64,000 bases of DNA from Phycisphaerae bacterium. Its GTDB lineage: Bacteria; Planctomycetota; Phycisphaerae; Phycisphaerales; UBA1924. Shown piece by piece: positions 1 through 64,000 of this stretch (position 1 is the first letter of the stretch; the number at the start of each line of letters is the position of its first letter). The stretch covers positions 124,001-188,000 of the forward strand of contig JAUIES010000001.1 in assembly GCA_030429705.1 (NCBI GenBank). Reading direction: 5' to 3'. Position numbers and translations under genes: made by a program. A model generated the notes under the pieces. The model was given only the letters and a program-made list of their open reading frames with translations, made no database searches and was not told the origin of the DNA.

Positions 1-438
1 GTCGGGGCGCCGAAGGCTTTGCAACGCATCGTGTCAAAAGGACATCGTCTTGCGTTTGATCTCGAACCGACGCAGCGGGCGCTCGCCATCGGACTCTTGA
101 CCACCTTGCTTCCCTGCGGTTGGCTCTATGCTTTCGCGGTGGCTGCAGCGGGTACGGCGAGCCCGGTTTTTGGCGGGTTGACGATGGCCGTCTTCTGGGC
201 GGGAACACTGCCGGTGATGATCTCTGTTGGCGTGGGCTTGCGTGAACTCTCCGGGCCTTTGCGTCGGTATGTGCCGTTGGTCTCGAGCCTCGTGGTCGTC
301 GTTGTCGGACTTGCGACTGTATTTGGTCGCGCGCAGTTGCCTTCGTTCGCCGGTCATACCGAGGCTGCCGTCATGCAGATCGGCCTGCCGAATGCGGTGG
401 AATCAAGCGATGCAAACCGTGCTGATGTCGAGCCATGA
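1..438 (+). CDS. DsbD_2/TauE-like integral membrane protein of the cbb3 maturation cluster (3' part)
   Basis: The reading frame is open at the window edge, so only the last 145 residues are present. It has several hydrophobic segments and a LPCGWLYA motif near residue 36, which matches the LPCGxxY hallmark of the DsbD_2 (sulfite exporter TauE/SafE, UreH-like) family. Members of this family sit next to ccoI and ccoS in many genomes and are thought to help copper delivery or assembly of cbb3 oxidase. The stop codon overlaps the ccoI start (435-438), so the two are translationally coupled. The family call is good; the substrate is unknown. Confidence 0.75.
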   Translation, partial: VGAPKALQRIVSKGHRLAFDLEPTQRALAIGLLTTLLPCGWLYAFAVAAAGTASPVFGGLTMAVFWAGTLPVMISVGVGLRELSGPLRRYVPLVSSLVVVVVGLATVFGRAQLPSFAGHTEAAVMQIGLPNAVESSDANRADVEP

Positions 439-2912
439 ATCCTCTCGTCGATCAGGCTGTTGTTGAATCAAATTCTGATTCAGCGTTGTGCGACCACTGC
501 GGGTTGGTTGTGCCAAAGGGACTGGTGCGGACCGATCAGCCTCTGCAGTTCTGCTGTCCTGGTTGTGAACTCGCGTACCGCACAATCCACGCGTGCGGGC
601 TGAGCGAGTATTACCGATTGCGGGATGCCACAACCGACGCGCGTGTGAAACCCCACCTGCGCGAGAGCCCATTTGTCGAGTTTGATGACCCTGCGTTTCA
701 TGCGATCTATGTCACGGTCGAGGACGATGGCTGTGCCACCATCGAGTTGTTACTCGAAGATGTCCATTGTGCCGCGTGTGTATGGCTGGTGGAGCGCTTG
801 CCCGCTGTCGTCGAGGGCGTGATCGAAGCGCGCCTCAATCTAGGGCGGCGGCTTGTCGTCGTCCGGTGGATGCCTGATGTGGTTGCGCTCTCGAAGATTG
901 CAGATTCCCTCAATGCGCTCGGCTATCGCCCGCACCCAGCCAAGGGTGTGAGTGCGAGGCAGACGCAGACACTTGAGAGCCGACGAATGCTCGTGCGGAT
1001 CGCAGTTGCCGGTTTTTGCGCTGGCAATGTGATGTTGTTATCGTTTGCTCTCTATGGGGGGGCGGCGACGAGTGTTGAGTCTGAGTATGGGCACCTGTTC
1101 AGGTGGCTGGCAATGGCTTTCGCAGCGGTTTCCGTGATGGGACCGGGGAGTCTGTTCTTTCGCGGGGCGAGGGCTGCACTTCGAGCCCGATCGCCGCATC
1201 TTGATCTACCGATCGCGATCGCGCTTTCGGCTGGCGGACTCTGGGGTGTCGTAAACACCGTGCGTGGATCGGGCGAGGTCTATTTCGATTCAGTGACAGC
1301 CTTGGTCTTTCTGCTCCTGGTTGGCCGATTCCTTCAGGTCAGACAACAACGAAGTGCAGCCGATGCGATCGAGTTGCTCCACGCGTTCACACCTTCTGTC
1401 GCACACTTGATCACCGACGAGGGTCATCGCGATGTGCCGGTTGAAGCGCTGCGAATCGGTGACACTTTGTCGGTCCGGGCGGGCGAGACAATTCCCGCTG
1501 ACGGACAAATCACCGACGGTCAATCTACGCTCGACAGTTCATTACTCACGGGTGAATCTGTTCCGGTCGAGACAGCGATCGGGGATCGCGTGGCGGCAGG
1601 TGCTGTGAATGTGACAGCGCCGATCGAGATGGTCGTCGAAGCGACCGGTTCGGAAACGCGAGTCGGCCGACTGATGGAATTGGTCGCAAACGCAACGGAT
1701 CGCCGAGCACCGTTGATTTCACTCGCCAACCGAATCGCGGGCGTGTTTACGGTGGTGGTCGTGGTGCTCGCGATCGTGTGCTTTTTCGTCTCACTGCGAC
1801 ACGGCGTAGAAGTTGCTGGAGAACGGTCGATTGCGCTCATGATTGTGTGCTGTCCTTGTGCGCTCGGACTTGCGACACCTTTGGCGATGACGGCAGCGAT
1901 CGGACGAGCGGCTCGACGCGGGATCATGATCAAGAGTTCAGACGCGATTGAACAACTTGCACACGCGGGCGAGATGGTGCTCGACAAGACCGGGACAGTT
2001 ACGACCGGCCGTTTTACCGTCGTTAAAGTTGTCGGTGACCCTGCTGCTGTCACCCTCGCGGCTGCTCTTGAGCGGCATACAAGCCATCCGATTGCCACCG
2101 CGATCACCGAGTCGGCGGGCGAGTCCGATGGGGACGACGCGATTGATAATTTTGAACAGATCCCGGGCCAGGGCGTGCGAGGAACGGTGCGTGGACGCTC
2201 GGTCGTTGTCGCATCACCGGACTATCTACGCGAGCAGGGCGTCGCTGTCGGTCTTGACATGTCCAAAGCGATAGAGAACGCCATCGAGCAGGCGCGAACA
2301 CCGGTCGCGGTCACCGTTGACGGCGAAGTGGCAGCGGTTTTGCTGCTCGCCGATGAGCCTCGGTCAGATAGCAGGCGGTGTGTCGAACGACTTCGCCAGC
2401 GCGGATGGACGGTCTCGCTTCTCTCTGGCGATGATGCGAGTGTGACGCGCCGTGTGGCTGAGGCGATTGGTATCGATGCGTCAAATGCTACCGGGCGGGC
2501 ATCTCCCGAAGCGAAACTGGCAATCATTGAAGGCATGGACGGGCGTTGCGTGATGGTCGGAGACGGGGTCAACGATGCGGCAGCACTGGCAGCTGCCGAT
2601 GTGGGGATAGCCGTACACGGGGGCGCAGAAGCAAGTCTTGCGGCTGCCGATGTCTATCTCAACCACGCGGGCCTGTCGCCAGTTCTTGATGTTCTTGATC
2701 TGGCGTGCAGCACGCGGCGCGTGATCTTGACCTGCCTGGGTGTGTCGTTGACCTACAATGCAATTGCTGCGACACTGGCATGTATGGGATTCATCGGGCC
2801 GATCGCGGCTGCGATTCTCATGCCGGCAAGTTCGGTTGTGGTGCTCGCGATTGCGTCGCAGGCTGGCGCTTTGGGTGTGCGTGATAAATTCCCAGATTCG
2901 GTACACACATGA
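435..2912 (+). CDS. ccoI: Copper-translocating P1B-type ATPase, cbb3 oxidase maturation (CcoI/FixI)
   Basis: 825-residue heavy-metal P-type ATPase that exports copper for assembly of cbb3-type cytochrome oxidase. The N-terminus carries a cysteine-rich metal domain typical of CcoI (CDHC at 19-22, CCPGC at 40-44), then an HMA domain with CAAC at 112-115. Next come the TGES actuator motif (about 372), the membrane CPC copper motif (about 475), the DKTGT phosphorylation site (about 517), a SHP motif, and GDGVNDA near 709. Length and order fit CcoI/FixI rather than CopA. It overlaps both neighbours by 4 bases (ATGA type), and ccoS follows directly, which supports the assignment. Confidence 0.93.
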   Translation: MNPLVDQAVVESNSDSALCDHCGLVVPKGLVRTDQPLQFCCPGCELAYRTIHACGLSEYYRLRDATTDARVKPHLRESPFVEFDDPAFHAIYVTVEDDGCATIELLLEDVHCAACVWLVERLPAVVEGVIEARLNLGRRLVVVRWMPDVVALSKIADSLNALGYRPHPAKGVSARQTQTLESRRMLVRIAVAGFCAGNVMLLSFALYGGAATSVESEYGHLFRWLAMAFAAVSVMGPGSLFFRGARAALRARSPHLDLPIAIALSAGGLWGVVNTVRGSGEVYFDSVTALVFLLLVGRFLQVRQQRSAADAIELLHAFTPSVAHLITDEGHRDVPVEALRIGDTLSVRAGETIPADGQITDGQSTLDSSLLTGESVPVETAIGDRVAAGAVNVTAPIEMVVEATGSETRVGRLMELVANATDRRAPLISLANRIAGVFTVVVVVLAIVCFFVSLRHGVEVAGERSIALMIVCCPCALGLATPLAMTAAIGRAARRGIMIKSSDAIEQLAHAGEMVLDKTGTVTTGRFTVVKVVGDPAAVTLAAALERHTSHPIATAITESAGESDGDDAIDNFEQIPGQGVRGTVRGRSVVVASPDYLREQGVAVGLDMSKAIENAIEQARTPVAVTVDGEVAAVLLLADEPRSDSRRCVERLRQRGWTVSLLSGDDASVTRRVAEAIGIDASNATGRASPEAKLAIIEGMDGRCVMVGDGVNDAAALAAADVGIAVHGGAEASLAAADVYLNHAGLSPVLDVLDLACSTRRVILTCLGVSLTYNAIAATLACMGFIGPIAAAILMPASSVVVLAIASQAGALGVRDKFPDSVHT

Positions 2913-3079
2913 ACATCCTCTACTTGCTCATTCCGATTGCCTTACTTCTAGGAATCACTTTCTTGATCGCGTTCTTATGGACGATTCGGCGCGGACAGTT
3001 TGACGATCTGGATACCCCACCACTTCGCATGTTGTTTGATGACGAGCCTGACCCGGTGCAACGCGAATCAAACAAATAG
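2909..3079 (+). CDS. ccoS: Cbb3-type cytochrome oxidase assembly protein CcoS
   Basis: 56-residue protein that overlaps the ccoI stop by 4 bases. It begins MNILYLLIPIALLLG, a single transmembrane helix, followed by FLWTIRRGQFDDLDTP. The W-x-x-R-x-GQFDDL(D/E)xP segment is the CcoS signature. CcoS is needed for cofactor incorporation into the cbb3 oxidase. It is the last gene of this cluster; hrpA ends convergently 22 bases downstream. Confidence 0.9.
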   Translation: MNILYLLIPIALLLGITFLIAFLWTIRRGQFDDLDTPPLRMLFDDEPDPVQRESNK

Positions 3080-3101
3080 GGTGCTCCATTCTTCAACTGC
3101 G

Positions 3102-6100
3102 TCATGAGCGGACGCGTTGCCATCGTTGCTCGAGCCGCTTATCTGACACAGACTCGACTGTACCGAGTTCCTGCGCAAACAACGAGACGCGATATTCCTC
3201 GATGAGCCAACGGAAGTCGTCGAGATGCGCGTCTTCAACACCTTCGCTGTCGTGTTTCTGCTGTCGGTCTGAACACAACTCCTGCCACTTCGCTACGGCC
3301 TTGGCAAGTTCCAGGTCGCGCTTGGGTCCCCATTGGCGAAGTCGCTCAAGTCGTCGATCAATCGCACGGAGATATCTCGGGTAGTGTTCGAGCCGTTGGT
3401 ACGGAATCTCGGCAAGAAATCGAGGGGGGACCAGCCGACCAAGGTGGGCCCGGACATCGTTTACATTAATCGCCCACGCAGCGGGCGGCTGATCGCTCAG
3501 GACGACCGCGAGTTTGTGGTATCGTTCGAGCGTCTTGCCGACGAGCAGGCACACGCGTTCGACGGTTGGTCGCAGTTGATTCCACCCACGGTCGAGCCTC
3601 GCTACAAATGCTTCTCTTTCTCGAATATTGTCGTCATCGCCGATGAATACACGGTCCGCGACAAGCAGCAACAGGTCGCGTTTGAGTTCGTCGATCGGGC
3701 CGAGCGGGGCGTACCACAACATCATCTGGTCGATGTTGGGCAGGTTCCGCGCGTGGTACTTGAACTCTTCACGGAGATGCCGAACATAGAGCCTTGCGAG
3801 CCCGGCACGAAAGCAGCGTCGGGCCTCGGCGCGTGAACTGAGGACACGCAGCGTGACAGTTTTGCCCTGATCGATCAGAGATGGGTAGCCGTGAAGCGTA
3901 AAACTGCCTCGCTGAATCTCGACTTCCTCTGGCAACGAGCCAAAATCCCAATCAGTGAGATCATCACGGTCGAGATCGTCACTGCTCGCATGGGCGTAAC
4001 TGTCCGCGATCTGTTGACTCAGTTGTGCGCGCAGTTCGCCGAGGTCTCGTCCGGCTGCGAGTTCGGCACCGGACGCATCGACAATCTGATAGCGCATCCA
4101 GAGGTGTCGATCGATCTCATCAGGCTTGAATGCTTCTCTCGGAATATCGATGCCGGCTTTTTTGCTGAGTTCGATCGCGAGTACATCGACGATCGGCCGC
4201 GTACCAAGTTCTATCGAAGACGCAAGTTCACGGGCACAGGCATTCGCGTCGAAGTTTCGGCGATAGGTCTTGGGCAGCGTGCGGATCAGCGCAGCAATCT
4301 TATCTTCGATCATGCCGGGAACAAGCCAGTCCATTCGGGCGCGGTCGACCTGCCCGAGGAACTCGATCGGAACACTGACCGTCACACCATCGTCGTCAGC
4401 ACCGGGTTCGTGTCGATATTCGAGCGGCAGTTCGATACCTTCGATGCCGAAACGACTCGGGAATCTCATTTCATCGACAGATTCTGGGAGTTGCAAGACC
4501 AGGTCCGAAGTGGACATGTACAGCGTCCGCGGGTTTTTGCGCTGCGCGCGGCGAAGCCACTTCTCAAAGGCTCTCGTACTGTGAATGTCATCCGGCAGGC
4601 TCGCGTCGTAGAAACTGAACCGAGCCTGCGTATCAGCAAGGAGATCATCACGGCGGGCTTTGGCCTCGATCGCTGTGACCTGCTCTGCAAGTGCCCGATT
4701 GTGCGCCAGGCAGGGGGGGTCTATGTTGATGGCCCCGGCGACCAAGCCCTCGTGAATGAAAATCTCACGGGATTTGACGGGATCGACCGGACCGAACGGT
4801 GCCGCCCGTTGTGCAGCAATCTCGAGCCCGAGGAGCAACACCCGCTCGCGGGCCATGACGGTTTGTCGACGCTCGTCCCAGAATGGATCGGCGTAAGTGC
4901 GTTTGATGAGGTGGGCCCCTGCTTCTTCGACCCATTTAGGTTCTACAGCAGCGACGCATCGAGCGTACCTTTTCGTTGTGCGAACGATTTCGGCAGCCAT
5001 CACCCACTTCGGCTTGTCTTTGAAAAGCGTTGAACCGGGAAATATGTGAAACTCGCCGGAATGTGTGCCTTCGTACGCGAACTTGTCTTTGCGCCGGCCG
5101 ACATTGGCGATGAGCCCGGTCAGCAGGGCGCGATGAATCGCATCGTGATCGGCTTCCTTGGGCTTGATTCGGAGACCGAGTTCGATGGCAAGTTCGCGGA
5201 GTTGGTTGAGCACATCACGCCATTCGCGCATGCGGGTGGCGCTGAGAAAATTCTGCTGCAGTGCTTTTTTCAGTTTGGATCGTGACAGCTTGCGATCGAG
5301 ATTGTGGTAGAAATGCCACAAGTTGAGGTAAGACAGGAAGTCTGACTCAGGATGCGTGAACTCCTGATGCGCAGCATCAGCAGCATCTCGATGGTCCATC
5401 GGTCGATCGCGAGGATCCTGGATCGACAACGCAGCTGCAATGATGAGTACATCGTTGACACAATCTTCATCTGCTGCCGCCAACACCATTCGACCGATCT
5501 GCGGATCGATTGGCAACATTGCGAGTTTTCGACCAGTCTCGGTGAGGTTGCGATCTTCATCGATCGCGCCGAGTTGAAACAGTGTTTCGTAGCCATCGCG
5601 AATGAGCCTCGAATCGGGCGGCTCGATGAACGGGAAGTCCTCAGGACGACCAAGGTCGAGTGCCTTCATCTGCAGAACGACACTCGCAAGATTGGTACGC
5701 AAGACCTCGGGCGGCGTAAACGCTTCACGCTTGCGAGCGTCATCTGCGTCGTACAGGCGAATACAAATGCCAGGAGCGACGCGGCCGCATCGACCGGCGC
5801 GTTGGTCAGCGGACGCTCGGGAGATCGGCTCGATCTGAAGTCCCTGCACGCGCGTTCGAGCGCTATATCGCTTGATCCTGGCTTCACCCGGATCGATGAC
5901 ATAGCGTATACCGGGCACTGTCAGTGATGTTTCGGCGACATTGGTTGCAATCACCACCCGCCGACCGGGGTGGGGCTTGAACACGCGTTGCTGTTCGGCA
6001 GGCGACAGGCGTGCGTAGAGGGGGAGGATCTCGATCCCGCGTTGTGCCGCCCCACTTTCACGCAGCGCTCGTGCGGTCTGGCGTATTTCGCGTTCGCCGC

Positions 6101-7010
6101 TCATGAACACGAGCACATCGCCCGGTCCTTCATTGCACAGTTCGTCAAGAGCATCGAGAACACCCGTGATCTGGTCAGCGTCGTTGCCAGCGAACGCAGT
6201 CTCAGATCGCCCCCCCACGAGTGGACGATGGCGTATCTCCACGGGGTACGATCGGCCGGATACTTCGATGATCGGCGCGTTGCGAAAATGCTTGCTGAAC
6301 CGCTCTGCATCGATTGTGGCGGAAGTGATGATCAGTTTGAGATCACGCCGTTTGGGGAGGATGCGATGAAGGTACCCGAGCAGGAAATCAATGTTCAGGC
6401 TGCGCTCATGGGCTTCGTCGATGATAATGGTGTCGTACGCGTGAAGCCCTCGATCACGCTGCGTTTCGCTCAGAAGCATGCCATCGGTCATGAGTTTGAT
6501 AGATGTCTCGGGCGTAGTCTGATCGCTGAAACGAACTTTGCATCCGACCGGACCACCGAACGGCACGCCGAGTTCTTCAGCGATGCGGGTCGCGACCGCG
6601 CGGGCAGCGATGCGTCTGGGCTGGGTATGCCCGATCATCCCCGCTGCACCTCGTCCCAGTTCGCGGCACATCTTCGGTATCTGCGTGGTCTTGCCCGAGC
6701 CGGTTTCGCCGCAGATCACGACGACCTGATGATCGCGGATGGTGGTCAGGATTTCTTCACGCCGCTGAGAGACCGGAAGGTCAGCTGGATACTTTGGTTC
6801 AGCGATCGACGCGGCTCGATTGCATCGGCATTGAATGGAGTCGTTGAGTTGCTGCTCGATTGACCGAGCGATCTTGGGAGGAATCGGCGAACCGGGGTTT
6901 CTGCGCTCGAGCCCGCGTAGTCTTCGCCGAATAACCATCGCGTCAACGATCGTGCATGCATCGAGTCGTGCTCTGATCTGATCGGGTGTTGGCGTGGTCT
7001 GTTGAGGCAT
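3102..7010 (-). CDS. hrpA: ATP-dependent RNA helicase HrpA
   Basis: 1302-residue DEAH-box helicase, the usual length for bacterial HrpA. Walker A GETGSGKTT lies near residue 101 and DEAH (IIIDEAHERS) near 198. SAT and QRAGRCGR motifs follow, then the HA2/OB-fold region, and a long C-terminal DUF3418-type region ending in LEQRWQRVRS. HrpA acts on mRNA and, in E. coli, resolves stalled ribosomes. It is single-copy here and is not in an obvious operon; the next upstream transcription unit runs the other way. The long antisense reading frames inside it are not separate genes. Confidence 0.95.
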   Translation of the reverse strand: MPQQTTPTPDQIRARLDACTIVDAMVIRRRLRGLERRNPGSPIPPKIARSIEQQLNDSIQCRCNRAASIAEPKYPADLPVSQRREEILTTIRDHQVVVICGETGSGKTTQIPKMCRELGRGAAGMIGHTQPRRIAARAVATRIAEELGVPFGGPVGCKVRFSDQTTPETSIKLMTDGMLLSETQRDRGLHAYDTIIIDEAHERSLNIDFLLGYLHRILPKRRDLKLIITSATIDAERFSKHFRNAPIIEVSGRSYPVEIRHRPLVGGRSETAFAGNDADQITGVLDALDELCNEGPGDVLVFMSGEREIRQTARALRESGAAQRGIEILPLYARLSPAEQQRVFKPHPGRRVVIATNVAETSLTVPGIRYVIDPGEARIKRYSARTRVQGLQIEPISRASADQRAGRCGRVAPGICIRLYDADDARKREAFTPPEVLRTNLASVVLQMKALDLGRPEDFPFIEPPDSRLIRDGYETLFQLGAIDEDRNLTETGRKLAMLPIDPQIGRMVLAAADEDCVNDVLIIAAALSIQDPRDRPMDHRDAADAAHQEFTHPESDFLSYLNLWHFYHNLDRKLSRSKLKKALQQNFLSATRMREWRDVLNQLRELAIELGLRIKPKEADHDAIHRALLTGLIANVGRRKDKFAYEGTHSGEFHIFPGSTLFKDKPKWVMAAEIVRTTKRYARCVAAVEPKWVEEAGAHLIKRTYADPFWDERRQTVMARERVLLLGLEIAAQRAAPFGPVDPVKSREIFIHEGLVAGAINIDPPCLAHNRALAEQVTAIEAKARRDDLLADTQARFSFYDASLPDDIHSTRAFEKWLRRAQRKNPRTLYMSTSDLVLQLPESVDEMRFPSRFGIEGIELPLEYRHEPGADDDGVTVSVPIEFLGQVDRARMDWLVPGMIEDKIAALIRTLPKTYRRNFDANACARELASSIELGTRPIVDVLAIELSKKAGIDIPREAFKPDEIDRHLWMRYQIVDASGAELAAGRDLGELRAQLSQQIADSYAHASSDDLDRDDLTDWDFGSLPEEVEIQRGSFTLHGYPSLIDQGKTVTLRVLSSRAEARRCFRAGLARLYVRHLREEFKYHARNLPNIDQMMLWYAPLGPIDELKRDLLLLVADRVFIGDDDNIREREAFVARLDRGWNQLRPTVERVCLLVGKTLERYHKLAVVLSDQPPAAWAINVNDVRAHLGRLVPPRFLAEIPYQRLEHYPRYLRAIDRRLERLRQWGPKRDLELAKAVAKWQELCSDRQQKHDSEGVEDAHLDDFRWLIEEYRVSLFAQELGTVESVSDKRLEQRWQRVRS

Positions 7011-7059
7011 GGATGAAAAAAAACTGTGGATTGCGGGAATGATCTGAGAATAGACTGAC

Positions 7060-7087
7060 TTGATTATGATGACTGACCATGTATCAT
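7060..7087 (+). promoter_or_regulatory. Sigma-70-like promoter for a leader RNA
   Basis: TTGATT at 7060-7065 and TATCAT at 7082-7087 are separated by 16 bases, close to the TTGACA/TATAAT consensus. Transcription would start near 7094. It lies in the divergent gap between hrpA and the aspartokinase-like gene and would produce a non-coding leader of about 265 nt ending at the terminator at 7327-7359. This is an inference from sequence only. Confidence 0.4.
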
Positions 7088-7093
7088 CGTTTC

Positions 7094-7359
7094 GATGCGG
7101 GAACCGAGTCGCACACGCGTGCGAACAAACGAACCGTTGAGAATATGCGATAGAACGGGCTTGAACGCCCCGAAGCGTTGTTTCAGAGTAGACAGATGAT
7201 TTTCACCCACAACCAACTCATGTGCATGACACCGCGACATACCCATCTTATTGGGCGCGGTTGGCCTGTGATTTGGCTGAGGATACAGAGCGTATAGAAG
7301 CGTTCGGACTTCAGAAGAATTGGCAGGCCACCGCACAACGCGGTGGCTTGTTTCGTTTT
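7094..7359 (+). ncRNA. Putative structured leader or small RNA ahead of the aspartokinase-like gene
   Basis: The 7011-7416 gap has no convincing protein; an extended reading frame does run through it to 7222. It contains consecutive pairings. ACCGCG 7231-7236 pairs with CGCGGT 7256-7261, with CCCA/TGGG inside. TGGCCTG 7262-7268 pairs perfectly with CAGGCCA 7324-7330. GCCACCGC 7327-7334 pairs with GCGGTGGC 7340-7347 and is followed by a T-rich tail. The second and third stems share bases 7327-7330, so they exclude each other, as antiterminator and terminator do in riboswitch or attenuator leaders. I did not recognise a known riboswitch class. An independent small RNA is also possible. Confidence 0.45.
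7327..7359 (+). terminator. Intrinsic terminator inside the leader
   Basis: An 8-bp GC-rich stem (GCCACCGC/GCGGTGGC) with a 5-base loop is followed by TTGTTTCGTTTT. It lies 58 bases before the chosen start of the downstream gene and reads in the same direction, so it would terminate before the gene unless prevented. Confidence 0.65.
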
Positions 7360-7416
7360 GGAATCTTTAAGTTTTGTGGATTGGTGAAGCCGCACCTGAG
7401 TCGGCTGGAGCATCTC

Positions 7417-8229
7417 ATGCGATATGGAAACACCATAATTCTGGCACTCAATGGCTCGGTCTTTGATGAAGCGGCTTCAGTGATCAGGCAGTACCTCAGC
7501 GCAGGCCTGCGCGTCCTTGCCGTGGTCGGACCGTCTGAAAATGAAAGCAGACTTGCGCTGGCACGCGCCAACGCATTGCCCGCAACGACTGATGCTCATG
7601 TTCTCGCTTGGGTGCGGACTGAGCCGGCGCGGATCGCAGCGGATCAGGTTCGAGCGAAACTTGGCTTGTCAGCCGATGATTCGAGTGATGATTCTCCCGG
7701 AAGAGTCGTACCAATCGTGCGTGGAGCGATTCTCGATGCGGAGGGACGATCAATCAGTTTGCGAGCAGCCGAAGAGGCGTGGAAAGAGTCGAATGTGATT
7801 GTTATCCCGGCGGGGGTTGCACTGACCGAAGATCGGCGGCCCGCTATTCTGGGCGACGGATCAGCGTTCGCGACAGCCCTGTTTGTGGGCCAACGACTGG
7901 CGTTTCCCGTGCGCTCGATACGCCAGCAAGACAGGCTGACTTCCTGGGGCGGCGAGCGTGTGATTGCATTTGACCGAGCATTGGCACGCAAGTTGTCTCA
8001 TTCAGATCGACGAGCGGTTCTATTTGCGAGAAAGCACAATGTTCGGTTCGAGATAGCCAGCCTCGATCGTCGACAAGTGATTGTGGGTGACGACGGTGGC
8101 GACAATGAGGTACTCGCCCACGACGAGCCGATGGTTCACAGCCGCATTGGCAGGGTGCCATTGGACACGCGTCTTGAATCCGCTGAGGGGGATTGTCAGG
8201 TTGAGATGGTTCATCAACGATCTGCCTGA
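7417..8229 (+). CDS. Degenerate aspartokinase-like (amino-acid kinase fold) protein
   Basis: 270 residues from the ATG at 7417, chosen because GGAG lies 7-10 bases upstream and because the kinase-like sequence starts here. The extended frame from 7222 runs through a terminator. The layout follows aspartate kinase. A start resembling IVxKFGGxSV is seen as IILALNGSVF. VVIVPG-type text reads VIVIPAGVALTEDRRPA, then GDGSAFATALFVGQRL stands where GRGGSDxTAxxLAxAL is expected. A segment like GAKVLHPRAVxxAxxxxI reads SHSDRRAVLFARKHNVRF. The catalytic Lys of KFGG and the GGSD Asp are missing, so activity is doubtful. No ACT domains are present. The homology is my reading and is not proven. Confidence 0.45.
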   Translation: MRYGNTIILALNGSVFDEAASVIRQYLSAGLRVLAVVGPSENESRLALARANALPATTDAHVLAWVRTEPARIAADQVRAKLGLSADDSSDDSPGRVVPIVRGAILDAEGRSISLRAAEEAWKESNVIVIPAGVALTEDRRPAILGDGSAFATALFVGQRLAFPVRSIRQQDRLTSWGGERVIAFDRALARKLSHSDRRAVLFARKHNVRFEIASLDRRQVIVGDDGGDNEVLAHDEPMVHSRIGRVPLDTRLESAEGDCQVEMVHQRSA

Positions 8230-8279
8230 GGAATCGACCTGGACGAGTCGCTAGAGTGACAGTCATGGAGATTCTGAAC

Positions 8280-8657
8280 ATGCAATCATCTGATCAGACG
8301 GGCATCGTGAATCTGGCTGCAAAGTTGGAGTTGTTTGATGCGTTGTGGACGCCGAAAATCGTGGGTGCGTTGAACGGTCAACAGGTGAAACTGGCGAAAC
8401 TCAAGGGAGAACTCACCTGGCACACGCACGAAGATGAGGACGAGTTGTTCCTCGTTCTCGAAGGCTCTTTGACGATCGAAATGCGCGATCGAGCGGTTCA
8501 CCTCAGCCGTGGCGATATGTTTATTGTGCAGCGCGGTGTGGCGCACAATCCTGTGTCAAAAGATGGCGCTTCGGTGTTGCTGTTTGAACCTGCAGCGACG
8601 CGTCACACTGGAGAGGTGATGTGTGATCGAACCGTGACGGATCAAGAATGGATCTAA
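8280..8657 (+). CDS. Small cupin-domain protein
   Basis: 125 residues from the ATG at 8280, which has GGAG 9 bases upstream; a GTG at 8256 is an alternative. It is a single cupin barrel. WHTHEDEDELFLVLEG is cupin motif 1 with HxH and a Glu metal-ligand pattern, and RGDMFIVQRGVAHNPV is motif 2 with a His. The sequence VNLxxKxxLFDxxWxPKIV at the start is typical of a common family of single-domain cupins of unknown substrate. Convergent with the flavin oxidoreductase gene, 19 bases apart. Confidence 0.8.
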   Translation: MQSSDQTGIVNLAAKLELFDALWTPKIVGALNGQQVKLAKLKGELTWHTHEDEDELFLVLEGSLTIEMRDRAVHLSRGDMFIVQRGVAHNPVSKDGASVLLFEPAATRHTGEVMCDRTVTDQEWI

Positions 8658-8676
8658 GGTCATTTGCGTAAGCCGA

Positions 8677-10410
8677 TTACCCCAGAAAACTCGCTATCTC
8701 GGCTGTTGCTTCAAAGGCATCGAGCAGACTGTTTTCGACTGCGGGAAGTGCCCAGTTGTCTTGATTGACAAAGTAGACCGATTCCCGGAACGGCCTCTTG
8801 AGGACTTCGGGCGCTCCGCTCGCGATAAAACCTACTGCAGAGACGGGGAGCGCGTGACCCCAACGCGCAAATCGGATTTCGCGGACGGCGGTTTCTGGCA
8901 GGCCCACAAGATCGAGTGACTCTCGGAGTTGGACAGCCATGCGTTCGCCGAATACTTCAATCGGATCCTTGAGCACCAGATCGAACCGCGCGGTGTCATA
9001 CGGCAGAGGCCAGTACATGGTGAGATAATGGGGCTTTCTCGGCAAACGGTTCGGTCGTGCGCTGGGTGCGTAACTGCCATCGAGGATATCGGTGTAGCGT
9101 CCGAACTGAGATGCTTCGCCCTCGGTCATGGGGAATGTTTCTGGGTTCCCCAGGAGGAAGATGTCGTAAAACTCGAGCGGGACCGGGCGATCGAGCACGA
9201 CATTGGCGATGAGATAGGACCGCGTATGCAGTGTCATGGCGCTGTATTTTTCAGGGTCTTCCTTCTGGATCCCATGAAGGACTTGCTTGCACACATGTTT
9301 TGGGCACGCCATGATGACGCGCTCGGCGAGGAGCGACTGAAACTTCCCATCGGGCGTGCGCCATGTCACCTGGGTCAAGCCATCGGGACGAACGCGCACA
9401 TCAACGACGCGGCAACCAGGGCGAAGGTGAGGTGCATGCGCCTTGTCAGTTTGATCGGTCGCAGCGATGTGCTTCCACATTGCGTCCGCCATCCACGCAT
9501 TGCCGCCGGGGAAGATCCAACGACCAAACTCTTCTGCTGCGAGAAAGTTCCACCCAGCAGCGGCGGAGATTTCTTCCCAACCGGCTGCGAATGATGAATA
9601 GCAATAGGCTTGAATTGCCGCTCGAAGTGAGGCAGGGATCGCAAGCCCGACTTCCTGTTCGATATGCTCGCGCAATGAAAGCAGATCGAGGTCGCGCATC
9701 CACGGCTCGGCGAAGGGAACATCTGGGTAGTCCTTTTCCGCCATGCGGATGACGAGTTGCCGATAGGCCTCATAGGCTGGGCGATTTTCTGGTCCCACAC
9801 CCAAGCCTGACCAGATATCTGGATTGAGTTTGCCATCGATTTCAACCGGTGCTGGCTCAACATCAGCGCGAACGACTTCGTGTAGCCCAAGTTCTCGGTA
9901 AAGCGTATCGAGTTGGCCGCCTTCATCCGGCGTGATGACATACGCGCTACCCAGCGCGTATGGCGCGTCTTCTATGACCCCACCCTGTGCGTTCCCGCCA
10001 AAATAATCGTGTAGTTCAAACACGATCGGGTTGTATTGCCTGAGCATGTAGGCACTGCCAAGTCCTGATATCCCCCCACCGACAATGACGACTCGCACGG
10101 TCTCAGTTGGCACCGGTGGTTCGCCGCCGGGAAACTTGTTTTCGGCGCTGTGAAATGGGATATTGAGCCCATCACTGAACGCATCACCTTCAAACCAGTT
10201 TTTGAACGGGAATCCCCCGATCATGCGTGGTGCGGGGTCGATCGCGCGAACGCTCAATGGACGCGAGGCCTTCAGCGGATTGGTCACATCAGACCAACGC
10301 GCCGGCCGCGAAGCCGACCAACCAAGCGCGGGTGAAGTCGCACCGAGGGCAAACAGTCCAAGGCCACCGCGCAGAATATCTCGGCGTGTTTGCACAAAAT
10401 CTCCAATCAT
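8677..10410 (-). CDS. Tat-exported FAD/NAD(P)-dependent amine-oxidase-type oxidoreductase
   Basis: 577 residues. The N-terminus has a twin-arginine motif RRDILRG followed by a hydrophobic segment, so the protein is probably exported folded. A dinucleotide-binding motif VIVGGGISGLGSAYML with a downstream acidic residue and GGNAQGG marks an FAD-dependent amine oxidase or phytoene desaturase-like fold. The substrate cannot be told. A GTG 15 bases inside (10395), with GGAG 5 bases before it, would give a shorter n-region and may be the true start. It stands alone between convergent and same-strand genes. Confidence 0.75.
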   Translation of the reverse strand: MIGDFVQTRRDILRGGLGLFALGATSPALGWSASRPARWSDVTNPLKASRPLSVRAIDPAPRMIGGFPFKNWFEGDAFSDGLNIPFHSAENKFPGGEPPVPTETVRVVIVGGGISGLGSAYMLRQYNPIVFELHDYFGGNAQGGVIEDAPYALGSAYVITPDEGGQLDTLYRELGLHEVVRADVEPAPVEIDGKLNPDIWSGLGVGPENRPAYEAYRQLVIRMAEKDYPDVPFAEPWMRDLDLLSLREHIEQEVGLAIPASLRAAIQAYCYSSFAAGWEEISAAAGWNFLAAEEFGRWIFPGGNAWMADAMWKHIAATDQTDKAHAPHLRPGCRVVDVRVRPDGLTQVTWRTPDGKFQSLLAERVIMACPKHVCKQVLHGIQKEDPEKYSAMTLHTRSYLIANVVLDRPVPLEFYDIFLLGNPETFPMTEGEASQFGRYTDILDGSYAPSARPNRLPRKPHYLTMYWPLPYDTARFDLVLKDPIEVFGERMAVQLRESLDLVGLPETAVREIRFARWGHALPVSAVGFIASGAPEVLKRPFRESVYFVNQDNWALPAVENSLLDAFEATAEIASFLG

Positions 10411-10540
10411 CTCTCTGACCGACGCACTGCCATTGTGTTGATTCTCGACGCTGCGTCAAGGGCTTGTGCGGGAATCAGGTCCAGTTGATTCTTCGATGGT
10501 GATTACAGACAAAGCGTGTCCATTGAATTGCATGCCTGAC

Positions 10541-11020
10541 TCAACGATGTCTTCGTTCCCAATTCAGCACATCACCTTCCGGAAGATCAGTCACGCCAAC
10601 GCTTCGCAACATCACGAGAACATGGGCTCGGTGGTGCATGCTGTGCGTGATGACATGTGCGATCGTGCCGCCGAACGATCGTGATCGCAACGGTGACTCA
10701 TGCGGATCAGTCCATGTCTCATCCCAGGCGTTGCGGCCTGCGACAGACTGACATATTTGATTCAGATCGAAAGCCGCCCGATCGAGCCTGTTACGGAGTT
10801 GTTCCATGGAATCACCGGCCGACGCTCTCACTGGCTTGGCGTGCATCAGATCTGACCAAGCTTCCATGTTTCGCACGATGTGGTCCAATTCTGCTCTGAT
10901 GGAGCCTTTGGAAAGGGGCATCGGCGTGTCGAGTTGGCCATCGGTCAAGGAGGACGCGATCGCAATCAACTCACCAGTTGTCGACGCATCGTGCCCTAAG
11001 AGGCGATCGAGGAGGTCCAT
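10541..11020 (-). CDS. DinB/YfiT-fold protein
   Basis: 159 residues from the ATG at 11020, preceded by AGGGA at a proper distance; a TTG at 11044 gives 8 extra residues. It is a four-helix DinB-like protein. The metal-binding histidines are visible in LDHIVRN (first His) and in the C-terminal THSMHHRAHVL (HxxxHRxH type), matching the three-His arrangement of the superfamily. Members bind divalent metal and are often thiol transferases or of unknown function. The role here is not known. Confidence 0.75.
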   Translation of the reverse strand: MDLLDRLLGHDASTTGELIAIASSLTDGQLDTPMPLSKGSIRAELDHIVRNMEAWSDLMHAKPVRASAGDSMEQLRNRLDRAAFDLNQICQSVAGRNAWDETWTDPHESPLRSRSFGGTIAHVITHSMHHRAHVLVMLRSVGVTDLPEGDVLNWERRHR

Positions 11021-11174
11021 GTCGCATCCCTGTTCGTAAGACAAGCCTGAGTCTGATTCTGTCTCACGAGCATATCATGGGCCATCGGTCTTCGAGCAGT
11101 TGTTGCACGCGGGATGTAACAACCGACTACGCTTGAAACCAGGATCATTCTCGATTCGTTGAACTGAGCCCGTC

Positions 11175-12155
11175 ATGCCCCATTCGACCGTCAATGCGAC
11201 CATCACTTGTACCGTCCCTTGCAATCTTTGTGAGTCGGACGATATCGAGGTCGTCCGCTCGAAAGACAGGCACGGTAAGCCGCTGCAGTCGGTCATCTGT
11301 CGTCGATGTGGGCTGGTGTGGAGCGATCCACGCCCATCGCCCGATGAGCTCCGTCGTTTTTATGAATCGGAGTATCGGGTTGACTACAAGGGGTCGTTTC
11401 AACCGAAGCCCAAGCACGCCTACCGGGCGGGTAAGGTGGCGCTTGATCGTTGTCGCAGACTAAAACCGCTACTCGCGGATAGTGCTCGTGTTTTGGATGT
11501 CGGTGCTGGAAGTGGTGAAGTCGTCTACATGCTCCGCGCGCTTGAGTATGACGCTTCTGGTTTCGAGCCAAACGAGGGCTATGCCCGATACGCTGCAGAA
11601 CAACTCGGCTTGCCGGTGAGCCAGGGGTTCTGGCAAGATGCCGATATTCAACCGGAATCGCAAGACATGGTCACCATGTTCCATGTGGTCGAGCATCTGG
11701 AAGACCCGCTTGAAGTCATGCAGCACGCTCGACAGTGGCTAAAACCAAACGGGCTGTTGCTCGTCGAAGTGCCCAATGTCGAAGCGGTGTGCCAACAGCC
11801 TCACTCACAGTTTCATACTGGTCACTTGTACCACTTCGGCCTGGCAACGATGGAAGCGATGCACCGTAAGGCCGGATATGAAGTTGTGGATCGTGGAACC
11901 TCGTCAGACGGCGGCAATATTGCAGTCGTCTCTCGCAAGGTCGAATCGAGCAGCATCAATACCGTCGAAATGCCAGAAAACTACAAGCGGGTTGCATCCA
12001 TAATTGCCCGCCACACAGCCATTCGGCATGCGCTCAGCCCCCACCCCTACACAAGACCTATTCGCAAACTGACGGCTCGGCTGGATGAGAAGCGAGGCCT
12101 CGCTGTAAATAGCGAGCCCAAAGCCATGCTCGATCAACTCATTCGTCAACTTTGA
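11175..12155 (+). CDS. Class I SAM-dependent methyltransferase with N-terminal zinc ribbon
   Basis: 326 residues. CNLC and CRRC pairs at about 16-19 and 39-42 form a zinc ribbon, followed by GLVWSDPRPSPDELxxFY, which is common in sugar or cell-surface methyltransferases. The SAM site is VLDVGAGSGEVVYML near 102, with an acidic residue at the end of the next strand (SGFEPN) and the MFHVVEHLEDP motif near 155. The pattern (zinc ribbon, VLDVGAGSG, HVxEHLxDP) is typical of Methyltransf_23-type enzymes in polysaccharide loci. The start is supported by the family start. Substrate unknown. Confidence 0.85.
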   Translation: MPHSTVNATITCTVPCNLCESDDIEVVRSKDRHGKPLQSVICRRCGLVWSDPRPSPDELRRFYESEYRVDYKGSFQPKPKHAYRAGKVALDRCRRLKPLLADSARVLDVGAGSGEVVYMLRALEYDASGFEPNEGYARYAAEQLGLPVSQGFWQDADIQPESQDMVTMFHVVEHLEDPLEVMQHARQWLKPNGLLLVEVPNVEAVCQQPHSQFHTGHLYHFGLATMEAMHRKAGYEVVDRGTSSDGGNIAVVSRKVESSSINTVEMPENYKRVASIIARHTAIRHALSPHPYTRPIRKLTARLDEKRGLAVNSEPKAMLDQLIRQL

Positions 12156-12200
12156 TACGATCTACCGATTGTGACGGGCTGGAACTACTGTTTGTTCGAG

Positions 12201-12590
12201 TTACATCAGACCGAGGTAAAGTTTCGCTTCGTCGCACATCCGGTCCTTTGACCAGCGCGGCTCCCAGACCATGTTGACTTCCACGCTTTCGACCGCGGGG
12301 ACACTCAACGCAGCACCACGGACCAACTCTGGGAGTGTGTGTGCTTCCGGACATGCGGGGCTGGTGAGTGTCATGTCAATCGTGACATAGACCAGTTGGT
12401 CGGCTGGTGCCGATTCGTCGAACTCAATGCGATAAATGAGGCCGAGATCATACAGATTGACCGGAATCTCAGGGTCATACACGCGTTTGATGGCATCGAT
12501 GATCCGGCCTCGCAGCGATTCGGGATCTGGTGTCTCGGATGGTTCGACGCGATCAGGCTGGCTACCGGAATCAAAAATCCGCATGCTCAT
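12201..12590 (-). CDS. sufT: SUF-associated iron-sulfur assembly factor SufT (MIP18/DUF59 family)
   Basis: 129 residues. RGRIIDAIKRVYDPEIPVNLYDLGLIY is the MIP18/DUF59 signature, and TSPACPEAHTLPE carries the conserved Cys used for cluster or target interaction. It ends with WEPRWSKDRMCDEAKLYLG, typical of SufT. SufT helps mature Fe-S proteins. It is the last gene of the suf operon and overlaps the sufE stop by 4 bases. Confidence 0.88.
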   Translation of the reverse strand: MSMRIFDSGSQPDRVEPSETPDPESLRGRIIDAIKRVYDPEIPVNLYDLGLIYRIEFDESAPADQLVYVTIDMTLTSPACPEAHTLPELVRGAALSVPAVESVEVNMVWEPRWSKDRMCDEAKLYLGLM

Positions 12591-13033
12591 GCGTCGCCCC
12601 CCACAGCCGTCTGGTGAGCGGCAAGATTGCGGACGCGCGCAATCATCGCCGCAAGCCCATTGCGACGCGTGCCGCTGAGATGGGCTTCGAGATCCAGTTT
12701 CCGAAAAATGGCTTCAGCGTCGACTGTGCGTGCTTCATTCGTCGTCCTTCCTGCATAGATCGCCATGACGATCGCGATCAGGCCCTGTACAATGTGAGCA
12801 TCGCTTGCAGCTCGGATCCAGATGCGATGGTCGTTCTGGTCGTCGAGCCCAAGACGAAGCCAGACCTGCGCCTGACAGCCGTGTACGCGTGCGTCTTCAG
12901 TTCGCTCGCTCAGAGGCAGGATTGGCACCGTCTTGCCGAGGTCGATCAAGTATTCAAACCTGTTCTCCCAGTCGTCCAGCACCTCAAAGGTTTCGATGAT
13001 TTCGTCGAGTGGTGGAACCCCTGTCATGTACAA
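12587..13033 (-). CDS. sufE: Cysteine desulfurase-associated sulfur acceptor SufE
   Basis: 148 residues. The segment RVHGCQAQVWL contains the active Cys53, which receives persulfide sulfur from SufS and passes it to SufBCD. LDDWENRFEYLIDLGK is also typical of SufE. It lies between sufS (3 bases away) and sufT (4-base overlap). An ATG two codons later (13027) is an equally possible start. Confidence 0.92.
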   Translation of the reverse strand: MYMTGVPPLDEIIETFEVLDDWENRFEYLIDLGKTVPILPLSERTEDARVHGCQAQVWLRLGLDDQNDHRIWIRAASDAHIVQGLIAIVMAIYAGRTTNEARTVDAEAIFRKLDLEAHLSGTRRNGLAAMIARVRNLAAHQTAVGGDA

Positions 13034-13036
13034 AGC

Positions 13037-14275
13037 CTAGCCGAGCAACAGTTGCCGGGCACGCGTTAGTGCGTGGATGAACACATCAACTTCTTCGCGT
13101 GTGTTGTAGATGGTGAACGAAGCGCGGGCTGCTGCGGAAATGCCGAGCCGATCCATGAGGGGCTGGGTGCAGTGGTGTCCTGTGCGGATCGCAACGCCGT
13201 AATGATCGAGCACCGGTGCAAGGTCGTAAGGGTGGATTCCGTCGATGTTGAATGTCAGGATGGGCACCTTGTTGGCCGATCGGCCGAACAGTTGAACGCC
13301 TTCGATCTGCAGGATACTCTCGGTCGCGATTTGGTTGAGGGCGGCCTCGTGCGCATGAATCGCGTCACGATCGAGGCTGGCGAGAAATCGAGCCGCTTCG
13401 GCCATGCCGATCGCGCCTGCGATGTTGGGTGTGCCCGCTTCAAACCGAGCCGGGGGGGCGGCATAGGTCGTCCCAGCAAACGAGACGGATTGGATCATTT
13501 CGCCACCGCCCTTGTATGGGGGAAGGGCTTCGAGGCGTTCGCGCTTGCCGAAAAGCGCACCGATACCCGTCGGGCCGTACATCTTGTGCCCGGAAAGTGC
13601 CAGAAAATCGCAGCCGATCTCTTGGACATCGATCGGGACATGGGCACCGGCCTGAGCAGCATCAACGATGCTGATCGCACCGGCGTTTGCGGCAAGGCGA
13701 CAGACGGCAGCAATGTCGTTGACCGTGCCAAGCGCGTTCGACACCCAGACGCAGGAGACGACTTTGGTCTGCGGGCCGACGAGGTCGGCAGCCGCCTGCA
13801 AATCAAGTTCACCGATGTCGGTCACAGGAATCACATCGATGTGCGCCCCAACTCGTTCGCAAGCCATCTGCCAGGGCACGATGTTCGAGTGGTGCTCCAT
13901 GTGGGTGAGCAGGACGCGATCGCCCTCAGCCAAGGTCGAAGCGCCGAGTGTCGAGGCGAGCAGATTCAAACTATCGGTCACACCGCTGGTAAAAATGATC
14001 TCTGCAGCGGCATCGGCGTTGACAAATGACGCGATCTGTGCTCGCGCGGCTTCATAGGCCTTGGTCGCTCGGGCACTCAGTTCGTGCAGACCCCTATGAA
14101 CATTGGCATTGCTTGATGTATAAAAATTGACAACCGCATCAATCACACACTGTGGCTTTTGCGTGGTGGCAGCGTTGTCAAGGTACACCAGCGGCTTGCC
14201 ATGGACTTGTTGATCAAGAGCAGGAAACTGACCACGAATCGACGCGATATCCAATGCTGTCGGTGTGCTGGGCAT
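13037..14275 (-). CDS. sufS: Cysteine desulfurase SufS
   Basis: 412-residue class V aminotransferase-fold PLP enzyme that removes sulfur from cysteine for Fe-S assembly. YLDNAATTQKP, HRGLHELS and SGVTDSLNL are conserved SufS segments. The PLP lysine is in LSGHKMYGPTGIG near 230, and the persulfide-forming Cys is in RTGHHCTQPLM near 369. Length and motifs fit group II (SufS) rather than IscS. Co-transcribed with sufD upstream and sufE downstream. Confidence 0.95.
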   Translation of the reverse strand: MPSTPTALDIASIRGQFPALDQQVHGKPLVYLDNAATTQKPQCVIDAVVNFYTSSNANVHRGLHELSARATKAYEAARAQIASFVNADAAAEIIFTSGVTDSLNLLASTLGASTLAEGDRVLLTHMEHHSNIVPWQMACERVGAHIDVIPVTDIGELDLQAAADLVGPQTKVVSCVWVSNALGTVNDIAAVCRLAANAGAISIVDAAQAGAHVPIDVQEIGCDFLALSGHKMYGPTGIGALFGKRERLEALPPYKGGGEMIQSVSFAGTTYAAPPARFEAGTPNIAGAIGMAEAARFLASLDRDAIHAHEAALNQIATESILQIEGVQLFGRSANKVPILTFNIDGIHPYDLAPVLDHYGVAIRTGHHCTQPLMDRLGISAAARASFTIYNTREEVDVFIHALTRARQLLLG

Positions 14276-14293
14276 GGCGCCTCCGCTTGGTGA

Positions 14294-15592
14294 TCACACT
14301 TCGATGCTCAGCCCTTCGGCTCGAGGGAGTTTGGCGATCATCTCGGCTGCCAGCAGCCGGCGAACCGGCGCAAGTTGCATGCGATCGAAACCCTCAGCGG
14401 CAAACGCATAGATCAGCATGGCGCGCGCGACTTCTTCACTCAGGCCGCGCGAGCGAAAGTAAAACACCGCTTCGTCATCGACGCGCCCGGTCGTCGCGCC
14501 GTGAGTGCACTTGACATCGTCCGCATAAATCTCAAGCTGCGGACGTGCGTTGACCCGTGCATCGTCAGAGAGCAGCATGTTGCGATTCGTCTGGATCGCG
14601 TCAGTGCCTTGCCCAGCTTTGTCGACAATAATTCGACCCGTGAACACGCCACGCGACTTGTCGTTCATGATGCCCTTGTAGTACTGACGGCTCTCGCAGT
14701 TCGGTGCAGCATGGCGCACACGCATCTGGTTATCGAGGTGTTGTTCGTTGTGAGCGACATAGAGGCCGTTGATGAGGCAGTGGGCTTTCTCACCGGCGAG
14801 CGTCGGGACGACATTGTTGCGCACAATCGCCCCCCCGAGAAGCACCGTGTGTGAATGAACAACGCTACGAGCACCCTGACGAATGAACAGCGTCGAGATG
14901 TTGTACCCGCGTTCACTCTCGCGTTCGAGCAAATAGTGCTCGACGAATGCGTCTTCGTCAGCAAAGACCTCGGTGACAGCATTGTTGAGATTCACAATCT
15001 CATCGCTGACTGCATTGTAGTGCTCGATCACCTGCACGCGTGCATTCTTCCCGGCCACGATGAGGTTGCGCGGATGAGCCGCGATTGGCGTGTCGCCCGA
15101 GGTTGCAAGTGAAAGCACATGGATCGGTCGATGGGCTGCGAATCCTTCCTGAACTTCGATATAGAGTCCCGAGCCAAACGACGCATCGTTGAGAGCGGTG
15201 AATCCATCAGTCAGCGTCGCACTTTGTGCGCCAAGTCGGTCAGCCACCCCAGTCCGAGACAATGCCTCTATCAATGGTTCGCAGACAACCCCCTCGCCGA
15301 GACCAGACAGGTCGCTCAGGTCGGCACGCAATTGACCATCAATGAACACCGCCAAAGCAGCATCGAGATCCGGAATCTGAAACGGATCGAGGTTGATGTC
15401 GTCTGAAGTCGGCCCATCGGCTGCCCACTCGATGCGCGTGATCGCATCAACATTCGTAAATCGCCAGCGTTCGTCGGCTGTCGATGGATAACCGATTTTG
15501 TCGAAGCGTGCACGAGCGCTCTCTCGCAACTCGCGCGCCCATTGCGGCTGTTCAGGCATTGCTTCAATCTCCACCGTGCTTTGCATTGTCAT
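14294..15592 (-). CDS. sufD: Fe-S cluster assembly protein SufD
   Basis: 432 residues. The C-terminal beta-helix core shows the SufB/SufD family pattern: KGIMNDKSRGVFTGRIIVD, QTNRNMLLSDDARVNARPQLEI and DDVKCTHGATTGRVDDEAVFYFRSRGL. The last of these contains the conserved Cys-x-His involved in cluster assembly. It forms the SufBC2D scaffold with its neighbours. The N-terminal start is uncertain by a few codons. Confidence 0.92.
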   Translation of the reverse strand: MTMQSTVEIEAMPEQPQWARELRESARARFDKIGYPSTADERWRFTNVDAITRIEWAADGPTSDDINLDPFQIPDLDAALAVFIDGQLRADLSDLSGLGEGVVCEPLIEALSRTGVADRLGAQSATLTDGFTALNDASFGSGLYIEVQEGFAAHRPIHVLSLATSGDTPIAAHPRNLIVAGKNARVQVIEHYNAVSDEIVNLNNAVTEVFADEDAFVEHYLLERESERGYNISTLFIRQGARSVVHSHTVLLGGAIVRNNVVPTLAGEKAHCLINGLYVAHNEQHLDNQMRVRHAAPNCESRQYYKGIMNDKSRGVFTGRIIVDKAGQGTDAIQTNRNMLLSDDARVNARPQLEIYADDVKCTHGATTGRVDDEAVFYFRSRGLSEEVARAMLIYAFAAEGFDRMQLAPVRRLLAAEMIAKLPRAEGLSIEV

Positions 15593-15606
15593 TCCACTGC
15601 TCCGGT

Positions 15607-16389
15607 TCAGACAGTTGCCGGTTCATTGACACCGAAAGGCGCATACCCGTTTTCTTCCAGCTCCATGGCGAGTTCTTTGCCGCCGCTCTTGACGATTCGA
15701 CCTTTGACCAGAACATGGACCTGATCAGGCACGATGTAGTCGAGGAGTCGCTGATAGTGCGTGATGAGTAAGAAAGCGCGGTGCCCGTCGCGCATGGAGT
15801 TCACACCCTCAGACACGATCTTCAGAGCATCGATATCGAGGCCGGAGTCGGATTCATCGAGAATGCCGAGGACGGAATCGAGGACAGCCATCTGAAATAT
15901 CTCGAAACGCTTTTTCTCGCCGCCGCTGAATCCTTCGTTGACATTGCGTTTGAGCATCTCGAATGGAACATAGATCTGGTCGGCCTTGGCGCGGAAGTGC
16001 TTGAGCAACGCGCCTGCGTTCAGTTCGTCCTTGCCTTCGAACACCCGCTTGGCGTTCACTGCCGCTTTGAGGAACTGCATGGCGCTCACGCCGGGAATCT
16101 CGACGGGATACTGAAAAGCGAGGAAGATCCCGGCGTTAGCCCGTTCATCAGGACCCAGGTCGTCAAGGTCTTCGCCATTGAACTCGATAGAGCCTTCGGT
16201 GATCTCGTAATCATCCTTGCCCGCAAGGACCTGAGCGAGTGTTGACTTGCCCGAGCCGTTAGGGCCCATGATCGAGTGGACTTCGCCGGGCATGATGGTC
16301 AAGTCGATGCCGCGCAAGATCTCGACTGCAGGATCATCTTCCAGGCGAACATGGAGATTGGAAATTTTGAGTAGTGGAGTTTGAGACAT
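15607..16389 (-). CDS. sufC: Fe-S cluster assembly ATPase SufC
   Basis: 260-residue ABC-type ATPase. Walker A is GPNGSGKSTLAQVLAG, the signature is NEGFSGGEKKRFEI, and the Walker B region is SVLGILDESDSGLDIDAL, where SufC proteins carry LDExDSGLD. It powers conformational change in SufBCD. The ATG at 16389 was taken; a GTG three codons upstream is possible. It lies 65 bases downstream of sufB. Confidence 0.95.
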   Translation of the reverse strand: MSQTPLLKISNLHVRLEDDPAVEILRGIDLTIMPGEVHSIMGPNGSGKSTLAQVLAGKDDYEITEGSIEFNGEDLDDLGPDERANAGIFLAFQYPVEIPGVSAMQFLKAAVNAKRVFEGKDELNAGALLKHFRAKADQIYVPFEMLKRNVNEGFSGGEKKRFEIFQMAVLDSVLGILDESDSGLDIDALKIVSEGVNSMRDGHRAFLLITHYQRLLDYIVPDQVHVLVKGRIVKSGGKELAMELEENGYAPFGVNEPATV

Positions 16390-16454
16390 GGTGTTCACTT
16401 TCTGTGCGAATCTGAATGCTCCCTCACGGTCGCACTCATTCGATGCTTGATTAA

Positions 16455-17945
16455 TTATCCGACTGATCCTTCGAGGCTCACCGCCAGCAACTTGTTCGCT
16501 TCAACCGCGAACTCCATGGGAAGTTCGCTGAAGACTTCCTTGCAGAATCCATTGACAAGCAGCGAGACAGCGTCCTCTTCGCTGATGCCGCGAGCGGTGC
16601 AGTAGAAGAGTTGATCTTCCGCAATTTTGGTCGTGCTGGCTTCGTGCTCAGCGGTCGCGGTCTGGTTGCGGATATCGACATAGGGGAAGGTGTGGGCTCC
16701 GCATTGATCGCCGATGAGGATGGAGTCGCACTGTGTGTAGTTGTGCGCGTTTTTCGCGCCCTTGTTCATCTGGATGAGACCGCGATAGGTGTTTTGACCT
16801 TGCCCTGCCGAGATGCCTTTGCTCACGACCGTGCTGGTCGTGTTCTTACCGATGTGGATCATCTTCGTACCCGTGTCAGCCTGCTGACGCAGGTTGGTCA
16901 ACGCGACCGAGTAGAACTCGCCCTTGCTGTCGTCACCTTGCAGAATCACAGACGGGTACTTCCAGGTGATCGCCGAGCCGGTTTCGACTTGGGTCCACGA
17001 GATACGGGCGCGATCGCCCTTGCAGATGCCGCGTTTCGTGACGAAGTTGTAGATGCCGCCTTTACCGTTCTCGTCGCCGGGATACCAGTTCTGGATGGTT
17101 GAATACTTGATCGTCGCATCTTTCATCGCCACCAGTTCGACAACGGCTGCGTGCAATTGATTCTCGTCACGCATCGGCGCGGTACAGCCTTCGAGGTAAC
17201 TGACATCCGCGCCCTCTTCGGCGATGATGAGCGTGCGCTCAAACTGGCCGGTGTTGCGCGCATTGATGCGGAAGTAGGTGCTCAACTCCATGGGGCATTT
17301 GACACCCTTGGGGACATACACGAATGACCCGTCGCTGAAGACCGCTGAGTTCAGCGTGGCGAAGTAATTGTCTGAATATGGCACGACCGAACCGAGGTAC
17401 TTCTGGACCAATTCGGGATGATCTCGCACGGCTTCTGAGATTGGACAGAAGATCACACCTGCTTCGGCAAGTTCCTTCTGGAAGGTCGTCTTGACCGACA
17501 CCGAATCGAAGACCGCGTCCACAGCGACGGGTCGGCGAGCATCGGCGGGCGACTCGGCTGCGCCCTCAATCCCGAGCAATGTCTTGGTTTCACTCAGCGG
17601 GATGCCAAGTTTTTCGTAAGTTTCGAGGAGTTTGGGATCGACCTCGTCGAGGCTTTTAGGTCCCGCTTTGGGGGCGGCGTAATAACTGATCGCCTGGTAA
17701 TCAATCGGCGGATAGCCATAGGGCAAGAAGACCCACTCAGGCTCGGTCATCGCCTGCCACTTGCGAAACGCCTTGAGACGCCATTCGAGAAGCCACGCGG
17801 GTTCGTTCTTTTTGGACGAGATAAAACGGACAGTGGATTCGTCGAGACCTGGAGGCGCGAAGTCCTGCTCGATATCGGTGACGAAGCCGAACTTGTACTC
17901 GCGGCGTTCATCTGAAATCCGTGCAACTTCTTCGGTCGTGGTCAT
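16455..17945 (-). CDS. sufB: Fe-S cluster assembly scaffold SufB
   Basis: 496 residues from the ATG at 17945, chosen because the family begins near [19 protein letters not shown]; an in-frame TTG or CTG-type start further out adds 18 poorly conserved residues. Hallmarks are [35 protein letters not shown] and [21 protein letters not shown]. SufB is the platform on which the nascent cluster is built. It is the first gene of sufBCDSE-sufT. No Rrf2-type regulator precedes it; a possible Fur-type site lies 51-69 bases upstream. Confidence 0.95.
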
Positions 17946-18338
17946 CGACGATCTCTCATTCGGGCTCTGTGCGTATGTAGAAGCGATTTTCAACTGCAAT
18001 TGAGAATCAATCTAGTTTATACCTCTGACCGCATTGAATCTCGTATTTGTGCGTCGAATAGCAGACCCGGGGGAATGCCGGAGTCGCCACGATCGCATCG
18101 CAGCCTCGTTCACGGCCCCTGCATCGGTGTGGCGCCGAGTTTTCTTTGGTACACCGCAACCAGTGTGGTAGTCTGGAGCGAGCACGGACCGGTCCGATTT
18201 CCCGACAATTGGGCTTTTGGGGTCGTTTCTGAACCCCATCTGAGAGATTGACTGGTGTTGCGCAGAGACCAGACGGACGCGCCTGGATGGACTGGTGCGC
18301 ACGAGATCCCAGTTTCTGTCAATCAAGGAGCTCTTGAG
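17946..18338. other. Divergent intergenic region between sufB and a GC-dockerin gene
   Basis: 393 bases with no supportable gene. It holds the Fur-like block and -10-like element toward sufB, and AAGGAG (18325-18330) serving the gene that starts at 18339. A reading frame opens at 18255 in phase with that gene, but its first 28 codons do not look like a signal peptide. I see no repeat or RNA gene here. Confidence 0.5.
17996..18014 (-). promoter_or_regulatory. Possible Fur/Irr-type operator of the suf operon
   Basis: The 19-base block centred on TTGAGAATCAA is an imperfect palindrome. By my count it matches the classical Fur consensus at 13 of 19 positions. It sits 51-69 bases before the sufB ATG, just downstream of a TATAAA-like -10 element on the minus strand (plus positions about 18016-18021). 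Iron control of suf is common in bacteria; this particular site is an inference. Confidence 0.35.
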
Positions 18339-20858
18339 ATGTTCGACCCTAGATTCAATCGGCCTAAGACTTTCGCAGTTCTCGCAGCATCCGGGCTCGC
18401 CTGCGCATGCCCCTCGTCCGCTTTTGCTGGCGACCAGCGAAACCTCACCGCTGAGGAGAAGTCCAAGGTTCGGGACGCGATCTGGTTGTTGTGGGATGCG
18501 TGGGAAGACTGCATGGACGAGACGCTGGAAGACACCTTCAACAAGCCCGGCGATCCCGGTGAAGCGGACAATCGCATTGAGTATGAGGATATCGAAGGCC
18601 AAAACGGCGAACCCGATCGTGATGCCACCTTTGAAGATGCAATTCTGAAACTGTTCGACATGCTCGACACGGATGATCTGCAGACTGAGTGCATTCGCGG
18701 ATTCGGCTACACAAATCCCGCTGCTGGCATCGACAACGACACGGTCATTCTTGGTGAGGATTGGCTCGATCTGTACTGCAACGGAACAGATGTTGAAAAG
18801 GCCTGTGCAAAGTTGGAACTTGCAGCGACGCTTGCCAACGAAATCGTCCATGTCTTTGAAGTACCAACCGAAGATGACGCACAAGGGTGCGATGTCGAAC
18901 GCGATTCAGAGTGTGCGACTTTGAAGTTTTTCAACCCGGTTCTAGCTGCGATGGTCGACGCCGATGGCGAAGTTCACGAATCGACAGACGATATCGAGAA
19001 TGATCCTGATGCCGTCTTCGGTCTTGCTCAGTGTCTTGAGGATCTTGGTATTGACACTGCCGAAGAAATTGCCGAACTGTACGAAAAGATCGATTTCTCT
19101 CGTGACCTGAGCCAGGACCTGAAAACGAATCTGTTTGAAAACGAACTGTCGAACGGCCGAAGTTGGGCGGAGTTGTACTACGACGGAAAATACAAGAGCC
19201 CATTGCTGCTCAGAAAAGAACTGCGGAACAATGGCAACGATGTCAGGCTGACCGACCCGCGCGGCAACGCGCAAGACTACAGCCTGCCCGACGGGAAGGT
19301 TGTCATCGGATTCAATGTTTATGTCAATGACGACGGGTGCCTGGTCCTCGTCATGCACGGCTTCAACCCGACGACGCTTGAATCGTGCGTCGTGTTTCAT
19401 GTCGATGAAGACAAGAGCGGGCTGCCCGATGCGGCGGTCGCAGGCTCAGTTGATCTGCCCAATGCACTTGGGCAGTTGGAAAGCCACGATGTACGACTGA
19501 TCGCGTCTGTGCCCGAAGCCTGGAACGGCACCGGCAACGGATTGATCATGCACGACAAGCGATTCGGCAGTGTATCGCTGGTTGATTTGGACAGCGACGG
19601 TGTCGGTACAGGACTCGTGCAGCCCATCGTTGAAAATCAACCACTTTTGAGTCTTGATCAGATGATTCACTTGCACGAATGGATCCAGCCGTTCCCAGAT
19701 GTTCCGGTCGTGCAATTCATCTTCAGTTCAACACCGTATGGCATTCAGTCGCCCGAGAGTCCGGCGATGGGCGTCATCGTAAACTTCGACACGATGTTTT
19801 CTGAAGTGTTCCCGCCGGCGCCATTGGCCTCCATCAAGGTGCCAGGCACGCTGCCTGTTGGTGTCAGCCGCCGACCGCGTGATGGTGAGCCGGTTCAACT
19901 GATGGGAACCCCAGGTGACCTTGTCAATCTCATTCTCATCGGTCGCGGTCTGTTTGACCCTGTGTTTCAATTACCGATTGAACAAGATGGCTATAGCCTG
20001 CCGCAGATCCCCCCCACCACCGGACTGGCCGGTCAGTTGATTCTCGTGCAGGGATTCGGAATCAACGGCCCCGACGAAAAAATCCAGTTTCTTCCCCCGC
20101 AGGGCGCGAATATCGACTGCAAACTCATGGACCCGAACGGTGATGGTGCGATGGATCGGCTGCACCTGACTGCCAATCCGCCTCGTTTGCATATGTTCGA
20201 GGGCTTGTCGCCTGATCCACTCGACCCGGTAAAAGATTACCAGTACGAGCAGGTACTACCGTTGCCGCGCGTCGGTGGATTCGCACCCATGCCCATTCCC
20301 GATCCGTTCGGTCCGTTTGGCATCATGGGCCCCGGGTTCGACATGCCGATGGTCCCGGTGCCTTTGCCTGGGCAGCCGCCAATGTTCGTCCCAGGTCCGT
20401 TTGATCTTAACGGAGACGGCAGCGAGGGCGAGTCAATCATGATTCGCAAGCCGATGTTCATTGATCCCTTCTTCGACATCGCGCTCGTCGAAGGCCTTGG
20501 CACACCCCTTCCAATCATGCACGATCCGGTACCGCTTCCCGATCTATTCGTGCCGGACCATTTCGAACTCGTCCCGATCAATGACGACCAGTTCATGGAT
20601 ATCGTGGTTCACGACTTCAATGGCGGATCGCCCTTGTGCGTCATCAATCTGGGCAATGGCAACTTTGAAGTCACTTTCTGCCCCCCACCATGTCCGGCAG
20701 ATCTCAACAATGATGGCATTCTCGACTTCTTCGATGTTGCCAGATTCCTCCAGTGGTTCTCGGATGGTGACCCACGTGCTGACTGGAACAATGACACAAT
20801 CCTCGACTTCTTCGATGTTCTTCTGTACCTCGATGCCTTCTCAACTGGTTGTCCCTGA
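18339..20858 (+). CDS. Large secreted GC-dockerin protein with a degenerate zincin-like motif
   Basis: 839 residues from the ATG at 18339, preceded by AAGGAG. The N-terminus is a signal peptide (hydrophobic stretch ending SSAFAGD). Residues about 40-280 are acidic and helical and include LAATLANEIVHVFEVP near 170. This resembles the HExxH helix of zinc peptidases but has Asn for the first His. The middle is Pro/Asp-rich with calcium-type DxDGDG segments. The end holds two dockerin-like units (DLNNDGILDFFDV and DWNNDTILDFFDV) and stops with GCP. Function unknown; probably cell-surface or extracellular. Confidence 0.75.
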   Translation: MFDPRFNRPKTFAVLAASGLACACPSSAFAGDQRNLTAEEKSKVRDAIWLLWDAWEDCMDETLEDTFNKPGDPGEADNRIEYEDIEGQNGEPDRDATFEDAILKLFDMLDTDDLQTECIRGFGYTNPAAGIDNDTVILGEDWLDLYCNGTDVEKACAKLELAATLANEIVHVFEVPTEDDAQGCDVERDSECATLKFFNPVLAAMVDADGEVHESTDDIENDPDAVFGLAQCLEDLGIDTAEEIAELYEKIDFSRDLSQDLKTNLFENELSNGRSWAELYYDGKYKSPLLLRKELRNNGNDVRLTDPRGNAQDYSLPDGKVVIGFNVYVNDDGCLVLVMHGFNPTTLESCVVFHVDEDKSGLPDAAVAGSVDLPNALGQLESHDVRLIASVPEAWNGTGNGLIMHDKRFGSVSLVDLDSDGVGTGLVQPIVENQPLLSLDQMIHLHEWIQPFPDVPVVQFIFSSTPYGIQSPESPAMGVIVNFDTMFSEVFPPAPLASIKVPGTLPVGVSRRPRDGEPVQLMGTPGDLVNLILIGRGLFDPVFQLPIEQDGYSLPQIPPTTGLAGQLILVQGFGINGPDEKIQFLPPQGANIDCKLMDPNGDGAMDRLHLTANPPRLHMFEGLSPDPLDPVKDYQYEQVLPLPRVGGFAPMPIPDPFGPFGIMGPGFDMPMVPVPLPGQPPMFVPGPFDLNGDGSEGESIMIRKPMFIDPFFDIALVEGLGTPLPIMHDPVPLPDLFVPDHFELVPINDDQFMDIVVHDFNGGSPLCVINLGNGNFEVTFCPPPCPADLNNDGILDFFDVARFLQWFSDGDPRADWNNDTILDFFDVLLYLDAFSTGCP

Positions 20859-20943
20859 TCGGGCAATCGCGTAGGAGACATCATTCTGATACGCGTTTCC
20901 TCTGCAGCCACGCTGTGAAACACCCATCGTTCGCCCTCACATA

Positions 20944-20983
20944 AGTACCTTCTTCTCTTCTCTTCTCTCACTTCTCTCTTCTA
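20944..20983 (+). promoter_or_regulatory. Pyrimidine-rich (CTTCT) leader tract
   Basis: About 40 bases are made almost only of C and T (repeated cttctct units) and end directly before the AAGGAG ribosome-binding site of the gene at 20995. Such tracts can act as ribosomal protein S1 binding enhancers or come from slippage. Function is not established here. Confidence 0.4.
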
Positions 20984-20994
20984 AGGAGCACACC

Positions 20995-22023
20995 ATGTGC
21001 ACACGCAACACTCGAATCTCTCGCAACCGTCTCGGCCTTCTCCCGCTCGCTCTCGCAGGCTGCTCTGGTCTGGCGACCGCTGACATCACCTTTACACAGA
21101 CGGTCGATGGGTGGTCAACCAACACCTATGCCTGGGCTGCTCAGAATGAAACAGTCAACACTGCCCGTGGCTTCGACGCCATCGGAACTGTAAAGACAGT
21201 CTGGGCTCGTGTGATTCAAAAGAATGGATCAGAAGTCGGCGGCGCCGTATTCTGCACGACGATGACCAAGACTGGGGCTCACGCGTTCGGCGATAACTGG
21301 GCGCTCGCGGTTCCGGCGGGCACGCTGACCGATTCTGATTTCTGGGACTGTTCTCGGATGGGTGTTGAGATTGTCGATTGCGAAGGCGACGGCCGAATGT
21401 CGTACAACTCATCACCTTCACCTCACGGCATGCTTGCCGCAACGGACTTTGAAGGCATCGACATTGCAGAGGATCCCAACCTGCGAATGGTCCAGATCGA
21501 CCCCCTGGGTTGGGATGATCAATCGGTGCGCGACTTCGGCTTTGACTTTGCGGTGTACGCCTATCTCGACGAGTTTGGTTTTCCATTCGTTCTGAACCAT
21601 GTCGATGAAGTTGGCTTGACCTGTTTCCGTTACGACCAGGAGAATGCTTTTGGCACGGGCGAGCCATACGACCCGAACAGACTGGTCATTCTGGGGATCG
21701 ACCTTGACCCTTCTTGGGATCAGATGCCCTTCATCTCGAACGGCCTGCACTTCTTCGACTGGCAATTGCAGCCAGGTGGGGGCTGGTTGATCACAGATCA
21801 AGGAGATTTTCAGATTCTCCAGGTTCAACCGCTCTTCAACCAGTGGCAGATCCAGTGCCCTACAGATCTGACCGGCGAAGGAACGCTCGACTTCTTTGAT
21901 GTTGCCGTCTTCCTGCAGTGGTTCTCCGATGGTGATCCTCGGGCCGACTGGAACAACGATGGTGTTCACGATTTCTTCGATGTGCTTGGGTATCTTGACG
22001 ACTTCTCACAGGGATGCCCCTGA
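20995..22023 (+). CDS. Secreted GC-dockerin protein
   Basis: 342 residues with AAGGAG directly upstream and a signal peptide ending near GLATADI. No known catalytic domain is recognised in the body (residues 30-290, rich in aromatic and Asp residues). The C-terminus carries the paired module (DLTGEGTLDFFDVAVFLQWF and DWNNDGVHDFFDVLGYL) and ends GCP. It follows another GC-dockerin gene by 136 bases, and the C-terminal 60 residues of the two are closely alike. The leader before it is a long pyrimidine tract. A rho-independent terminator follows. Confidence 0.75.
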   Translation: MCTRNTRISRNRLGLLPLALAGCSGLATADITFTQTVDGWSTNTYAWAAQNETVNTARGFDAIGTVKTVWARVIQKNGSEVGGAVFCTTMTKTGAHAFGDNWALAVPAGTLTDSDFWDCSRMGVEIVDCEGDGRMSYNSSPSPHGMLAATDFEGIDIAEDPNLRMVQIDPLGWDDQSVRDFGFDFAVYAYLDEFGFPFVLNHVDEVGLTCFRYDQENAFGTGEPYDPNRLVILGIDLDPSWDQMPFISNGLHFFDWQLQPGGGWLITDQGDFQILQVQPLFNQWQIQCPTDLTGEGTLDFFDVAVFLQWFSDGDPRADWNNDGVHDFFDVLGYLDDFSQGCP

Positions 22024-22059
22024 GTCGCTCAAGACATGACCTGATCTCAACACGGGGTG

Positions 22060-22091
22060 GCCCATCAGGTGATGGGCTGCTCCGTTTTTTT
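22060..22091 (+). terminator. Intrinsic terminator after the second GC-dockerin gene
   Basis: GCCCATCA at 22060-22067 pairs with TGATGGGC at 22070-22077, with a very short loop, and is followed by TGCTCCG and a run of seven T. It lies 37 bases after the stop codon and before a convergent gene. Confidence 0.7.
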
Positions 22092-22112
22092 GGTCATTCC
22101 AAGGCTGCTTCA

Positions 22113-23486
22113 TCACGATGAGGACTTCGCAACCTCATCGACCGCCTCGACAAACGCATCGATGTCGTCAGTGGTCATGTCAGCATTGACGCAAGCAACG
22201 CGAACGACACAGCGTCCGTTCACATCGGCAAAGCCGACCATTGCCCTCTGCTGTTGTCGCAACGCTTCGCAGATGGCCTCGCTCGATTGTCCGTCAACTT
22301 CAAAACAGACTGTTACGGACTCAGGCTTGCACGAAAGCGTCCAGCCGGTTTTCATTTCAATCATGCTCGCTAGATGCGCGGCCAACGCAAACAAGTGATC
22401 GATGCGTTCAGTCATACCTTTATCACCAAGGTGCTTCCACGATGCCCAGAGTTTGAGCGCATCATTTCGTCGACCGCATTGAATTGAGCGCGTGCCGTGG
22501 TTGTACTCGTCAGCATCCGCTTGGAAGAGATAGCCTGCGGTTTCGTTAAAGTTTGCCGCCAAAACGCCAGATTCTTTGCAGAGCAGGACCGACGAGATAA
22601 GTGGAACACCCATCATTTTGTGCGGATCCCAGGTCATGGAATCTGCGTGTGTCGTCCCGGCTGCGAGACTTGCTTGATTGGGCGACATGAGGACAGAGCC
22701 ACCAAACGCACCATCAACATGTAACCAGATATTGTGCCTACTGGTCACTGATGCAACCTCTTCAAGAGGGTCAAACGCGCCTCGCACCGTCGTGCCGATC
22801 GTTGCGACCACCGCGATGGGGGTGATGCCGTTTGCCAGATCGGTTTCGACTGAACGCCTGAGTTGGCTTGGATCCATACGACCTCGTTCATCGACACCGA
22901 CCAGCCGCAGGTTCGACCGGCCGAGGCCGATCATGCCACATGCCTTGCGTATCGAGTAGTGGCAGTCTTCCGAGGCGTACACCGCCACATTGTTGGTGTC
23001 GAGCCCGTGTTCCCGTGACTGCGAAAGCGCTGTGTTTCGCGCCATGACGAGCGCTGCAAGATTCGCGAGCGAACCGCCAGGGCAAAAAATGCCCTCGCCT
23101 CGCTCAAACCCGACAAGTTCGCACATCCGTCGTGTCAAGACAGATTCGATCAACGCGTGCGGACCGGCGACTTTGAATGTGTACATGGAGGTATTCAAGA
23201 GCGACGCGAGCAGTTCGCCCGCTGCGGCCATGGATTGACGACCGCTGAAGAGTTGATTAAAGAACCGAAGCGTGCCTGTGCGCGGTGTCGCCAAGGCAAT
23301 GTGCTCGAGGTGCTTCATGACCGCTTCGCGCGACTCCCCTTCAGACGACAGGGTCAGATCGAGCGCCTCGGTCAGTTGCTCTGGACTCAGGTATGGCGCG
23401 ACCGGCTCGTGCGCTTCAGCTTCGAGCAGACGATGGGCTATTTGTACAACGCCGTCTAGAAATGTCGTATCTTTCGTGTGCAACAT
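22113..23486 (-). CDS. PLP-dependent group II amino-acid decarboxylase
   Basis: 457 residues. FCPGGSLANLAALVMAR, HYSIRKACGMIGLG, ATIGTTVRGAFDPLEE and HVDGAFGGSVLMS are conserved pyridoxal decarboxylase segments. The cofactor lysine lies in SMTWDPHKMMGVPL near 290. The family includes glutamate, cysteine-sulfinate, aspartate and diaminobutyrate decarboxylases. The PanP/GadA-like pattern would fit, but the substrate cannot be fixed. It is the last gene of the minus-strand run and is convergent with the GC-dockerin gene. Confidence 0.85.
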   Translation of the reverse strand: MLHTKDTTFLDGVVQIAHRLLEAEAHEPVAPYLSPEQLTEALDLTLSSEGESREAVMKHLEHIALATPRTGTLRFFNQLFSGRQSMAAAGELLASLLNTSMYTFKVAGPHALIESVLTRRMCELVGFERGEGIFCPGGSLANLAALVMARNTALSQSREHGLDTNNVAVYASEDCHYSIRKACGMIGLGRSNLRLVGVDERGRMDPSQLRRSVETDLANGITPIAVVATIGTTVRGAFDPLEEVASVTSRHNIWLHVDGAFGGSVLMSPNQASLAAGTTHADSMTWDPHKMMGVPLISSVLLCKESGVLAANFNETAGYLFQADADEYNHGTRSIQCGRRNDALKLWASWKHLGDKGMTERIDHLFALAAHLASMIEMKTGWTLSCKPESVTVCFEVDGQSSEAICEALRQQQRAMVGFADVNGRCVVRVACVNADMTTDDIDAFVEAVDEVAKSSS

Positions 23487-23536
23487 GATGCCGATGGTAA
23501 GACCGCCGGCGTGTAATAGGCCACGATGCCCGCGAT

Positions 23537-24697
23537 TTATGGCTTGTTATGCCACGCTTCGAGCACTTCCGCTTCCTTCTCCGGGGCGACACCCGCTCGT
23601 TCGGCTTTGGGCAGCCTTGCCCGTCGATTGACAGCCCGCTCCATCATTTCTGCATCTTCAGGTTCTTCGTTGATCCAGGCAAGCGTATCTCGGACGGTGT
23701 CCTGTAGAGGTCTAATTTTCATGCCATTGGCAAGTGCTTTTGCAACACTGACCTGCCCGAACCCGAGGTAGTCGCCCTCGGGCGGCACCCAGCAGGTCAT
23801 GTGCTGCCACGCCCCCACCTGATGCTGCTGCAGAAACGCGGCGGGAACCCAGGTGAACGATGCGTCCGATCCCGAAACCGCGCGACAGGTTTCAAGGAGA
23901 AGCCCCATGGTGCGAGAAGCGCCGGGAGAGTCGGCGTTGTAGATGCCCATGTTTTTGCGCTCGCAACTGGCGATGCAGAAATCTGCGAGGTCGCGGACAT
24001 CGATCGACTGGGTGTAGTGCTCGGGTTTGCCCGGGGCGAGCACTTCGCCGCCGCGGGAAACGCGAGCCGGCCAGTAGGTGAATCGATCAGTAGGATCGCC
24101 AGGACCCACGATGAGTCCGGGGCGGATGACACAGGTTCGTCCCGGCATGATGTCTTCGACGGCTTGTTCGACGCGTGCTTTCATTGCGCCGTAATGCTGA
24201 CCCACCTCGCGATGCGTTTTGATGGCTGCAGCGACTTCATCTTCGATCTCGGCGAGCGGTGCCGACTCGTCCATGCCAGGAGTGGCGTAGTTGGCGTAGA
24301 CGCTGATCGTGGATACCACGATGTACTGTCCGACATGATCCTTGAGCAGTTCGGCGGTGCGTGCGACGGTTTCTGGGACATAGGTAAAGGTATCGATGAC
24401 CGCATCCCACTCTCGGCCTTCGAGTGCTGAGATGTCCTCGTAACGATCGCCGACCAGTTTCTCTACATCTGGAAACAGGTGAGGATTGCTCCTGCCTCGG
24501 TTGAACAGCGTGACCTCATGCCCAGCGGCAATGGCCCGCTCGACCATGTGCGGGCCGAGGAATCCTGTACCGCCAAGGAAGAGAATGCGCAGTGGTTTCC
24601 TGGCTTTGGGTGTGATGGCGAACGCGCCACTGGCGGCAAAGGCGGCAACGGCGGCAGCAGAACTGGTCTTGACAAATTCTCGACGGGGCATGGTCAT
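23537..24697 (-). CDS. Tat-exported NAD-dependent epimerase/dehydratase (SDR) family protein
   Basis: 386 residues from the ATG at 24697 (GGAG 6 bases before). It starts with a twin-arginine signal (MPRREFVKTSSAAAVAA) and then LRILFLGGTGFLGPHMVERAI, an extended-SDR Rossmann motif. VVSTISVYANY gives the catalytic Ser/Tyr region. Export of an NAD-binding SDR is odd, but Tat transport of folded cofactor proteins allows it, and such proteins occur in planctomycetes. The upstream extension in the same frame lacks family similarity. Substrate unknown. Confidence 0.75.
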   Translation of the reverse strand: MTMPRREFVKTSSAAAVAAFAASGAFAITPKARKPLRILFLGGTGFLGPHMVERAIAAGHEVTLFNRGRSNPHLFPDVEKLVGDRYEDISALEGREWDAVIDTFTYVPETVARTAELLKDHVGQYIVVSTISVYANYATPGMDESAPLAEIEDEVAAAIKTHREVGQHYGAMKARVEQAVEDIMPGRTCVIRPGLIVGPGDPTDRFTYWPARVSRGGEVLAPGKPEHYTQSIDVRDLADFCIASCERKNMGIYNADSPGASRTMGLLLETCRAVSGSDASFTWVPAAFLQQHQVGAWQHMTCWVPPEGDYLGFGQVSVAKALANGMKIRPLQDTVRDTLAWINEEPEDAEMMERAVNRRARLPKAERAGVAPEKEAEVLEAWHNKP

Positions 24698-24927
24698 CTT
24701 GGTCTCCGAATATGGTGTGCTCGTTGAGTATAACGACAAGTCGTCGGAGGTGCGAGCGAGGTTGGACCCAGAAACGACAATCTGTCGCCAAACTCCGAGA
24801 TGTTCAGTTTTTTTTAACCAAAAACAGCAGCTATCCGGAGAACGAAGCACTTACCAAGGGGGTTCAGCATGGCGTGCGACCGTTCGACGCAGTCTCGAAG
24901 TAAAGACGACTGACGGGCTGGGTAATC

Positions 24928-25902
24928 TCAGAAATTTGGTGTCGGAGCCCGGTAGTCGTCAAAGTTAATGGACTTGAAGTATCGAATCGTGCGCTCGAGC
25001 CCTTCGCGAAGTTCGACGGTTGGCGCCCAGTTGAGTTTTTCCTTGGCCAGCGTGATATCAGGCTGACGCTGTCGTGGATCATCAGCGGGGAGCGGCAGAT
25101 GCTCGATCGGTAAATCGCCTCGGCCGGCGAGTTCGATCACGAGTTCTGCCAACTGCATGATCGTGAACTCATTCGGGTTACCGATATTCACCGGCCCGAC
25201 GAAATCATCGGGCGCTTCCATCATCCGAATGAGCCCTTCGATCATGTCATCGACAAAGCAGAACGATCGGCTTTGCGTGCCGTCGCCAAACATGGTCAGT
25301 GTGGGTTCGTGCATCGCCTGGCGAATGAAGTTACTCACGACGCGGCCATCAAACGGGTGCATGCGCGGGCCATAGGTGTTGAAAATTCGTACCACGCGAA
25401 TGTTGACACCATTGGCTCGGTGATAGTCAAAGAACAATGTTTCGGCAGCCCGCTTGCCCTCGTCATAGCACGCACGCGGACCGATCGGGTTCACATTGCC
25501 TCGGTACGATTCGGGCTGCGGGTGAATATCCGGGTCGCCATAGATTTCACTGGTGGATGCCTGGAGCACTTTTGCATGACACCGCTTGGCCATACCCAGC
25601 ACATTGATCGCACCCATGACCGATGTCTTCATGGTCTTGATTGGGTTGTACTGATAGTGACCAGGTGCTGCCGGGCACGCGAGGTTGTAGATCTGATCGA
25701 CTTCGAGCCACAGAGCGTGGGTGACATCATGACGGATGAGTTCGAAGTTGGGCAAACCAAGCAGGTGTTTGACATTTGACTTCTGGCTCGTAAAAAAATT
25801 GTCAACACAAATGACATCGTGCCCTTGCGCGACAAGTCGATCGCAAAGGTGTGAGCCGAGGAAGCCGGCGCCGCCGGTGACGAGGATTCGTTTGAGGCTC
25901 AC
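24928..25902 (-). CDS. UDP-glucuronate decarboxylase-like SDR (UDP-xylose synthase type)
   Basis: 324 residues from GTG 25902, chosen because AGGAG lies 7 bases upstream and the GTGA overlaps the hldD stop. The sequence runs [86 protein letters not shown] and [13 protein letters not shown] (YxxxK), which match UXS-type enzymes. It would convert UDP-glucuronate to UDP-xylose for surface polysaccharide. The ATG 21 bases upstream is an alternative start. Confidence 0.88.
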
Positions 25903-26945
25903 GCGTTCGCTCCTGTTTGCCACTGCATCGGATGTTCTGCAAGGTACAACGCGTAGCGCTGCATCGATTCAACCGGGTCGTGCTGCGGCGACCACCCAAG
26001 CCCGTTCTTGGTCGCCGACATATCGGCACAAGTGAAATCCTGATAGAACCGACGAATGTGTTCGGGCATGTCGAAATACTCGATCGCGAGCGTATCAGCC
26101 TTGCCCAGAGCATCGAGGACGGCTTGGGCGACCTGATTGAATGAGGTCGTTCTCCCGAAGCCGAGATTGTAGACACCGGGAGTCGGATCTCTTCGATCGC
26201 CGAGACCGGCTGCAGCGAGCGTGCAATCGACGACATCATCAACAAAGACCTGATCGCGCTCTTGATCGCCGGGTGAAAACAGTCGTGGCTTTCCCCCCCG
26301 CAAGACCTGCCCGGCGAGTTGGAAACACATCGAAGCCATCGATCCCTTGGCTGCTTCGCACGGGCCGAAGACATTAAAATAGCGAAGCCCGACCACAGGT
26401 GGCTGCGATTCGCCGTTGCGATCGCGCTCGGCTGCGATTCGAGCGTGCTCAACTTCCATGAGCCACTTGCTGAAGCCGTACACATTGTTCGGATTGCCCG
26501 CAGCGTCAAGTGGAAAAGGAACGTGCGTTGCGGTTTGCGGCGGTGAGCCATAGGTCGCGGCGCTCGATGCGTAGACGAGCGGCACATTGAATTCGGCTGA
26601 AGCGCTCACCATGTCAGAAAAGCACTCCAAATTGTCACGAATCATCTGCTGCTCATTGGCGACGGTGGTGTCGGTGATGGCTGCGAGGTGGAAGACCGCT
26701 CGCGGATTGAGTCCTTCGATGGCGGGATGCCAGTTCAACTCGCCAACAGCGTCCGGCATGATCTCGCCGCGAAAGGGTGCGACCCCCTTGCGTTGACACG
26801 CCTCGATGAGGTTCGCGAAAGTGCCAGTGCGGAAGTCATCAACCACCATGATCTCGCAACCCGGATCACGGCGGGTGAGCTCTGCGACCAGGTTCGACCC
26901 GATGAATCCCGCCCCGCCGGTCACGATATATTTGGAAACAGCCAT
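25899..26945 (-). CDS. hldD: ADP-L-glycero-D-manno-heptose 6-epimerase-like SDR
   Basis: 348 residues. [18 protein letters not shown] binds [12 protein letters not shown] and [12 protein letters not shown] hold the catalytic Thr/Ser and YxxxK, then [51 protein letters not shown] and [13 protein letters not shown] follow. The last segment matches the YQxFTxADM region of HldD. This supports lipopolysaccharide heptose synthesis and so a Gram-negative-type outer membrane. It overlaps the following UXS-like gene by 4 bases. Confidence 0.85.
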
Positions 26946-27004
26946 GAGAACCGATCGTAGGAATGGGACTGACCATCGTCAGACAAAAATCAAGACCAAG
27001 AAGT

Positions 27005-27697
27005 TCACGGCGCGCTATCTGGAACCGGAGGCACGATGAGCACCTGACCAAGACGAAGATCGTCCGGACTGCGCAGTCGATCACGATTCGCATCGAACAG
27101 AAAATCGACGAATCGCACGCTGCCGTACATTTTCTTCGCGATCCCCGAGAGTGTGTCGTTTGGTTGAACGGTGTACTCGACAACCTTGGGTGGTTCCGGC
27201 AGTTGCTCAGGGGTCTCCGGCCGTCCCTGCGGGTTGTCAGGGTCGAGCGGTATCTTGATGCGATCTCCCGCTCGCAATCGCTCCGGATCTTTCAGCGGAT
27301 TCGCACGCGCGATGGCCGTCCACAGACTCTTGCGACCAAACTCGCGCTCGGCGATCTTCTCAAAAGTATCGTCCTTGCGTGCCACAGCCCAGCGGAACGG
27401 AGGCGATCCGAATTCACCTTGCGTTTGTTCGTCATCGTCCGTCGACGGCCGTGATGGTTCTCCGTCATCGATCTCAGGAGATTGACTTTGCGAATCGTCG
27501 TTCGTGTGCTGACGATCGCCATCGGGTGGCATCAAAATAAGAACCGGTGGCTGCGAGCCTGTCTCTTCAAACGCGGAGTCTGCAAAGGTGACATTCGGGT
27601 TGCGATCTGACCGAGGTTGCCAGACCCAATACACCACGACCCACAACGCGACGAGCCCGGAGAGGCCCACGATGGTTCGTCGTTGGATCGGATCCAT
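27005..27697 (-). CDS. Membrane-anchored protein with two LysM-like domains
   Basis: 230 residues. One N-terminal transmembrane helix (TIVGLSGLVALWVVVYWVW) is followed by a polar, acidic linker to about 100. A LysM-like unit then covers about residues 103-160 (WAVARKDDTFEKIAEREFG...LRAGDRIKIP), and a better LysM ends the protein (YTVQPNDTLSGIAKKMYG...LRLGQVLIVPP). It probably binds peptidoglycan from the inner membrane. It lies 30 bases after secDF and 59 before hldD, so it may belong to the same transcription unit. Confidence 0.8.
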   Translation of the reverse strand: MDPIQRRTIVGLSGLVALWVVVYWVWQPRSDRNPNVTFADSAFEETGSQPPVLILMPPDGDRQHTNDDSQSQSPEIDDGEPSRPSTDDDEQTQGEFGSPPFRWAVARKDDTFEKIAEREFGRKSLWTAIARANPLKDPERLRAGDRIKIPLDPDNPQGRPETPEQLPEPPKVVEYTVQPNDTLSGIAKKMYGSVRFVDFLFDANRDRLRSPDDLRLGQVLIVPPVPDSAP

Positions 27698-27727
27698 GCC
27701 CTGCTCCCACGCCTGCTCGCTACCCGA

Positions 27728-30700
27728 TCAGGTCGTCAGTTCATCTTTGGACTCTTCCGGGCCTCCGGTCTTGCGTGACCACACGAGTGGTGAAGCCACC
27801 GCGATTGACGAGTAGGTCCCGACGATCACGCCCATCATCAGTGCGTAAGAGAACGCCCGCACGCCGTCGCCGCCCCAGATGAACAGGATGAGCGTGGCGA
27901 TCAGTGTCGTTCCTGATGTGATCACCGTGCGACTGACGGTCTGATTGATGGCATCGTTGATGACCGTGGAGGTCGCGTATGGAAGTTTGCCACGATTCTC
28001 GCGGATGCGGTCCATAATGATGATCGTGTCATTGAGTGAGTACCCGATGATCGTGAGCATGGCGGCCACCAGATTGAGGTCAATCTTGAATGGTTGAATG
28101 CCGATGGCTTGAGCGATCGGTTGCAGCGTTTCATTGTCGTACACAATCTCAGCCATCGCGATCAGACCCAACACCGTCAAAACATCGTGCAGCAAACAGA
28201 CAATGGCTGCCATCGAATATCGAACCGAACCGAATCGGATCCAGATATAGATCAGAATGAGCAGGAAACTCATGATGACCGACACGACCGCAGTCTGCTT
28301 GAACCGCTCAGCGATGACCGGGCTAAATGTCTGCATGCTCGCAAGCGTGGTTGTTTCGGTCAGAGCGCTACGGACAAGATCCCACTCGGCTTCAGCAACA
28401 GTTGTGCGCCACACCTCTTCGTTGTCGAAGAAACTCAATTGCGGATCCATGACGAGCAAGACGGCGACGCTCACCGCGTCTTCGGTTCCTTGCAGCACCA
28501 TCAACTGAGAGCGGTGGCGAAGCGTATCTGCAAAGTCCGGCTTGGTGCGCATCGTGTTGATGCGTTCCTGCAGGCCTTCAAGTGTTGGCAAACGATCTGA
28601 TTGCGATTCGTCGATCTCGATAAGAATCGCCGCACCGCCGAGGAAGGTCGAAACATTCTCACTGAATTCACTTCGAGAAATGGCATCGCCAAGCCTCGAT
28701 GTCACGATCGCGCCAACGGGGGCGCCGTCGATCGATTCGCGGCGGTCGCCGTTGAAAGGAACCGGGGCTTTGGTGTCAATCTTGTCAGCAAATGCCGTGA
28801 TCAAAGCCTCGACGATCTGCTCGGTTGGTGACTGCACGGTTTCATTACCGGCAGAACCAAGTGAACTCGACGAGACTTCCTGACCTTCAACAAGGAATGC
28901 CTTAATATTGAACTTGTCCGAGATCACACCGCCCGCTTCCGGGTTTACAGGGATCGCTTCTGCCAGCCGCAGCGACAGGAGCGGATCAAGTTCTTCACGC
29001 CCTTCCGCGATCGCGTGAATGCGGTCAAGCACCTCTGCTCGGCTCATGGTCATGGGCTGACCACTCTCGTCATCTCCAAACTGGAGCGTGACCTGCACGC
29101 CGCCGCGGAACTCCATGTCGAGCATCTTCTCGCCCTGCGAATAGACCATGAACATGCCGAGACCGACATAGAAAGTCGAGATTGCCACGAAGACCCAGCG
29201 GAGCCTGAGCCACTGAATGCGCGGGTGGAGCAGTTTTCCGAGCGCGGGAATAGCGATTGGCAGCATGCTCATGCGCTTCAGTTGAGCAACATCGGTGATG
29301 AACACCATCAGAATGCGGCTGACGAACAGTGCCGAGAACAGCGTGCCGCACACCCCGATACCGAGCGTGATGGCGAAGCCTCGGATTTCCTGCGTACCGA
29401 GTTGTCCAAGAACAACACAGACGATGAGGTTGGTCACATTGCCGTCGACGATACTGGACAGCGCCTTCTCGTAACCAAGACGAACAGCAGTGCGCAGGTC
29501 GTTGCCGAGGCCGAGTTCTTCGCGGATGCGCTCAAAGATGAGCACATTTGCATCAACCGCCATACCGAAGGTGAGGATGACACCGGCGATACCCGGCAGA
29601 CTGAACGCCGCCTTGGCGAGCGCCATCGCGCCGAGGATGATGACCGCGTTGGCGATCAAGGCAAGCACGGCGATGAGGCCAAAGCCGAAGTAATACAGCA
29701 CCATGAAGACACTGACAGCGATCAGCGCGACGATGCCGGCGTACAGGCCGGCTTTGAGGTTGTCGTTGCCCAGTTCCGGTGCGATGGTGTTTTCGCTCAA
29801 TGGTTCGGTCGACAACTTGGCTTGCAACGACCCGGCGTTGAGCACGCGAATGATGTATTCACGCTCTGCAGCTGAGAAGTTGCCGGTGATAATGCCGGTT
29901 CGCGTAATGCGCGAGTTGATGTTTGGTGCGGTGTAGGCTTGATCATCGAGCAGAACAGCCATGCGGTTACCGACATTGCCGCCTGTCATATCACCAAACA
30001 GACTCGCGCCGATGGTGTTCATACGGAAACCGATGGCCGGCTTCCCCGACTGATCGCTCGCCATATAGGCACTGGCGACCGCCCAACTCGCATTACTCTC
30101 ACTGGTCAGTCGCTTGGAGGGCGTATCCCAACAAAGGATCCAGTACTCACCCTCGTACTCCTCGGCGACGAGGCCGCGACCGTTGAAGTACGCTTCAGGA
30201 CTGGCATCGAGCAGTTCGAGTTCCTGGACAGTCTCAAGCCACGCTTCGATGCGGTTGATCTTGACCCACCGAGCGTCGCGGGCCCGCACATTGACCGGGC
30301 CCTTTTCACGCAACTCGCGTCGGAGTCGGTCCTCTTCAGGATGTGTATTGGTTGAACCCGAGCCTGTGGGGTCGACCGTGATCCGGAAACTGAGCACGCC
30401 GGCACCACGCAGCAACCGAACCAGGTCGGACGGGTCGTCGAGTGAGGTACGGTTGGTGATGTACTCCTGATACGCCGTGAGCACGCTATCGATCTGATCG
30501 CCAAGTCGCGCGTCGTTGAGACTACGGAACTTTGCAAGTGCGCGTTCGTGGCTGCTTGGGAGAGTTTCGTACTCGTTGGTAAGAGTATCTTTGAGAATGA
30601 GCGGGCGATCGGGCAGGTTGATGATGCGGCGGAGTTCATCCGACGAAGGCATGGCATCAAGCGCCGCATCGCGCGCTGTTTCGTAGTCGATCTCGGCTTC

Positions 30701-31264
30701 GGCAATCTGGGCTGCGAGGACATCGAGTACTTCGTCAAGAGCACCAGTCTGACCAAGCAACTCGTATCGCCGGCGAAGGCTGGTCGCCTTATCAATTGCC
30801 TCGGCGGCCGCTTCGAGCAGGTCTCTTAACTCGGTTCCCGGAGCGGAAATTTCATCGAATCGTGCCGATCGAGCAGCTTCATCGAGCCGCATGACGCGTT
30901 CGAAATCGCTCCTCGGTATGGAGGCTGCATCGATCTTGGCGAGTTCGACCTCGAACGCCTGCCGAAGTTCTTTGACACGATCGCTCGGGAGGGGCATCGT
31001 GATCTCGATGCGGTCTTGCCCTTGTGCAACCATGGTGATGTCGAAGGTACCATTTGGATCGACGCGGTCCTTGAGGACCTCGATGACCTGGTTGAGCACT
31101 TCCTTGGCATTCTCACCCGGATCGATCTCGACCGAATAGACAAGCGTGGTCCCGCCGCGCAGATCCTTCCCCAGACGCAGTTTCTCACCCGGAGGCATGA
31201 AACTCCATGCAAAAAACACCATGACGATCAGGAGGGCAATTGATCTAAATCGAAGATTCTTCAT
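27728..31264 (-). CDS. secDF: Fused protein translocase subunit SecDF
   Basis: 1178 residues. The SecD half (about 1-690) has an N-terminal helix, DLRGGTTLVYSVE, a long periplasmic part with an inserted helical segment at about 100-260, and the membrane block FGMAVDANVLIFERIREEL. The SecF half starts near 700 and has MEFRGGVQVTLQF and IGYSLNDTIIIMDRIREN, with a periplasmic insertion. SecDF uses the proton gradient to pull proteins through SecYEG. The fusion occurs in several phyla, including planctomycetes. Downstream of yajC and tgt, the usual order. Confidence 0.95.
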   Translation of the reverse strand: MKNLRFRSIALLIVMVFFAWSFMPPGEKLRLGKDLRGGTTLVYSVEIDPGENAKEVLNQVIEVLKDRVDPNGTFDITMVAQGQDRIEITMPLPSDRVKELRQAFEVELAKIDAASIPRSDFERVMRLDEAARSARFDEISAPGTELRDLLEAAAEAIDKATSLRRRYELLGQTGALDEVLDVLAAQIAEAEIDYETARDAALDAMPSSDELRRIINLPDRPLILKDTLTNEYETLPSSHERALAKFRSLNDARLGDQIDSVLTAYQEYITNRTSLDDPSDLVRLLRGAGVLSFRITVDPTGSGSTNTHPEEDRLRRELREKGPVNVRARDARWVKINRIEAWLETVQELELLDASPEAYFNGRGLVAEEYEGEYWILCWDTPSKRLTSESNASWAVASAYMASDQSGKPAIGFRMNTIGASLFGDMTGGNVGNRMAVLLDDQAYTAPNINSRITRTGIITGNFSAAEREYIIRVLNAGSLQAKLSTEPLSENTIAPELGNDNLKAGLYAGIVALIAVSVFMVLYYFGFGLIAVLALIANAVIILGAMALAKAAFSLPGIAGVILTFGMAVDANVLIFERIREELGLGNDLRTAVRLGYEKALSSIVDGNVTNLIVCVVLGQLGTQEIRGFAITLGIGVCGTLFSALFVSRILMVFITDVAQLKRMSMLPIAIPALGKLLHPRIQWLRLRWVFVAISTFYVGLGMFMVYSQGEKMLDMEFRGGVQVTLQFGDDESGQPMTMSRAEVLDRIHAIAEGREELDPLLSLRLAEAIPVNPEAGGVISDKFNIKAFLVEGQEVSSSSLGSAGNETVQSPTEQIVEALITAFADKIDTKAPVPFNGDRRESIDGAPVGAIVTSRLGDAISRSEFSENVSTFLGGAAILIEIDESQSDRLPTLEGLQERINTMRTKPDFADTLRHRSQLMVLQGTEDAVSVAVLLVMDPQLSFFDNEEVWRTTVAEAEWDLVRSALTETTTLASMQTFSPVIAERFKQTAVVSVIMSFLLILIYIWIRFGSVRYSMAAIVCLLHDVLTVLGLIAMAEIVYDNETLQPIAQAIGIQPFKIDLNLVAAMLTIIGYSLNDTIIIMDRIRENRGKLPYATSTVINDAINQTVSRTVITSGTTLIATLILFIWGGDGVRAFSYALMMGVIVGTYSSIAVASPLVWSRKTGGPEESKDELTT

Positions 31265-31340
31265 AGGACTATTCTCACCAGCGCCGAAAATGGCGGCAGG
31301 TCAATCTTTGGCGCATGATCGCGGCTGGGCGCGAATTGGG

Positions 31341-31856
31341 TCAGGAGACAGTTTCGACTTCTTCAGGTTTGGCTTCAGCCTCGATCGAGTTCCCGCGGCC
31401 CTTCTTCAGGACTGTCTGAATCGACGACCTCGTCACCCGAACTCGAGAGTTGGTGGCTTCATCGACACGAAGAACGGCTTCGGTGTCAGTTAACTCGGCG
31501 ACAACGCCGATCATGCCCCCCACCGTTTGCACGCGATCGTGTCGAGCGATCGAACTGAGCAGTTCGGCTTTGCGCTTCTTTTCTTTGCGTCCTTGCAGCA
31601 TGGTGGTAACCATGAGGAAGCCGAAAAAGAGGAGCATGCCGAACAGAAGCATGTTTGAGCCGCCGGAAGCGCTGCGTGTGGTTCCGGCACCATTGCCTGC
31701 TGGCAGAGGCGAGCCATCGGCGGTTGTCCCAGTTGCGGTGCCATCCGACGCGCCAGCGACGGGGACATCTGCTGCCCCTCCGATGACGGGCGGCTTGCCT
31801 GCACCTTCCTGGCCCAGGTAGACCACCGGTATGAAAAGTTCGTGGGATTGGTTCAT
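31341..31856 (-). CDS. yajC: Preprotein translocase accessory subunit YajC
   Basis: 171 residues, longer than the common ~110. It has a Gly/Ala/Pro-rich N-terminal extension to about 60, then the single transmembrane helix LLFGMLLFFGFLMVTTMLQGRKEKKRK, and the soluble part VQTVGGMIGVVAELTDTEAVLRVDE. Those last two segments are the YajC family signature. It works with SecDF in the Sec holotranslocon. It is placed between tgt and secDF, as in many bacteria. Confidence 0.93.
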   Translation of the reverse strand: MNQSHELFIPVVYLGQEGAGKPPVIGGAADVPVAGASDGTATGTTADGSPLPAGNGAGTTRSASGGSNMLLFGMLLFFGFLMVTTMLQGRKEKKRKAELLSSIARHDRVQTVGGMIGVVAELTDTEAVLRVDEATNSRVRVTRSSIQTVLKKGRGNSIEAEAKPEEVETVS

Positions 31857-31907
31857 TGATTGCCTGTCAAAAAGTGCCCGCCAGATCGGCGAGCGTGTTG
31901 TTTCAAA

Positions 31908-33164
31908 TCATCCGATGCTGGACGGGCTCTCCAGCCCGGCAGCCGCCACCGGCCACCTCCGGGCGAAGTCCGACCAAGCATCTTCGCGGATGGCGCGGCG
32001 AATGTCCAACATCAGACGCTGGAAGTGCCTCAGATTGTGCAGCGAAACCAGAATCGGACCCAGCATTTCGCCCGCAATGAACAAATGACGAATATATCCG
32101 CGGCTGAAGGGCTGCCCATCGGGTGTTACCCAGCCATGCCCCGAAGGATCACAGGCGTGGCAATCGCATGTTTCGGAGATCGGATTGGCGTCTTTCGCAT
32201 GAACAGCGTTCCGCAGTTTGATCGGCCCGGTCTGCGTGAACGCGTTCGCGTTTCGCCCGTTTCGAGTGGGCAGGACACAGTCAAACATGTCAACCCCGGC
32301 CCGGACCGCCGCGACGAGGTCTCGCTCGTACCCCACGCCCATCAGGTACCGAGGCTTGGCATCGGGCAACAGCGGAGCCGTGAATCGTGTGACACGAGCG
32401 ATCTCGACAGCGGTTTCGCCCACCGCGACTCCGCCGATGGCATAACCGGGCAATTCGATATTGGTGACCTGCTCTGCGCACCATCGACGACGATCGAGAT
32501 CGGTCCCGCCTTGAACAATACCGAAGAGGGCCTGTTCGCTCGCACGCGTGTTCGCCGTCTTGCAGCGCTCGAGCCAACGCACGGTCCGTTCGTTGGCGAG
32601 GTCGAGCCGGGCGGCGTGGTCGTACGCCTTCCTGCCTCGCCTCGTTTCACGCGCCGCAGCCTGTCTCAATCGTGGCTGATTGACGGGCGCGGCCTCAGGA
32701 TCGACCGAGGGGGGGCAGTCATCAAATGCCATGATGATGTCAGCGCCGAGTTCGTTCTGCACTTCGATCGCTCGTTCAGGTGTCAAGCGAATCGTGCTGC
32801 CGTCGAGGATCGATCTGAACGACACGCCGTCATCGTCAACCGCGTTGATGTCGGCCATTGAATATGCCTGATACCCACCCGAGTCGGTCAAAATCGGCCC
32901 GACCCAATTCATGAACTTGTGTACGCCGCCCATCTCCTTGATGAGCGGCGACCCCGGGCGGAGCATGAGGTGGTAGGTGTTGTTGAGCACGACTTGTCCG
33001 CCGAGTTCATGGATGTGCTGCGGGATGATGCCCTTGACCGTGCCTCTTGTTCCGACGGTCATAAATGCGGGCGTATCAAATACACCGTGCGGCGTCGTCA
33101 CCTTGCCGGTGCGGCCGGCTGAAGTCGCGCACCGGGCATCAATCTCAAACTGAATAGGACTCAA
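31908..33164 (-). CDS. tgt: Queuine tRNA-ribosyltransferase Tgt
   Basis: 418 residues. PAFMTVGTRGTVKG, ILTDSGGYQAYSM (catalytic Asp), GTDLDRRRWCAEQ, GYAIGGVAVGE and DCVLPTRNGRNANAFT (second Asp) are Tgt motifs. CDCHACDPSGHGW starts the zinc site (CxCxxC with a later His in RHLFIAGE). It inserts the queuine precursor at G34 of GUN tRNAs. The start overlaps the rhomboid stop by 4 bases. Confidence 0.95.
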   Translation of the reverse strand: MSPIQFEIDARCATSAGRTGKVTTPHGVFDTPAFMTVGTRGTVKGIIPQHIHELGGQVVLNNTYHLMLRPGSPLIKEMGGVHKFMNWVGPILTDSGGYQAYSMADINAVDDDGVSFRSILDGSTIRLTPERAIEVQNELGADIIMAFDDCPPSVDPEAAPVNQPRLRQAAARETRRGRKAYDHAARLDLANERTVRWLERCKTANTRASEQALFGIVQGGTDLDRRRWCAEQVTNIELPGYAIGGVAVGETAVEIARVTRFTAPLLPDAKPRYLMGVGYERDLVAAVRAGVDMFDCVLPTRNGRNANAFTQTGPIKLRNAVHAKDANPISETCDCHACDPSGHGWVTPDGQPFSRGYIRHLFIAGEMLGPILVSLHNLRHFQRLMLDIRRAIREDAWSDFARRWPVAAAGLESPSSIG

Positions 33165-34315
33165 CGACCCTGCTCCCGGCGCGAGTGTTCCGCGAGTGTG
33201 TGCTTCTCTTGCGCTGACAATGCACTGATGCCTTCGCGGTTGATCTTGTCGAGAATGGAGTCGATCTGAGCATCCGAGTCGGATGTTGATCGAGTTGTCG
33301 GACCAGGCGGTCGGCGTGACGATGAGGATCGTCCGGATGTAGACTCAATCTTCACCTTGCGTGAATCGCCAAACACATCGAAGAAATCACGCAAAAGGTG
33401 CGGGCGGCGAATGAAGAAGAACCCGGCCAGAGCGCCACCGACATGGGCAGCATCGCCGCCCTGATTGCTTCCTGCGGTGATGAGATTCCACATCGCGATC
33501 ACGAAGTAGCCGTATACAAACCACCGCATTTGAATCGATATGGGGGGGAAGAGCAGACGAACGATTGATTTGGGCGTGATGTAGGCACAAGCCATCAACA
33601 CACCAAACACGCCGGCGCTCGCGCCAACCAACGGGGTCATGATCTGGACGCGCAGAGCGCCCGGCACAGGAATGCCAAGGAACCCCACAAGATTGAGAAC
33701 GAGATACATCAGCCCGCCGAAAATGCCGCAGGTGAGATAGAACGCGAGGAATCGTTTTCGTCCGAGTTGCTGTTCAACCAGCGGACCAAAGATCCAAAGC
33801 GCAAACATATTGAAAAAGATGTGCATAAACCCGCCATGGAGGAACTGAAACGAGAGCAACCTCCAGACTTCGAGTTTCATAAAACCAGTTGAGGTCGAGA
33901 AATGCCCGTACGCCGTCAACGGGTCCATGACCATGTAGTTGGCAGCACCGACGACTTGCGGCGGATTCGACCCGACATCGACAAGCCGATGTTTGAGCAC
34001 GACACCGACTCGTTTCGAGGCTATCTCAATATCCCGATCGTTGGTCAGGCGTTGACCGTTGGCTAAAAACGGGTCGTCTTCGATGACCAACCTGTCGAAC
34101 TGAGCCTCGGTGACATTGGGATCGTTGAACTGATTGGCCACGGGGACCGGCACCCCGATATTCGTCATCCCCATCTGCACGACGAAGATCGTGATATTGA
34201 TGATGATGAGCCACCCGGTGACCGACAACATGCGAATGCGCACGAGACCACCGCCTGCGCCACCACCGGTTCGGCCGCGATCATCCTTGTAATAGTCTCG
34301 GTCGTAGATGCCCAT
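33161..34315 (-). CDS. Rhomboid family intramembrane serine protease
   Basis: 384 residues from the ATG at 34315 (MGIYDRDYYKDD is a usual start for planctomycete rhomboids; six further codons upstream are possible). The catalytic Ser is in VGASAGVFGVL near 230 and the His in GGDAAHVGGALAGFFF near 289. HGGFMHIFFNMFALWIFGPLVEQ is the conserved helix-2 segment. There is an unusual ~90-residue loop after the first helix and a Ser/Arg-rich cytoplasmic tail. It would cleave transmembrane substrates; none is known here. Confidence 0.88.
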   Translation of the reverse strand: MGIYDRDYYKDDRGRTGGGAGGGLVRIRMLSVTGWLIIINITIFVVQMGMTNIGVPVPVANQFNDPNVTEAQFDRLVIEDDPFLANGQRLTNDRDIEIASKRVGVVLKHRLVDVGSNPPQVVGAANYMVMDPLTAYGHFSTSTGFMKLEVWRLLSFQFLHGGFMHIFFNMFALWIFGPLVEQQLGRKRFLAFYLTCGIFGGLMYLVLNLVGFLGIPVPGALRVQIMTPLVGASAGVFGVLMACAYITPKSIVRLLFPPISIQMRWFVYGYFVIAMWNLITAGSNQGGDAAHVGGALAGFFFIRRPHLLRDFFDVFGDSRKVKIESTSGRSSSSRRPPGPTTRSTSDSDAQIDSILDKINREGISALSAQEKHTLAEHSRREQGR

Positions 34316-34371
34316 GAACGCGTCTGCCTGCAAGGGGTCATTCGGAATCGGTTCGATTCGATGTTACACCC

Positions 34372-35448
34372 CTACTCGCCGCGTTGACGGCGTGTTTCGC
34401 GTTCGAGGGTTTTCTTCTCCGCTTTGGTCAGGCTCCCCATGCCGGTGTGTTTGATCTTTTCAAGAATGACCTCGACTTTCTCGAAATGGGCCTGCTCTTT
34501 GGCTTCACGCTTGAGATCGGCTTTCGTCGGTTCGCCAGCCGGTTCAGGAGGCGTATAGACGAAGTCGTTTTCAACCATCCCTCCGGTCGCCATGAAACGC
34601 AAGCGTTGGCGCTCAGTCCAACAGGTCATGCCGCCGAAGATCGCGATACCGAGCAGAATCGTCTTGCCTGAGACAATCGCGATGACACCGAGCGCAATCG
34701 CAGCCGCAATACCCAGCGTGACCGACATCTCCATGGACTTGTGGTATCCAACCCGCCTCCAAAGAAGCGTCTGGACGACGCGACCGGCATCCATCGGAAA
34801 CATCGGGACGAGCATGTTGAAGACAAGGAGAATCGCGTTGATGTAGTGGGCCATCCAGAGACCGGTGATCAACCAAAATGGAAGACTGGAATTCGCGTTC
34901 ACCGCGACAGTCATCGCGAACCCTGGATTAAACGGGTTGAAGAACACCGCGCCCCATTGACTGGTCGTAAGGTAGACCGCGGCTCCCAGAACTGGAAAAA
35001 GGACAACATTGACCATCGGTCCGCCAATGACGGTGATGAACTCAGCCTTCCAATGGTGCGGGGGCGAACAAAACGCAAGCCCGCCGAGCGGCCACAGAAT
35101 GATCTGATCGGCTTCACCCTTGACCCATCGGCACGCGAAACAGTGGCCGTATTCATGGAGCAACACGATGCCGAACAGCAACCCCATGTAGCCCGCCTGC
35201 ATGAGGAACTGGCCTTGGAACGCTGCCTGAATCAACATCGCCGCGACGAACAACACAAACAGGAAATGAAGTTTGACACGGATCCCAAATGCTGTGTACA
35301 ACGGCACACCCCAGGTCAGGGGATTCTCGCCGCCACCGAGAAGACGCTGAAGTCCGGACCATCGGCCGCCGCCGCCGCCCGAGCCAGCGTCATATCCGCC
35401 ACCCGAGCCGTTGTTCCCGCCAAATTTGAATGGACTCGTGCCCTTCAC
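34372..35448 (-). CDS. Site-2-protease-type (M50) membrane metalloprotease
   Basis: 358 residues from GTG 35448, with GAGGAG 5 bases upstream; an ATG 6 codons earlier is possible. The Gly-rich N-terminus is followed by membrane helices. The zinc site is VLLHEYGHCFACRW near 96-100 and the third ligand is probably in PMFPMDAGRVVQTL. Its arrangement fits the stand-alone M50 family without a PDZ domain. It sits next to a rhomboid and ends with the same EKKTLERETRRQRGE-type charged tail as the rhomboid (LTKAEKKTL / LSAQEKHTL). This suggests that the two are functionally or evolutionarily linked. Confidence 0.87.
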   Translation of the reverse strand: MKGTSPFKFGGNNGSGGGYDAGSGGGGGRWSGLQRLLGGGENPLTWGVPLYTAFGIRVKLHFLFVLFVAAMLIQAAFQGQFLMQAGYMGLLFGIVLLHEYGHCFACRWVKGEADQIILWPLGGLAFCSPPHHWKAEFITVIGGPMVNVVLFPVLGAAVYLTTSQWGAVFFNPFNPGFAMTVAVNANSSLPFWLITGLWMAHYINAILLVFNMLVPMFPMDAGRVVQTLLWRRVGYHKSMEMSVTLGIAAAIALGVIAIVSGKTILLGIAIFGGMTCWTERQRLRFMATGGMVENDFVYTPPEPAGEPTKADLKREAKEQAHFEKVEVILEKIKHTGMGSLTKAEKKTLERETRRQRGE

Positions 35449-35723
35449 GCGTTCTCCTCGATTCAATCAACTCCCGGACGAACAAGCCTTCTCTGCAATC
35501 ACGATCGGTCCGATTTGTTCCCAGTGACGAGAAATCTGGCACCTGCATCGGCTTCATGGATCCTGACCCTCTGAGTGTACCGGGCAGCCGCGACGGCGAT
35601 GCAGCTGACATGCTGACGGTACCCGATGAAAAACGGCTCCGTCCAAAGAACGCAGCCGCTGGGAGTGAAGAGCCTGATGTTGAACATGAACCCGCGCGTG
35701 AAGTGATGATTGACCGTTCGAGT

Positions 35724-36980
35724 TTACGGACAACCGTCGGCGAAGGCCGAGAGAAACGCAAGGACATCAAAGAAGTCAAGAACCGTGTCTTCATTGATAT
35801 CTGCCTGCGGGTTTGATTCGGAAAAAGCCGTAAGAAAGGCCTGGACATCAAAGAAATCGAGCACGCCCGTCGGCGGCGCAAAGTCCGGCACACAGTCAGG
35901 GGTCACGGTGATGCGAAACGCGTAAAACACGCCATTCGAGGTGTCGTATCCCGACCCACACATGATGTTGCCGTCTGACGAGATAGCAGAAAGCGTCACG
36001 ATATCAAGCCACGACGGAACGGTGACTTCGTTGTCTGCGAGGAATGTCTCCACATCCACCATCCCCTCGTCAGGTGTCCAGATGAACCCGGTGGCGTGCC
36101 CTGGGCCGCTGAATCGGTTGTAACCAACCATTTTCGAGCCATCAGGCGTGATGTCATTGACCGTGACGAACCCGAATGGATCGACCGTTCCGAGCAGCGA
36201 CCCGAGAAGTTCTTCCTCCCACCCGTTGACGGTCTTTCGCCACACGGTCGCTGCCATGCGATGACCAACTTCGTCGTAGGTCGCACCGCCAATGATCGTG
36301 CCGTCTGCATTGACCGAGTTTGCTTCACAGAACGCGTCGTCGGTATTCAGGACCGTGAGATTACCGTCTTCCCACACAGTCGCCCACCAGTTGCCGAAGT
36401 CTGGGTTGGAACTCCATCCGACGATGACTGAACCGTCTGCGTTTGCCGTGTTGGCTCGGCTGTCTCGGCCGAGTGAGCCAAGGTCTTCGACCAGGCCGTC
36501 GCCAACGCGGCGCATGGCATGGGCGAGCCCGCCCACACTTGTGTTCCGCCAGTACAACCCGACCACAGTTTCGCCGTCGCCGGAGATTCCCCAGCCTGAT
36601 CCATATGCCAGGTCTATTTCGCCGCCGTCCGAAGGGAGGGGGGGCATGAACGCATCCCAGCCTTCACCCAGCGTCCACACACCTGGCGAGATGTATTGGC
36701 CGTCATCGGTCAGGATCGTCGCGCTCACGCGTGTGCCATCGTCCGAGACCTGCGGAGCCGCCGCGCCACGCCCGAGCGCTGCCCATGTGCCGCGCCCGAG
36801 GTTGACGGCCCCGTCATCGTTCGTCCAACGCACAGATTCGTAGGCAGCGTCGTTACCGACAATGACCTGACCATCAGCGGACATACCCGTCGCCGCGAAC
36901 TGGCCGATGACTTCAAATTCGACCACCTGCCCCGTTGCGATCCCCGAGAGTGCAGTCAGTGCGAAAGCCGTGATTTTCAT
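35724..36980 (-). CDS. Secreted HAF-repeat GC-dockerin protein 1
   Basis: 418 residues with AGGAG upstream of the ATG and a signal peptide ending SGIATGQ. The body is made of HAF-type extracellular repeats (MSADGQVIVGND, ISGDGETVVGLYW, SVNADGTIIGGATYD), which fold as a beta-propeller-like array. The C-terminus has two dockerin-like units (PPTGVLDFFDVQAFLTAF and EDTVLDFFDVLAFLSAF) and stops GCP. It is the downstream member of a tandem pair with the gene at 37023-38270. Surface function unknown. Confidence 0.82.
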   Translation of the reverse strand: MKITAFALTALSGIATGQVVEFEVIGQFAATGMSADGQVIVGNDAAYESVRWTNDDGAVNLGRGTWAALGRGAAAPQVSDDGTRVSATILTDDGQYISPGVWTLGEGWDAFMPPLPSDGGEIDLAYGSGWGISGDGETVVGLYWRNTSVGGLAHAMRRVGDGLVEDLGSLGRDSRANTANADGSVIVGWSSNPDFGNWWATVWEDGNLTVLNTDDAFCEANSVNADGTIIGGATYDEVGHRMAATVWRKTVNGWEEELLGSLLGTVDPFGFVTVNDITPDGSKMVGYNRFSGPGHATGFIWTPDEGMVDVETFLADNEVTVPSWLDIVTLSAISSDGNIMCGSGYDTSNGVFYAFRITVTPDCVPDFAPPTGVLDFFDVQAFLTAFSESNPQADINEDTVLDFFDVLAFLSAFADGCP

Positions 36981-37022
36981 CGTGATCTCCTGGCGACGCG
37001 TCGCCGATGGTTTGTGGTTGGG

Positions 37023-38270
37023 TTATGGGCAGCCTGAGCTAAACGCGGAAAGAAACGCCTGTACATCGAAAAAGCTAAACTCGTCATCATCAACGAGATC
37101 CGCCTTTTGGTCTCCTGCAGCAAACAGAGCGAGAAATGCCTGCACGTCAAAGAAATCGAGTGCACCAAAGGGCTCTGCGAAGTCGGCGACGCAATCCGAC
37201 TCGAATGTGATCATCCAGGCACCGGTACCGAACCCGTGGCCGATGATGGTGCGCCCGTCGGCACTGATCGCTTGGGCGACCTCGAGATTCAGATTCGCGG
37301 GGATGACTGCTCCGAGGCTTTGGGCATAGGTCTTGAGCACCTGAAGATCGCCGGTGCCGTCAGGTTGAATCCAAGCGCGACGGTTGCCCAGAAGTATGTC
37401 GAACCCGACGATGGTGCCATCATCGTCAATGTCTTGTGGAATGCCGGCCCACCCGCCAACCAGTGAGCCATTCGCGATGATCTCCGTGCCACCTGACTCG
37501 GTCCATTTGATTGCGTCGTAATACCCATCGATTGCGCCCGTGTACAACGCACCGAGCAGGATGGTGCCATCATCGCTCATGCCGTGCCATTCGCCCTGTG
37601 AATCACCGGTCGGATCAAGGAGAATACCGCTACCCGTGTCACCCTCCCACATGGCAGGCGTGCGTGTAAAGTTGCCTTGGCAGAAACCCGCGATGACCGA
37701 ACCGTCAGATGACACGACCGAAGCACGGCAGCGTCGCTGGGCGAGTTCTTCCAGAGGTTCCATCCCCCCCGATTCCGTCCACTTGACAGCCACGGCAATA
37801 CAGCCGTCCCATGACAGCCCGACCACGGTTGATCCATCGTCAGATATCTCGTATCCACTGCTGCGACTTGGACACGCGCCAGCATTTGGAAGATGACCGA
37901 GGCTCACCCAACCATCGTCGGCTGTCCACATGCCCATGACACTTGATCCGACACCAGTCGGATCAGGGATGTTGCCGATTACGATTGTGCCGTCCGCTGA
38001 AACAGAAACGGCGTTGTCAACACCCGTGGCGATGCCGCCAGCGGTAATGTCCAACACCGTGTCTGTCACTCGATCCCAGAGATATGCCCCATCGGGAATA
38101 AAGTTGCCGTCAATGTCTCGACCGCCGACGATGAATCGACCGTCAGGCGACATGTCATTTGCTGACGACGCGAGTGGAATGAACTGGAAAGTAGCGACAT
38201 CTCCAGCAATCGCTGGTGAGCCCGCAACTGTGACGATCATGAATGGGAGAAATGCGTTCCGTCGGTTCAT
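37023..38270 (-). CDS. Secreted HAF-repeat GC-dockerin protein 2
   Basis: 415 residues from the ATG at 38270 (AAGGA 6 bases upstream; the frame extends 35 codons further without a signal peptide). Signal peptide ends SPAIAGD. HAF repeats are clear (MSPDGRFIVGGRD, VSADGTIVIGN, ISDDGSTVVGLSWD, MSDDGTILLGA, ISADGRTIIGHG). The C-terminal module is FGALDFFDVQAFLALF and DDEFSFFDVQAFLSAF, then GCP. A tandem paralogue of the gene 42 bases downstream. Confidence 0.82.
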   Translation of the reverse strand: MNRRNAFLPFMIVTVAGSPAIAGDVATFQFIPLASSANDMSPDGRFIVGGRDIDGNFIPDGAYLWDRVTDTVLDITAGGIATGVDNAVSVSADGTIVIGNIPDPTGVGSSVMGMWTADDGWVSLGHLPNAGACPSRSSGYEISDDGSTVVGLSWDGCIAVAVKWTESGGMEPLEELAQRRCRASVVSSDGSVIAGFCQGNFTRTPAMWEGDTGSGILLDPTGDSQGEWHGMSDDGTILLGALYTGAIDGYYDAIKWTESGGTEIIANGSLVGGWAGIPQDIDDDGTIVGFDILLGNRRAWIQPDGTGDLQVLKTYAQSLGAVIPANLNLEVAQAISADGRTIIGHGFGTGAWMITFESDCVADFAEPFGALDFFDVQAFLALFAAGDQKADLVDDDEFSFFDVQAFLSAFSSGCP

Positions 38271-38356
38271 GATTTGTCCTTGCACATCGTGATACGGAAT
38301 ACCCTTCGCGCTGACACAAAGCGCAGGATTGCAACAAGTATGTCGTCGTGATGGTT

Positions 38357-38389
38357 GAAAAATCCTGCCGCTCATTTCTGAGCAGCAGG
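38357..38389 (-). terminator. Intrinsic terminator after the PEP-CTERM-like gene
   Basis: Read on the minus strand, CCTGCTGCTCA (38389-38379) and TGAGCGGCAGG (38374-38364) form an 11-bp stem with one G-T pair and a GAAA loop, followed by ATTTTTC. It lies 15 bases after the stop of the gene ending at 38404. Confidence 0.75.
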
Positions 38390-38403
38390 CGATGATTGAA
38401 GAA

Positions 38404-39048
38404 TCAGGCCGAGCGGCGACGACGGATGCCGAGCAAGCTCATGCCAACGATCGCGAGGCTTCCCGGCGCGGGAACCATGTTCCATGACATGTCATCGACA
38501 TAGGTCGTCGGCGAGAAACCGAAGCCAAGTATGCGGACTTCATCAAAGACCATGCCATTCGTCGTTGTGATGTCGATCCATGTATCACCGATCCCACCCC
38601 ACGCTGGTGTGATTTCGAGCCCTTGCGAGAAACTGCTTGTAACTTCAACGCCATCATTGAAGACGAACACGCCAAGCCCGCCGCCGAACAGTGTCGGGGG
38701 GCCAGAGGGATCCCAGACCTGTGTCGAAAACTCGGTGACATCATCACTGAAGGTCATGAAGACGCCGAAGTTCCCGAAGAAAGAGTTTCCGCTGCCGAGA
38801 CCCCAGCCGCCGTTGAACGAATCGTGATCATCGACAATTGGTTGGCCATCACCAGCTTGCAACTCTGTAACACCGATGGCTGCCCACGCAACAGGATCGA
38901 CCACGCCGGTGGGACCACCAACTTCGTCGAAGTTGAGTTGTGTGCCATACGAGCCAGCGCTCGAACCGTGGTTGATGGTAATGTCGGCGGTTGCCGAGCC
39001 GGCCAGAGCGGCAAGTGCCACAGCGATTGCGATTCCGTTGATATTCAT
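38404..39048 (-). CDS. Secreted PEP-CTERM-like protein
   Basis: 214 residues from the ATG at 39048 (GGGAG upstream; 16 extra codons in frame do not resemble a signal). The signal peptide ends AGSATADI. The body is a beta-rich domain of about 165 residues, of the kind common in planctomycete surface proteins. The C-terminus is VPAPGSLAIVGMSLLGIRRRRSA: a VPAPG motif, a helix and a basic tail. This is the planctomycete form of the PEP-CTERM sorting signal. It shows that two C-terminal targeting types (this and GC-dockerin) coexist here. Confidence 0.82.
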   Translation of the reverse strand: MNINGIAIAVALAALAGSATADITINHGSSAGSYGTQLNFDEVGGPTGVVDPVAWAAIGVTELQAGDGQPIVDDHDSFNGGWGLGSGNSFFGNFGVFMTFSDDVTEFSTQVWDPSGPPTLFGGGLGVFVFNDGVEVTSSFSQGLEITPAWGGIGDTWIDITTTNGMVFDEVRILGFGFSPTTYVDDMSWNMVPAPGSLAIVGMSLLGIRRRRSA

Positions 39049-39254
39049 GATCTTCTGCTCCCTGTTTGCCTTGGTCGACTTGCCCAAAGACCCCATTGGT
39101 CACAGACACACCGACCTTACAAGCCCAAACATACTTCCTGTTCTTGGAGAGTGCCAAGTGTCTCTGGAGACATTTCTACAATTTATTGAGAGGTCGCCGT
39201 GCCGAATGACGCTCATCGAGTACAGTTAGGGCAGCACCGCCTCGTGGAACGAGC

Positions 39255-40511
39255 ATGACCCGTACAACAACAACCACCAACTCGCATACCGAATTGCCCC
39301 AGGAGTCACGCGATTTCCACGCGCATTACTTGTTCACAGTTCAGCATTTACGATCCACTTTGATCGAAGCGTACCAGTCCATCGGTGTCGATATCGAAAG
39401 CCCGCGCGAGGCCGCTCGGCAACTCAAACTCGATAAGAACCTGACATGGAAGGTATCTCGAATCATTAAATCCGAGGATGATGTACGAATTGCAGCAAGT
39501 GTTCCCGGACCTTCCGGGATCGCCAAACTGCTGGACGGCTTAACCGGAGCGGGTGCTTCTCCTGTTGTGATACATGATGTTCGAAAGTCATTCGCGTCAT
39601 TTTCGGACATGGTTGAACTGCACACAACCGACAGAGCATCACTCGAACTCATGCTCGATAGCTGGGCTGATATGGGTGCCGATCCGCTCGAGAAGAGCCG
39701 AAAGTTGGCGTATCAAGGCAACAGTGGCATTTGGGGCATCCAGGCAGCGGTGCGGCTGAGCTGTTTCGTCGTGGCACCCTCAGAAGCAGATCCGGCCGTC
39801 CTCGATTATGTTCAACTGGGCGGGTACACCAACTTGCAACGGCTGCGACCAACAGCGGGTTGGCCCTTGCTTCGCCTTCGAGCATTCAACGACGACGGTT
39901 CGCCGCCAATCGCAAACATGAAGCCGTTGAGTCCGAATCCGGATCCGAGCGTGCCGCTGCTGATGAACGATTTTCTTGCGGGAAACCACCCCGATGTTCG
40001 GTTGCGACAGGATGAGCGAGGCATCGTGTATGAACTGGCGGAAGGACCAGTCGGGCGCACCGGTCTGTTCAGCGCGTACTACGGCTATATCGACCGAGGG
40101 TCACTGACGCGATATCGAGATGAACACAACCAGATGGGTGAGTTTCTCACAATTATCAACACGCCAATGGAGATGCTCGTCTGCGACCTCATTGTTCATC
40201 AAGACCTTGCCGAGCAGTTCGCTCCTCAGGCGCGGGTGTATGGTCGAGCCTCGGGATTGATGGACGAGCACGAGCAACGCGATGAAGGCACGCTGCTGCC
40301 ATTGAGCGAGAAACTGCGACCGTTGCCTGTCGGCATGGCGTCGCTCGCGACACCGTTGGTTCCGAGGTATCCGGAGTTGGTCAGCCAAGCGTTCGAGACC
40401 GCCGGTTGGGATCTATCAGCGTTTACCGGCTGGCGATTGAAGTTGCCCTATCCACCGATGCCTGCCACCGTTTCGGTCGGCTTTGAACTGCCGACCCGCC
40501 CATCGTCTTAG
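39255..40511 (+). CDS. Uncharacterised 418-residue protein with HTH-like N-terminus
   Basis: I do not recognise this family. Residues about 15-75 (HAHYLFTVQHLRSTLIEAYQSIGV... SPREAARQLKLDKNLTWKVSRII) look like a helix-turn-helix or helical adaptor region. The rest is mixed alpha/beta with no visible catalytic motif and no signal peptide or membrane helix, so it is probably cytoplasmic. It starts with a poly-Thr run. It stands alone between a divergent PEP-CTERM-like gene and a convergent desaturase gene. Confidence 0.6.
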   Translation: MTRTTTTTNSHTELPQESRDFHAHYLFTVQHLRSTLIEAYQSIGVDIESPREAARQLKLDKNLTWKVSRIIKSEDDVRIAASVPGPSGIAKLLDGLTGAGASPVVIHDVRKSFASFSDMVELHTTDRASLELMLDSWADMGADPLEKSRKLAYQGNSGIWGIQAAVRLSCFVVAPSEADPAVLDYVQLGGYTNLQRLRPTAGWPLLRLRAFNDDGSPPIANMKPLSPNPDPSVPLLMNDFLAGNHPDVRLRQDERGIVYELAEGPVGRTGLFSAYYGYIDRGSLTRYRDEHNQMGEFLTIINTPMEMLVCDLIVHQDLAEQFAPQARVYGRASGLMDEHEQRDEGTLLPLSEKLRPLPVGMASLATPLVPRYPELVSQAFETAGWDLSAFTGWRLKLPYPPMPATVSVGFELPTRPSS

Positions 40512-40557
40512 ACGGCGACACGGTTGCAGTTCGCTTGGCTCGTATTTCACCGGAGCA

Positions 40558-41532
40558 TCAAGGCCGAGTATTTCTTCGCGAATCGATTCGTTCGCGTGAC
40601 GGGGTGCGGATATCCCAAGCAAGTCCGGTCTTGTGGAGCGTCCAAATGACAATCCAACTGAGATCAAACTCCCACCAGCGCAGGCCGTGGCGAGCCGAGG
40701 TCGGGAATGCGTGGTGGTTGTTGTGCCAACCTTCGCCGAGCGCGAGGGCTCCGACGATTGCGTTGTTGCGACTTTCATCGTGACTGCGAAATGGGCGCGT
40801 GCCCCACAGATGGCAGACCGAGTTCACACTCCAGGTCACATGATGCACAAAGAGAATTCGAACAAGCCCGCCCCAGATAAACCCGAGTGCAGCACCTGAC
40901 CAACTCAATGTCACCAGCCCGCCAATCAGCGCGGGTATTGTCAAGCCGAGCACAACCCACAGCGGAAAGAGGCTGCTGATGACACGGAGGAGTCGATCTT
41001 TTCGAAGGTCCTTGGCGTAACGAGCCATATGTCGATCGGAACGCCGAAGCATCCACCCGGTGTGTGCGTTCCAGAATCCACGGAGAATCCCCCCCACCCC
41101 GGATCCATGCCCATGCGGCGAATGCGGGTCGTCTTCGTGATCAGAATGCTGATGATGACAACGGTGAAAGGCAACCCACCGAAGGAGCGGTCCTTCGACA
41201 GCCATCGCTCCAAGTACAGCAAGAATTGCGGTGACCGTCTTGCCAGTCTCAAAAGACTTGTGTGTGAAGAGGCGGTGGTAGCCAACCGTGATACCCAGAC
41301 CGGTGGCCAGATACATACCGACGAGGAGCGCTATCTCAAGCCAACCCACGCCCCACCCCCAGGCGTATGCGATGGCGATGAGCAACCCTGCAAGCGGAAT
41401 GAGAATAACCATGAGGACGATCGCTCGTTGATTGGCCGGAAGCGGCTCGTGTAACGGGCGACGCTCGCCGCTGTTCTCCGGCAAGGGCGCAACTGCCTCT
41501 GTCATCGGACGAGGGCGTATGGAAGTTGTCAT
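40558..41532 (-). CDS. Membrane fatty-acid/acyl-CoA desaturase
   Basis: 324 residues with several membrane helices. The three histidine boxes are HRLFTH, HRCHHQHSD and EGWHNNHHAFP, in the spacing of delta-9 acyl-lipid/acyl-CoA desaturases. These enzymes use two irons and O2 to introduce a cis double bond and adjust membrane fluidity. It is probably monocistronic. No operator is visible upstream. Confidence 0.92.
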   Translation of the reverse strand: MTTSIRPRPMTEAVAPLPENSGERRPLHEPLPANQRAIVLMVILIPLAGLLIAIAYAWGWGVGWLEIALLVGMYLATGLGITVGYHRLFTHKSFETGKTVTAILAVLGAMAVEGPLLRWVAFHRCHHQHSDHEDDPHSPHGHGSGVGGILRGFWNAHTGWMLRRSDRHMARYAKDLRKDRLLRVISSLFPLWVVLGLTIPALIGGLVTLSWSGAALGFIWGGLVRILFVHHVTWSVNSVCHLWGTRPFRSHDESRNNAIVGALALGEGWHNNHHAFPTSARHGLRWWEFDLSWIVIWTLHKTGLAWDIRTPSRERIDSRRNTRP

Positions 41533-41659
41533 GAAAAGTGCCTATCGACCTGAGAGGTCGCTCTTGATGCGTTGTGGGATTGACCTGGATTCATCGAGCA
41601 TGCTCTAACCCCAAGTCTGTTCATTTCCGATTTGAATCCTCAGGGAGATTCATATCGGT

Positions 41660-41733
41660 GGCCTCGAACCCGGCGACAGATCGTCGCACGCCATACGAGA
41701 CCCGGTAGGGTATGGCCCGTGGGGCCTCGAACC
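41660..41733. repeat. Structured intergenic segment flanked by an 11-bp direct repeat
   Basis: GGCCTCGAACC occurs at 41660-41670 and 41723-41733. Between the copies three inverted repeats follow each other: GCGAC/GTCGC (41673-41677, 41683-41687), CCATAC/GTATGG (41691-41696, 41710-41715) and GGCCC/GGGCC (41714-41718, 41722-41726). No T-tract follows on either strand. It lies between the desaturase start and the MpaA-like gene stop. Nature unknown. Confidence 0.4.
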
Positions 41734-41773
41734 ATCTTTTGCGAGACACGAATCCTACATATTGCCGATATCT

Positions 41774-42655
41774 TTATCCGGAAAATGAACCAACATCTTT
41801 CTCTGTGATCTCCAGAATATGAGCAATCGGTGGGCTGTCGCCCGCAAACTCAATGGCTGCGAGCAGCATCGGACCATATTTTGACCAGAGCGAGTCAGGA
41901 GAAAGTCCGGATGCCGCCCGGGGCAACTCAAGCGTGATTGTCGGAATGCCCATGGTGACACCGGCGTACGCGCCGAGCGAGCCGGGGCGCGTCCCGAGTT
42001 TGCGAACTGGAAGCGGCCCGTGCGCCGCCATCGTGTGGGCCAGATCCTCTCCCGGACCGTCATAATCGATGCATGCCAGGGGCTGGTGCAGCGAAATAAT
42101 CCGCGATGGCTGATAGCGATTGATGAGATCGAGAACGGCGCGAGATTCGGGTTCCGAGAGAGGATCGGAGCCATACGACGCATTCGCTTGAAAGTTGCCA
42201 GCTGGAAAATTGCGGTTGAGATCGATCCCTCTGGCATTTCGCCGGGTGTTGGCAACCATGCCATCAGGATTGACACGTGGGACAACGATCACCTTGCGTC
42301 CGCGGAGGTGGCTTGGCTGTAGTGTCAACTCGTCGACGAGTCGCTCGACAAGTGGCGTCCCCGCTGCTTCATCGCCGTGGATACTCGCCAGGATGAGCAC
42401 GGTGTCACGGCCTTGTCCGATCTGCGTAAACGGGATCGATTGGCCGTTGACCGAATAGCCGGCGACATTCAGAATCGGTTGCGGATTCGTGGCCAGCGTT
42501 GCCGCAAGCACAACGGGGCTTGCCGTGTTCGTATTGGTCGCGCAACCAGACAGAGCGCCGACAATCAGCGTCATGATCACGCCCAGCAAAAGCCTGTGAT
42601 TAGGTGTGGATTGAAAGTCCAAAATTGAGTTGATCGGAGTTCGATCGCAACACAT
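41774..42655 (-). CDS. MpaA-like M14 zinc carboxypeptidase, probable lipoprotein
   Basis: 293 residues from the ATG at 42655 (AAAGG 6 bases upstream; a longer in-frame extension exists). The signal peptide ends in a lipobox LSGC. The peptidase motifs are SIHGDEAAG (first His and Glu zinc ligands), VPRVNPDGM, RRNARGIDLNRNFP and SLHQPL (third His), then a TLELPR segment near the end where the catalytic Glu is expected. The NPDG/DLNRNFP pattern fits murein peptide amidase A, which trims gamma-D-Glu-diaminopimelate from peptidoglycan peptides. Confidence 0.85.
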   Translation of the reverse strand: MCCDRTPINSILDFQSTPNHRLLLGVIMTLIVGALSGCATNTNTASPVVLAATLATNPQPILNVAGYSVNGQSIPFTQIGQGRDTVLILASIHGDEAAGTPLVERLVDELTLQPSHLRGRKVIVVPRVNPDGMVANTRRNARGIDLNRNFPAGNFQANASYGSDPLSEPESRAVLDLINRYQPSRIISLHQPLACIDYDGPGEDLAHTMAAHGPLPVRKLGTRPGSLGAYAGVTMGIPTITLELPRAASGLSPDSLWSKYGPMLLAAIEFAGDSPPIAHILEITEKDVGSFSG

Positions 42656-42894
42656 GCCGCGCCTTTCTTGTGAACGGATCTCTTGACTCTGTTCACATCG
42701 GCCGAACGCTGAATCGAGCGTGAGGCGCGAGCGTCTGCACGGTTTTCGGACGGGGTCGCAGAATAAATCCACGCCTTGCATGCGTTCGCTCGACCTGTGT
42801 TGGGGTCGAACGAAGATGTCACTGGCAGTGTGGTCAAGGTTGTCTTGGGATGAAGCGAATGATCGGATACACTCATCGTTGGAGTCAATGAACC

Positions 42895-43698
42895 GTGTTG
42901 CATGTCCTGTCCAGCCAAGAAACCCACGCTTGCCACGGCCTCGCCGGTCGGTGCCGAGATTTGGGCGCTGATCCCGACGCGTGGCGGGTGCAACTGCTTG
43001 ATGGTCTGCGGTCACTGGTCGGTGCCCGGGTCGTCATCATGGCCGAGTTGGTCAATCTTGGGAGCGATGCGGACGGTCCGATGCGATCGCTCGCGACGCA
43101 CCGCGTTGGATGGGCCGACCCTGAAAGCGAAGAACGATGGACTGAGTACGCCCAATCGGTGCCGGTGCAGCGCACGCCGGAGTTTCCGTATATCAATCGA
43201 TTTGCGGGCGAGCAACTCACGCTAAGCCGAGACGAGATCTGGGGCCGCGAGTCGTGGTACCGATCCAAGACTTTCAATGACATTCACCGAGCGTGTGGGA
43301 TCGACGACTATGTGATGTCGGTGCGTTCGACCGAGATCAACGGCCGATCGCTCTCGATCTGGGTCCATCGTGAGGTGGGCGAAAAAGGCTTCGGTGATAC
43401 CGAACGGGCGCAGATCAGTGTGGTACACGATGTCATCAGTCAGGAACTCGGCGGCTTTCTCGCGCCTGCGGACGAGCCACCCCTGCGCACGCTGACAACG
43501 CGACAACGACAGGTGCTGTCAAGGCTCCTCAAAGGTGACGCTGAGAAACAGATCGCGTTTGAGTTTGACCTCGGGCGAGCCACCGTGCATGACCATGTCA
43601 TGGCGCTCTACCGCCATTTTGGTGTTTCGAGCCGCGGCGAGTTGTTGTCACACTTCATCGGGCGTGCGCGGCCTGACCTCAACGACGCCAACGAATAA
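42895..43698 (+). CDS. LuxR-family transcriptional regulator with N-terminal sensor domain
   Basis: 267 residues. The C-terminal 65 residues are a LuxR-type HTH (LTTRQRQVLSRLLKGDAEKQIAFEFDLGRATVHDHVMALYRHFGV). The N-terminal ~190 residues look like a GAF-type sensory fold and do not resemble a receiver, so the signal is unknown. The start is uncertain: TTG at 42895 gives this length and no strong ribosome-binding site was found in frame. It is divergent from the MpaA-like gene and lies 139 bases ahead of a secreted GC-dockerin gene that it might control. Confidence 0.75.
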   Translation: MLHVLSSQETHACHGLAGRCRDLGADPDAWRVQLLDGLRSLVGARVVIMAELVNLGSDADGPMRSLATHRVGWADPESEERWTEYAQSVPVQRTPEFPYINRFAGEQLTLSRDEIWGRESWYRSKTFNDIHRACGIDDYVMSVRSTEINGRSLSIWVHREVGEKGFGDTERAQISVVHDVISQELGGFLAPADEPPLRTLTTRQRQVLSRLLKGDAEKQIAFEFDLGRATVHDHVMALYRHFGVSSRGELLSHFIGRARPDLNDANE

Positions 43699-43837
43699 CT
43701 AAAAACAACGATTTGTCCATCCCCACCAAAGAGTGGGTGCTGGTCTGGTCGTTCATGTGCGAAACTACATGGACAGAAGAGGCATGTGACGGCGTGCCGG
43801 TGAACCAAACAGATCAAAAAGAACCAGGAGTACATCG

Positions 43838-44824
43838 ATGAAACAAACAACGACATTCAAGAATACCGCTTTGGCGCTCGTCGCATTGAGTGGCATGGCA
43901 GCGATTGCCAGCGCTGACGAACTGATCCTCACAGGCAATGTGGGTATTGTGCAGTCGCTCGACCTCGACACAGGTGAAGTCAGTTTCCGCGGCGTGTGCA
44001 GCGGACCGGTCGCATCGATGGCCGTTGCCGATGGCACGCTGTATCTCGGCACGACCTTCGGGTTTGTGTGGGAATACGACCTTGATACGGATCAAATCGT
44101 TAACGCGTACGAAATCGGCGGCGACCTGCGGGCGATGGCGTGGGACGGGGCGCGGCTGCTCATCGCTGATTCAGCGAACACGATCATCACCGTTGATGTC
44201 GAGACACAAGCCGTACTTGAGACACGAAGTGTGCCTTCAAGCGATATCAGTGCGATCGGGATCGATGCTGGCGGCTTGTTCGTCGGCGGCCGCGATTCGC
44301 TCGCGTTCAGGGCACCGATCGGCCAGAACAACTTCAACTTTTTCGCTGCTTGCGGCTCGCTGATCAACTCGATGGCGTTCGGGCCGTCGCGGATGTACCT
44401 GGCCGGCACGACTTTCTCGGGCGATGATTCCGGCACAGTATATCTCTTCGACAAGTTCCAAGGGGGGGTCAACTACTCCAATACCTTCCCGACGCCGAAT
44501 GATGCGTCTTCGGTTCTTTCGTATGGCGGGATGCTCTATATCGGTGGCAGCGACGGCACCATTCACGAAATGGATGCCGAGACCGGCGACATCGTGCGCA
44601 CCTTTGAAGCCCTCGGCGGCATCACCGGTATTGCGCCGACGCAAGGGTTGATCTCGTGCCCGGCCGATTTCGATATCTCGGGCGATCTCAACTTCTTTGA
44701 TGTCCAGACCTTCCTGCGGCTGTTCTCATCACAGTTCCCTGCAGGAGACACCAACGGCGATTCGGCGTTTGACATCAACGATGTTGTGTTGTTCCTTGAC
44801 ATGTTCGCGGGCGGCTGCGACTAA
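43838..44824 (+). CDS. Secreted beta-propeller-like GC-dockerin protein
   Basis: 328 residues with AGGAG upstream. The signal peptide ends AAIASAD. The body has six or seven repeats of the form VQSLDLDTGEV, VWEYDLDTDQIV, IITVDVETQAVL and IHEMDAETGDIV, a PQQ/WD-like propeller. The C-terminal module is DISGDLNFFDVQTFLRLF and NGDSAFDINDVVLFLDMF and ends GCD. The second unit reads DINDV instead of DFFDV, closer to classical dockerin. A terminator follows. Function unknown. Confidence 0.8.
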   Translation: MKQTTTFKNTALALVALSGMAAIASADELILTGNVGIVQSLDLDTGEVSFRGVCSGPVASMAVADGTLYLGTTFGFVWEYDLDTDQIVNAYEIGGDLRAMAWDGARLLIADSANTIITVDVETQAVLETRSVPSSDISAIGIDAGGLFVGGRDSLAFRAPIGQNNFNFFAACGSLINSMAFGPSRMYLAGTTFSGDDSGTVYLFDKFQGGVNYSNTFPTPNDASSVLSYGGMLYIGGSDGTIHEMDAETGDIVRTFEALGGITGIAPTQGLISCPADFDISGDLNFFDVQTFLRLFSSQFPAGDTNGDSAFDINDVVLFLDMFAGGCD

Positions 44825-44969
44825 GTCTGCGTTCGCGCCGGATTCGATGGTGCAGCCCTGGTCGATGCATGATGGCGATTGACTGGCGTGCCGATGGTGC
44901 GGTTGCACCAATGCGTTCATTCTCATTTTCATCTTCAGGTGCTTGATCTATCTCCAGGCACTGTGAATA

Positions 44970-45010
44970 CACCCCGCAGCCAGCCGTGTGCTGCGGGGTG
45001 TTGTTTGTTT
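44970..45010 (+). terminator. Strong intrinsic terminator
   Basis: CACCCCGCAGC (44970-44980) and GCTGCGGGGTG (44990-45000) form an 11-bp perfect stem with a 9-base loop and the tail TTGTTTGTTT. It is placed 145 bases after the stop of the propeller gene and before a convergent gene. Confidence 0.75.
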
Positions 45011-45093
45011 GAGCGGACGACTGGGACAGACTGCAATTCGCTAATGCATCGAGTGGCCTTCGACGATCGACGCATGCCGAACGCCGTCAGTCG

Positions 45094-46623
45094 TTACGGG
45101 CAACCCGCGGCGAAGAGGCTGAGGAAGAGCTGGACATCGAAGAAGTTGAGAACACCATCGTCGTTGAAGTCGACCGCGAGATCACCGGACGCGAACAGCC
45201 CGAGAAACAGCTGCACATCGAAGAAGTTGAGCTCGTCATCGCCATTGAGGTCGGCATCGCAGGGCGGCGGGCCCTGGTATTCGAATGCGCCCATGTCGAC
45301 GATTGGTGCGTCGCCGATACCCGTGTCGCTGGTTTCGGGATCATCGATGAACCGGGGCAAACCGTCGAAATCTGCAACCGGAATGGTCTGGTCACCGGCA
45401 ACCGCGGGACTGGTGTCAACGAGATTGCTGCCGGCGTCGATAGCCGGGGAGCCCGCCAGCAAGCGGTAGTCGCCGGCGGCGAAATCCATGAAGCCGGGAT
45501 TGCCGGTGATGTTGCCTACCCCCTCCACCGCGACCGGTAGTAGCGAGTACTCGATGGTCACAAACGGCCAGTACGACGAGAAGATCTGGTGATCGAGCGG
45601 AAGCCCCGGCCCGGCGACGCTGTTGGCCCAGAAAAGGCAGTTGTTCAATTCCAGGCTCATGCCGTTGTTGACATAGATTGCCCCCCCTTGCGTGGAATGC
45701 GGATCGGAGCAACGGTTGCTGACAAATGTGCAGTTCGTAAACGCGATGACTTCGCCTGCGGTGCCGGCCTGCGCGAGCACCGCGCCCCCTCCATAGACCG
45801 CGGTGTTGCCTTCGAACAGACAGTTCGTGAACACGGGATTGCACAGTTCCGAACTCTGACCGGCTGTCCAGATCGCCCCGCCAACGCCCGCCGAGTTGTT
45901 CCCGGAGAACACGCAACGATCAAAGGTTGTGCCGCAGCGGCGGCGCAGCAGCACCGCGGTCGAGTTGTGGTCGGCGATCACGCAGTCGACGAAGGTTGCA
46001 TCGCAGCTGACGAGCCACAGCCCGTACCCATCGGTCACCACATTGGCTCGAATCTCGCAGTCGCGGAAGACCGGCGTCGATTGCACCGGGGTGTCTTCGT
46101 CGCCATACCGAATGGCATCGAGACCGGTGTTCGCTTCGATGATGCACGCTTCAAAGAGGCCGCCCGCACCGCCCTCGCCATAGATCGCGGCTCCATAACT
46201 GGCGGTGTTGCCGACGAGGCGACAATCGACCACGGTCGGGTTGGCTCCAAAGCCAATGAACATCGCGCCGCCTGACCGGACGCCAAATGGCCCGTCGTGC
46301 CCTTCCCCCCCGGTCAGCGTCAACCCTTCAAGGCGGGAGGCCGACCCCTCGGCGGCGTCAAAGAGCACGACGCATTCACCGAGCCCGGCGGCGTTGATCG
46401 TGGTCATTTCGGGGCCGGATTCGGATCGCACGGTGACAGCCTTGCCTTCGAACGAGAGCCACTGGGTGTAGGTTCCGGCGGCGAGGATAATCTCGTCGCC
46501 ATCCGAAGCCGCGTTGATGGCGGCCTGAATCGACTCGCCGGGGTGCAGCAGCACCTGATCGGCCGTCGCCATGGGCGCCGCGAATACCAGTGCAAGAACG
46601 GGCACCAAGTGTGTGTTCCGCAT
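45094..46623 (-). CDS. Secreted right-handed beta-helix GC-dockerin protein
   Basis: 509 residues from the ATG at 46623 (GAGGAGGG upstream). The signal peptide ends PMATADQ. VLLHPGESIQAAINAASDGDEIILAAGTY followed by many short turns (VDCRLVGNTASYGAAIYGEGG, CVFSGNNSAGVGGAIW, CLFEGNTAVYGGGAVL) is a pectate-lyase-like parallel beta-helix, as in polymorphic outer-membrane-type proteins. The end has two units (DLNGDDELNFFDV and DFNDDGVLNFFDV) and stops GCP. No catalytic residues of a lyase were identified. Confidence 0.85.
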   Translation of the reverse strand: MRNTHLVPVLALVFAAPMATADQVLLHPGESIQAAINAASDGDEIILAAGTYTQWLSFEGKAVTVRSESGPEMTTINAAGLGECVVLFDAAEGSASRLEGLTLTGGEGHDGPFGVRSGGAMFIGFGANPTVVDCRLVGNTASYGAAIYGEGGAGGLFEACIIEANTGLDAIRYGDEDTPVQSTPVFRDCEIRANVVTDGYGLWLVSCDATFVDCVIADHNSTAVLLRRRCGTTFDRCVFSGNNSAGVGGAIWTAGQSSELCNPVFTNCLFEGNTAVYGGGAVLAQAGTAGEVIAFTNCTFVSNRCSDPHSTQGGAIYVNNGMSLELNNCLFWANSVAGPGLPLDHQIFSSYWPFVTIEYSLLPVAVEGVGNITGNPGFMDFAAGDYRLLAGSPAIDAGSNLVDTSPAVAGDQTIPVADFDGLPRFIDDPETSDTGIGDAPIVDMGAFEYQGPPPCDADLNGDDELNFFDVQLFLGLFASGDLAVDFNDDGVLNFFDVQLFLSLFAAGCP

Positions 46624-46785
46624 CGCAAATCCCTCCTCTGGGTTAAACAGGATGTTTATATATTCTATTGTCGATTTGGCGGGAAAAGCAAGCAATTGCA
46701 GCGTCTTCCACGCGGCCGCGGGGGCCGGTCATGACGCTGGACCGCTGACCTTGCAAGACGGTCAATCTCGACCATGGCTTGTGCC

Positions 46786-47448
46786 CTACGCCGCCAATCG
46801 GGCTTGGCTCGCCGTCGGTTCGGTGCCGAAGCTGAGGGTGGCGAGGTTGGATGGGCTGCTTCGGCCGCCGCGGCGCTGGGCGATGATGCGGTAGTGGACG
46901 CCGCGCTGGCCGGCGGGGACGGCGGTATCACGCCACGACTTGTCGGTCGTGGTATCGATAAGCGTGAACGGGCCGATCGTGCCGTCCGCGTCGACGAGGG
47001 CTCGCTCGACCGCGAAGGTCGTCCCCCCTTTGCGGGTGCCGCGCCACGCAACGAGCACGGTGCCGCCGGGTTCGAGGGTGGTGCTGACGCCGGTGGGCGC
47101 GGGCGGGGGGCCGAGCGGGGCTTTGGGACGATCGGGGGGGATGCTGGCGGCGGCATAGACATTGGGATCGTCCGTTGTGTCGGCATGGGCCTTGATCGCC
47201 CCCACCGCGGCGGAGGCCCGGGCGCGAAGGGCGGCGGCCTGCTCATGCAGCCGCAGCGTCGCGTCTTCGGCGGCTTGTCGCGCCTGTTCGGCGGCGAGGA
47301 GGGCGACCTCGGCTTCTTCGGCGAGCGCGGCGAGTTCGATGACGCGCGTTTCATCAAGCCCGATGGCGGCCGGGTCTTCGCCCCACGCCGGCAGCCGAGT
47401 CTGCATCCAGGTCATCAGCGTGCGATCGGATCGGGGCAGAACGGGCAT
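46786..47448 (-). CDS. Coiled-coil protein with C-terminal fibronectin-III-like domain
   Basis: 220 residues from the ATG at 47448 (AAGGAG upstream; the frame runs 24 codons further up). Residues about 30-95 are helical and Ala/Glu-rich (ALAEEAEVALLAAEQARQAAEDATLRLHEQAAALRAR split over two helices). After a Pro-rich linker, residues about 120-205 look like an FN3 fold (PTGVSTTLEP...VLVAWRG...FAVERAL...YRIIAQRRGG). No signal peptide, so probably cytoplasmic or intracellularly scaffolded. The gene is GC-richer than its neighbours, and the 21-bp repeat array lies 120 bases before its start. Confidence 0.65.
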   Translation of the reverse strand: MPVLPRSDRTLMTWMQTRLPAWGEDPAAIGLDETRVIELAALAEEAEVALLAAEQARQAAEDATLRLHEQAAALRARASAAVGAIKAHADTTDDPNVYAAASIPPDRPKAPLGPPPAPTGVSTTLEPGGTVLVAWRGTRKGGTTFAVERALVDADGTIGPFTLIDTTTDKSWRDTAVPAGQRGVHYRIIAQRRGGRSSPSNLATLSFGTEPTASQARLAA

Positions 47449-47567
47449 GGCTGGTCTCCTTGCTGGCTCTGATGTCGGCTGGGGGGGTGGCGTACCTCGA
47501 TCGAGCCGCTCAGTGACCATGCCCGGGGCCCAGTTCGCGCAGAAATTGCGCTTTCGGGCGGCTTTTC

Positions 47568-47819
47568 ATCGATGCGGCGGCCTGAAACATCGTTACGACA
47601 GCCTGAATCATCGATGACGAGCAGCCAAACATCGATGACGGGCCGCATGGAATCGATGTTTTGTCTCGTGGAAACGATGACCAACCGTCCGGGATCGATG
47701 CTTGATCGCCCGGGATCGATGAAATGCGGTCCGGCATCGATGCATGGCAGCATCGCATCGACAGGCGGTCGCCCCGCATCGAGGGACTGTCAACTTGGAT
47801 CGGTCCCATCGCCCGGCGG
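47568..47819. repeat. Degenerate 21-bp direct repeat array, 12 units, core ATCGATG
   Basis: ATCG-type cores begin at 47568, 47589, 47610, 47631, 47652, 47673, 47694, 47715, 47736, 47757, 47778 and 47799: a perfect 21-base period over 12 units. Seven cores read ATCGATG exactly (47568, 47610, 47631, 47652, 47694, 47715, 47736); the others are ATCGTTA, AACGATG, ATCGACA, ATCGAGG and ATCGGTC. The remaining 14 bases vary, but neighbouring units resemble each other. Every frame yields heptad peptides (SMxxxxx on the plus strand, S(M/I/F)xxxxx on the minus), so coding status cannot be told from this alone. It lies between two minus-strand genes. Confidence 0.85.
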
Positions 47820-47932
47820 CCCGACCCGCGGTCTGCCGCGCGTCGGGCTTTCGGGGAGGGGTGAACGACAACGGCATCGCCACCCGACGCGCCGAGGACG
47901 GCGGGTCGGGGCACCGGAGATGCCACACCTCG

Positions 47933-48406
47933 TCAGTGCTCGGCGGATGGTTCTTCGCCGCGCCCGCGTTCATGGTCGCAGGCCGGACATCGACCCGTGC
48001 TGCCGGACAGGTCGTCGCTGCGGGCAAGGCACGCGGCGGCGGACCTTCGGCGACAGGATCGGATGTGAACCGCCCAGAACACGCCGGTTAACAAACCGAG
48101 CGGGAGGACGAGCCAGAGAACGGGCACAAAGATCAACAAGGAGCCGGCGGAGCCCCGAGAGAATTCGCGTCGCCATGCCGGCAAGTTGGGGTACCAGCTG
48201 GTGTATACCGAAGTCGAGTCGTTGATCGTCCGATCCGCTGTCCCGACCCAAACACTCCCAAACACACCTTCGATCTCGATCTCCGTACCGCCAAGCCGAC
48301 CGCTGATGAGCAGCGTGGTCTGAAAGAGGCAAGTGAAGCCGAGCAGCAGCAACGCCGCCGCGAACGCGACCGTGCTGCCCCACCGCCATGTCAACAGCCT
48401 TCGCAT
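47933..48406 (-). CDS. Small membrane protein with degenerate C-terminal zinc ribbon
   Basis: 157 residues from the ATG at 48406 (28 in-frame codons upstream do not fit). Two transmembrane helices, at about 15-35 and 95-120, enclose an exported domain. The tail DDLSGSTGRCPACDHERGR resembles the planctomycete CxxCxYDLxGxxxxxCPECG ribbon, with the first Cys pair absent. It is divergent from a related membrane/zinc-ribbon gene 78 bases away. Function unknown. Confidence 0.55.
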   Translation of the reverse strand: MRRLLTWRWGSTVAFAAALLLLGFTCLFQTTLLISGRLGGTEIEIEGVFGSVWVGTADRTINDSTSVYTSWYPNLPAWRREFSRGSAGSLLIFVPVLWLVLPLGLLTGVFWAVHIRSCRRRSAAACLARSDDLSGSTGRCPACDHERGRGEEPSAEH

Positions 48407-48484
48407 CGTCAACCAGCCTACCGCCCGCCTTCGCCCCGCGCAATGCCATTTCAACATCCGGGACCCGGCTGTTACACTGTCTTC

Positions 48485-49306
48485 ATGCAAACGCGAGCAT
48501 TCTGGCTGCGACGGATCATCGTGTGCGCCATCCTCGGCGGCGTGACCGCGTGGCTGGTTGCGTGGGGGATTGTCGCGGCCGAATGGAAGGGCGTTGCCTC
48601 GTCAGACCTGCCAAACCAGCAATACGGCGTGGCGATCGTGGAACCACACCTCGTCAATCTCTATGAGCGGCGCTCCCCCACCACCCGGGTTCGCGAGTGG
48701 ATCGTGACTCAGCTTGATGAACGCATCGTGCCCGACGCTCCAACCTGGCGAGAAACGCTCGCTGACGAGGGACCAGACGCTGTACTGGAGCGTGTCCGCG
48801 CGTACAACGGTCAATCAACTGAGCCGGCACTTGATCGGTTTGCACAGGCTTTCGCGTCAAATCGCGTTGCTGGCCTGATCATCGATGAACAGGCGTACAT
48901 CATCAGAGAACGCCTGCACGGCTGGCCTTTCGCTTCAGTCGCCGAGATTCGAGCCGAGACTTTTCGAAGATTGAGCGGGGGGACATTTGGATCAGCCCCG
49001 GTGCGTTTTGACGATACCAAGACCGTTTCGATCCCCTGGTTGACCGGTCATGACCCGGTGTGGAATCTCGCTCGCCGAGGCAATCCGACGACCATCCAGT
49101 TCCCTTACCGACCTGACTGGCCTGGGCTTGCCGGCAACGCCGCGTTCTATGGGTTGCTGTGGGCGTTGCCCCTTATCGGGTTTCCGATCGTTCGCCGCCG
49201 AGCCCGCATGCGCAGGGCACGCTGCGGCTCCTGCAACTATGACCTATGCGGCACGACGAGCGGCGTGTGCCCAGAGTGCGGCCTCGAGTTCATGCCGATT
49301 GCATGA
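48485..49306 (+). CDS. Membrane protein with C-terminal zinc ribbon
   Basis: 273 residues from the ATG at 48485. One N-terminal and one C-terminal transmembrane helix flank an exported domain of about 190 residues. The tail reads CGSCNYDLCGTTSGVCPECGLEF, an intact CxxCxYDLxGxxxGxCPECG ribbon that is very common at the end of planctomycete membrane proteins. Domain order is the same as in the divergent neighbour. Function unknown. Confidence 0.7.
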   Translation: MQTRAFWLRRIIVCAILGGVTAWLVAWGIVAAEWKGVASSDLPNQQYGVAIVEPHLVNLYERRSPTTRVREWIVTQLDERIVPDAPTWRETLADEGPDAVLERVRAYNGQSTEPALDRFAQAFASNRVAGLIIDEQAYIIRERLHGWPFASVAEIRAETFRRLSGGTFGSAPVRFDDTKTVSIPWLTGHDPVWNLARRGNPTTIQFPYRPDWPGLAGNAAFYGLLWALPLIGFPIVRRRARMRRARCGSCNYDLCGTTSGVCPECGLEFMPIA

Positions 49307-49312
49307 GCCTTG

Positions 49313-49807
49313 ATGAAAGGGATGACAGTGGCTGCGAAGAAGACAACGAAGAACACGATGAAGACGGCCACCGGTCGCCGAGACGCAACCATGCCACTCT
49401 GCGAAGCGGCCGCCGCCCTGCCCGATGTCGTCGAAGGCGCATCGTGCACGCAACGATCATTCAAGGTCGGCAAGAACGCATTCCTCTACATCGGCCCGCA
49501 AGCCGGGGGGAAACCCGGATACAAAGCAATGTTCAAACTCGACGCATCGAAGGAACAGGCTGCTGATCTTGCCAAGGCTGACCCCGATGCCTTCGGCGTC
49601 GGTTCGACAAGTTGGGTCACCGCCAAGTTCACCGATGACAAACCGCTCGCCAAAGCCATCTGGAACAAGTGGCTCAGGGAGAGCTACGCGCTGAGCGCCG
49701 GATCGCCCGCCAAGAAGAAAGCCGCGAAGAAGATGGCAAAGAAAGTCACAAAGAAAACGGCCAAGAAAATGGCTAAAAAGACAGTAAAAAAGAAACCAGC
49801 CACATGA
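49313..49807 (+). CDS. MmcQ/YjbR-fold protein with lysine-rich histone-H1-like tail
   Basis: 164 residues; ATG at 49313 or 49322, neither with a clear ribosome-binding site. The core (about 25-125) shows LPDVVEGASCTQRSFKVGKNAFLYIG, then KLDASKEQAADLAKADPDAFGVGSTSWVTAKF and LRESYALSAG, matching MmcQ/YjbR. Before it is a basic segment (AAKKTTKNTMKTATGRR) and after it a tail of repeated KKxAKK/KKxTKK units to the end. The tail looks like a non-specific DNA-binding H1-like tail. The fold alone gives no activity. Confidence 0.75.
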   Translation: MKGMTVAAKKTTKNTMKTATGRRDATMPLCEAAAALPDVVEGASCTQRSFKVGKNAFLYIGPQAGGKPGYKAMFKLDASKEQAADLAKADPDAFGVGSTSWVTAKFTDDKPLAKAIWNKWLRESYALSAGSPAKKKAAKKMAKKVTKKTAKKMAKKTVKKKPAT

Positions 49808-49929
49808 AACTGTGCGAGTCAAACCCGGCAACGCGTTGTCGAACTTGGCTGTGAGACACGGCCCGTCAGACCTGCACACACTCTCGTGCATTCACGCACC
49901 GTTACCACACCGGTCCGTATGCACGCGCT

Positions 49930-50727
49930 TCACCCCTGAGCCAGCGCCAGCGACACCCCCACCGGATCCTGAATCACCGCACAGGTGGGTTTCCCATCGG
50001 CCCCCGTTGTCTCTTTGATGACTTTCCCCCCGCCATCTCGAACGCGCCGAAGACTCTCAGCAAGGTCGCCAACAGGAATGTACAGCATCCAGACCGGTGG
50101 CAACCCCAGGTTGACGCCGCGTGCATGGCAGATGCCGGCTGCCGGGTTACCATCGCCGCCGAGCATGTTGTAGTCGGCGTACCGCTCGCCTGCGTCCTCC
50201 AGCGCGACCTCCTCGACCGACCAGCCGACGACCTGTTGGTAAAAATCGCGCGTGGCCGAGGCATCGGCGACGGTCAGGTCGAGCCACGCGATGCGACCCG
50301 GATCATTCCCAAGATCGTGTGTGGCGGCCGCATCAGGTGGGGCGACCGCCTCCGCCGGCACCACCGGGATGATCCCAAAGGCAGCCCCATTTGGATCGAG
50401 GAGCACGGCCCACTGACTCGCGCCGCCTTCATCCTTGCCATGCATCACCTCACGCCCGCCGCATTCGAGCGCTCGCTCGACACTTGCGGCCACATCGGCC
50501 ACCTGTATGTGCGGCATCCACTGGAGCGGCAGATGCTCATAATCAGCGATGCGCTCGCCCAGGCCGATGATCGGCATGCCCAGGTTGTTCATCAGATCCT
50601 CACGCCAGAGCGGTTGCTCGCCCGTCGTGAGGACATGTGCATAGAAGCCAACTTCTCGATCGTGTTCGGGAACGGCGATGTCAGCACTGAGGACGCAGCC
50701 GACACACGGAACAATGTCATGAGCCAT
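49930..50727 (-). CDS. Two-domain VOC (glyoxalase/bleomycin-resistance) superfamily protein
   Basis: 265 residues made of two VOC modules, about 1-125 and 135-265. Each ends in a metal-ligand-type strand (AVLLDPNGAAFGIIPV; CAVIQDPVGVSLALAQG). In the second, WLDLTVADASATRDFYQQVVGWSVEEV is the usual VOC opening. This resembles 27 kDa CFP30-like VOC proteins. No substrate can be given. The gene overlaps no neighbours. Confidence 0.85.
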   Translation of the reverse strand: MAHDIVPCVGCVLSADIAVPEHDREVGFYAHVLTTGEQPLWREDLMNNLGMPIIGLGERIADYEHLPLQWMPHIQVADVAASVERALECGGREVMHGKDEGGASQWAVLLDPNGAAFGIIPVVPAEAVAPPDAAATHDLGNDPGRIAWLDLTVADASATRDFYQQVVGWSVEEVALEDAGERYADYNMLGGDGNPAAGICHARGVNLGLPPVWMLYIPVGDLAESLRRVRDGGGKVIKETTGADGKPTCAVIQDPVGVSLALAQG

Positions 50728-51052
50728 GGTTTGATTCCTGAAGAAGCACTAGGAACGCGATGCATGAGTCGGGAAAGGCCGTCAGTGTACCAGAATCACC
50801 GATGATGTTCTCTTTCCGCCATCGTTCTTCAATGTCGAGTTGAATGATCTGGTCAAGCCATCTTGTCGACGGCGAGTGAATCTATGAGGCCAAACAAGGC
50901 ACCGCAGCGTTCTGACGATGCTCTTCGGCTCGTTGCTCATCAAATAGTTGTTGACTCCTTCACGCCAATTCCCACAATGGGACAGTGTCGAATGGTCTAA
51001 CGAGGCGTGTGGTCGGTATCTGCGCCCGAAACAGCAATCTGGAGAGATAACG
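50728..51052. other. Intergenic region ahead of a GC-dockerin gene
   Basis: 325 bases without a supportable gene. It ends with GGAGAG serving the ATG at 51053. A TTGACT (about 50952) followed at 17 bases by ACAATG is a weak promoter candidate. A reading frame is open from 50948 in phase with the gene, but its first 35 residues do not look like a signal peptide. No RNA gene or repeat seen. Confidence 0.45.
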
Positions 51053-52744
51053 ATGGGTTTGTTGAAAGCAATCGGTTGTTGGCTCGCGCAGACTGACTTG
51101 CTCGGGCCGGTGCCGGGATTGATCGCCCTGGCAGCGTTTGCATCGCTGAATTCGGCTCAAGTCATTGACTTCGATTCACTGCCCGGCGGCTCGCCAACCG
51201 CCGACCAGCAGTTCATCAGCGACGAGTATGTCGCCGACTTTGGTGTCCGATTCGACCTTGTGGACCCGAACGACCTGACACCGATCGGCTCGCCGCGTAT
51301 CGCCAAGGTGGGAGCACCACAGACCGCCTTCACCAGCTGCGGCCCTGACACCCCCGTGTCCGATCAGGGTGTCGGCACCTCGTTCCTCACCGACGATACC
51401 TCTTTGACGGATGGTGCCACCCTCCTCCTCTCGTACTCCACGCCGGTCGCGCAGGCCGCCGGTGTCATCCTTGACATCGACACCCGCAGCGGCGGCGGCG
51501 CGTATGAAGAATGGACGGTCGAAGCCCTCGACGCATCGATGGCCGTGATCGAGACCATCATCCTCACCGCCCCGAACGGCCCTGACACCTGCAACAGCGG
51601 GCAAGGCCCGGGCGATGCGCGGGCGGCTGGCTTCCTGTTTGATCGCCCGAGCGCCGACATCCACTTCATCGTCCTCCGCTACACCGGGAATGCGTCCGGC
51701 GTCGGCCTCGGCTTCGACAACTTCACGCCCGACACCATCCCCGGCCCCCCCTCTGTCACGATCGACACCATCGACACCGATGCCTGCTTCGGCGAAACAC
51801 AGGACATCACCGCCACTGGCCAAGGGGGGCTGCTCGGCTACACCTACCAATGGCAATGGGCTGCGCCCGGTGAAGACTTCATCGACATCGTCGGTGCCAC
51901 CAGCCAGACCGTCGCCGCCCCGACGCTGCCCGGGTACCTCTACCGCGTCGTCCTCACCGATGCCGTCGGTCGCAGCGCCACCAGCGACGCGATCGAAACG
52001 GATGCACGCCCGATTGTCGTCACGCTCAAGGTCGAAACCGCTCCCGGCAGCGGCCTCTACGACACGCTCGCCAGCGGTATGTCACCCTTCGTCATCGGCG
52101 AAGCGATCGAGTCCTACTACGGGTATACCGGAAGCCAGCAATACTACCACGGCGATGTCCCCACGCTCACCTTCCAGCGCAGTCACCTGTTCATGACCGT
52201 CGGGACCGGAGGCCAGGCCCTGGTTGTCGTTCATGATGCCGTCGGGTCCAATGGCGGCGGCCGCGCCGAGATGCAACTCGACTTTGAGCATGTCACCCCC
52301 ACCTTCCTCGCCCGCGACGACCCCAGTGATACCTACGGAGGAAATGGCACTGCGACCCTCACCACGCGCCATCCTTGGAACTCCCCGAACACGGACGGCT
52401 TCGCGGTCGGGCCGATGAACGGCTCGTGGAACGCCGATGTCCAGTTCGCCGATGTGTATAGCGGCAACCCCACCTTCAACGGGCTTGCCGACTGGGCGTA
52501 TTACTCGGCGGACGGCGCGGTGTATCCGCTGCCGCTCGAAGAGAACCGCCGCGTGCGGCTCGAAGCGCTATGCGTGTGCCGGGCCGACCTGAACATGGAC
52601 GGCGTGTACGACTTCTTTGATGTCCAGATCTTCCTCGCCCGATTCGCAAATGGCGACGACTCGGCGGATGTGAACCAGGACGGCCGGCTCGACTTCTTCG
52701 ATGTGCAGTTCTTCCTCGGCCAGTTTGCGCAAGGGTGCGATTAG
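51053..52744 (+). CDS. Secreted lectin-like GC-dockerin protein
   Basis: 563 residues from the ATG at 51053. The signal peptide is long (n-region about 25, hydrophobic part ends LNSAQVID). The N-terminal half (about 35-235) looks like a beta-sandwich starting VIDFDSLPGG, as in choice-of-anchor or lectin-type modules. The middle has an Ig-like segment (about 240-330, ACFGETQDITATGQGGLLGYTYQW). The end has two dockerin-like units (DLNMDGVYDFFDV and DVNQDGRLDFFDV) and stops GCD. Function unknown. Confidence 0.78.
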   Translation: MGLLKAIGCWLAQTDLLGPVPGLIALAAFASLNSAQVIDFDSLPGGSPTADQQFISDEYVADFGVRFDLVDPNDLTPIGSPRIAKVGAPQTAFTSCGPDTPVSDQGVGTSFLTDDTSLTDGATLLLSYSTPVAQAAGVILDIDTRSGGGAYEEWTVEALDASMAVIETIILTAPNGPDTCNSGQGPGDARAAGFLFDRPSADIHFIVLRYTGNASGVGLGFDNFTPDTIPGPPSVTIDTIDTDACFGETQDITATGQGGLLGYTYQWQWAAPGEDFIDIVGATSQTVAAPTLPGYLYRVVLTDAVGRSATSDAIETDARPIVVTLKVETAPGSGLYDTLASGMSPFVIGEAIESYYGYTGSQQYYHGDVPTLTFQRSHLFMTVGTGGQALVVVHDAVGSNGGGRAEMQLDFEHVTPTFLARDDPSDTYGGNGTATLTTRHPWNSPNTDGFAVGPMNGSWNADVQFADVYSGNPTFNGLADWAYYSADGAVYPLPLEENRRVRLEALCVCRADLNMDGVYDFFDVQIFLARFANGDDSADVNQDGRLDFFDVQFFLGQFAQGCD

Positions 52745-52882
52745 CGTTTCGCGTGTCGTTGCTGAGGACTGGCCTTGGGCGATGGTTGCCGTGGTCATGT
52801 CTTGATGGTCACGACGGTCGGCGTGAGGTACTCGGTCATGGACATGCGAAACCATGAGCATGGCACCCGGCCACCCGCCGGT

Positions 52883-53125
52883 TTACTCAACGCAGCCTTT
52901 CGGATTCACAACACGCGTCGTCGATGCCGGGTGCTTCTTGAGATGTGCAGCGGGTCGAATGGGGCGCTCGGAAAAGTTGCCGCCGCAGTTGGGGCACACG
53001 CCTTTCAACACGCCTTCGACGCACGCTTTGCAAAAGGTACACTCGAATGTGCAGATCATGGCGTTGGCTGATTCGGGCGGTAAATCAGTGTCACAACACT
53101 CGCAGTTCGGTCGAAGTTCCAGCAT
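52883..53125 (-). CDS. DUF1272 cysteine-rich zinc-finger-type protein
   Basis: 80 residues. MLELRPNCECCDTDLPP, CTFECTFCKACVEGVLKGVCPNCGG and RPIRP match DUF1272 over the full length. Nine Cys residues in CxxC-type pairs predict two zinc sites. Function is unknown in all species. A partial copy of its 5' end, including the start region, lies at 54786-54851. Confidence 0.85.
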   Translation of the reverse strand: MLELRPNCECCDTDLPPESANAMICTFECTFCKACVEGVLKGVCPNCGGNFSERPIRPAAHLKKHPASTTRVVNPKGCVE

Positions 53126-53354
53126 AAAAAGGGCTCTCCTTGCGATACGTTTCGGCAGTGACCAACTTGCGTGGTTTGTCCACCGGCTGCATGAGTCTAT
53201 CCGGCGGGTGTCATTGTCATGGCTCCCGATGGCTATGACCGAACACCCTCGACCAAACTTTCTCTTGCGTTTGATTCAGTCATTGTGCATACTGGCGTGG
53301 GGTCCGAAACCCGGTGAAGCGCCTCGGCGCAACTCTATGTTATGAGTAGAGATC

Positions 53355-54689
53355 ATGAACCGCTGCATCGCAACCCTCTGCGCCGCCGCCGCGTCCACCG
53401 CCGCCGCCCAGACCATCAACGAAGACCAACGACTCGTCGCCGATGATGCCTCGGCCTTCCTCAACATGGGGAATGCCGTCTCCATCTCTGCAGACATTCT
53501 CGTCGCGGGCGCCAGATCCGATGATGTCAACGGCAGCAGTTCGGGATCAGCCTACATTTTTCAGATTGGCACCGGTGTCCAACTCCAGAAACTCATCCCA
53601 GACGATGGCGAGCCCCTCGACCGCTTCGGAGCGGCCGTGAGCATCAGCGGCGGCATCGTGGTCGCCGGTGCCGTCGGGGATGACGACAACGGCAGCCGTG
53701 CTGGCGCCGCCTATGTCTTCAACGGCCTCTCCGGGGCGCAGATCCACAAGCTCACCGCCAACGATGGTACATTCGACGATGAGTTCGGATCCTCCGTCGC
53801 CATCGACGGCTCCGCCATCGTGGTCGGCGCGCCCGGCGACGACATTCCTCTCGGGGGCGCCGGCTCGATCTATGTCTTCGACAGCGGCTCCGGTCTCCAA
53901 CTCCGCAAGATCACCGCGCCGGACGCCGCGCCCGGCGACAACCTCGGCGCCAGCATCGCCATCCATGAAGGCATCATCGCGGCCGGGGCAATCGGTGACG
54001 ACGACAACGGTTCCAATTCCGGATCCGCGTACACCTTCAACGCCAGCACCGGCGCGCAAATCGCCAAGCTCGTTCCCGACGACGGCACCTCCGGCGACCT
54101 TTTCGGAGCCAGCATCGCCATCCACAACGGCATTGTCGTCGTTGGTGTCCCCAATGACGACGACAACGGCAGTTTCGCCGGAGCCGCCTACACCTTCGAT
54201 GCCAACACCGGAAAGCAACTCGCCCGCCTCGCGCCACCCAGCCCCATGGCGTTCGACAACTTCGCGTCCGGTGTCGCCATCCACAACGGCACCGTATGTA
54301 TCGGCGCGTTCGGTATCGGCGGCTCCGGCACCGCCTATCTCTTCGACGCCAACTCCGGACAACTGACCGCCACACTCATCGGCCTCGACAGTGCGCCGGG
54401 CGATGCATTTGGCGCCGCCGTGGCCATGGACGGTCAAAACATCGCCGTCGGCGCACCAAGCGACGACTCGCCACTCTTTGACGCGGGATCTGTCTACACC
54501 TTCACCCCCCCAGACGATGACTGCCCCGCCGACCTCAACGACGACGGAGCCCTTGACTTCTTCGATGTCGCGATTTTCCTCGGATTGTTCAGCGACGGCG
54601 ATCTCACCGCCGACTTCATCGCCGACGGCACACTCGACTTCTTCGATGTTGTTGAGTTCTTGAGTCAGTTCGCAGAGGGGTGCCCCTAA
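53355..54689 (+). CDS. Secreted FG-GAP repeat GC-dockerin protein
   Basis: 444 residues with a signal peptide ending STAAAQT. Residues about 25-380 consist of seven FG-GAP repeats of the form FGAAVSISGGIVVAGAVGDDDNGSRAGAAYVF, the integrin-alpha-like beta-propeller with calcium loops (DDDNGS). The C-terminus is DLNDDGALDFFDVAIFLGLF and DFIADGTLDFFDVVEFLSQF and ends GCP. It is flanked by a DUF1272 gene and by a partial DUF1272 copy. Confidence 0.88.
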   Translation: MNRCIATLCAAAASTAAAQTINEDQRLVADDASAFLNMGNAVSISADILVAGARSDDVNGSSSGSAYIFQIGTGVQLQKLIPDDGEPLDRFGAAVSISGGIVVAGAVGDDDNGSRAGAAYVFNGLSGAQIHKLTANDGTFDDEFGSSVAIDGSAIVVGAPGDDIPLGGAGSIYVFDSGSGLQLRKITAPDAAPGDNLGASIAIHEGIIAAGAIGDDDNGSNSGSAYTFNASTGAQIAKLVPDDGTSGDLFGASIAIHNGIVVVGVPNDDDNGSFAGAAYTFDANTGKQLARLAPPSPMAFDNFASGVAIHNGTVCIGAFGIGGSGTAYLFDANSGQLTATLIGLDSAPGDAFGAAVAMDGQNIAVGAPSDDSPLFDAGSVYTFTPPDDDCPADLNDDGALDFFDVAIFLGLFSDGDLTADFIADGTLDFFDVVEFLSQFAEGCP

Positions 54690-54752
54690 AACCAAACGCC
54701 AGGTCGCGTGGCTATGCCTTCATGGCCATGAATGAGCAACAGCGACACTCGA

Positions 54753-54851
54753 TCATGGCCTTGCAAAGCCAATACCATGGCAACCGGCGTTTGCTGATTC
54801 GGGTAGCAAATCAGTGTCATAACTCGCGCAGTTCGGTCGAAGTTCCAGCAT
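54753..54851 (-). pseudogene. Truncated DUF1272 gene copy
   Basis: Starting at the ATG on the minus strand (54851), 19 of the first 22 codons match the N-terminus of the gene at 52883-53125, reading MLELRPNCASYDTDLLPESANA. It then diverges after position 54786 and stops after 32 residues. The bases before the ATG are also alike (GGAAGTT-type and AAAAAG(G) strings), so the copied segment includes the leader. Two of the first Cys residues are lost (CECC becomes CASY), which fits a decayed copy. Confidence 0.7.
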
Positions 54852-54955
54852 GAAAAAGGAATCGTTGCGATGAGCCCTCACGGCAATCTTTTGGCACGGT
54901 TGAGACAGCCGAACGCATTCGCACTGGCTCGGCTCGGAGAGCCGATCTACACGAG

Positions 54956-56328
<1,373 letters not shown>

Positions 56329-56405
56329 TCAAAAAGACGATCGAACAGGTTTTTGGCAAGGATAGGTCGGCTGGACGCGGGAACCGCGTGTACGACCGAC
56401 AACGA

Positions 56406-57143
56406 ATGGGTATGGTAATGATTATGAACCTCACCCCGGAAGAGTTCGCTGATCGGATTGATGCCCTTCGCACCAAACTGTCGGAGCAGGGAAGGCTGGT
56501 GGTCTCACTGGTGGATGCCGCGATTGCGGCGTTCTATGCCCGCGACGCCGCCGAAGCGCAGGGCGTGGCCGCCGAAGACGACCGCGTCGATCGCATCGAT
56601 GTCGAAATCGAATGGGAAAGCGTCGATCTGCTGACCCGGGCAGCCGCCATCGAATGTGCTGTCGAACCGAAACAAATCCGTGGCCTGCTGACGATTGTCA
56701 AGATCAACAACGAACTCGAACGCATCGCCGACGCGGGGACCGACATCGCCGAGTTGGTCAGCGCACTGGCCAATCCGGAAGCCCGATTCCCTGAGACAAC
56801 ATTGGTGATGACCAACAGCGTGCTCGGGCTCTTGCACAGCGCGGTCGATTGCGTCGCAAAGTCTGATGCTGCGATCGCACGGCAGGTGCTCAAGAGCGAG
56901 CATGTGGTGCTCAACTTCAAAGCCGAGATTCTCCGCCAAGCCGAGCAGCGTGTCGCTGAAGGATCCATGCCGGTCGATTCGGCGTTTGACCTTCACGAAC
57001 TGACCAGCCTGTGCATGTTCATCGCCGACCACTGCACCAATGTGGCCGAGCAGATCATCTACGAACAAACCGGCATGATCGTTCGACACACCGACGAGTC
57101 TTGGGAAGAGCGCGCAGCGGAGGGGCGAAAAGGGGAGGATTGA
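56406..57143 (+). CDS. PhoU-domain protein
   Basis: 245 residues from the ATG at 56406. Three nearby in-frame ATGs (56412, 56418, 56424) are also possible, and MNLTPEEFADRID at 56424 would be a usual family start. Two three-helix repeats are visible. DDRVDRIDVEIEWESVDLLTRAAAIE(C)AVEPKQIRGLLTIVKINNELERIADAGTDIAE is the PhoU core with the E/DxxxD metal pattern, and the second copy has SLCMFIADHCTNVAEQIIY. PhoU-like proteins regulate phosphate transport or the PhoR kinase. A Na/Pi symporter with a related domain lies 2.1 kb away. Confidence 0.85.
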   Translation: MGMVMIMNLTPEEFADRIDALRTKLSEQGRLVVSLVDAAIAAFYARDAAEAQGVAAEDDRVDRIDVEIEWESVDLLTRAAAIECAVEPKQIRGLLTIVKINNELERIADAGTDIAELVSALANPEARFPETTLVMTNSVLGLLHSAVDCVAKSDAAIARQVLKSEHVVLNFKAEILRQAEQRVAEGSMPVDSAFDLHELTSLCMFIADHCTNVAEQIIYEQTGMIVRHTDESWEERAAEGRKGED

Positions 57144-57427
57144 TGCATCAGTGGGACAACCGATTCATCGCCGCTCTGTGGTCTCCGACTCTCTATTGGC
57201 TCTCCTTTGGGGCCATCGTTTCACGCGGTTTTGGCCATCACACTGAACAAGGGCTTGTAAGACTGACCATTGCCTGGGTACTGATCGGGCCGGTCATCAC
57301 GCTCATTGTTTTTGCTCGAAATCAAGCGTGGAATGACCGTGTTCGATTTCTCAGGTGGGCAATTGCCTGCGGCGTTCTCTTGTCAAATGGTCTGCCGTTT
57401 CTGTTCATCCTTCAGTTCTATCTGTGA
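57143..57427 (+). CDS. Small three-helix membrane protein
   Basis: 94 residues. The ATG overlaps the PhoU stop (TGATG) and GGGGAGG lies 4 bases upstream, so translation is coupled. Three predicted membrane helices: SPTLYWLSFGAIVSRG, LTIAWVLIGPVITLIVFAR and WAIACGVLLSNGLPFLFILQF. Not recognised as a known family. Context suggests a membrane partner of the PhoU-domain protein. Confidence 0.6.
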   Translation: MHQWDNRFIAALWSPTLYWLSFGAIVSRGFGHHTEQGLVRLTIAWVLIGPVITLIVFARNQAWNDRVRFLRWAIACGVLLSNGLPFLFILQFYL

Positions 57428-57491
57428 ACAATTGACAAAGCCTGCATCACAATGACACGGGCTTTGAATTCCGGTTCATAGTGCAGATGTA

Positions 57492-58163
57492 TTACGGGCA
57501 ACCCGCTGCGAACTCGCCGAGGAAATGAAGGACATCGGCGAACTCCCACACGCCATCGCCACCAGTCGGGACGAGGTCAGCGGCCGGTTCCATCGCAGCG
57601 AACGCACCGAGGAACGCAAGCACATCGGCAAACTCAAGCACGCCGAACGGCTCGACAAGGTCAGCGTCGTTGCAGCCGCCACCTCCAACTTCGCTGTATG
57701 TGAAGTCATCGAAACAATAGAAGTTGGCGAACGAGGTGCCAATGCGGACTTCGTCAACCGGCCCGGCATAGCCCGAAGCAAGGAAGACCGGCTTGGGGGT
57801 GGGGCTCAAGGATTCGCTCGTGTGAACAAGTTCCCCTTCGTTGTAAAGTTCAAACCACAAGGTGTAAGGCTGGTCTGGACCGGAAAAGTATGCGCCTTCA
57901 AAGATGTACTCTGTCCCGAAAAGGATGGGAGCATGCGGACCCACCGAAAGCGCAAAGGTGTCGCCGGAAGACGCGACATAGTTGCTATCACCCAGATCTG
58001 AATGAGCAATACTGCCCCACGACGCAAAGCCAGCATAACCCGCCGGCATGGGCGCAAGGCCACTCGGTAGATCTTCAAAGTCGAGCACGATCGGTGTCGT
58101 TGTGTCGCTCGCCATCGCGAGTGAAGTGATCGCACCAACAAACACTACTGTTGAAACTCGCAT
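57492..58163 (-). CDS. Short secreted GC-dockerin-type protein (EFADV variant)
   Basis: 223 residues from the ATG at 58163 (AAAGGAGG upstream). The signal peptide ends SLAMASD. Residues about 20-165 form a beta-rich domain, VLDFEDLPSGL at its start. The end has two units: DLVEPFGVLEFADVLAFLGAF and GGDGVWEFADVLHFLGEF, then GCP. It is the divergent variant of the module: FADV replaces FFDV and the calcium loop is shortened. Function unknown. Confidence 0.75.
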   Translation of the reverse strand: MRVSTVVFVGAITSLAMASDTTTPIVLDFEDLPSGLAPMPAGYAGFASWGSIAHSDLGDSNYVASSGDTFALSVGPHAPILFGTEYIFEGAYFSGPDQPYTLWFELYNEGELVHTSESLSPTPKPVFLASGYAGPVDEVRIGTSFANFYCFDDFTYSEVGGGGCNDADLVEPFGVLEFADVLAFLGAFAAMEPAADLVPTGGDGVWEFADVLHFLGEFAAGCP

Positions 58164-58411
58164 ATCCTTTGCTCCTCCTTTGCCGGCCTCAATCATCGAA
58201 CCAGACGATCAACTGGGGGTCAGCCCTAGGTCTCGTGCCGATGTGTCGCCACGATCAAGATACCGAACTTCGTGATTTTGGTCAATGGGTCTGCGGCAGA
58301 CACTCTCACACACTTGACATCGCCCTCTTCAACGGCATACGCGACACGACTTGCCGGTTTTCGCCATTCGTCCGAGCCCGACAGGATCATCGCATCCTGG
58401 GTCGACCGCGA

Positions 58412-58645
58412 CTATGACCCTGATGCCACTGGGTCATATTGGAACACCTCTTCGAGCGGCCTGTCAAACACCCGAGCGATCTGGAACGCCACCTCAAGCG
58501 ATGGGGCATACTTCCCGCCTTCAATCGCGTTCAGCGTCTGGCGGCTCACCCCCACCTGCGCCGCGAGATGCTGCTGCGTCATCTCACCGGATTCAAACCG
58601 GAGCGTACGGATGCGGTTGCGTACACGGGTCTTGCTCTTGGCCAC
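58412..58645 (-). CDS. XRE-family HTH transcriptional regulator
   Basis: 77 residues from GTG 58645, with GAGGAG 7 bases upstream; only 1 base separates it from the stop of the upstream gene. MTQQHLAAQVGVSRQTLNAIEGGKYAPSLEVAFQIARVFDRPLEEVFQY is the Cro/C1-type HTH. Short stand-alone XRE proteins coupled to a membrane gene are widespread. It probably represses its own operon through the palindromes at 59123-59170. Confidence 0.88.
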   Translation of the reverse strand: MAKSKTRVRNRIRTLRFESGEMTQQHLAAQVGVSRQTLNAIEGGKYAPSLEVAFQIARVFDRPLEEVFQYDPVASGS

Positions 58646-58646
58646 C

Positions 58647-59063
58647 TCACACTCCTCGGCGGTAGTACACCAGTTGTAAGACGAAACCCAGGACCGATGA
58701 AAGGAACAACGAGCCAAACAGCAGATGGGCGACCCAGACACTTTCATAGCCCAACACCATGCACGAGATACCTGCAAGCACGCCGATCGCGAGCACCCAA
58801 CTCGAGTTCGATTCGGCTCGCCATTCGATCAAGCGGTCGCGCTCGTCACGCGGTTCGGGTCGGCCTGTGATAGCCGCGAGGATATGACCCGCGATCAGCA
58901 CGATGACCATCAGAACAACTGCAGTCACGAAGAGTGGAACATAAGCGATCAGCGTGTTCACGCCGCCCGCCATCATGCTTCCAGCAACCACGAAGTAGCC
59001 GCCCAAAACCAAGACCATGCTGCTCAGTTGAACCCAGACGCTTTTCTCTTCAAATGAACTGCC
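58647..59063 (-). CDS. Four-helix membrane protein of an XRE-coupled pair (DUF2178-like)
   Basis: 138 residues from TTG 59063, with AGGAAG upstream; an ATG 66 bases further up is possible. Four helices: VQLSSMVLVLGGYFVVAGSM, YVPLFVTAVVLMVIVLIAG, WVLAIGVLAGISCMVLGY and VAHLLFGSLFLSSVLGFVL. Between the second and third is EPRDERDRLIEWRAESNSSWVL. This layout matches the DUF2178-type membrane protein often paired with a small XRE regulator. Function unknown. It is the first gene of the operon. Confidence 0.6.
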   Translation of the reverse strand, partial: GSSFEEKSVWVQLSSMVLVLGGYFVVAGSMMAGGVNTLIAYVPLFVTAVVLMVIVLIAGHILAAITGRPEPRDERDRLIEWRAESNSSWVLAIGVLAGISCMVLGYESVWVAHLLFGSLFLSSVLGFVLQLVYYRRGV

Positions 59064-59118
59064 CAATGCGGCTTCCTTTCTGCCAATATCGTTTGAACAA
59101 GATGTCGTGTATGTTTGA

Positions 59119-59146
59119 TACTGTGTCAAGTTTACTTGACACAGTA
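59119..59146. promoter_or_regulatory. Operator palindrome O1
   Basis: A perfect inverted repeat of two 13-base arms around TT (59119-59146), with the core GTGTCAA-N6-TTGACAC at 59123-59142. It overlaps the -10 element of the minus-strand promoter. Confidence 0.75.
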
Positions 59147-59157
59147 TCTCGTGTCAA
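59129..59157 (-). promoter_or_regulatory. Promoter of the membrane protein/XRE operon
   Basis: On the minus strand TTGACA (59157-59152) and TAAACT (59134-59129) are spaced by 17 bases, a strong sigma-70 match. Transcription would start near 59122 and leave a leader of about 60 nt. Both hexamers are covered by the palindromes described next. Confidence 0.6.
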
Positions 59158-59170
59158 GTATGTTTGACAC
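59151..59170. promoter_or_regulatory. Operator palindrome O2
   Basis: The same core GTGTCAA-N6-TTGACAC at 59151-59170, centre to centre 28 bases from O1. Its left arm contains the -35 hexamer. A weaker half-site (TTGATAC, 59115-59121) lies on the other side of O1. Two identical cores at the promoter of an XRE gene indicate autoregulation. Confidence 0.75.
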
Positions 59171-59222
59171 AATTTGCATAGATTGGATTCAGAGCGTTGC
59201 GAAGGACCCTCGTGAATTCCGG

Positions 59223-60860
59223 TCAGATATCAGGGTTCTGATCGTCCGGCAGGGCTTCGTCAAGATACCGGGCGCTGCGCCAGACCTGGAACATGACGCC
59301 ATCGAGCCAGAGCCAACCTTCGATTCGAGCGTCCGCGGACTCAGGATCGACCTGTCCGGTGGCGGCCTGTTTGAGCATGGCGTGCCGCTGTGACTTGCGC
59401 TTCGCAGCAATCGCCTTCGACAGGCTGGCAAGCCCCTCAACGGCCTGCGTAAATCCCTCGCCGGCCTGACCCTCGTTACCACTCGAGAGCAGAATCGGCG
59501 TGACCTCGGCAATCGAGGAACGAATCCGGCTGACTTCTTCCGCAAGCGGCGACTCGATCAGAATACAGCCGGCACCCGTCTGGGGGGGCGGGTACTGGAG
59601 ATCGGAGATGAGACGATCGAGGTGGTCGGCTGCGTGCATCAGGGCGGCGTGTTGCTCGGTCTCGATCGATGACTGCGATCGTTGTGCGAGAACATAGACA
59701 AACCGCCTTGCCTCACCCACGCCGCGTGCGGCTTCGTCCAGATCAAATCTGTTTCGCGTCGTGACGCATCCCGTGCTGACAACCTGATCAGCGATGCGAA
59801 GCGCTTCGGCGAGGATCAAAGCCATCGAACGCCGGGCGGCTTCCTGAGCAACCGGACCCACCGTCGAGAGTGCGGGCGCAAGGAACTTGGTTGGCTTCTG
59901 TGTGCGATCAGGCAGATATCGTTCGATCGTGCGCGCGAACGGCCCGATCACCGGTAACAATATGGAAATACCCAAGATATTGAATACGGTATGAAACAAC
60001 GCGAGGTGAGTAAGGGAGTCGGAGCTGTCAACAGCGCTCGCACCCCACGCAACCGCAGCCAGCAACAATGGAAGAACGAAGAAAGCAACCGCCGCCGTCA
60101 CGACATTGAACATGACATGAACGGCTACGGTGCGCTTCGCCGCCATCGGCCCGCCGATTGAGGCAATAACCGCCGTCGGGGTTGTTCCGATGTTCTGGCC
60201 GATGATCATGGCCGCAGCCTGCTCGTAACCGATTGCCCCCGATGAAACAGCGACGAGCGTCGTTGCCATGGACGCGCTGGACGATTGCATCAGCAATGTC
60301 ATGGCGAATCCGATTGCAACCAGAACGAGGCGTGCCACGAGCCCCCCACCACCGGCGAACCCCGGCAGGTCGGACGGATCGATTCGACCGGCCACGCCCT
60401 CCATGCCACTCTGCATCATGTCTAGACCGATGAACAGCAGCCCAAACCCAGCGAGTGCACCACCGATATGGGCCATCCGCTGATTTCCCAGTAGCCGAAA
60501 AATCACGCCGACTAAGACGATGGGTGGTGCCCACGCCCCAAGTGACACCTTGAACCCGAGCAGTGAGACAATCCAGCCGGTGCTCGTCGTTCCGAGATTC
60601 GCACCGAAGATAACGCCGACCGACTGTGTATAAGTAAGCAATCCGGCACTGACGAAGCCGACGGTCGCAACCGTTGTCGCGGTAGACGATTGAACCAGGG
60701 CGGTGACCGCCGCCCCCCACCCGATGCCGGAGATTGGGCCAGCAACGAAACGCGTCAATATCTGACGAAGTGCCTGCCCGGCGAGCGACTTGAGCCCATC
60801 GGTCATCATCACCATGCCGAGCAAAAACAGCCCGAGTCCACCTGCAAGCGCGATCAGCAT
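59223..60860 (-). CDS. Na+/phosphate cotransporter family protein with PhoU-like tail
   Basis: 545 residues. The first 340 hold two inverted membrane repeats, each with a QSS motif: VTALVQSSTATTVATVGFVSAGLL and LLMQSSSASMATTLVAVSSGAIG. Each is followed by GANLGTT or GQNIGTTPTA, the NaPi-II signature. The cytosolic tail (about 345-545) is helical and PhoU-like. It imports or exports phosphate with sodium. No pho box was identified. Confidence 0.9.
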   Translation of the reverse strand: MLIALAGGLGLFLLGMVMMTDGLKSLAGQALRQILTRFVAGPISGIGWGAAVTALVQSSTATTVATVGFVSAGLLTYTQSVGVIFGANLGTTSTGWIVSLLGFKVSLGAWAPPIVLVGVIFRLLGNQRMAHIGGALAGFGLLFIGLDMMQSGMEGVAGRIDPSDLPGFAGGGGLVARLVLVAIGFAMTLLMQSSSASMATTLVAVSSGAIGYEQAAAMIIGQNIGTTPTAVIASIGGPMAAKRTVAVHVMFNVVTAAVAFFVLPLLLAAVAWGASAVDSSDSLTHLALFHTVFNILGISILLPVIGPFARTIERYLPDRTQKPTKFLAPALSTVGPVAQEAARRSMALILAEALRIADQVVSTGCVTTRNRFDLDEAARGVGEARRFVYVLAQRSQSSIETEQHAALMHAADHLDRLISDLQYPPPQTGAGCILIESPLAEEVSRIRSSIAEVTPILLSSGNEGQAGEGFTQAVEGLASLSKAIAAKRKSQRHAMLKQAATGQVDPESADARIEGWLWLDGVMFQVWRSARYLDEALPDDQNPDI

Positions 60861-61033
60861 GCTGCTAGGGTAGACGATTCTGCCTCGACAGACCTTCCGA
60901 CAGTACCACAGATACGCACCGGAGGAAACGAGCAGGCTGCCACCTTAACCGAAGATTGAAGGCGATCGAGGCCGAGTGCATCGAGACCCGCGACGGACCC
61001 GATCGGCAGAGGAGCCGGACGACCAATCACAAT

Positions 61034-61066
61034 GAAAAATCGCCCCGAGTGTCCCTCGGGGCGATT
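61034..61066 (-). terminator. Intrinsic terminator of rpoC
   Basis: AATCGCCCCGAG (minus strand, 61066-61055) and its complement (61049-61038) form a 12-bp stem with a 5-base loop, followed by TTTTTCATT on the minus strand. It lies 30 bases after the rpoC stop. Confidence 0.85.
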
Positions 61067-61096
61067 GAAAAGTCTCGTCATTGAGTCGTCATTCAG

Positions 61097-64000
61097 TTAG
61101 TTCTGACGCCCGGCATCGGCTGCATCGCCGATCATGACATCGCGAACCTCGACCTGAGGCAGGCCGGTGCTGCGTGACGATGCTCCAAATGCCTCTGCGG
61201 CTTCGGTGGCTTCGGCGAACATGCGTTCGTCGTCGTCCGTCGCCTGGGCTGTCGGTTCGACAAGGTACCGAACTCGGATGTCCTGATACGGACGGAAACC
61301 CGTGCCAGCCGGGATCAGGTGACCCAGCAACACATTTTCCTTCAGTCCGATCAGTTCGTCTTCAGCCCCGCGTAGAGCGGCTTCGGTGAGCACCTTCGTC
61401 GTTTCCTGGAATGAAGCACCAGAAAGGAACGAATCGCTCTGCAGACTTGCCTTGGTGATACCGAGCAGGAGTGTGCGAGCGGTCGCCGGACGAGCACGCT
61501 TGGCTTTGGCAGGTTCCTTACCCTCGGCTTCGGCGCGAGCGTTGGCTTCGCGGATCACATCTTTCTCGATCAACTCATCCATGACCAGGTCCGTCCCCCC
61601 CACATCGCTCACGCGGACCATATTGGCCACCTTGGCGTTGTGCTGGCGGAAGTGGAAGCGGTCAATGACATCGTGCGGCAACAACTCAGTATCACCCGGA
61701 TTCTCGACACGCACCTTGCGAAGCATCTGTGACACAATCAACTCGATGTGCTTGTCATTGATGACCACGCCCTGAGCGCGGTACACATTCTGCACCTCTG
61801 CAAGCATGTAGTGCCACAGTGCTTCTTCACCCTTGATTCGCAGGATGTCGTGCGGCACGAGCGGACCTTCGGTCAAGGGATCGCCAGCCTGCACATAGTC
61901 ACCGGTATGCACCAGCAACTGCTTGTCAGAAGGCACATGGTGATCCTTTTCAACCTCTGAATCAGAGATCACGCGAATCGTCATTTTGCCCTTGCGCTTA
62001 TCAGCGTGAATCTCAACACGGCCAGAAATCTCTGACATCGTTGAGGGATCCTTCGGCTTGCGAGCTTCGAAAATCTCGGTCACGCGCGGCAAACCACCGA
62101 CGATGTCCTGCGACCCGCCTGCGCCACGGGGCTGACGCGCGAGCATCTGGCCCGGTGTCACAGCCTGACCATCCTGCACTTCAATACGAGCCTTGGCGGG
62201 CAGGTAGTGGAAGTCGAGGATGTTGTCATTCTCGTCGACGATGTTGATCTGCGGATGCAGGTCACCCTTGTGCTCGATTACAACGAGCGCCTTCTGACCA
62301 CGACCAGCGTCTTCTTCACGCACAGTCTGACCGAGTTCGATATCGACAAGGCGAACCTTGCCACCCTTCTCGGCGAGAATCGGCGTCCGGTGCGGATCCC
62401 ACTTCGCAATGAAGGCACCCTTCTTCACCTTTTCGCCGGCCTTCACATAGATGTAACCGCCGTACGGAATCTTGTACTTGTCAAGTTCGCGGCCTTTGTC
62501 ATCAAGGATCGCGACTTCACCGTTCTGCTTCAGCGAAACGAGGACAACTTTACCGTCTTCATCTGTGACCTCAACCTCGTTACAGTCACGCAGTTCGACG
62601 ATACCGGCACCGAGAGCACGGAACTCTGTCTCTGAAATGCTGCGCGTACCAATGCCACCCGTGTGGAAGGTTCGCATCGTCAGCTGCGTGCCGGGTTCAC
62701 CGATGGACTGAGCTGCGATGATGCCGATAGCCATACCTTCTTCGACCAATCGGCCTGTGGACATGTCCATGCCGTAGTCGAAGACAGAACAACCGAAGCG
62801 GCTGTCACTCGTCAGCGGGCTGCGGACCATGACTGAATCGATGCCGAGCGCTTCGATCTTCTCTGCGGCTTCTGGTGAGAACATCTCGTTCGCTTGAACG
62901 ATCATTTCATCCGTAACTGGATTCACGATGTTGTTCACGCTCACGCGGCCGATGACTTGATCTTTCAGCGACACATCAACCTGCTCACCCTTATAGAGAG
63001 CACGCTTGAGGATGCCTCGCTTCGAGCCACAGTCGATCTCGCCAACGATGACACTCTGAGCGATGTCGCACAACTTGCGTGTCAGGTAGCCTGAGTCGGC
63101 GGTCTTCAGCGCGGTGTCTGCCAGACCCTTGCGAGCACCGTGCGTTGAACTGAAGTACTCGAGCACATTCAGCCCCTCGCGGAAGTTTGCACGAATCGGG
63201 GTTTCGATGATCTCACCCGAGGGCTTGGCCATCAGACCTCGCATACCAGCGAGCTGCTGCATCTGGCTCACATTACCACGAGCACCGGAGTCACTCATGA
63301 GATAGACCGGGTTCAGATAGGCATTGCCTTCCTTGTTCTCGATCGAGGTGTAGTTGCCGTTCTCATCGCGACGGTCATGCTTGAGAGTTTCGATCAGGAG
63401 TTTGGTCAACTCTTCGCGGCAGTGGCTCCAGATGTCGATCAACTGGTTGTACCGCTCACGCTCGGTGATGATGCCGAGTTCGAAACTTTCTTCCACGCGG
63501 TCAGCACGCTTCTGCGCCTCAGCGAGCAACTTGGGCTTGTTCGCAGGGATACGCAGATCCGTCACACCGAAACTCAAACCCGCAGTCGTCGATTGCTTGA
63601 AACCGGTTCGCTTCATGTCATCGAGCAAGTCGATCGTGGCCGGACGACCCGCGACCGCGTAAGTATCGTCAATCACACGGGCGCAGCCCTTCTTACCGAG
63701 TGCGCAGTTGTAGAACGGCATACCGGGAGCGAGAATCTCGCTGAACAGCACACGACCCACGGTCGTGACGATTCGACCATGATCGGGGAGGCTCTCGACC
63801 GGACCCTGCTGTGCGTTGACCACGCCTTCGAAACCATCGAGACGAACACTGATCAGATCCTGCAAACCGATCTTGTTCGAGTCATAGGCAAGAATCGCTT
63901 CGGTGCGATCCTTGAATCGAGGCAGTTCGCTCTCGTTCTTCATCTCGGCGATGGTCGTCGTGATGAAGTACACACCCATGACGATGTCCTGCGACGCCGA
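61097..64000 (-). CDS. rpoC: RNA polymerase beta' subunit (3' portion)
   Basis: 967 codons are present; the frame is open at the window edge, so about 400 N-terminal residues (with the Mg-binding NADFDGDQ loop) are missing. [86 protein letters not shown] and [17 protein letters not shown]-like text ([21 protein letters not shown]) are the trigger loop and bridge/clamp regions of beta'. The C-terminal tail after the [33 protein letters not shown] segment ends [15 protein letters not shown]. Confidence 0.97.

Follow-up and report, generated by a model that had tools for sequence, protein, structure and literature searches.

A 21-bp-periodic array upstream of an FN3-like gene in a Phycisphaerae bacterium, and arrays of the same period elsewhere in its genome and in other bacteria

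Tandem repeats that keep an exact period while most of their bases vary raise the question of whether they encode a protein, act as RNA, bind a protein or merely result from slippage, and such an array was found in the window (the whole stretch of 64,000 nucleotides analysed here). All 12 units at 47568-47819 are in perfect 21-base register with zero indels, as the first-pass annotation had reported, and the ATCGATG core is exact in 7 of the 12; since the deviating units are 2, 6, 10, 11 and 12, the right-hand end of the array is the most degenerate. Identity is 0.53 at a lag of 21, 0.50 at 42 and 0.51 at 63, and is at most 0.33 at all remaining lags from 5 to 69. Paired cores at 21 bp (up to 3 mismatches) number 79 in the window versus 13.7 ± 4.2 in 100 dinucleotide shuffles, some of this excess falling outside the array, and an Rfam search of the whole window gave nothing at gathering score. 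The explanation we favour, with somewhat less than even confidence, is a cis-acting, non-coding role for the array as a row of helically phased, dyad-symmetric, operator-like sites located 5' of the FN3-like gene. Its main rival, which we regard as somewhat unlikely, is a neutral minisatellite, in which slippage with a preferred 21-bp step in tolerant intergenic DNA created the array and nothing binds to it. This rival is favoured by the resemblance between neighbouring units, which had also been noted in the first reading of the sequence and was borne out here (0.571, compared with 0.495 averaged over all pairs; p = 0.007 against shuffled unit order), with no significant effect in seven other arrays tested in the same way.

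The features around the array are listed in Table 1. With the MPVLP start at 47448 as the start of the FN3-like gene, the distance of 120 bp to the array given in the first-pass annotation is correct, and this start is preceded by AAGGAGACC; on the other side, the end of the upstream neighbour (47933) is 113 bp from the array. The predicted fold of the FN3-like protein consists of a 60-residue helix and then an FN3 sandwich, with RLAA at the C-terminus. Neither this protein nor its upstream neighbour matched Pfam or NCBIfam, and the best 50 matches in a fold search with the FN3-like model were all FN3 domains or proteins containing them, so that the model, a long helix plus an FN3 domain rather than a DNA-binding fold, gives no sign of DNA binding, which weighs against the operator reading. 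The short GC-rich repeat beside the array shares 90% identity over 42 bp with a copy beside the C7:39.9k array, and has weaker matches in L484 and L485 (beside two partner arrays) and in L472. Among 26 aligned FN3-like proteins (the window gene at 46786-47448 and relatives), 22 end in AA, often LAA, which we take to recall the ssrA tail. Hydrophobic proteins with a C-terminal zinc-ribbon-like CxxC recur near arrays, both in the window (48443-49306 and 47933-48490) and at L031 and L070, with tandem copies at C7:624k.

Table 1. Features around the window array, and host arrays that share units with one another
Feature	Position	Strand	Basis or remarks
FN3-like gene	46786..47448	-	ORF list; start and ribosome-binding site; fold prediction; paralog family
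Leader, array to FN3-like start codon	47449..47567	-	AAGGAGACC beside start codon; any promoter inferred
21-bp array, 12 units	47568..47819	.	ATCGATG core, containing the palindrome ATCGAT, and 14 bases that vary
Short GC-rich repeat of dispersed type, next to the array	47877..47917	.	Sequence comparison
Upstream neighbour, hydrophobic protein with C-terminal CxxC	47933..48490	-	ORF list; description from sequence
Array pair	C4:205.8k (near FN3-like gene) and C4:1325k		77% over 243 bp
Array pair	C7:752k (near FN3-like gene) and C7:623k		79% over 210 bp
Array pair	C7:303.5k (near FN3-like gene) and C5:354k		88% over 250 bp
Array pair	C7:415.5k (near FN3-like gene) and C4:1734k		77% over 274 bp

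We scanned periods of 8-63 in the window and in 39 randomly placed 20-kb stretches of the host genome (780 kb, thus 844 kb with the window; 40 stretches were drawn and the one overlapping the window was excluded). Scores of at least 0.90 were obtained only at a period of 21 or a multiple of it (42 and 63), whereas other periods did not exceed 0.56. This restriction to 21 bp argues against the minisatellite, as does the fact that degenerate host arrays hold their register, although a lag-21 scan favours such arrays. The random host DNA contained five clear 21-bp arrays, approximately one per 156 kb, and about a dozen were found in the host genome in all, including those located via the core or via the gene; the core shared by several of these is biased because they were found via a TCGATG search, a bias that the random sample avoids. 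Units differ by locus, being GAATTGATCAATTC-based, TGCTCTGC-based, GAGCAATG-based or of other kinds, and the ATCGATG core is found in the window array and some further host arrays, while the remaining host arrays are built on other units. The C4:891k, C4:1325k and C7:623k arrays have no FN3-like gene nearby; the last of these contains 42-bp higher-order units, as may be expected of a minisatellite. Some host arrays are located between convergent genes according to our reading of the gene layouts, which weighs against promoter control. When 61 relatives were searched for three successive ATCGATG motifs (up to 2 mismatches), matches at 21 bp were found in 15 genomes and matches at the control periods of 24 and 18 bp in 9 and 8 genomes, respectively, and single matches are therefore mostly due to chance; clear multi-hit arrays are present in G000 (21 hits), G032 (9) and G019 (8).

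We then compared the loci of the FN3-like family, which at an E-value of 0.001 has 12 matches in the host genome (including the query itself and one fragment), up to 44 matches per genome, and zero in 40 of the 61 genomes. Arrays were called at a score of at least 0.55 within 1.5 kb upstream, excluding low-complexity runs. In the first set (30 plus 22 loci and the window, duplicates removed, leaving aside the runs of low complexity at L450 and L463) a 21-bp array was present upstream of 19/49 FN3-like loci, distributed as 3/12 in the host, 7/11 in G023 (11 of its 44 members were examined) and 9/26 in other genomes. In the subset of 37 loci measured from the gene start, 19 have arrays, but as the loci omitted there mostly lack arrays, 19/49 is the fair count. 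The proximal end of the array is 66-511 bp before the FN3-like start in 18 of the 19 array-bearing loci, with some of the measured starts being imprecise (L464, L471, L443 and L458). In a second set from three further genomes, consisting of the best 30 matching loci for one query and hence non-random, 15/30 loci had an upstream array (8/8 for the first eight), and searching periods of 10-40 gave a single non-21 run at threshold (14 bp, at one locus). Downstream runs scoring at least 0.55 were found at 0/30 loci (weaker runs at 6 loci) and 1/22 loci (coiled-coil-like coding sequence; another reached 0.54) of the first set, and at 2/30 of the second, one of them coding-like. With the search extended to 5 kb and the threshold lowered to 0.53, 17/22 host and G023 loci had an upstream run, sometimes with genes intervening, versus two with a downstream run, one of which is coding-like. 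Upstream 21-bp arrays at FN3-like loci are thus far above the background of random host DNA and are rare downstream, and this bias towards one side of one gene family speaks against the minisatellite. A lack of repeats at homologous loci in relatives would, according to the first-pass annotation, have told against its reading, but 21-bp arrays are present at homologous genes there, with other sequences: two relatives of one G023 FN3-like gene (72% and 64% identical; close homologs, orthology unestablished) have an array 215-287 bp upstream with different units, a difference that does fit slippage.

Dyad symmetry of the units was tested against column-permuted units in 49 arrays (a set in which one locus, L457 and L474, is counted twice and a few runs look coding). 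The mean z was 1.59 (s.e. 0.25), with 22/49 arrays at p<0.05 and the window array at z 2.64 (p = 0.007). Such enrichment counts against a neutral minisatellite and fits the operator sites of a dimeric protein, although it is equally compatible with hairpins, and the 27/49 arrays without significant dyad symmetry weigh against the operator reading. So do the units themselves: the eight G023 arrays are mutually unrelated (1/28 unit pairs at p<0.05), which makes one common regulator unlikely and is in line with a minisatellite, and a shared motif, GCTCC, was present in 13/40 consensus units with p = 0.075 after correction, which is not significant (9 of the 49 units, being duplicates, partners or coding-like, had been removed).

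Plasmid iterons and multi-operator arrays consist of direct repeats approximately two helical turns apart, adjoining a gene. The window array resembles both in its exact 21-bp direct repeats and resembles operator arrays in its dyad-symmetric sites, but the units of the arrays differ between loci, and a Pfam scan of the eight proteins neighbouring the window array detected no replication protein or Rep family. Of the two DNA-level functions proposed in the first-pass annotation, the iteron is thus not supported, while the idea of multiple operators on one helix face has gained support from the restriction of strong periodicity to 21 bp and its multiples, from the dyad enrichment, and from the 20- and 21-bp but never 22-bp spacing in Alkalibacillus described below. 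In the mechanism we envisage, dyad-symmetric putative binding sites (in the window, around CATCGATG) would repeat every two helical turns, a spacing which would let a dimeric DNA-binding protein occupy one face of the helix cooperatively. The array is located 5' of an FN3-like paralog, which it would most likely control or insulate. Judging from a few loci, whole units seem to be gained, lost or exchanged, with sequence turning over while period and place persist.

A search of named genomes for four TCGATG motifs at 21 bp gave at least 118 stretches in many phyla, some of them coding or simple repeats. Alkalibacillus salilacus has 14 arrays with 78 units, which have AACTCGATG(G/A)(A/T)A(A/T) in common, together with approximately 8 free bases. 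Same-strand motifs are spaced at 21 (90 cases) or 20 bp (14 cases), never at 22 bp, and then at sums of these, with single cases at 13, 18, 31, 33, 51 and a few larger distances, so not all are multiples of a turn; in its relatives the spacing is 21 (32) and 20 (5) or 21 (76) and 20 (1), with 22 again absent. Simple ORF calling placed 5 of 18 A. salilacus arrays between convergent genes, 6 between tandem genes, 7 at contig ends and none between divergent genes, and this 0/11 for the classifiable arrays is unlike promoter control. At the six loci shared with a relative (40 units), identity was 0.85 in the core, 0.68 in the body of the unit and 0.82 in the flanks, with the body exceeding the core at 1/6 loci (0.92 versus 0.88); 11 arrays were tried to obtain these six usable alignments, and choosing sites by their match in one species may slightly favour the core. 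Core conservation above the body argues against a minisatellite, but the core is hardly above the flanks, which supports that rival and, together with the one exceptional locus, weighs against the operator reading; alignment gaps between the relatives consist of whole units, again as expected from slippage. Two other members of the family have a different motif, TTCGAYGGCT, with the same 21-bp period. The Alkalibacillus arrays show that such an architecture can occur in non-coding form and with helical spacing, and we use them as an analogy for the planctomycete arrays, common descent not being implied. Among the other matches, Sporolactobacillus spathodeae (L125, L168 and L174) has very long 21-bp arrays, some open in one frame, with 412 matches to three cores genome-wide, and G441, a Thermoanaerobaculia MAG, has 200 matches to three TCGATG cores at many loci and in several unit families.

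Four pairs of host arrays share a unit over 210-274 bp with 77-88% identity, and in each pair one member is located 0.2-2.8 kb from an FN3-like gene while the other has none nearby (Table 1). The similarity is restricted to the arrays, with the exception of one 39-bp match. The C7:212k array was aligned with C7:623k only, and gave no match. In a more specific version of the operator reading, to our mind rather unlikely, each FN3-like locus would have its own phased dyad array, read by a dedicated partner, with the matching array elsewhere as a remote target; position and period would be passed on even as the address sequence is replaced in a satellite-like manner, and the two-turn architecture would have arisen or spread in several phyla. 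Should the operator reading in general hold, the arrays would represent a dispersed element of bacteria whose defining features are spacing and symmetry, not sequence, and for that reason would be missed by ordinary motif and homology searches. The FN3-like paralogs of a single genome would provide a ready-made set of phased arrays with which the use of helical phasing by proteins in bacterial chromosomes could be examined, and the arrays a model of satellite-like turnover under a fixed period.

The same pairs, and the similar units at three loci in G431, could also result from arrays being copied between loci by some activity and then persisting, as in REP-like repeats, which we consider quite unlikely. 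The units of the C7:303.5k and C7:415.5k pairs have a single partner each when searched genome-wide, the G023 arrays are unrelated to each other, and the window array, although its profile is like that of C4:891k, aligns with it over just 39 bp, in a pair that was found through the core. No transposase was noticed among the neighbours listed. REP and BIME elements, of which a linked RAYT transposase is a hallmark, are palindromic intergenic repeats at gene ends, from which the arrays described here differ in their exact 21-bp period.

That the arrays act as hairpins within a transcript is very unlikely. The minus strand of the window array has an MFE of -116.7 (z -4.8), the order of its units matters on either strand (0/150 permutations equally stable), and 26 arrays have a mean z of -1.6 versus column permutation, but no such effect of unit order is seen across arrays as a whole (mean z 0.01, 19 arrays), within-unit covariation is not significant in 5/6 arrays, and there is no RNA reason for a 20/21-bp spacing. 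The window array can be folded as one long imperfect hairpin, unlike other arrays on average, and the long hairpin was dropped as a general property, as were compensatory changes inside units, significant in just 1/6 arrays.

The heptad-repeat protein suggested in the first-pass annotation is scarcely credible, and coding by the window array is unlikely: 21 bases do equal seven codons, and one frame or more is open in all of eight host arrays, but these frames differ relative to the TCGATG core; of the six host arrays with that core, three have the TCG-ATG frame open and the other three have it interrupted. The six frames of the A. salilacus arrays contain 10, 66, 18, 11, 24 and 19 stops in 546 codons, and although two are thus stop-poor, the best is open in 8/14 arrays and none in all 14, while 20-bp steps disrupt any frame. 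By our own count, with approximate extents, about 29 of the 118 TCGATG stretches among the matches listed have no open frame.

We found no description of such 21-bp arrays in the open-licence literature on planctomycetes. The nearest described kinds that we found are STAR elements and TAACTGA repeats, both with a different period and motif. The STAR elements of Staphylococcus are likewise dispersed intergenic direct repeats with a conserved motif, variable locus-specific spacers and a function that is unknown, but their motif is a GC-rich 14-bp T(G/A/T)TGTTG(G/T)GGCCC(C/A), its copies separated by 40 bp or more of spacer, and there is no two-turn period (PMC3532100), so that the window array, with its 21-bp unit and ATCGATG core, does not belong to them as described there. 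The TAACTGA heptamer repeats of Beggiatoaceae, Cyanobacteria and Bacteroidetes are also direct repeats scattered between genes in distant phyla, many of them just upstream of genes, but differ by having 7-bp units of one fixed sequence, mostly no more than several bases from a start codon in the main species (PMC4679880); the period of 21, the other core and an identity of 0.26 at lag 7 separate the window array from these. A heptamer repeat of another sequence, TGCCCAA, is present in 5.6 copies at 54956-54994 of the window.
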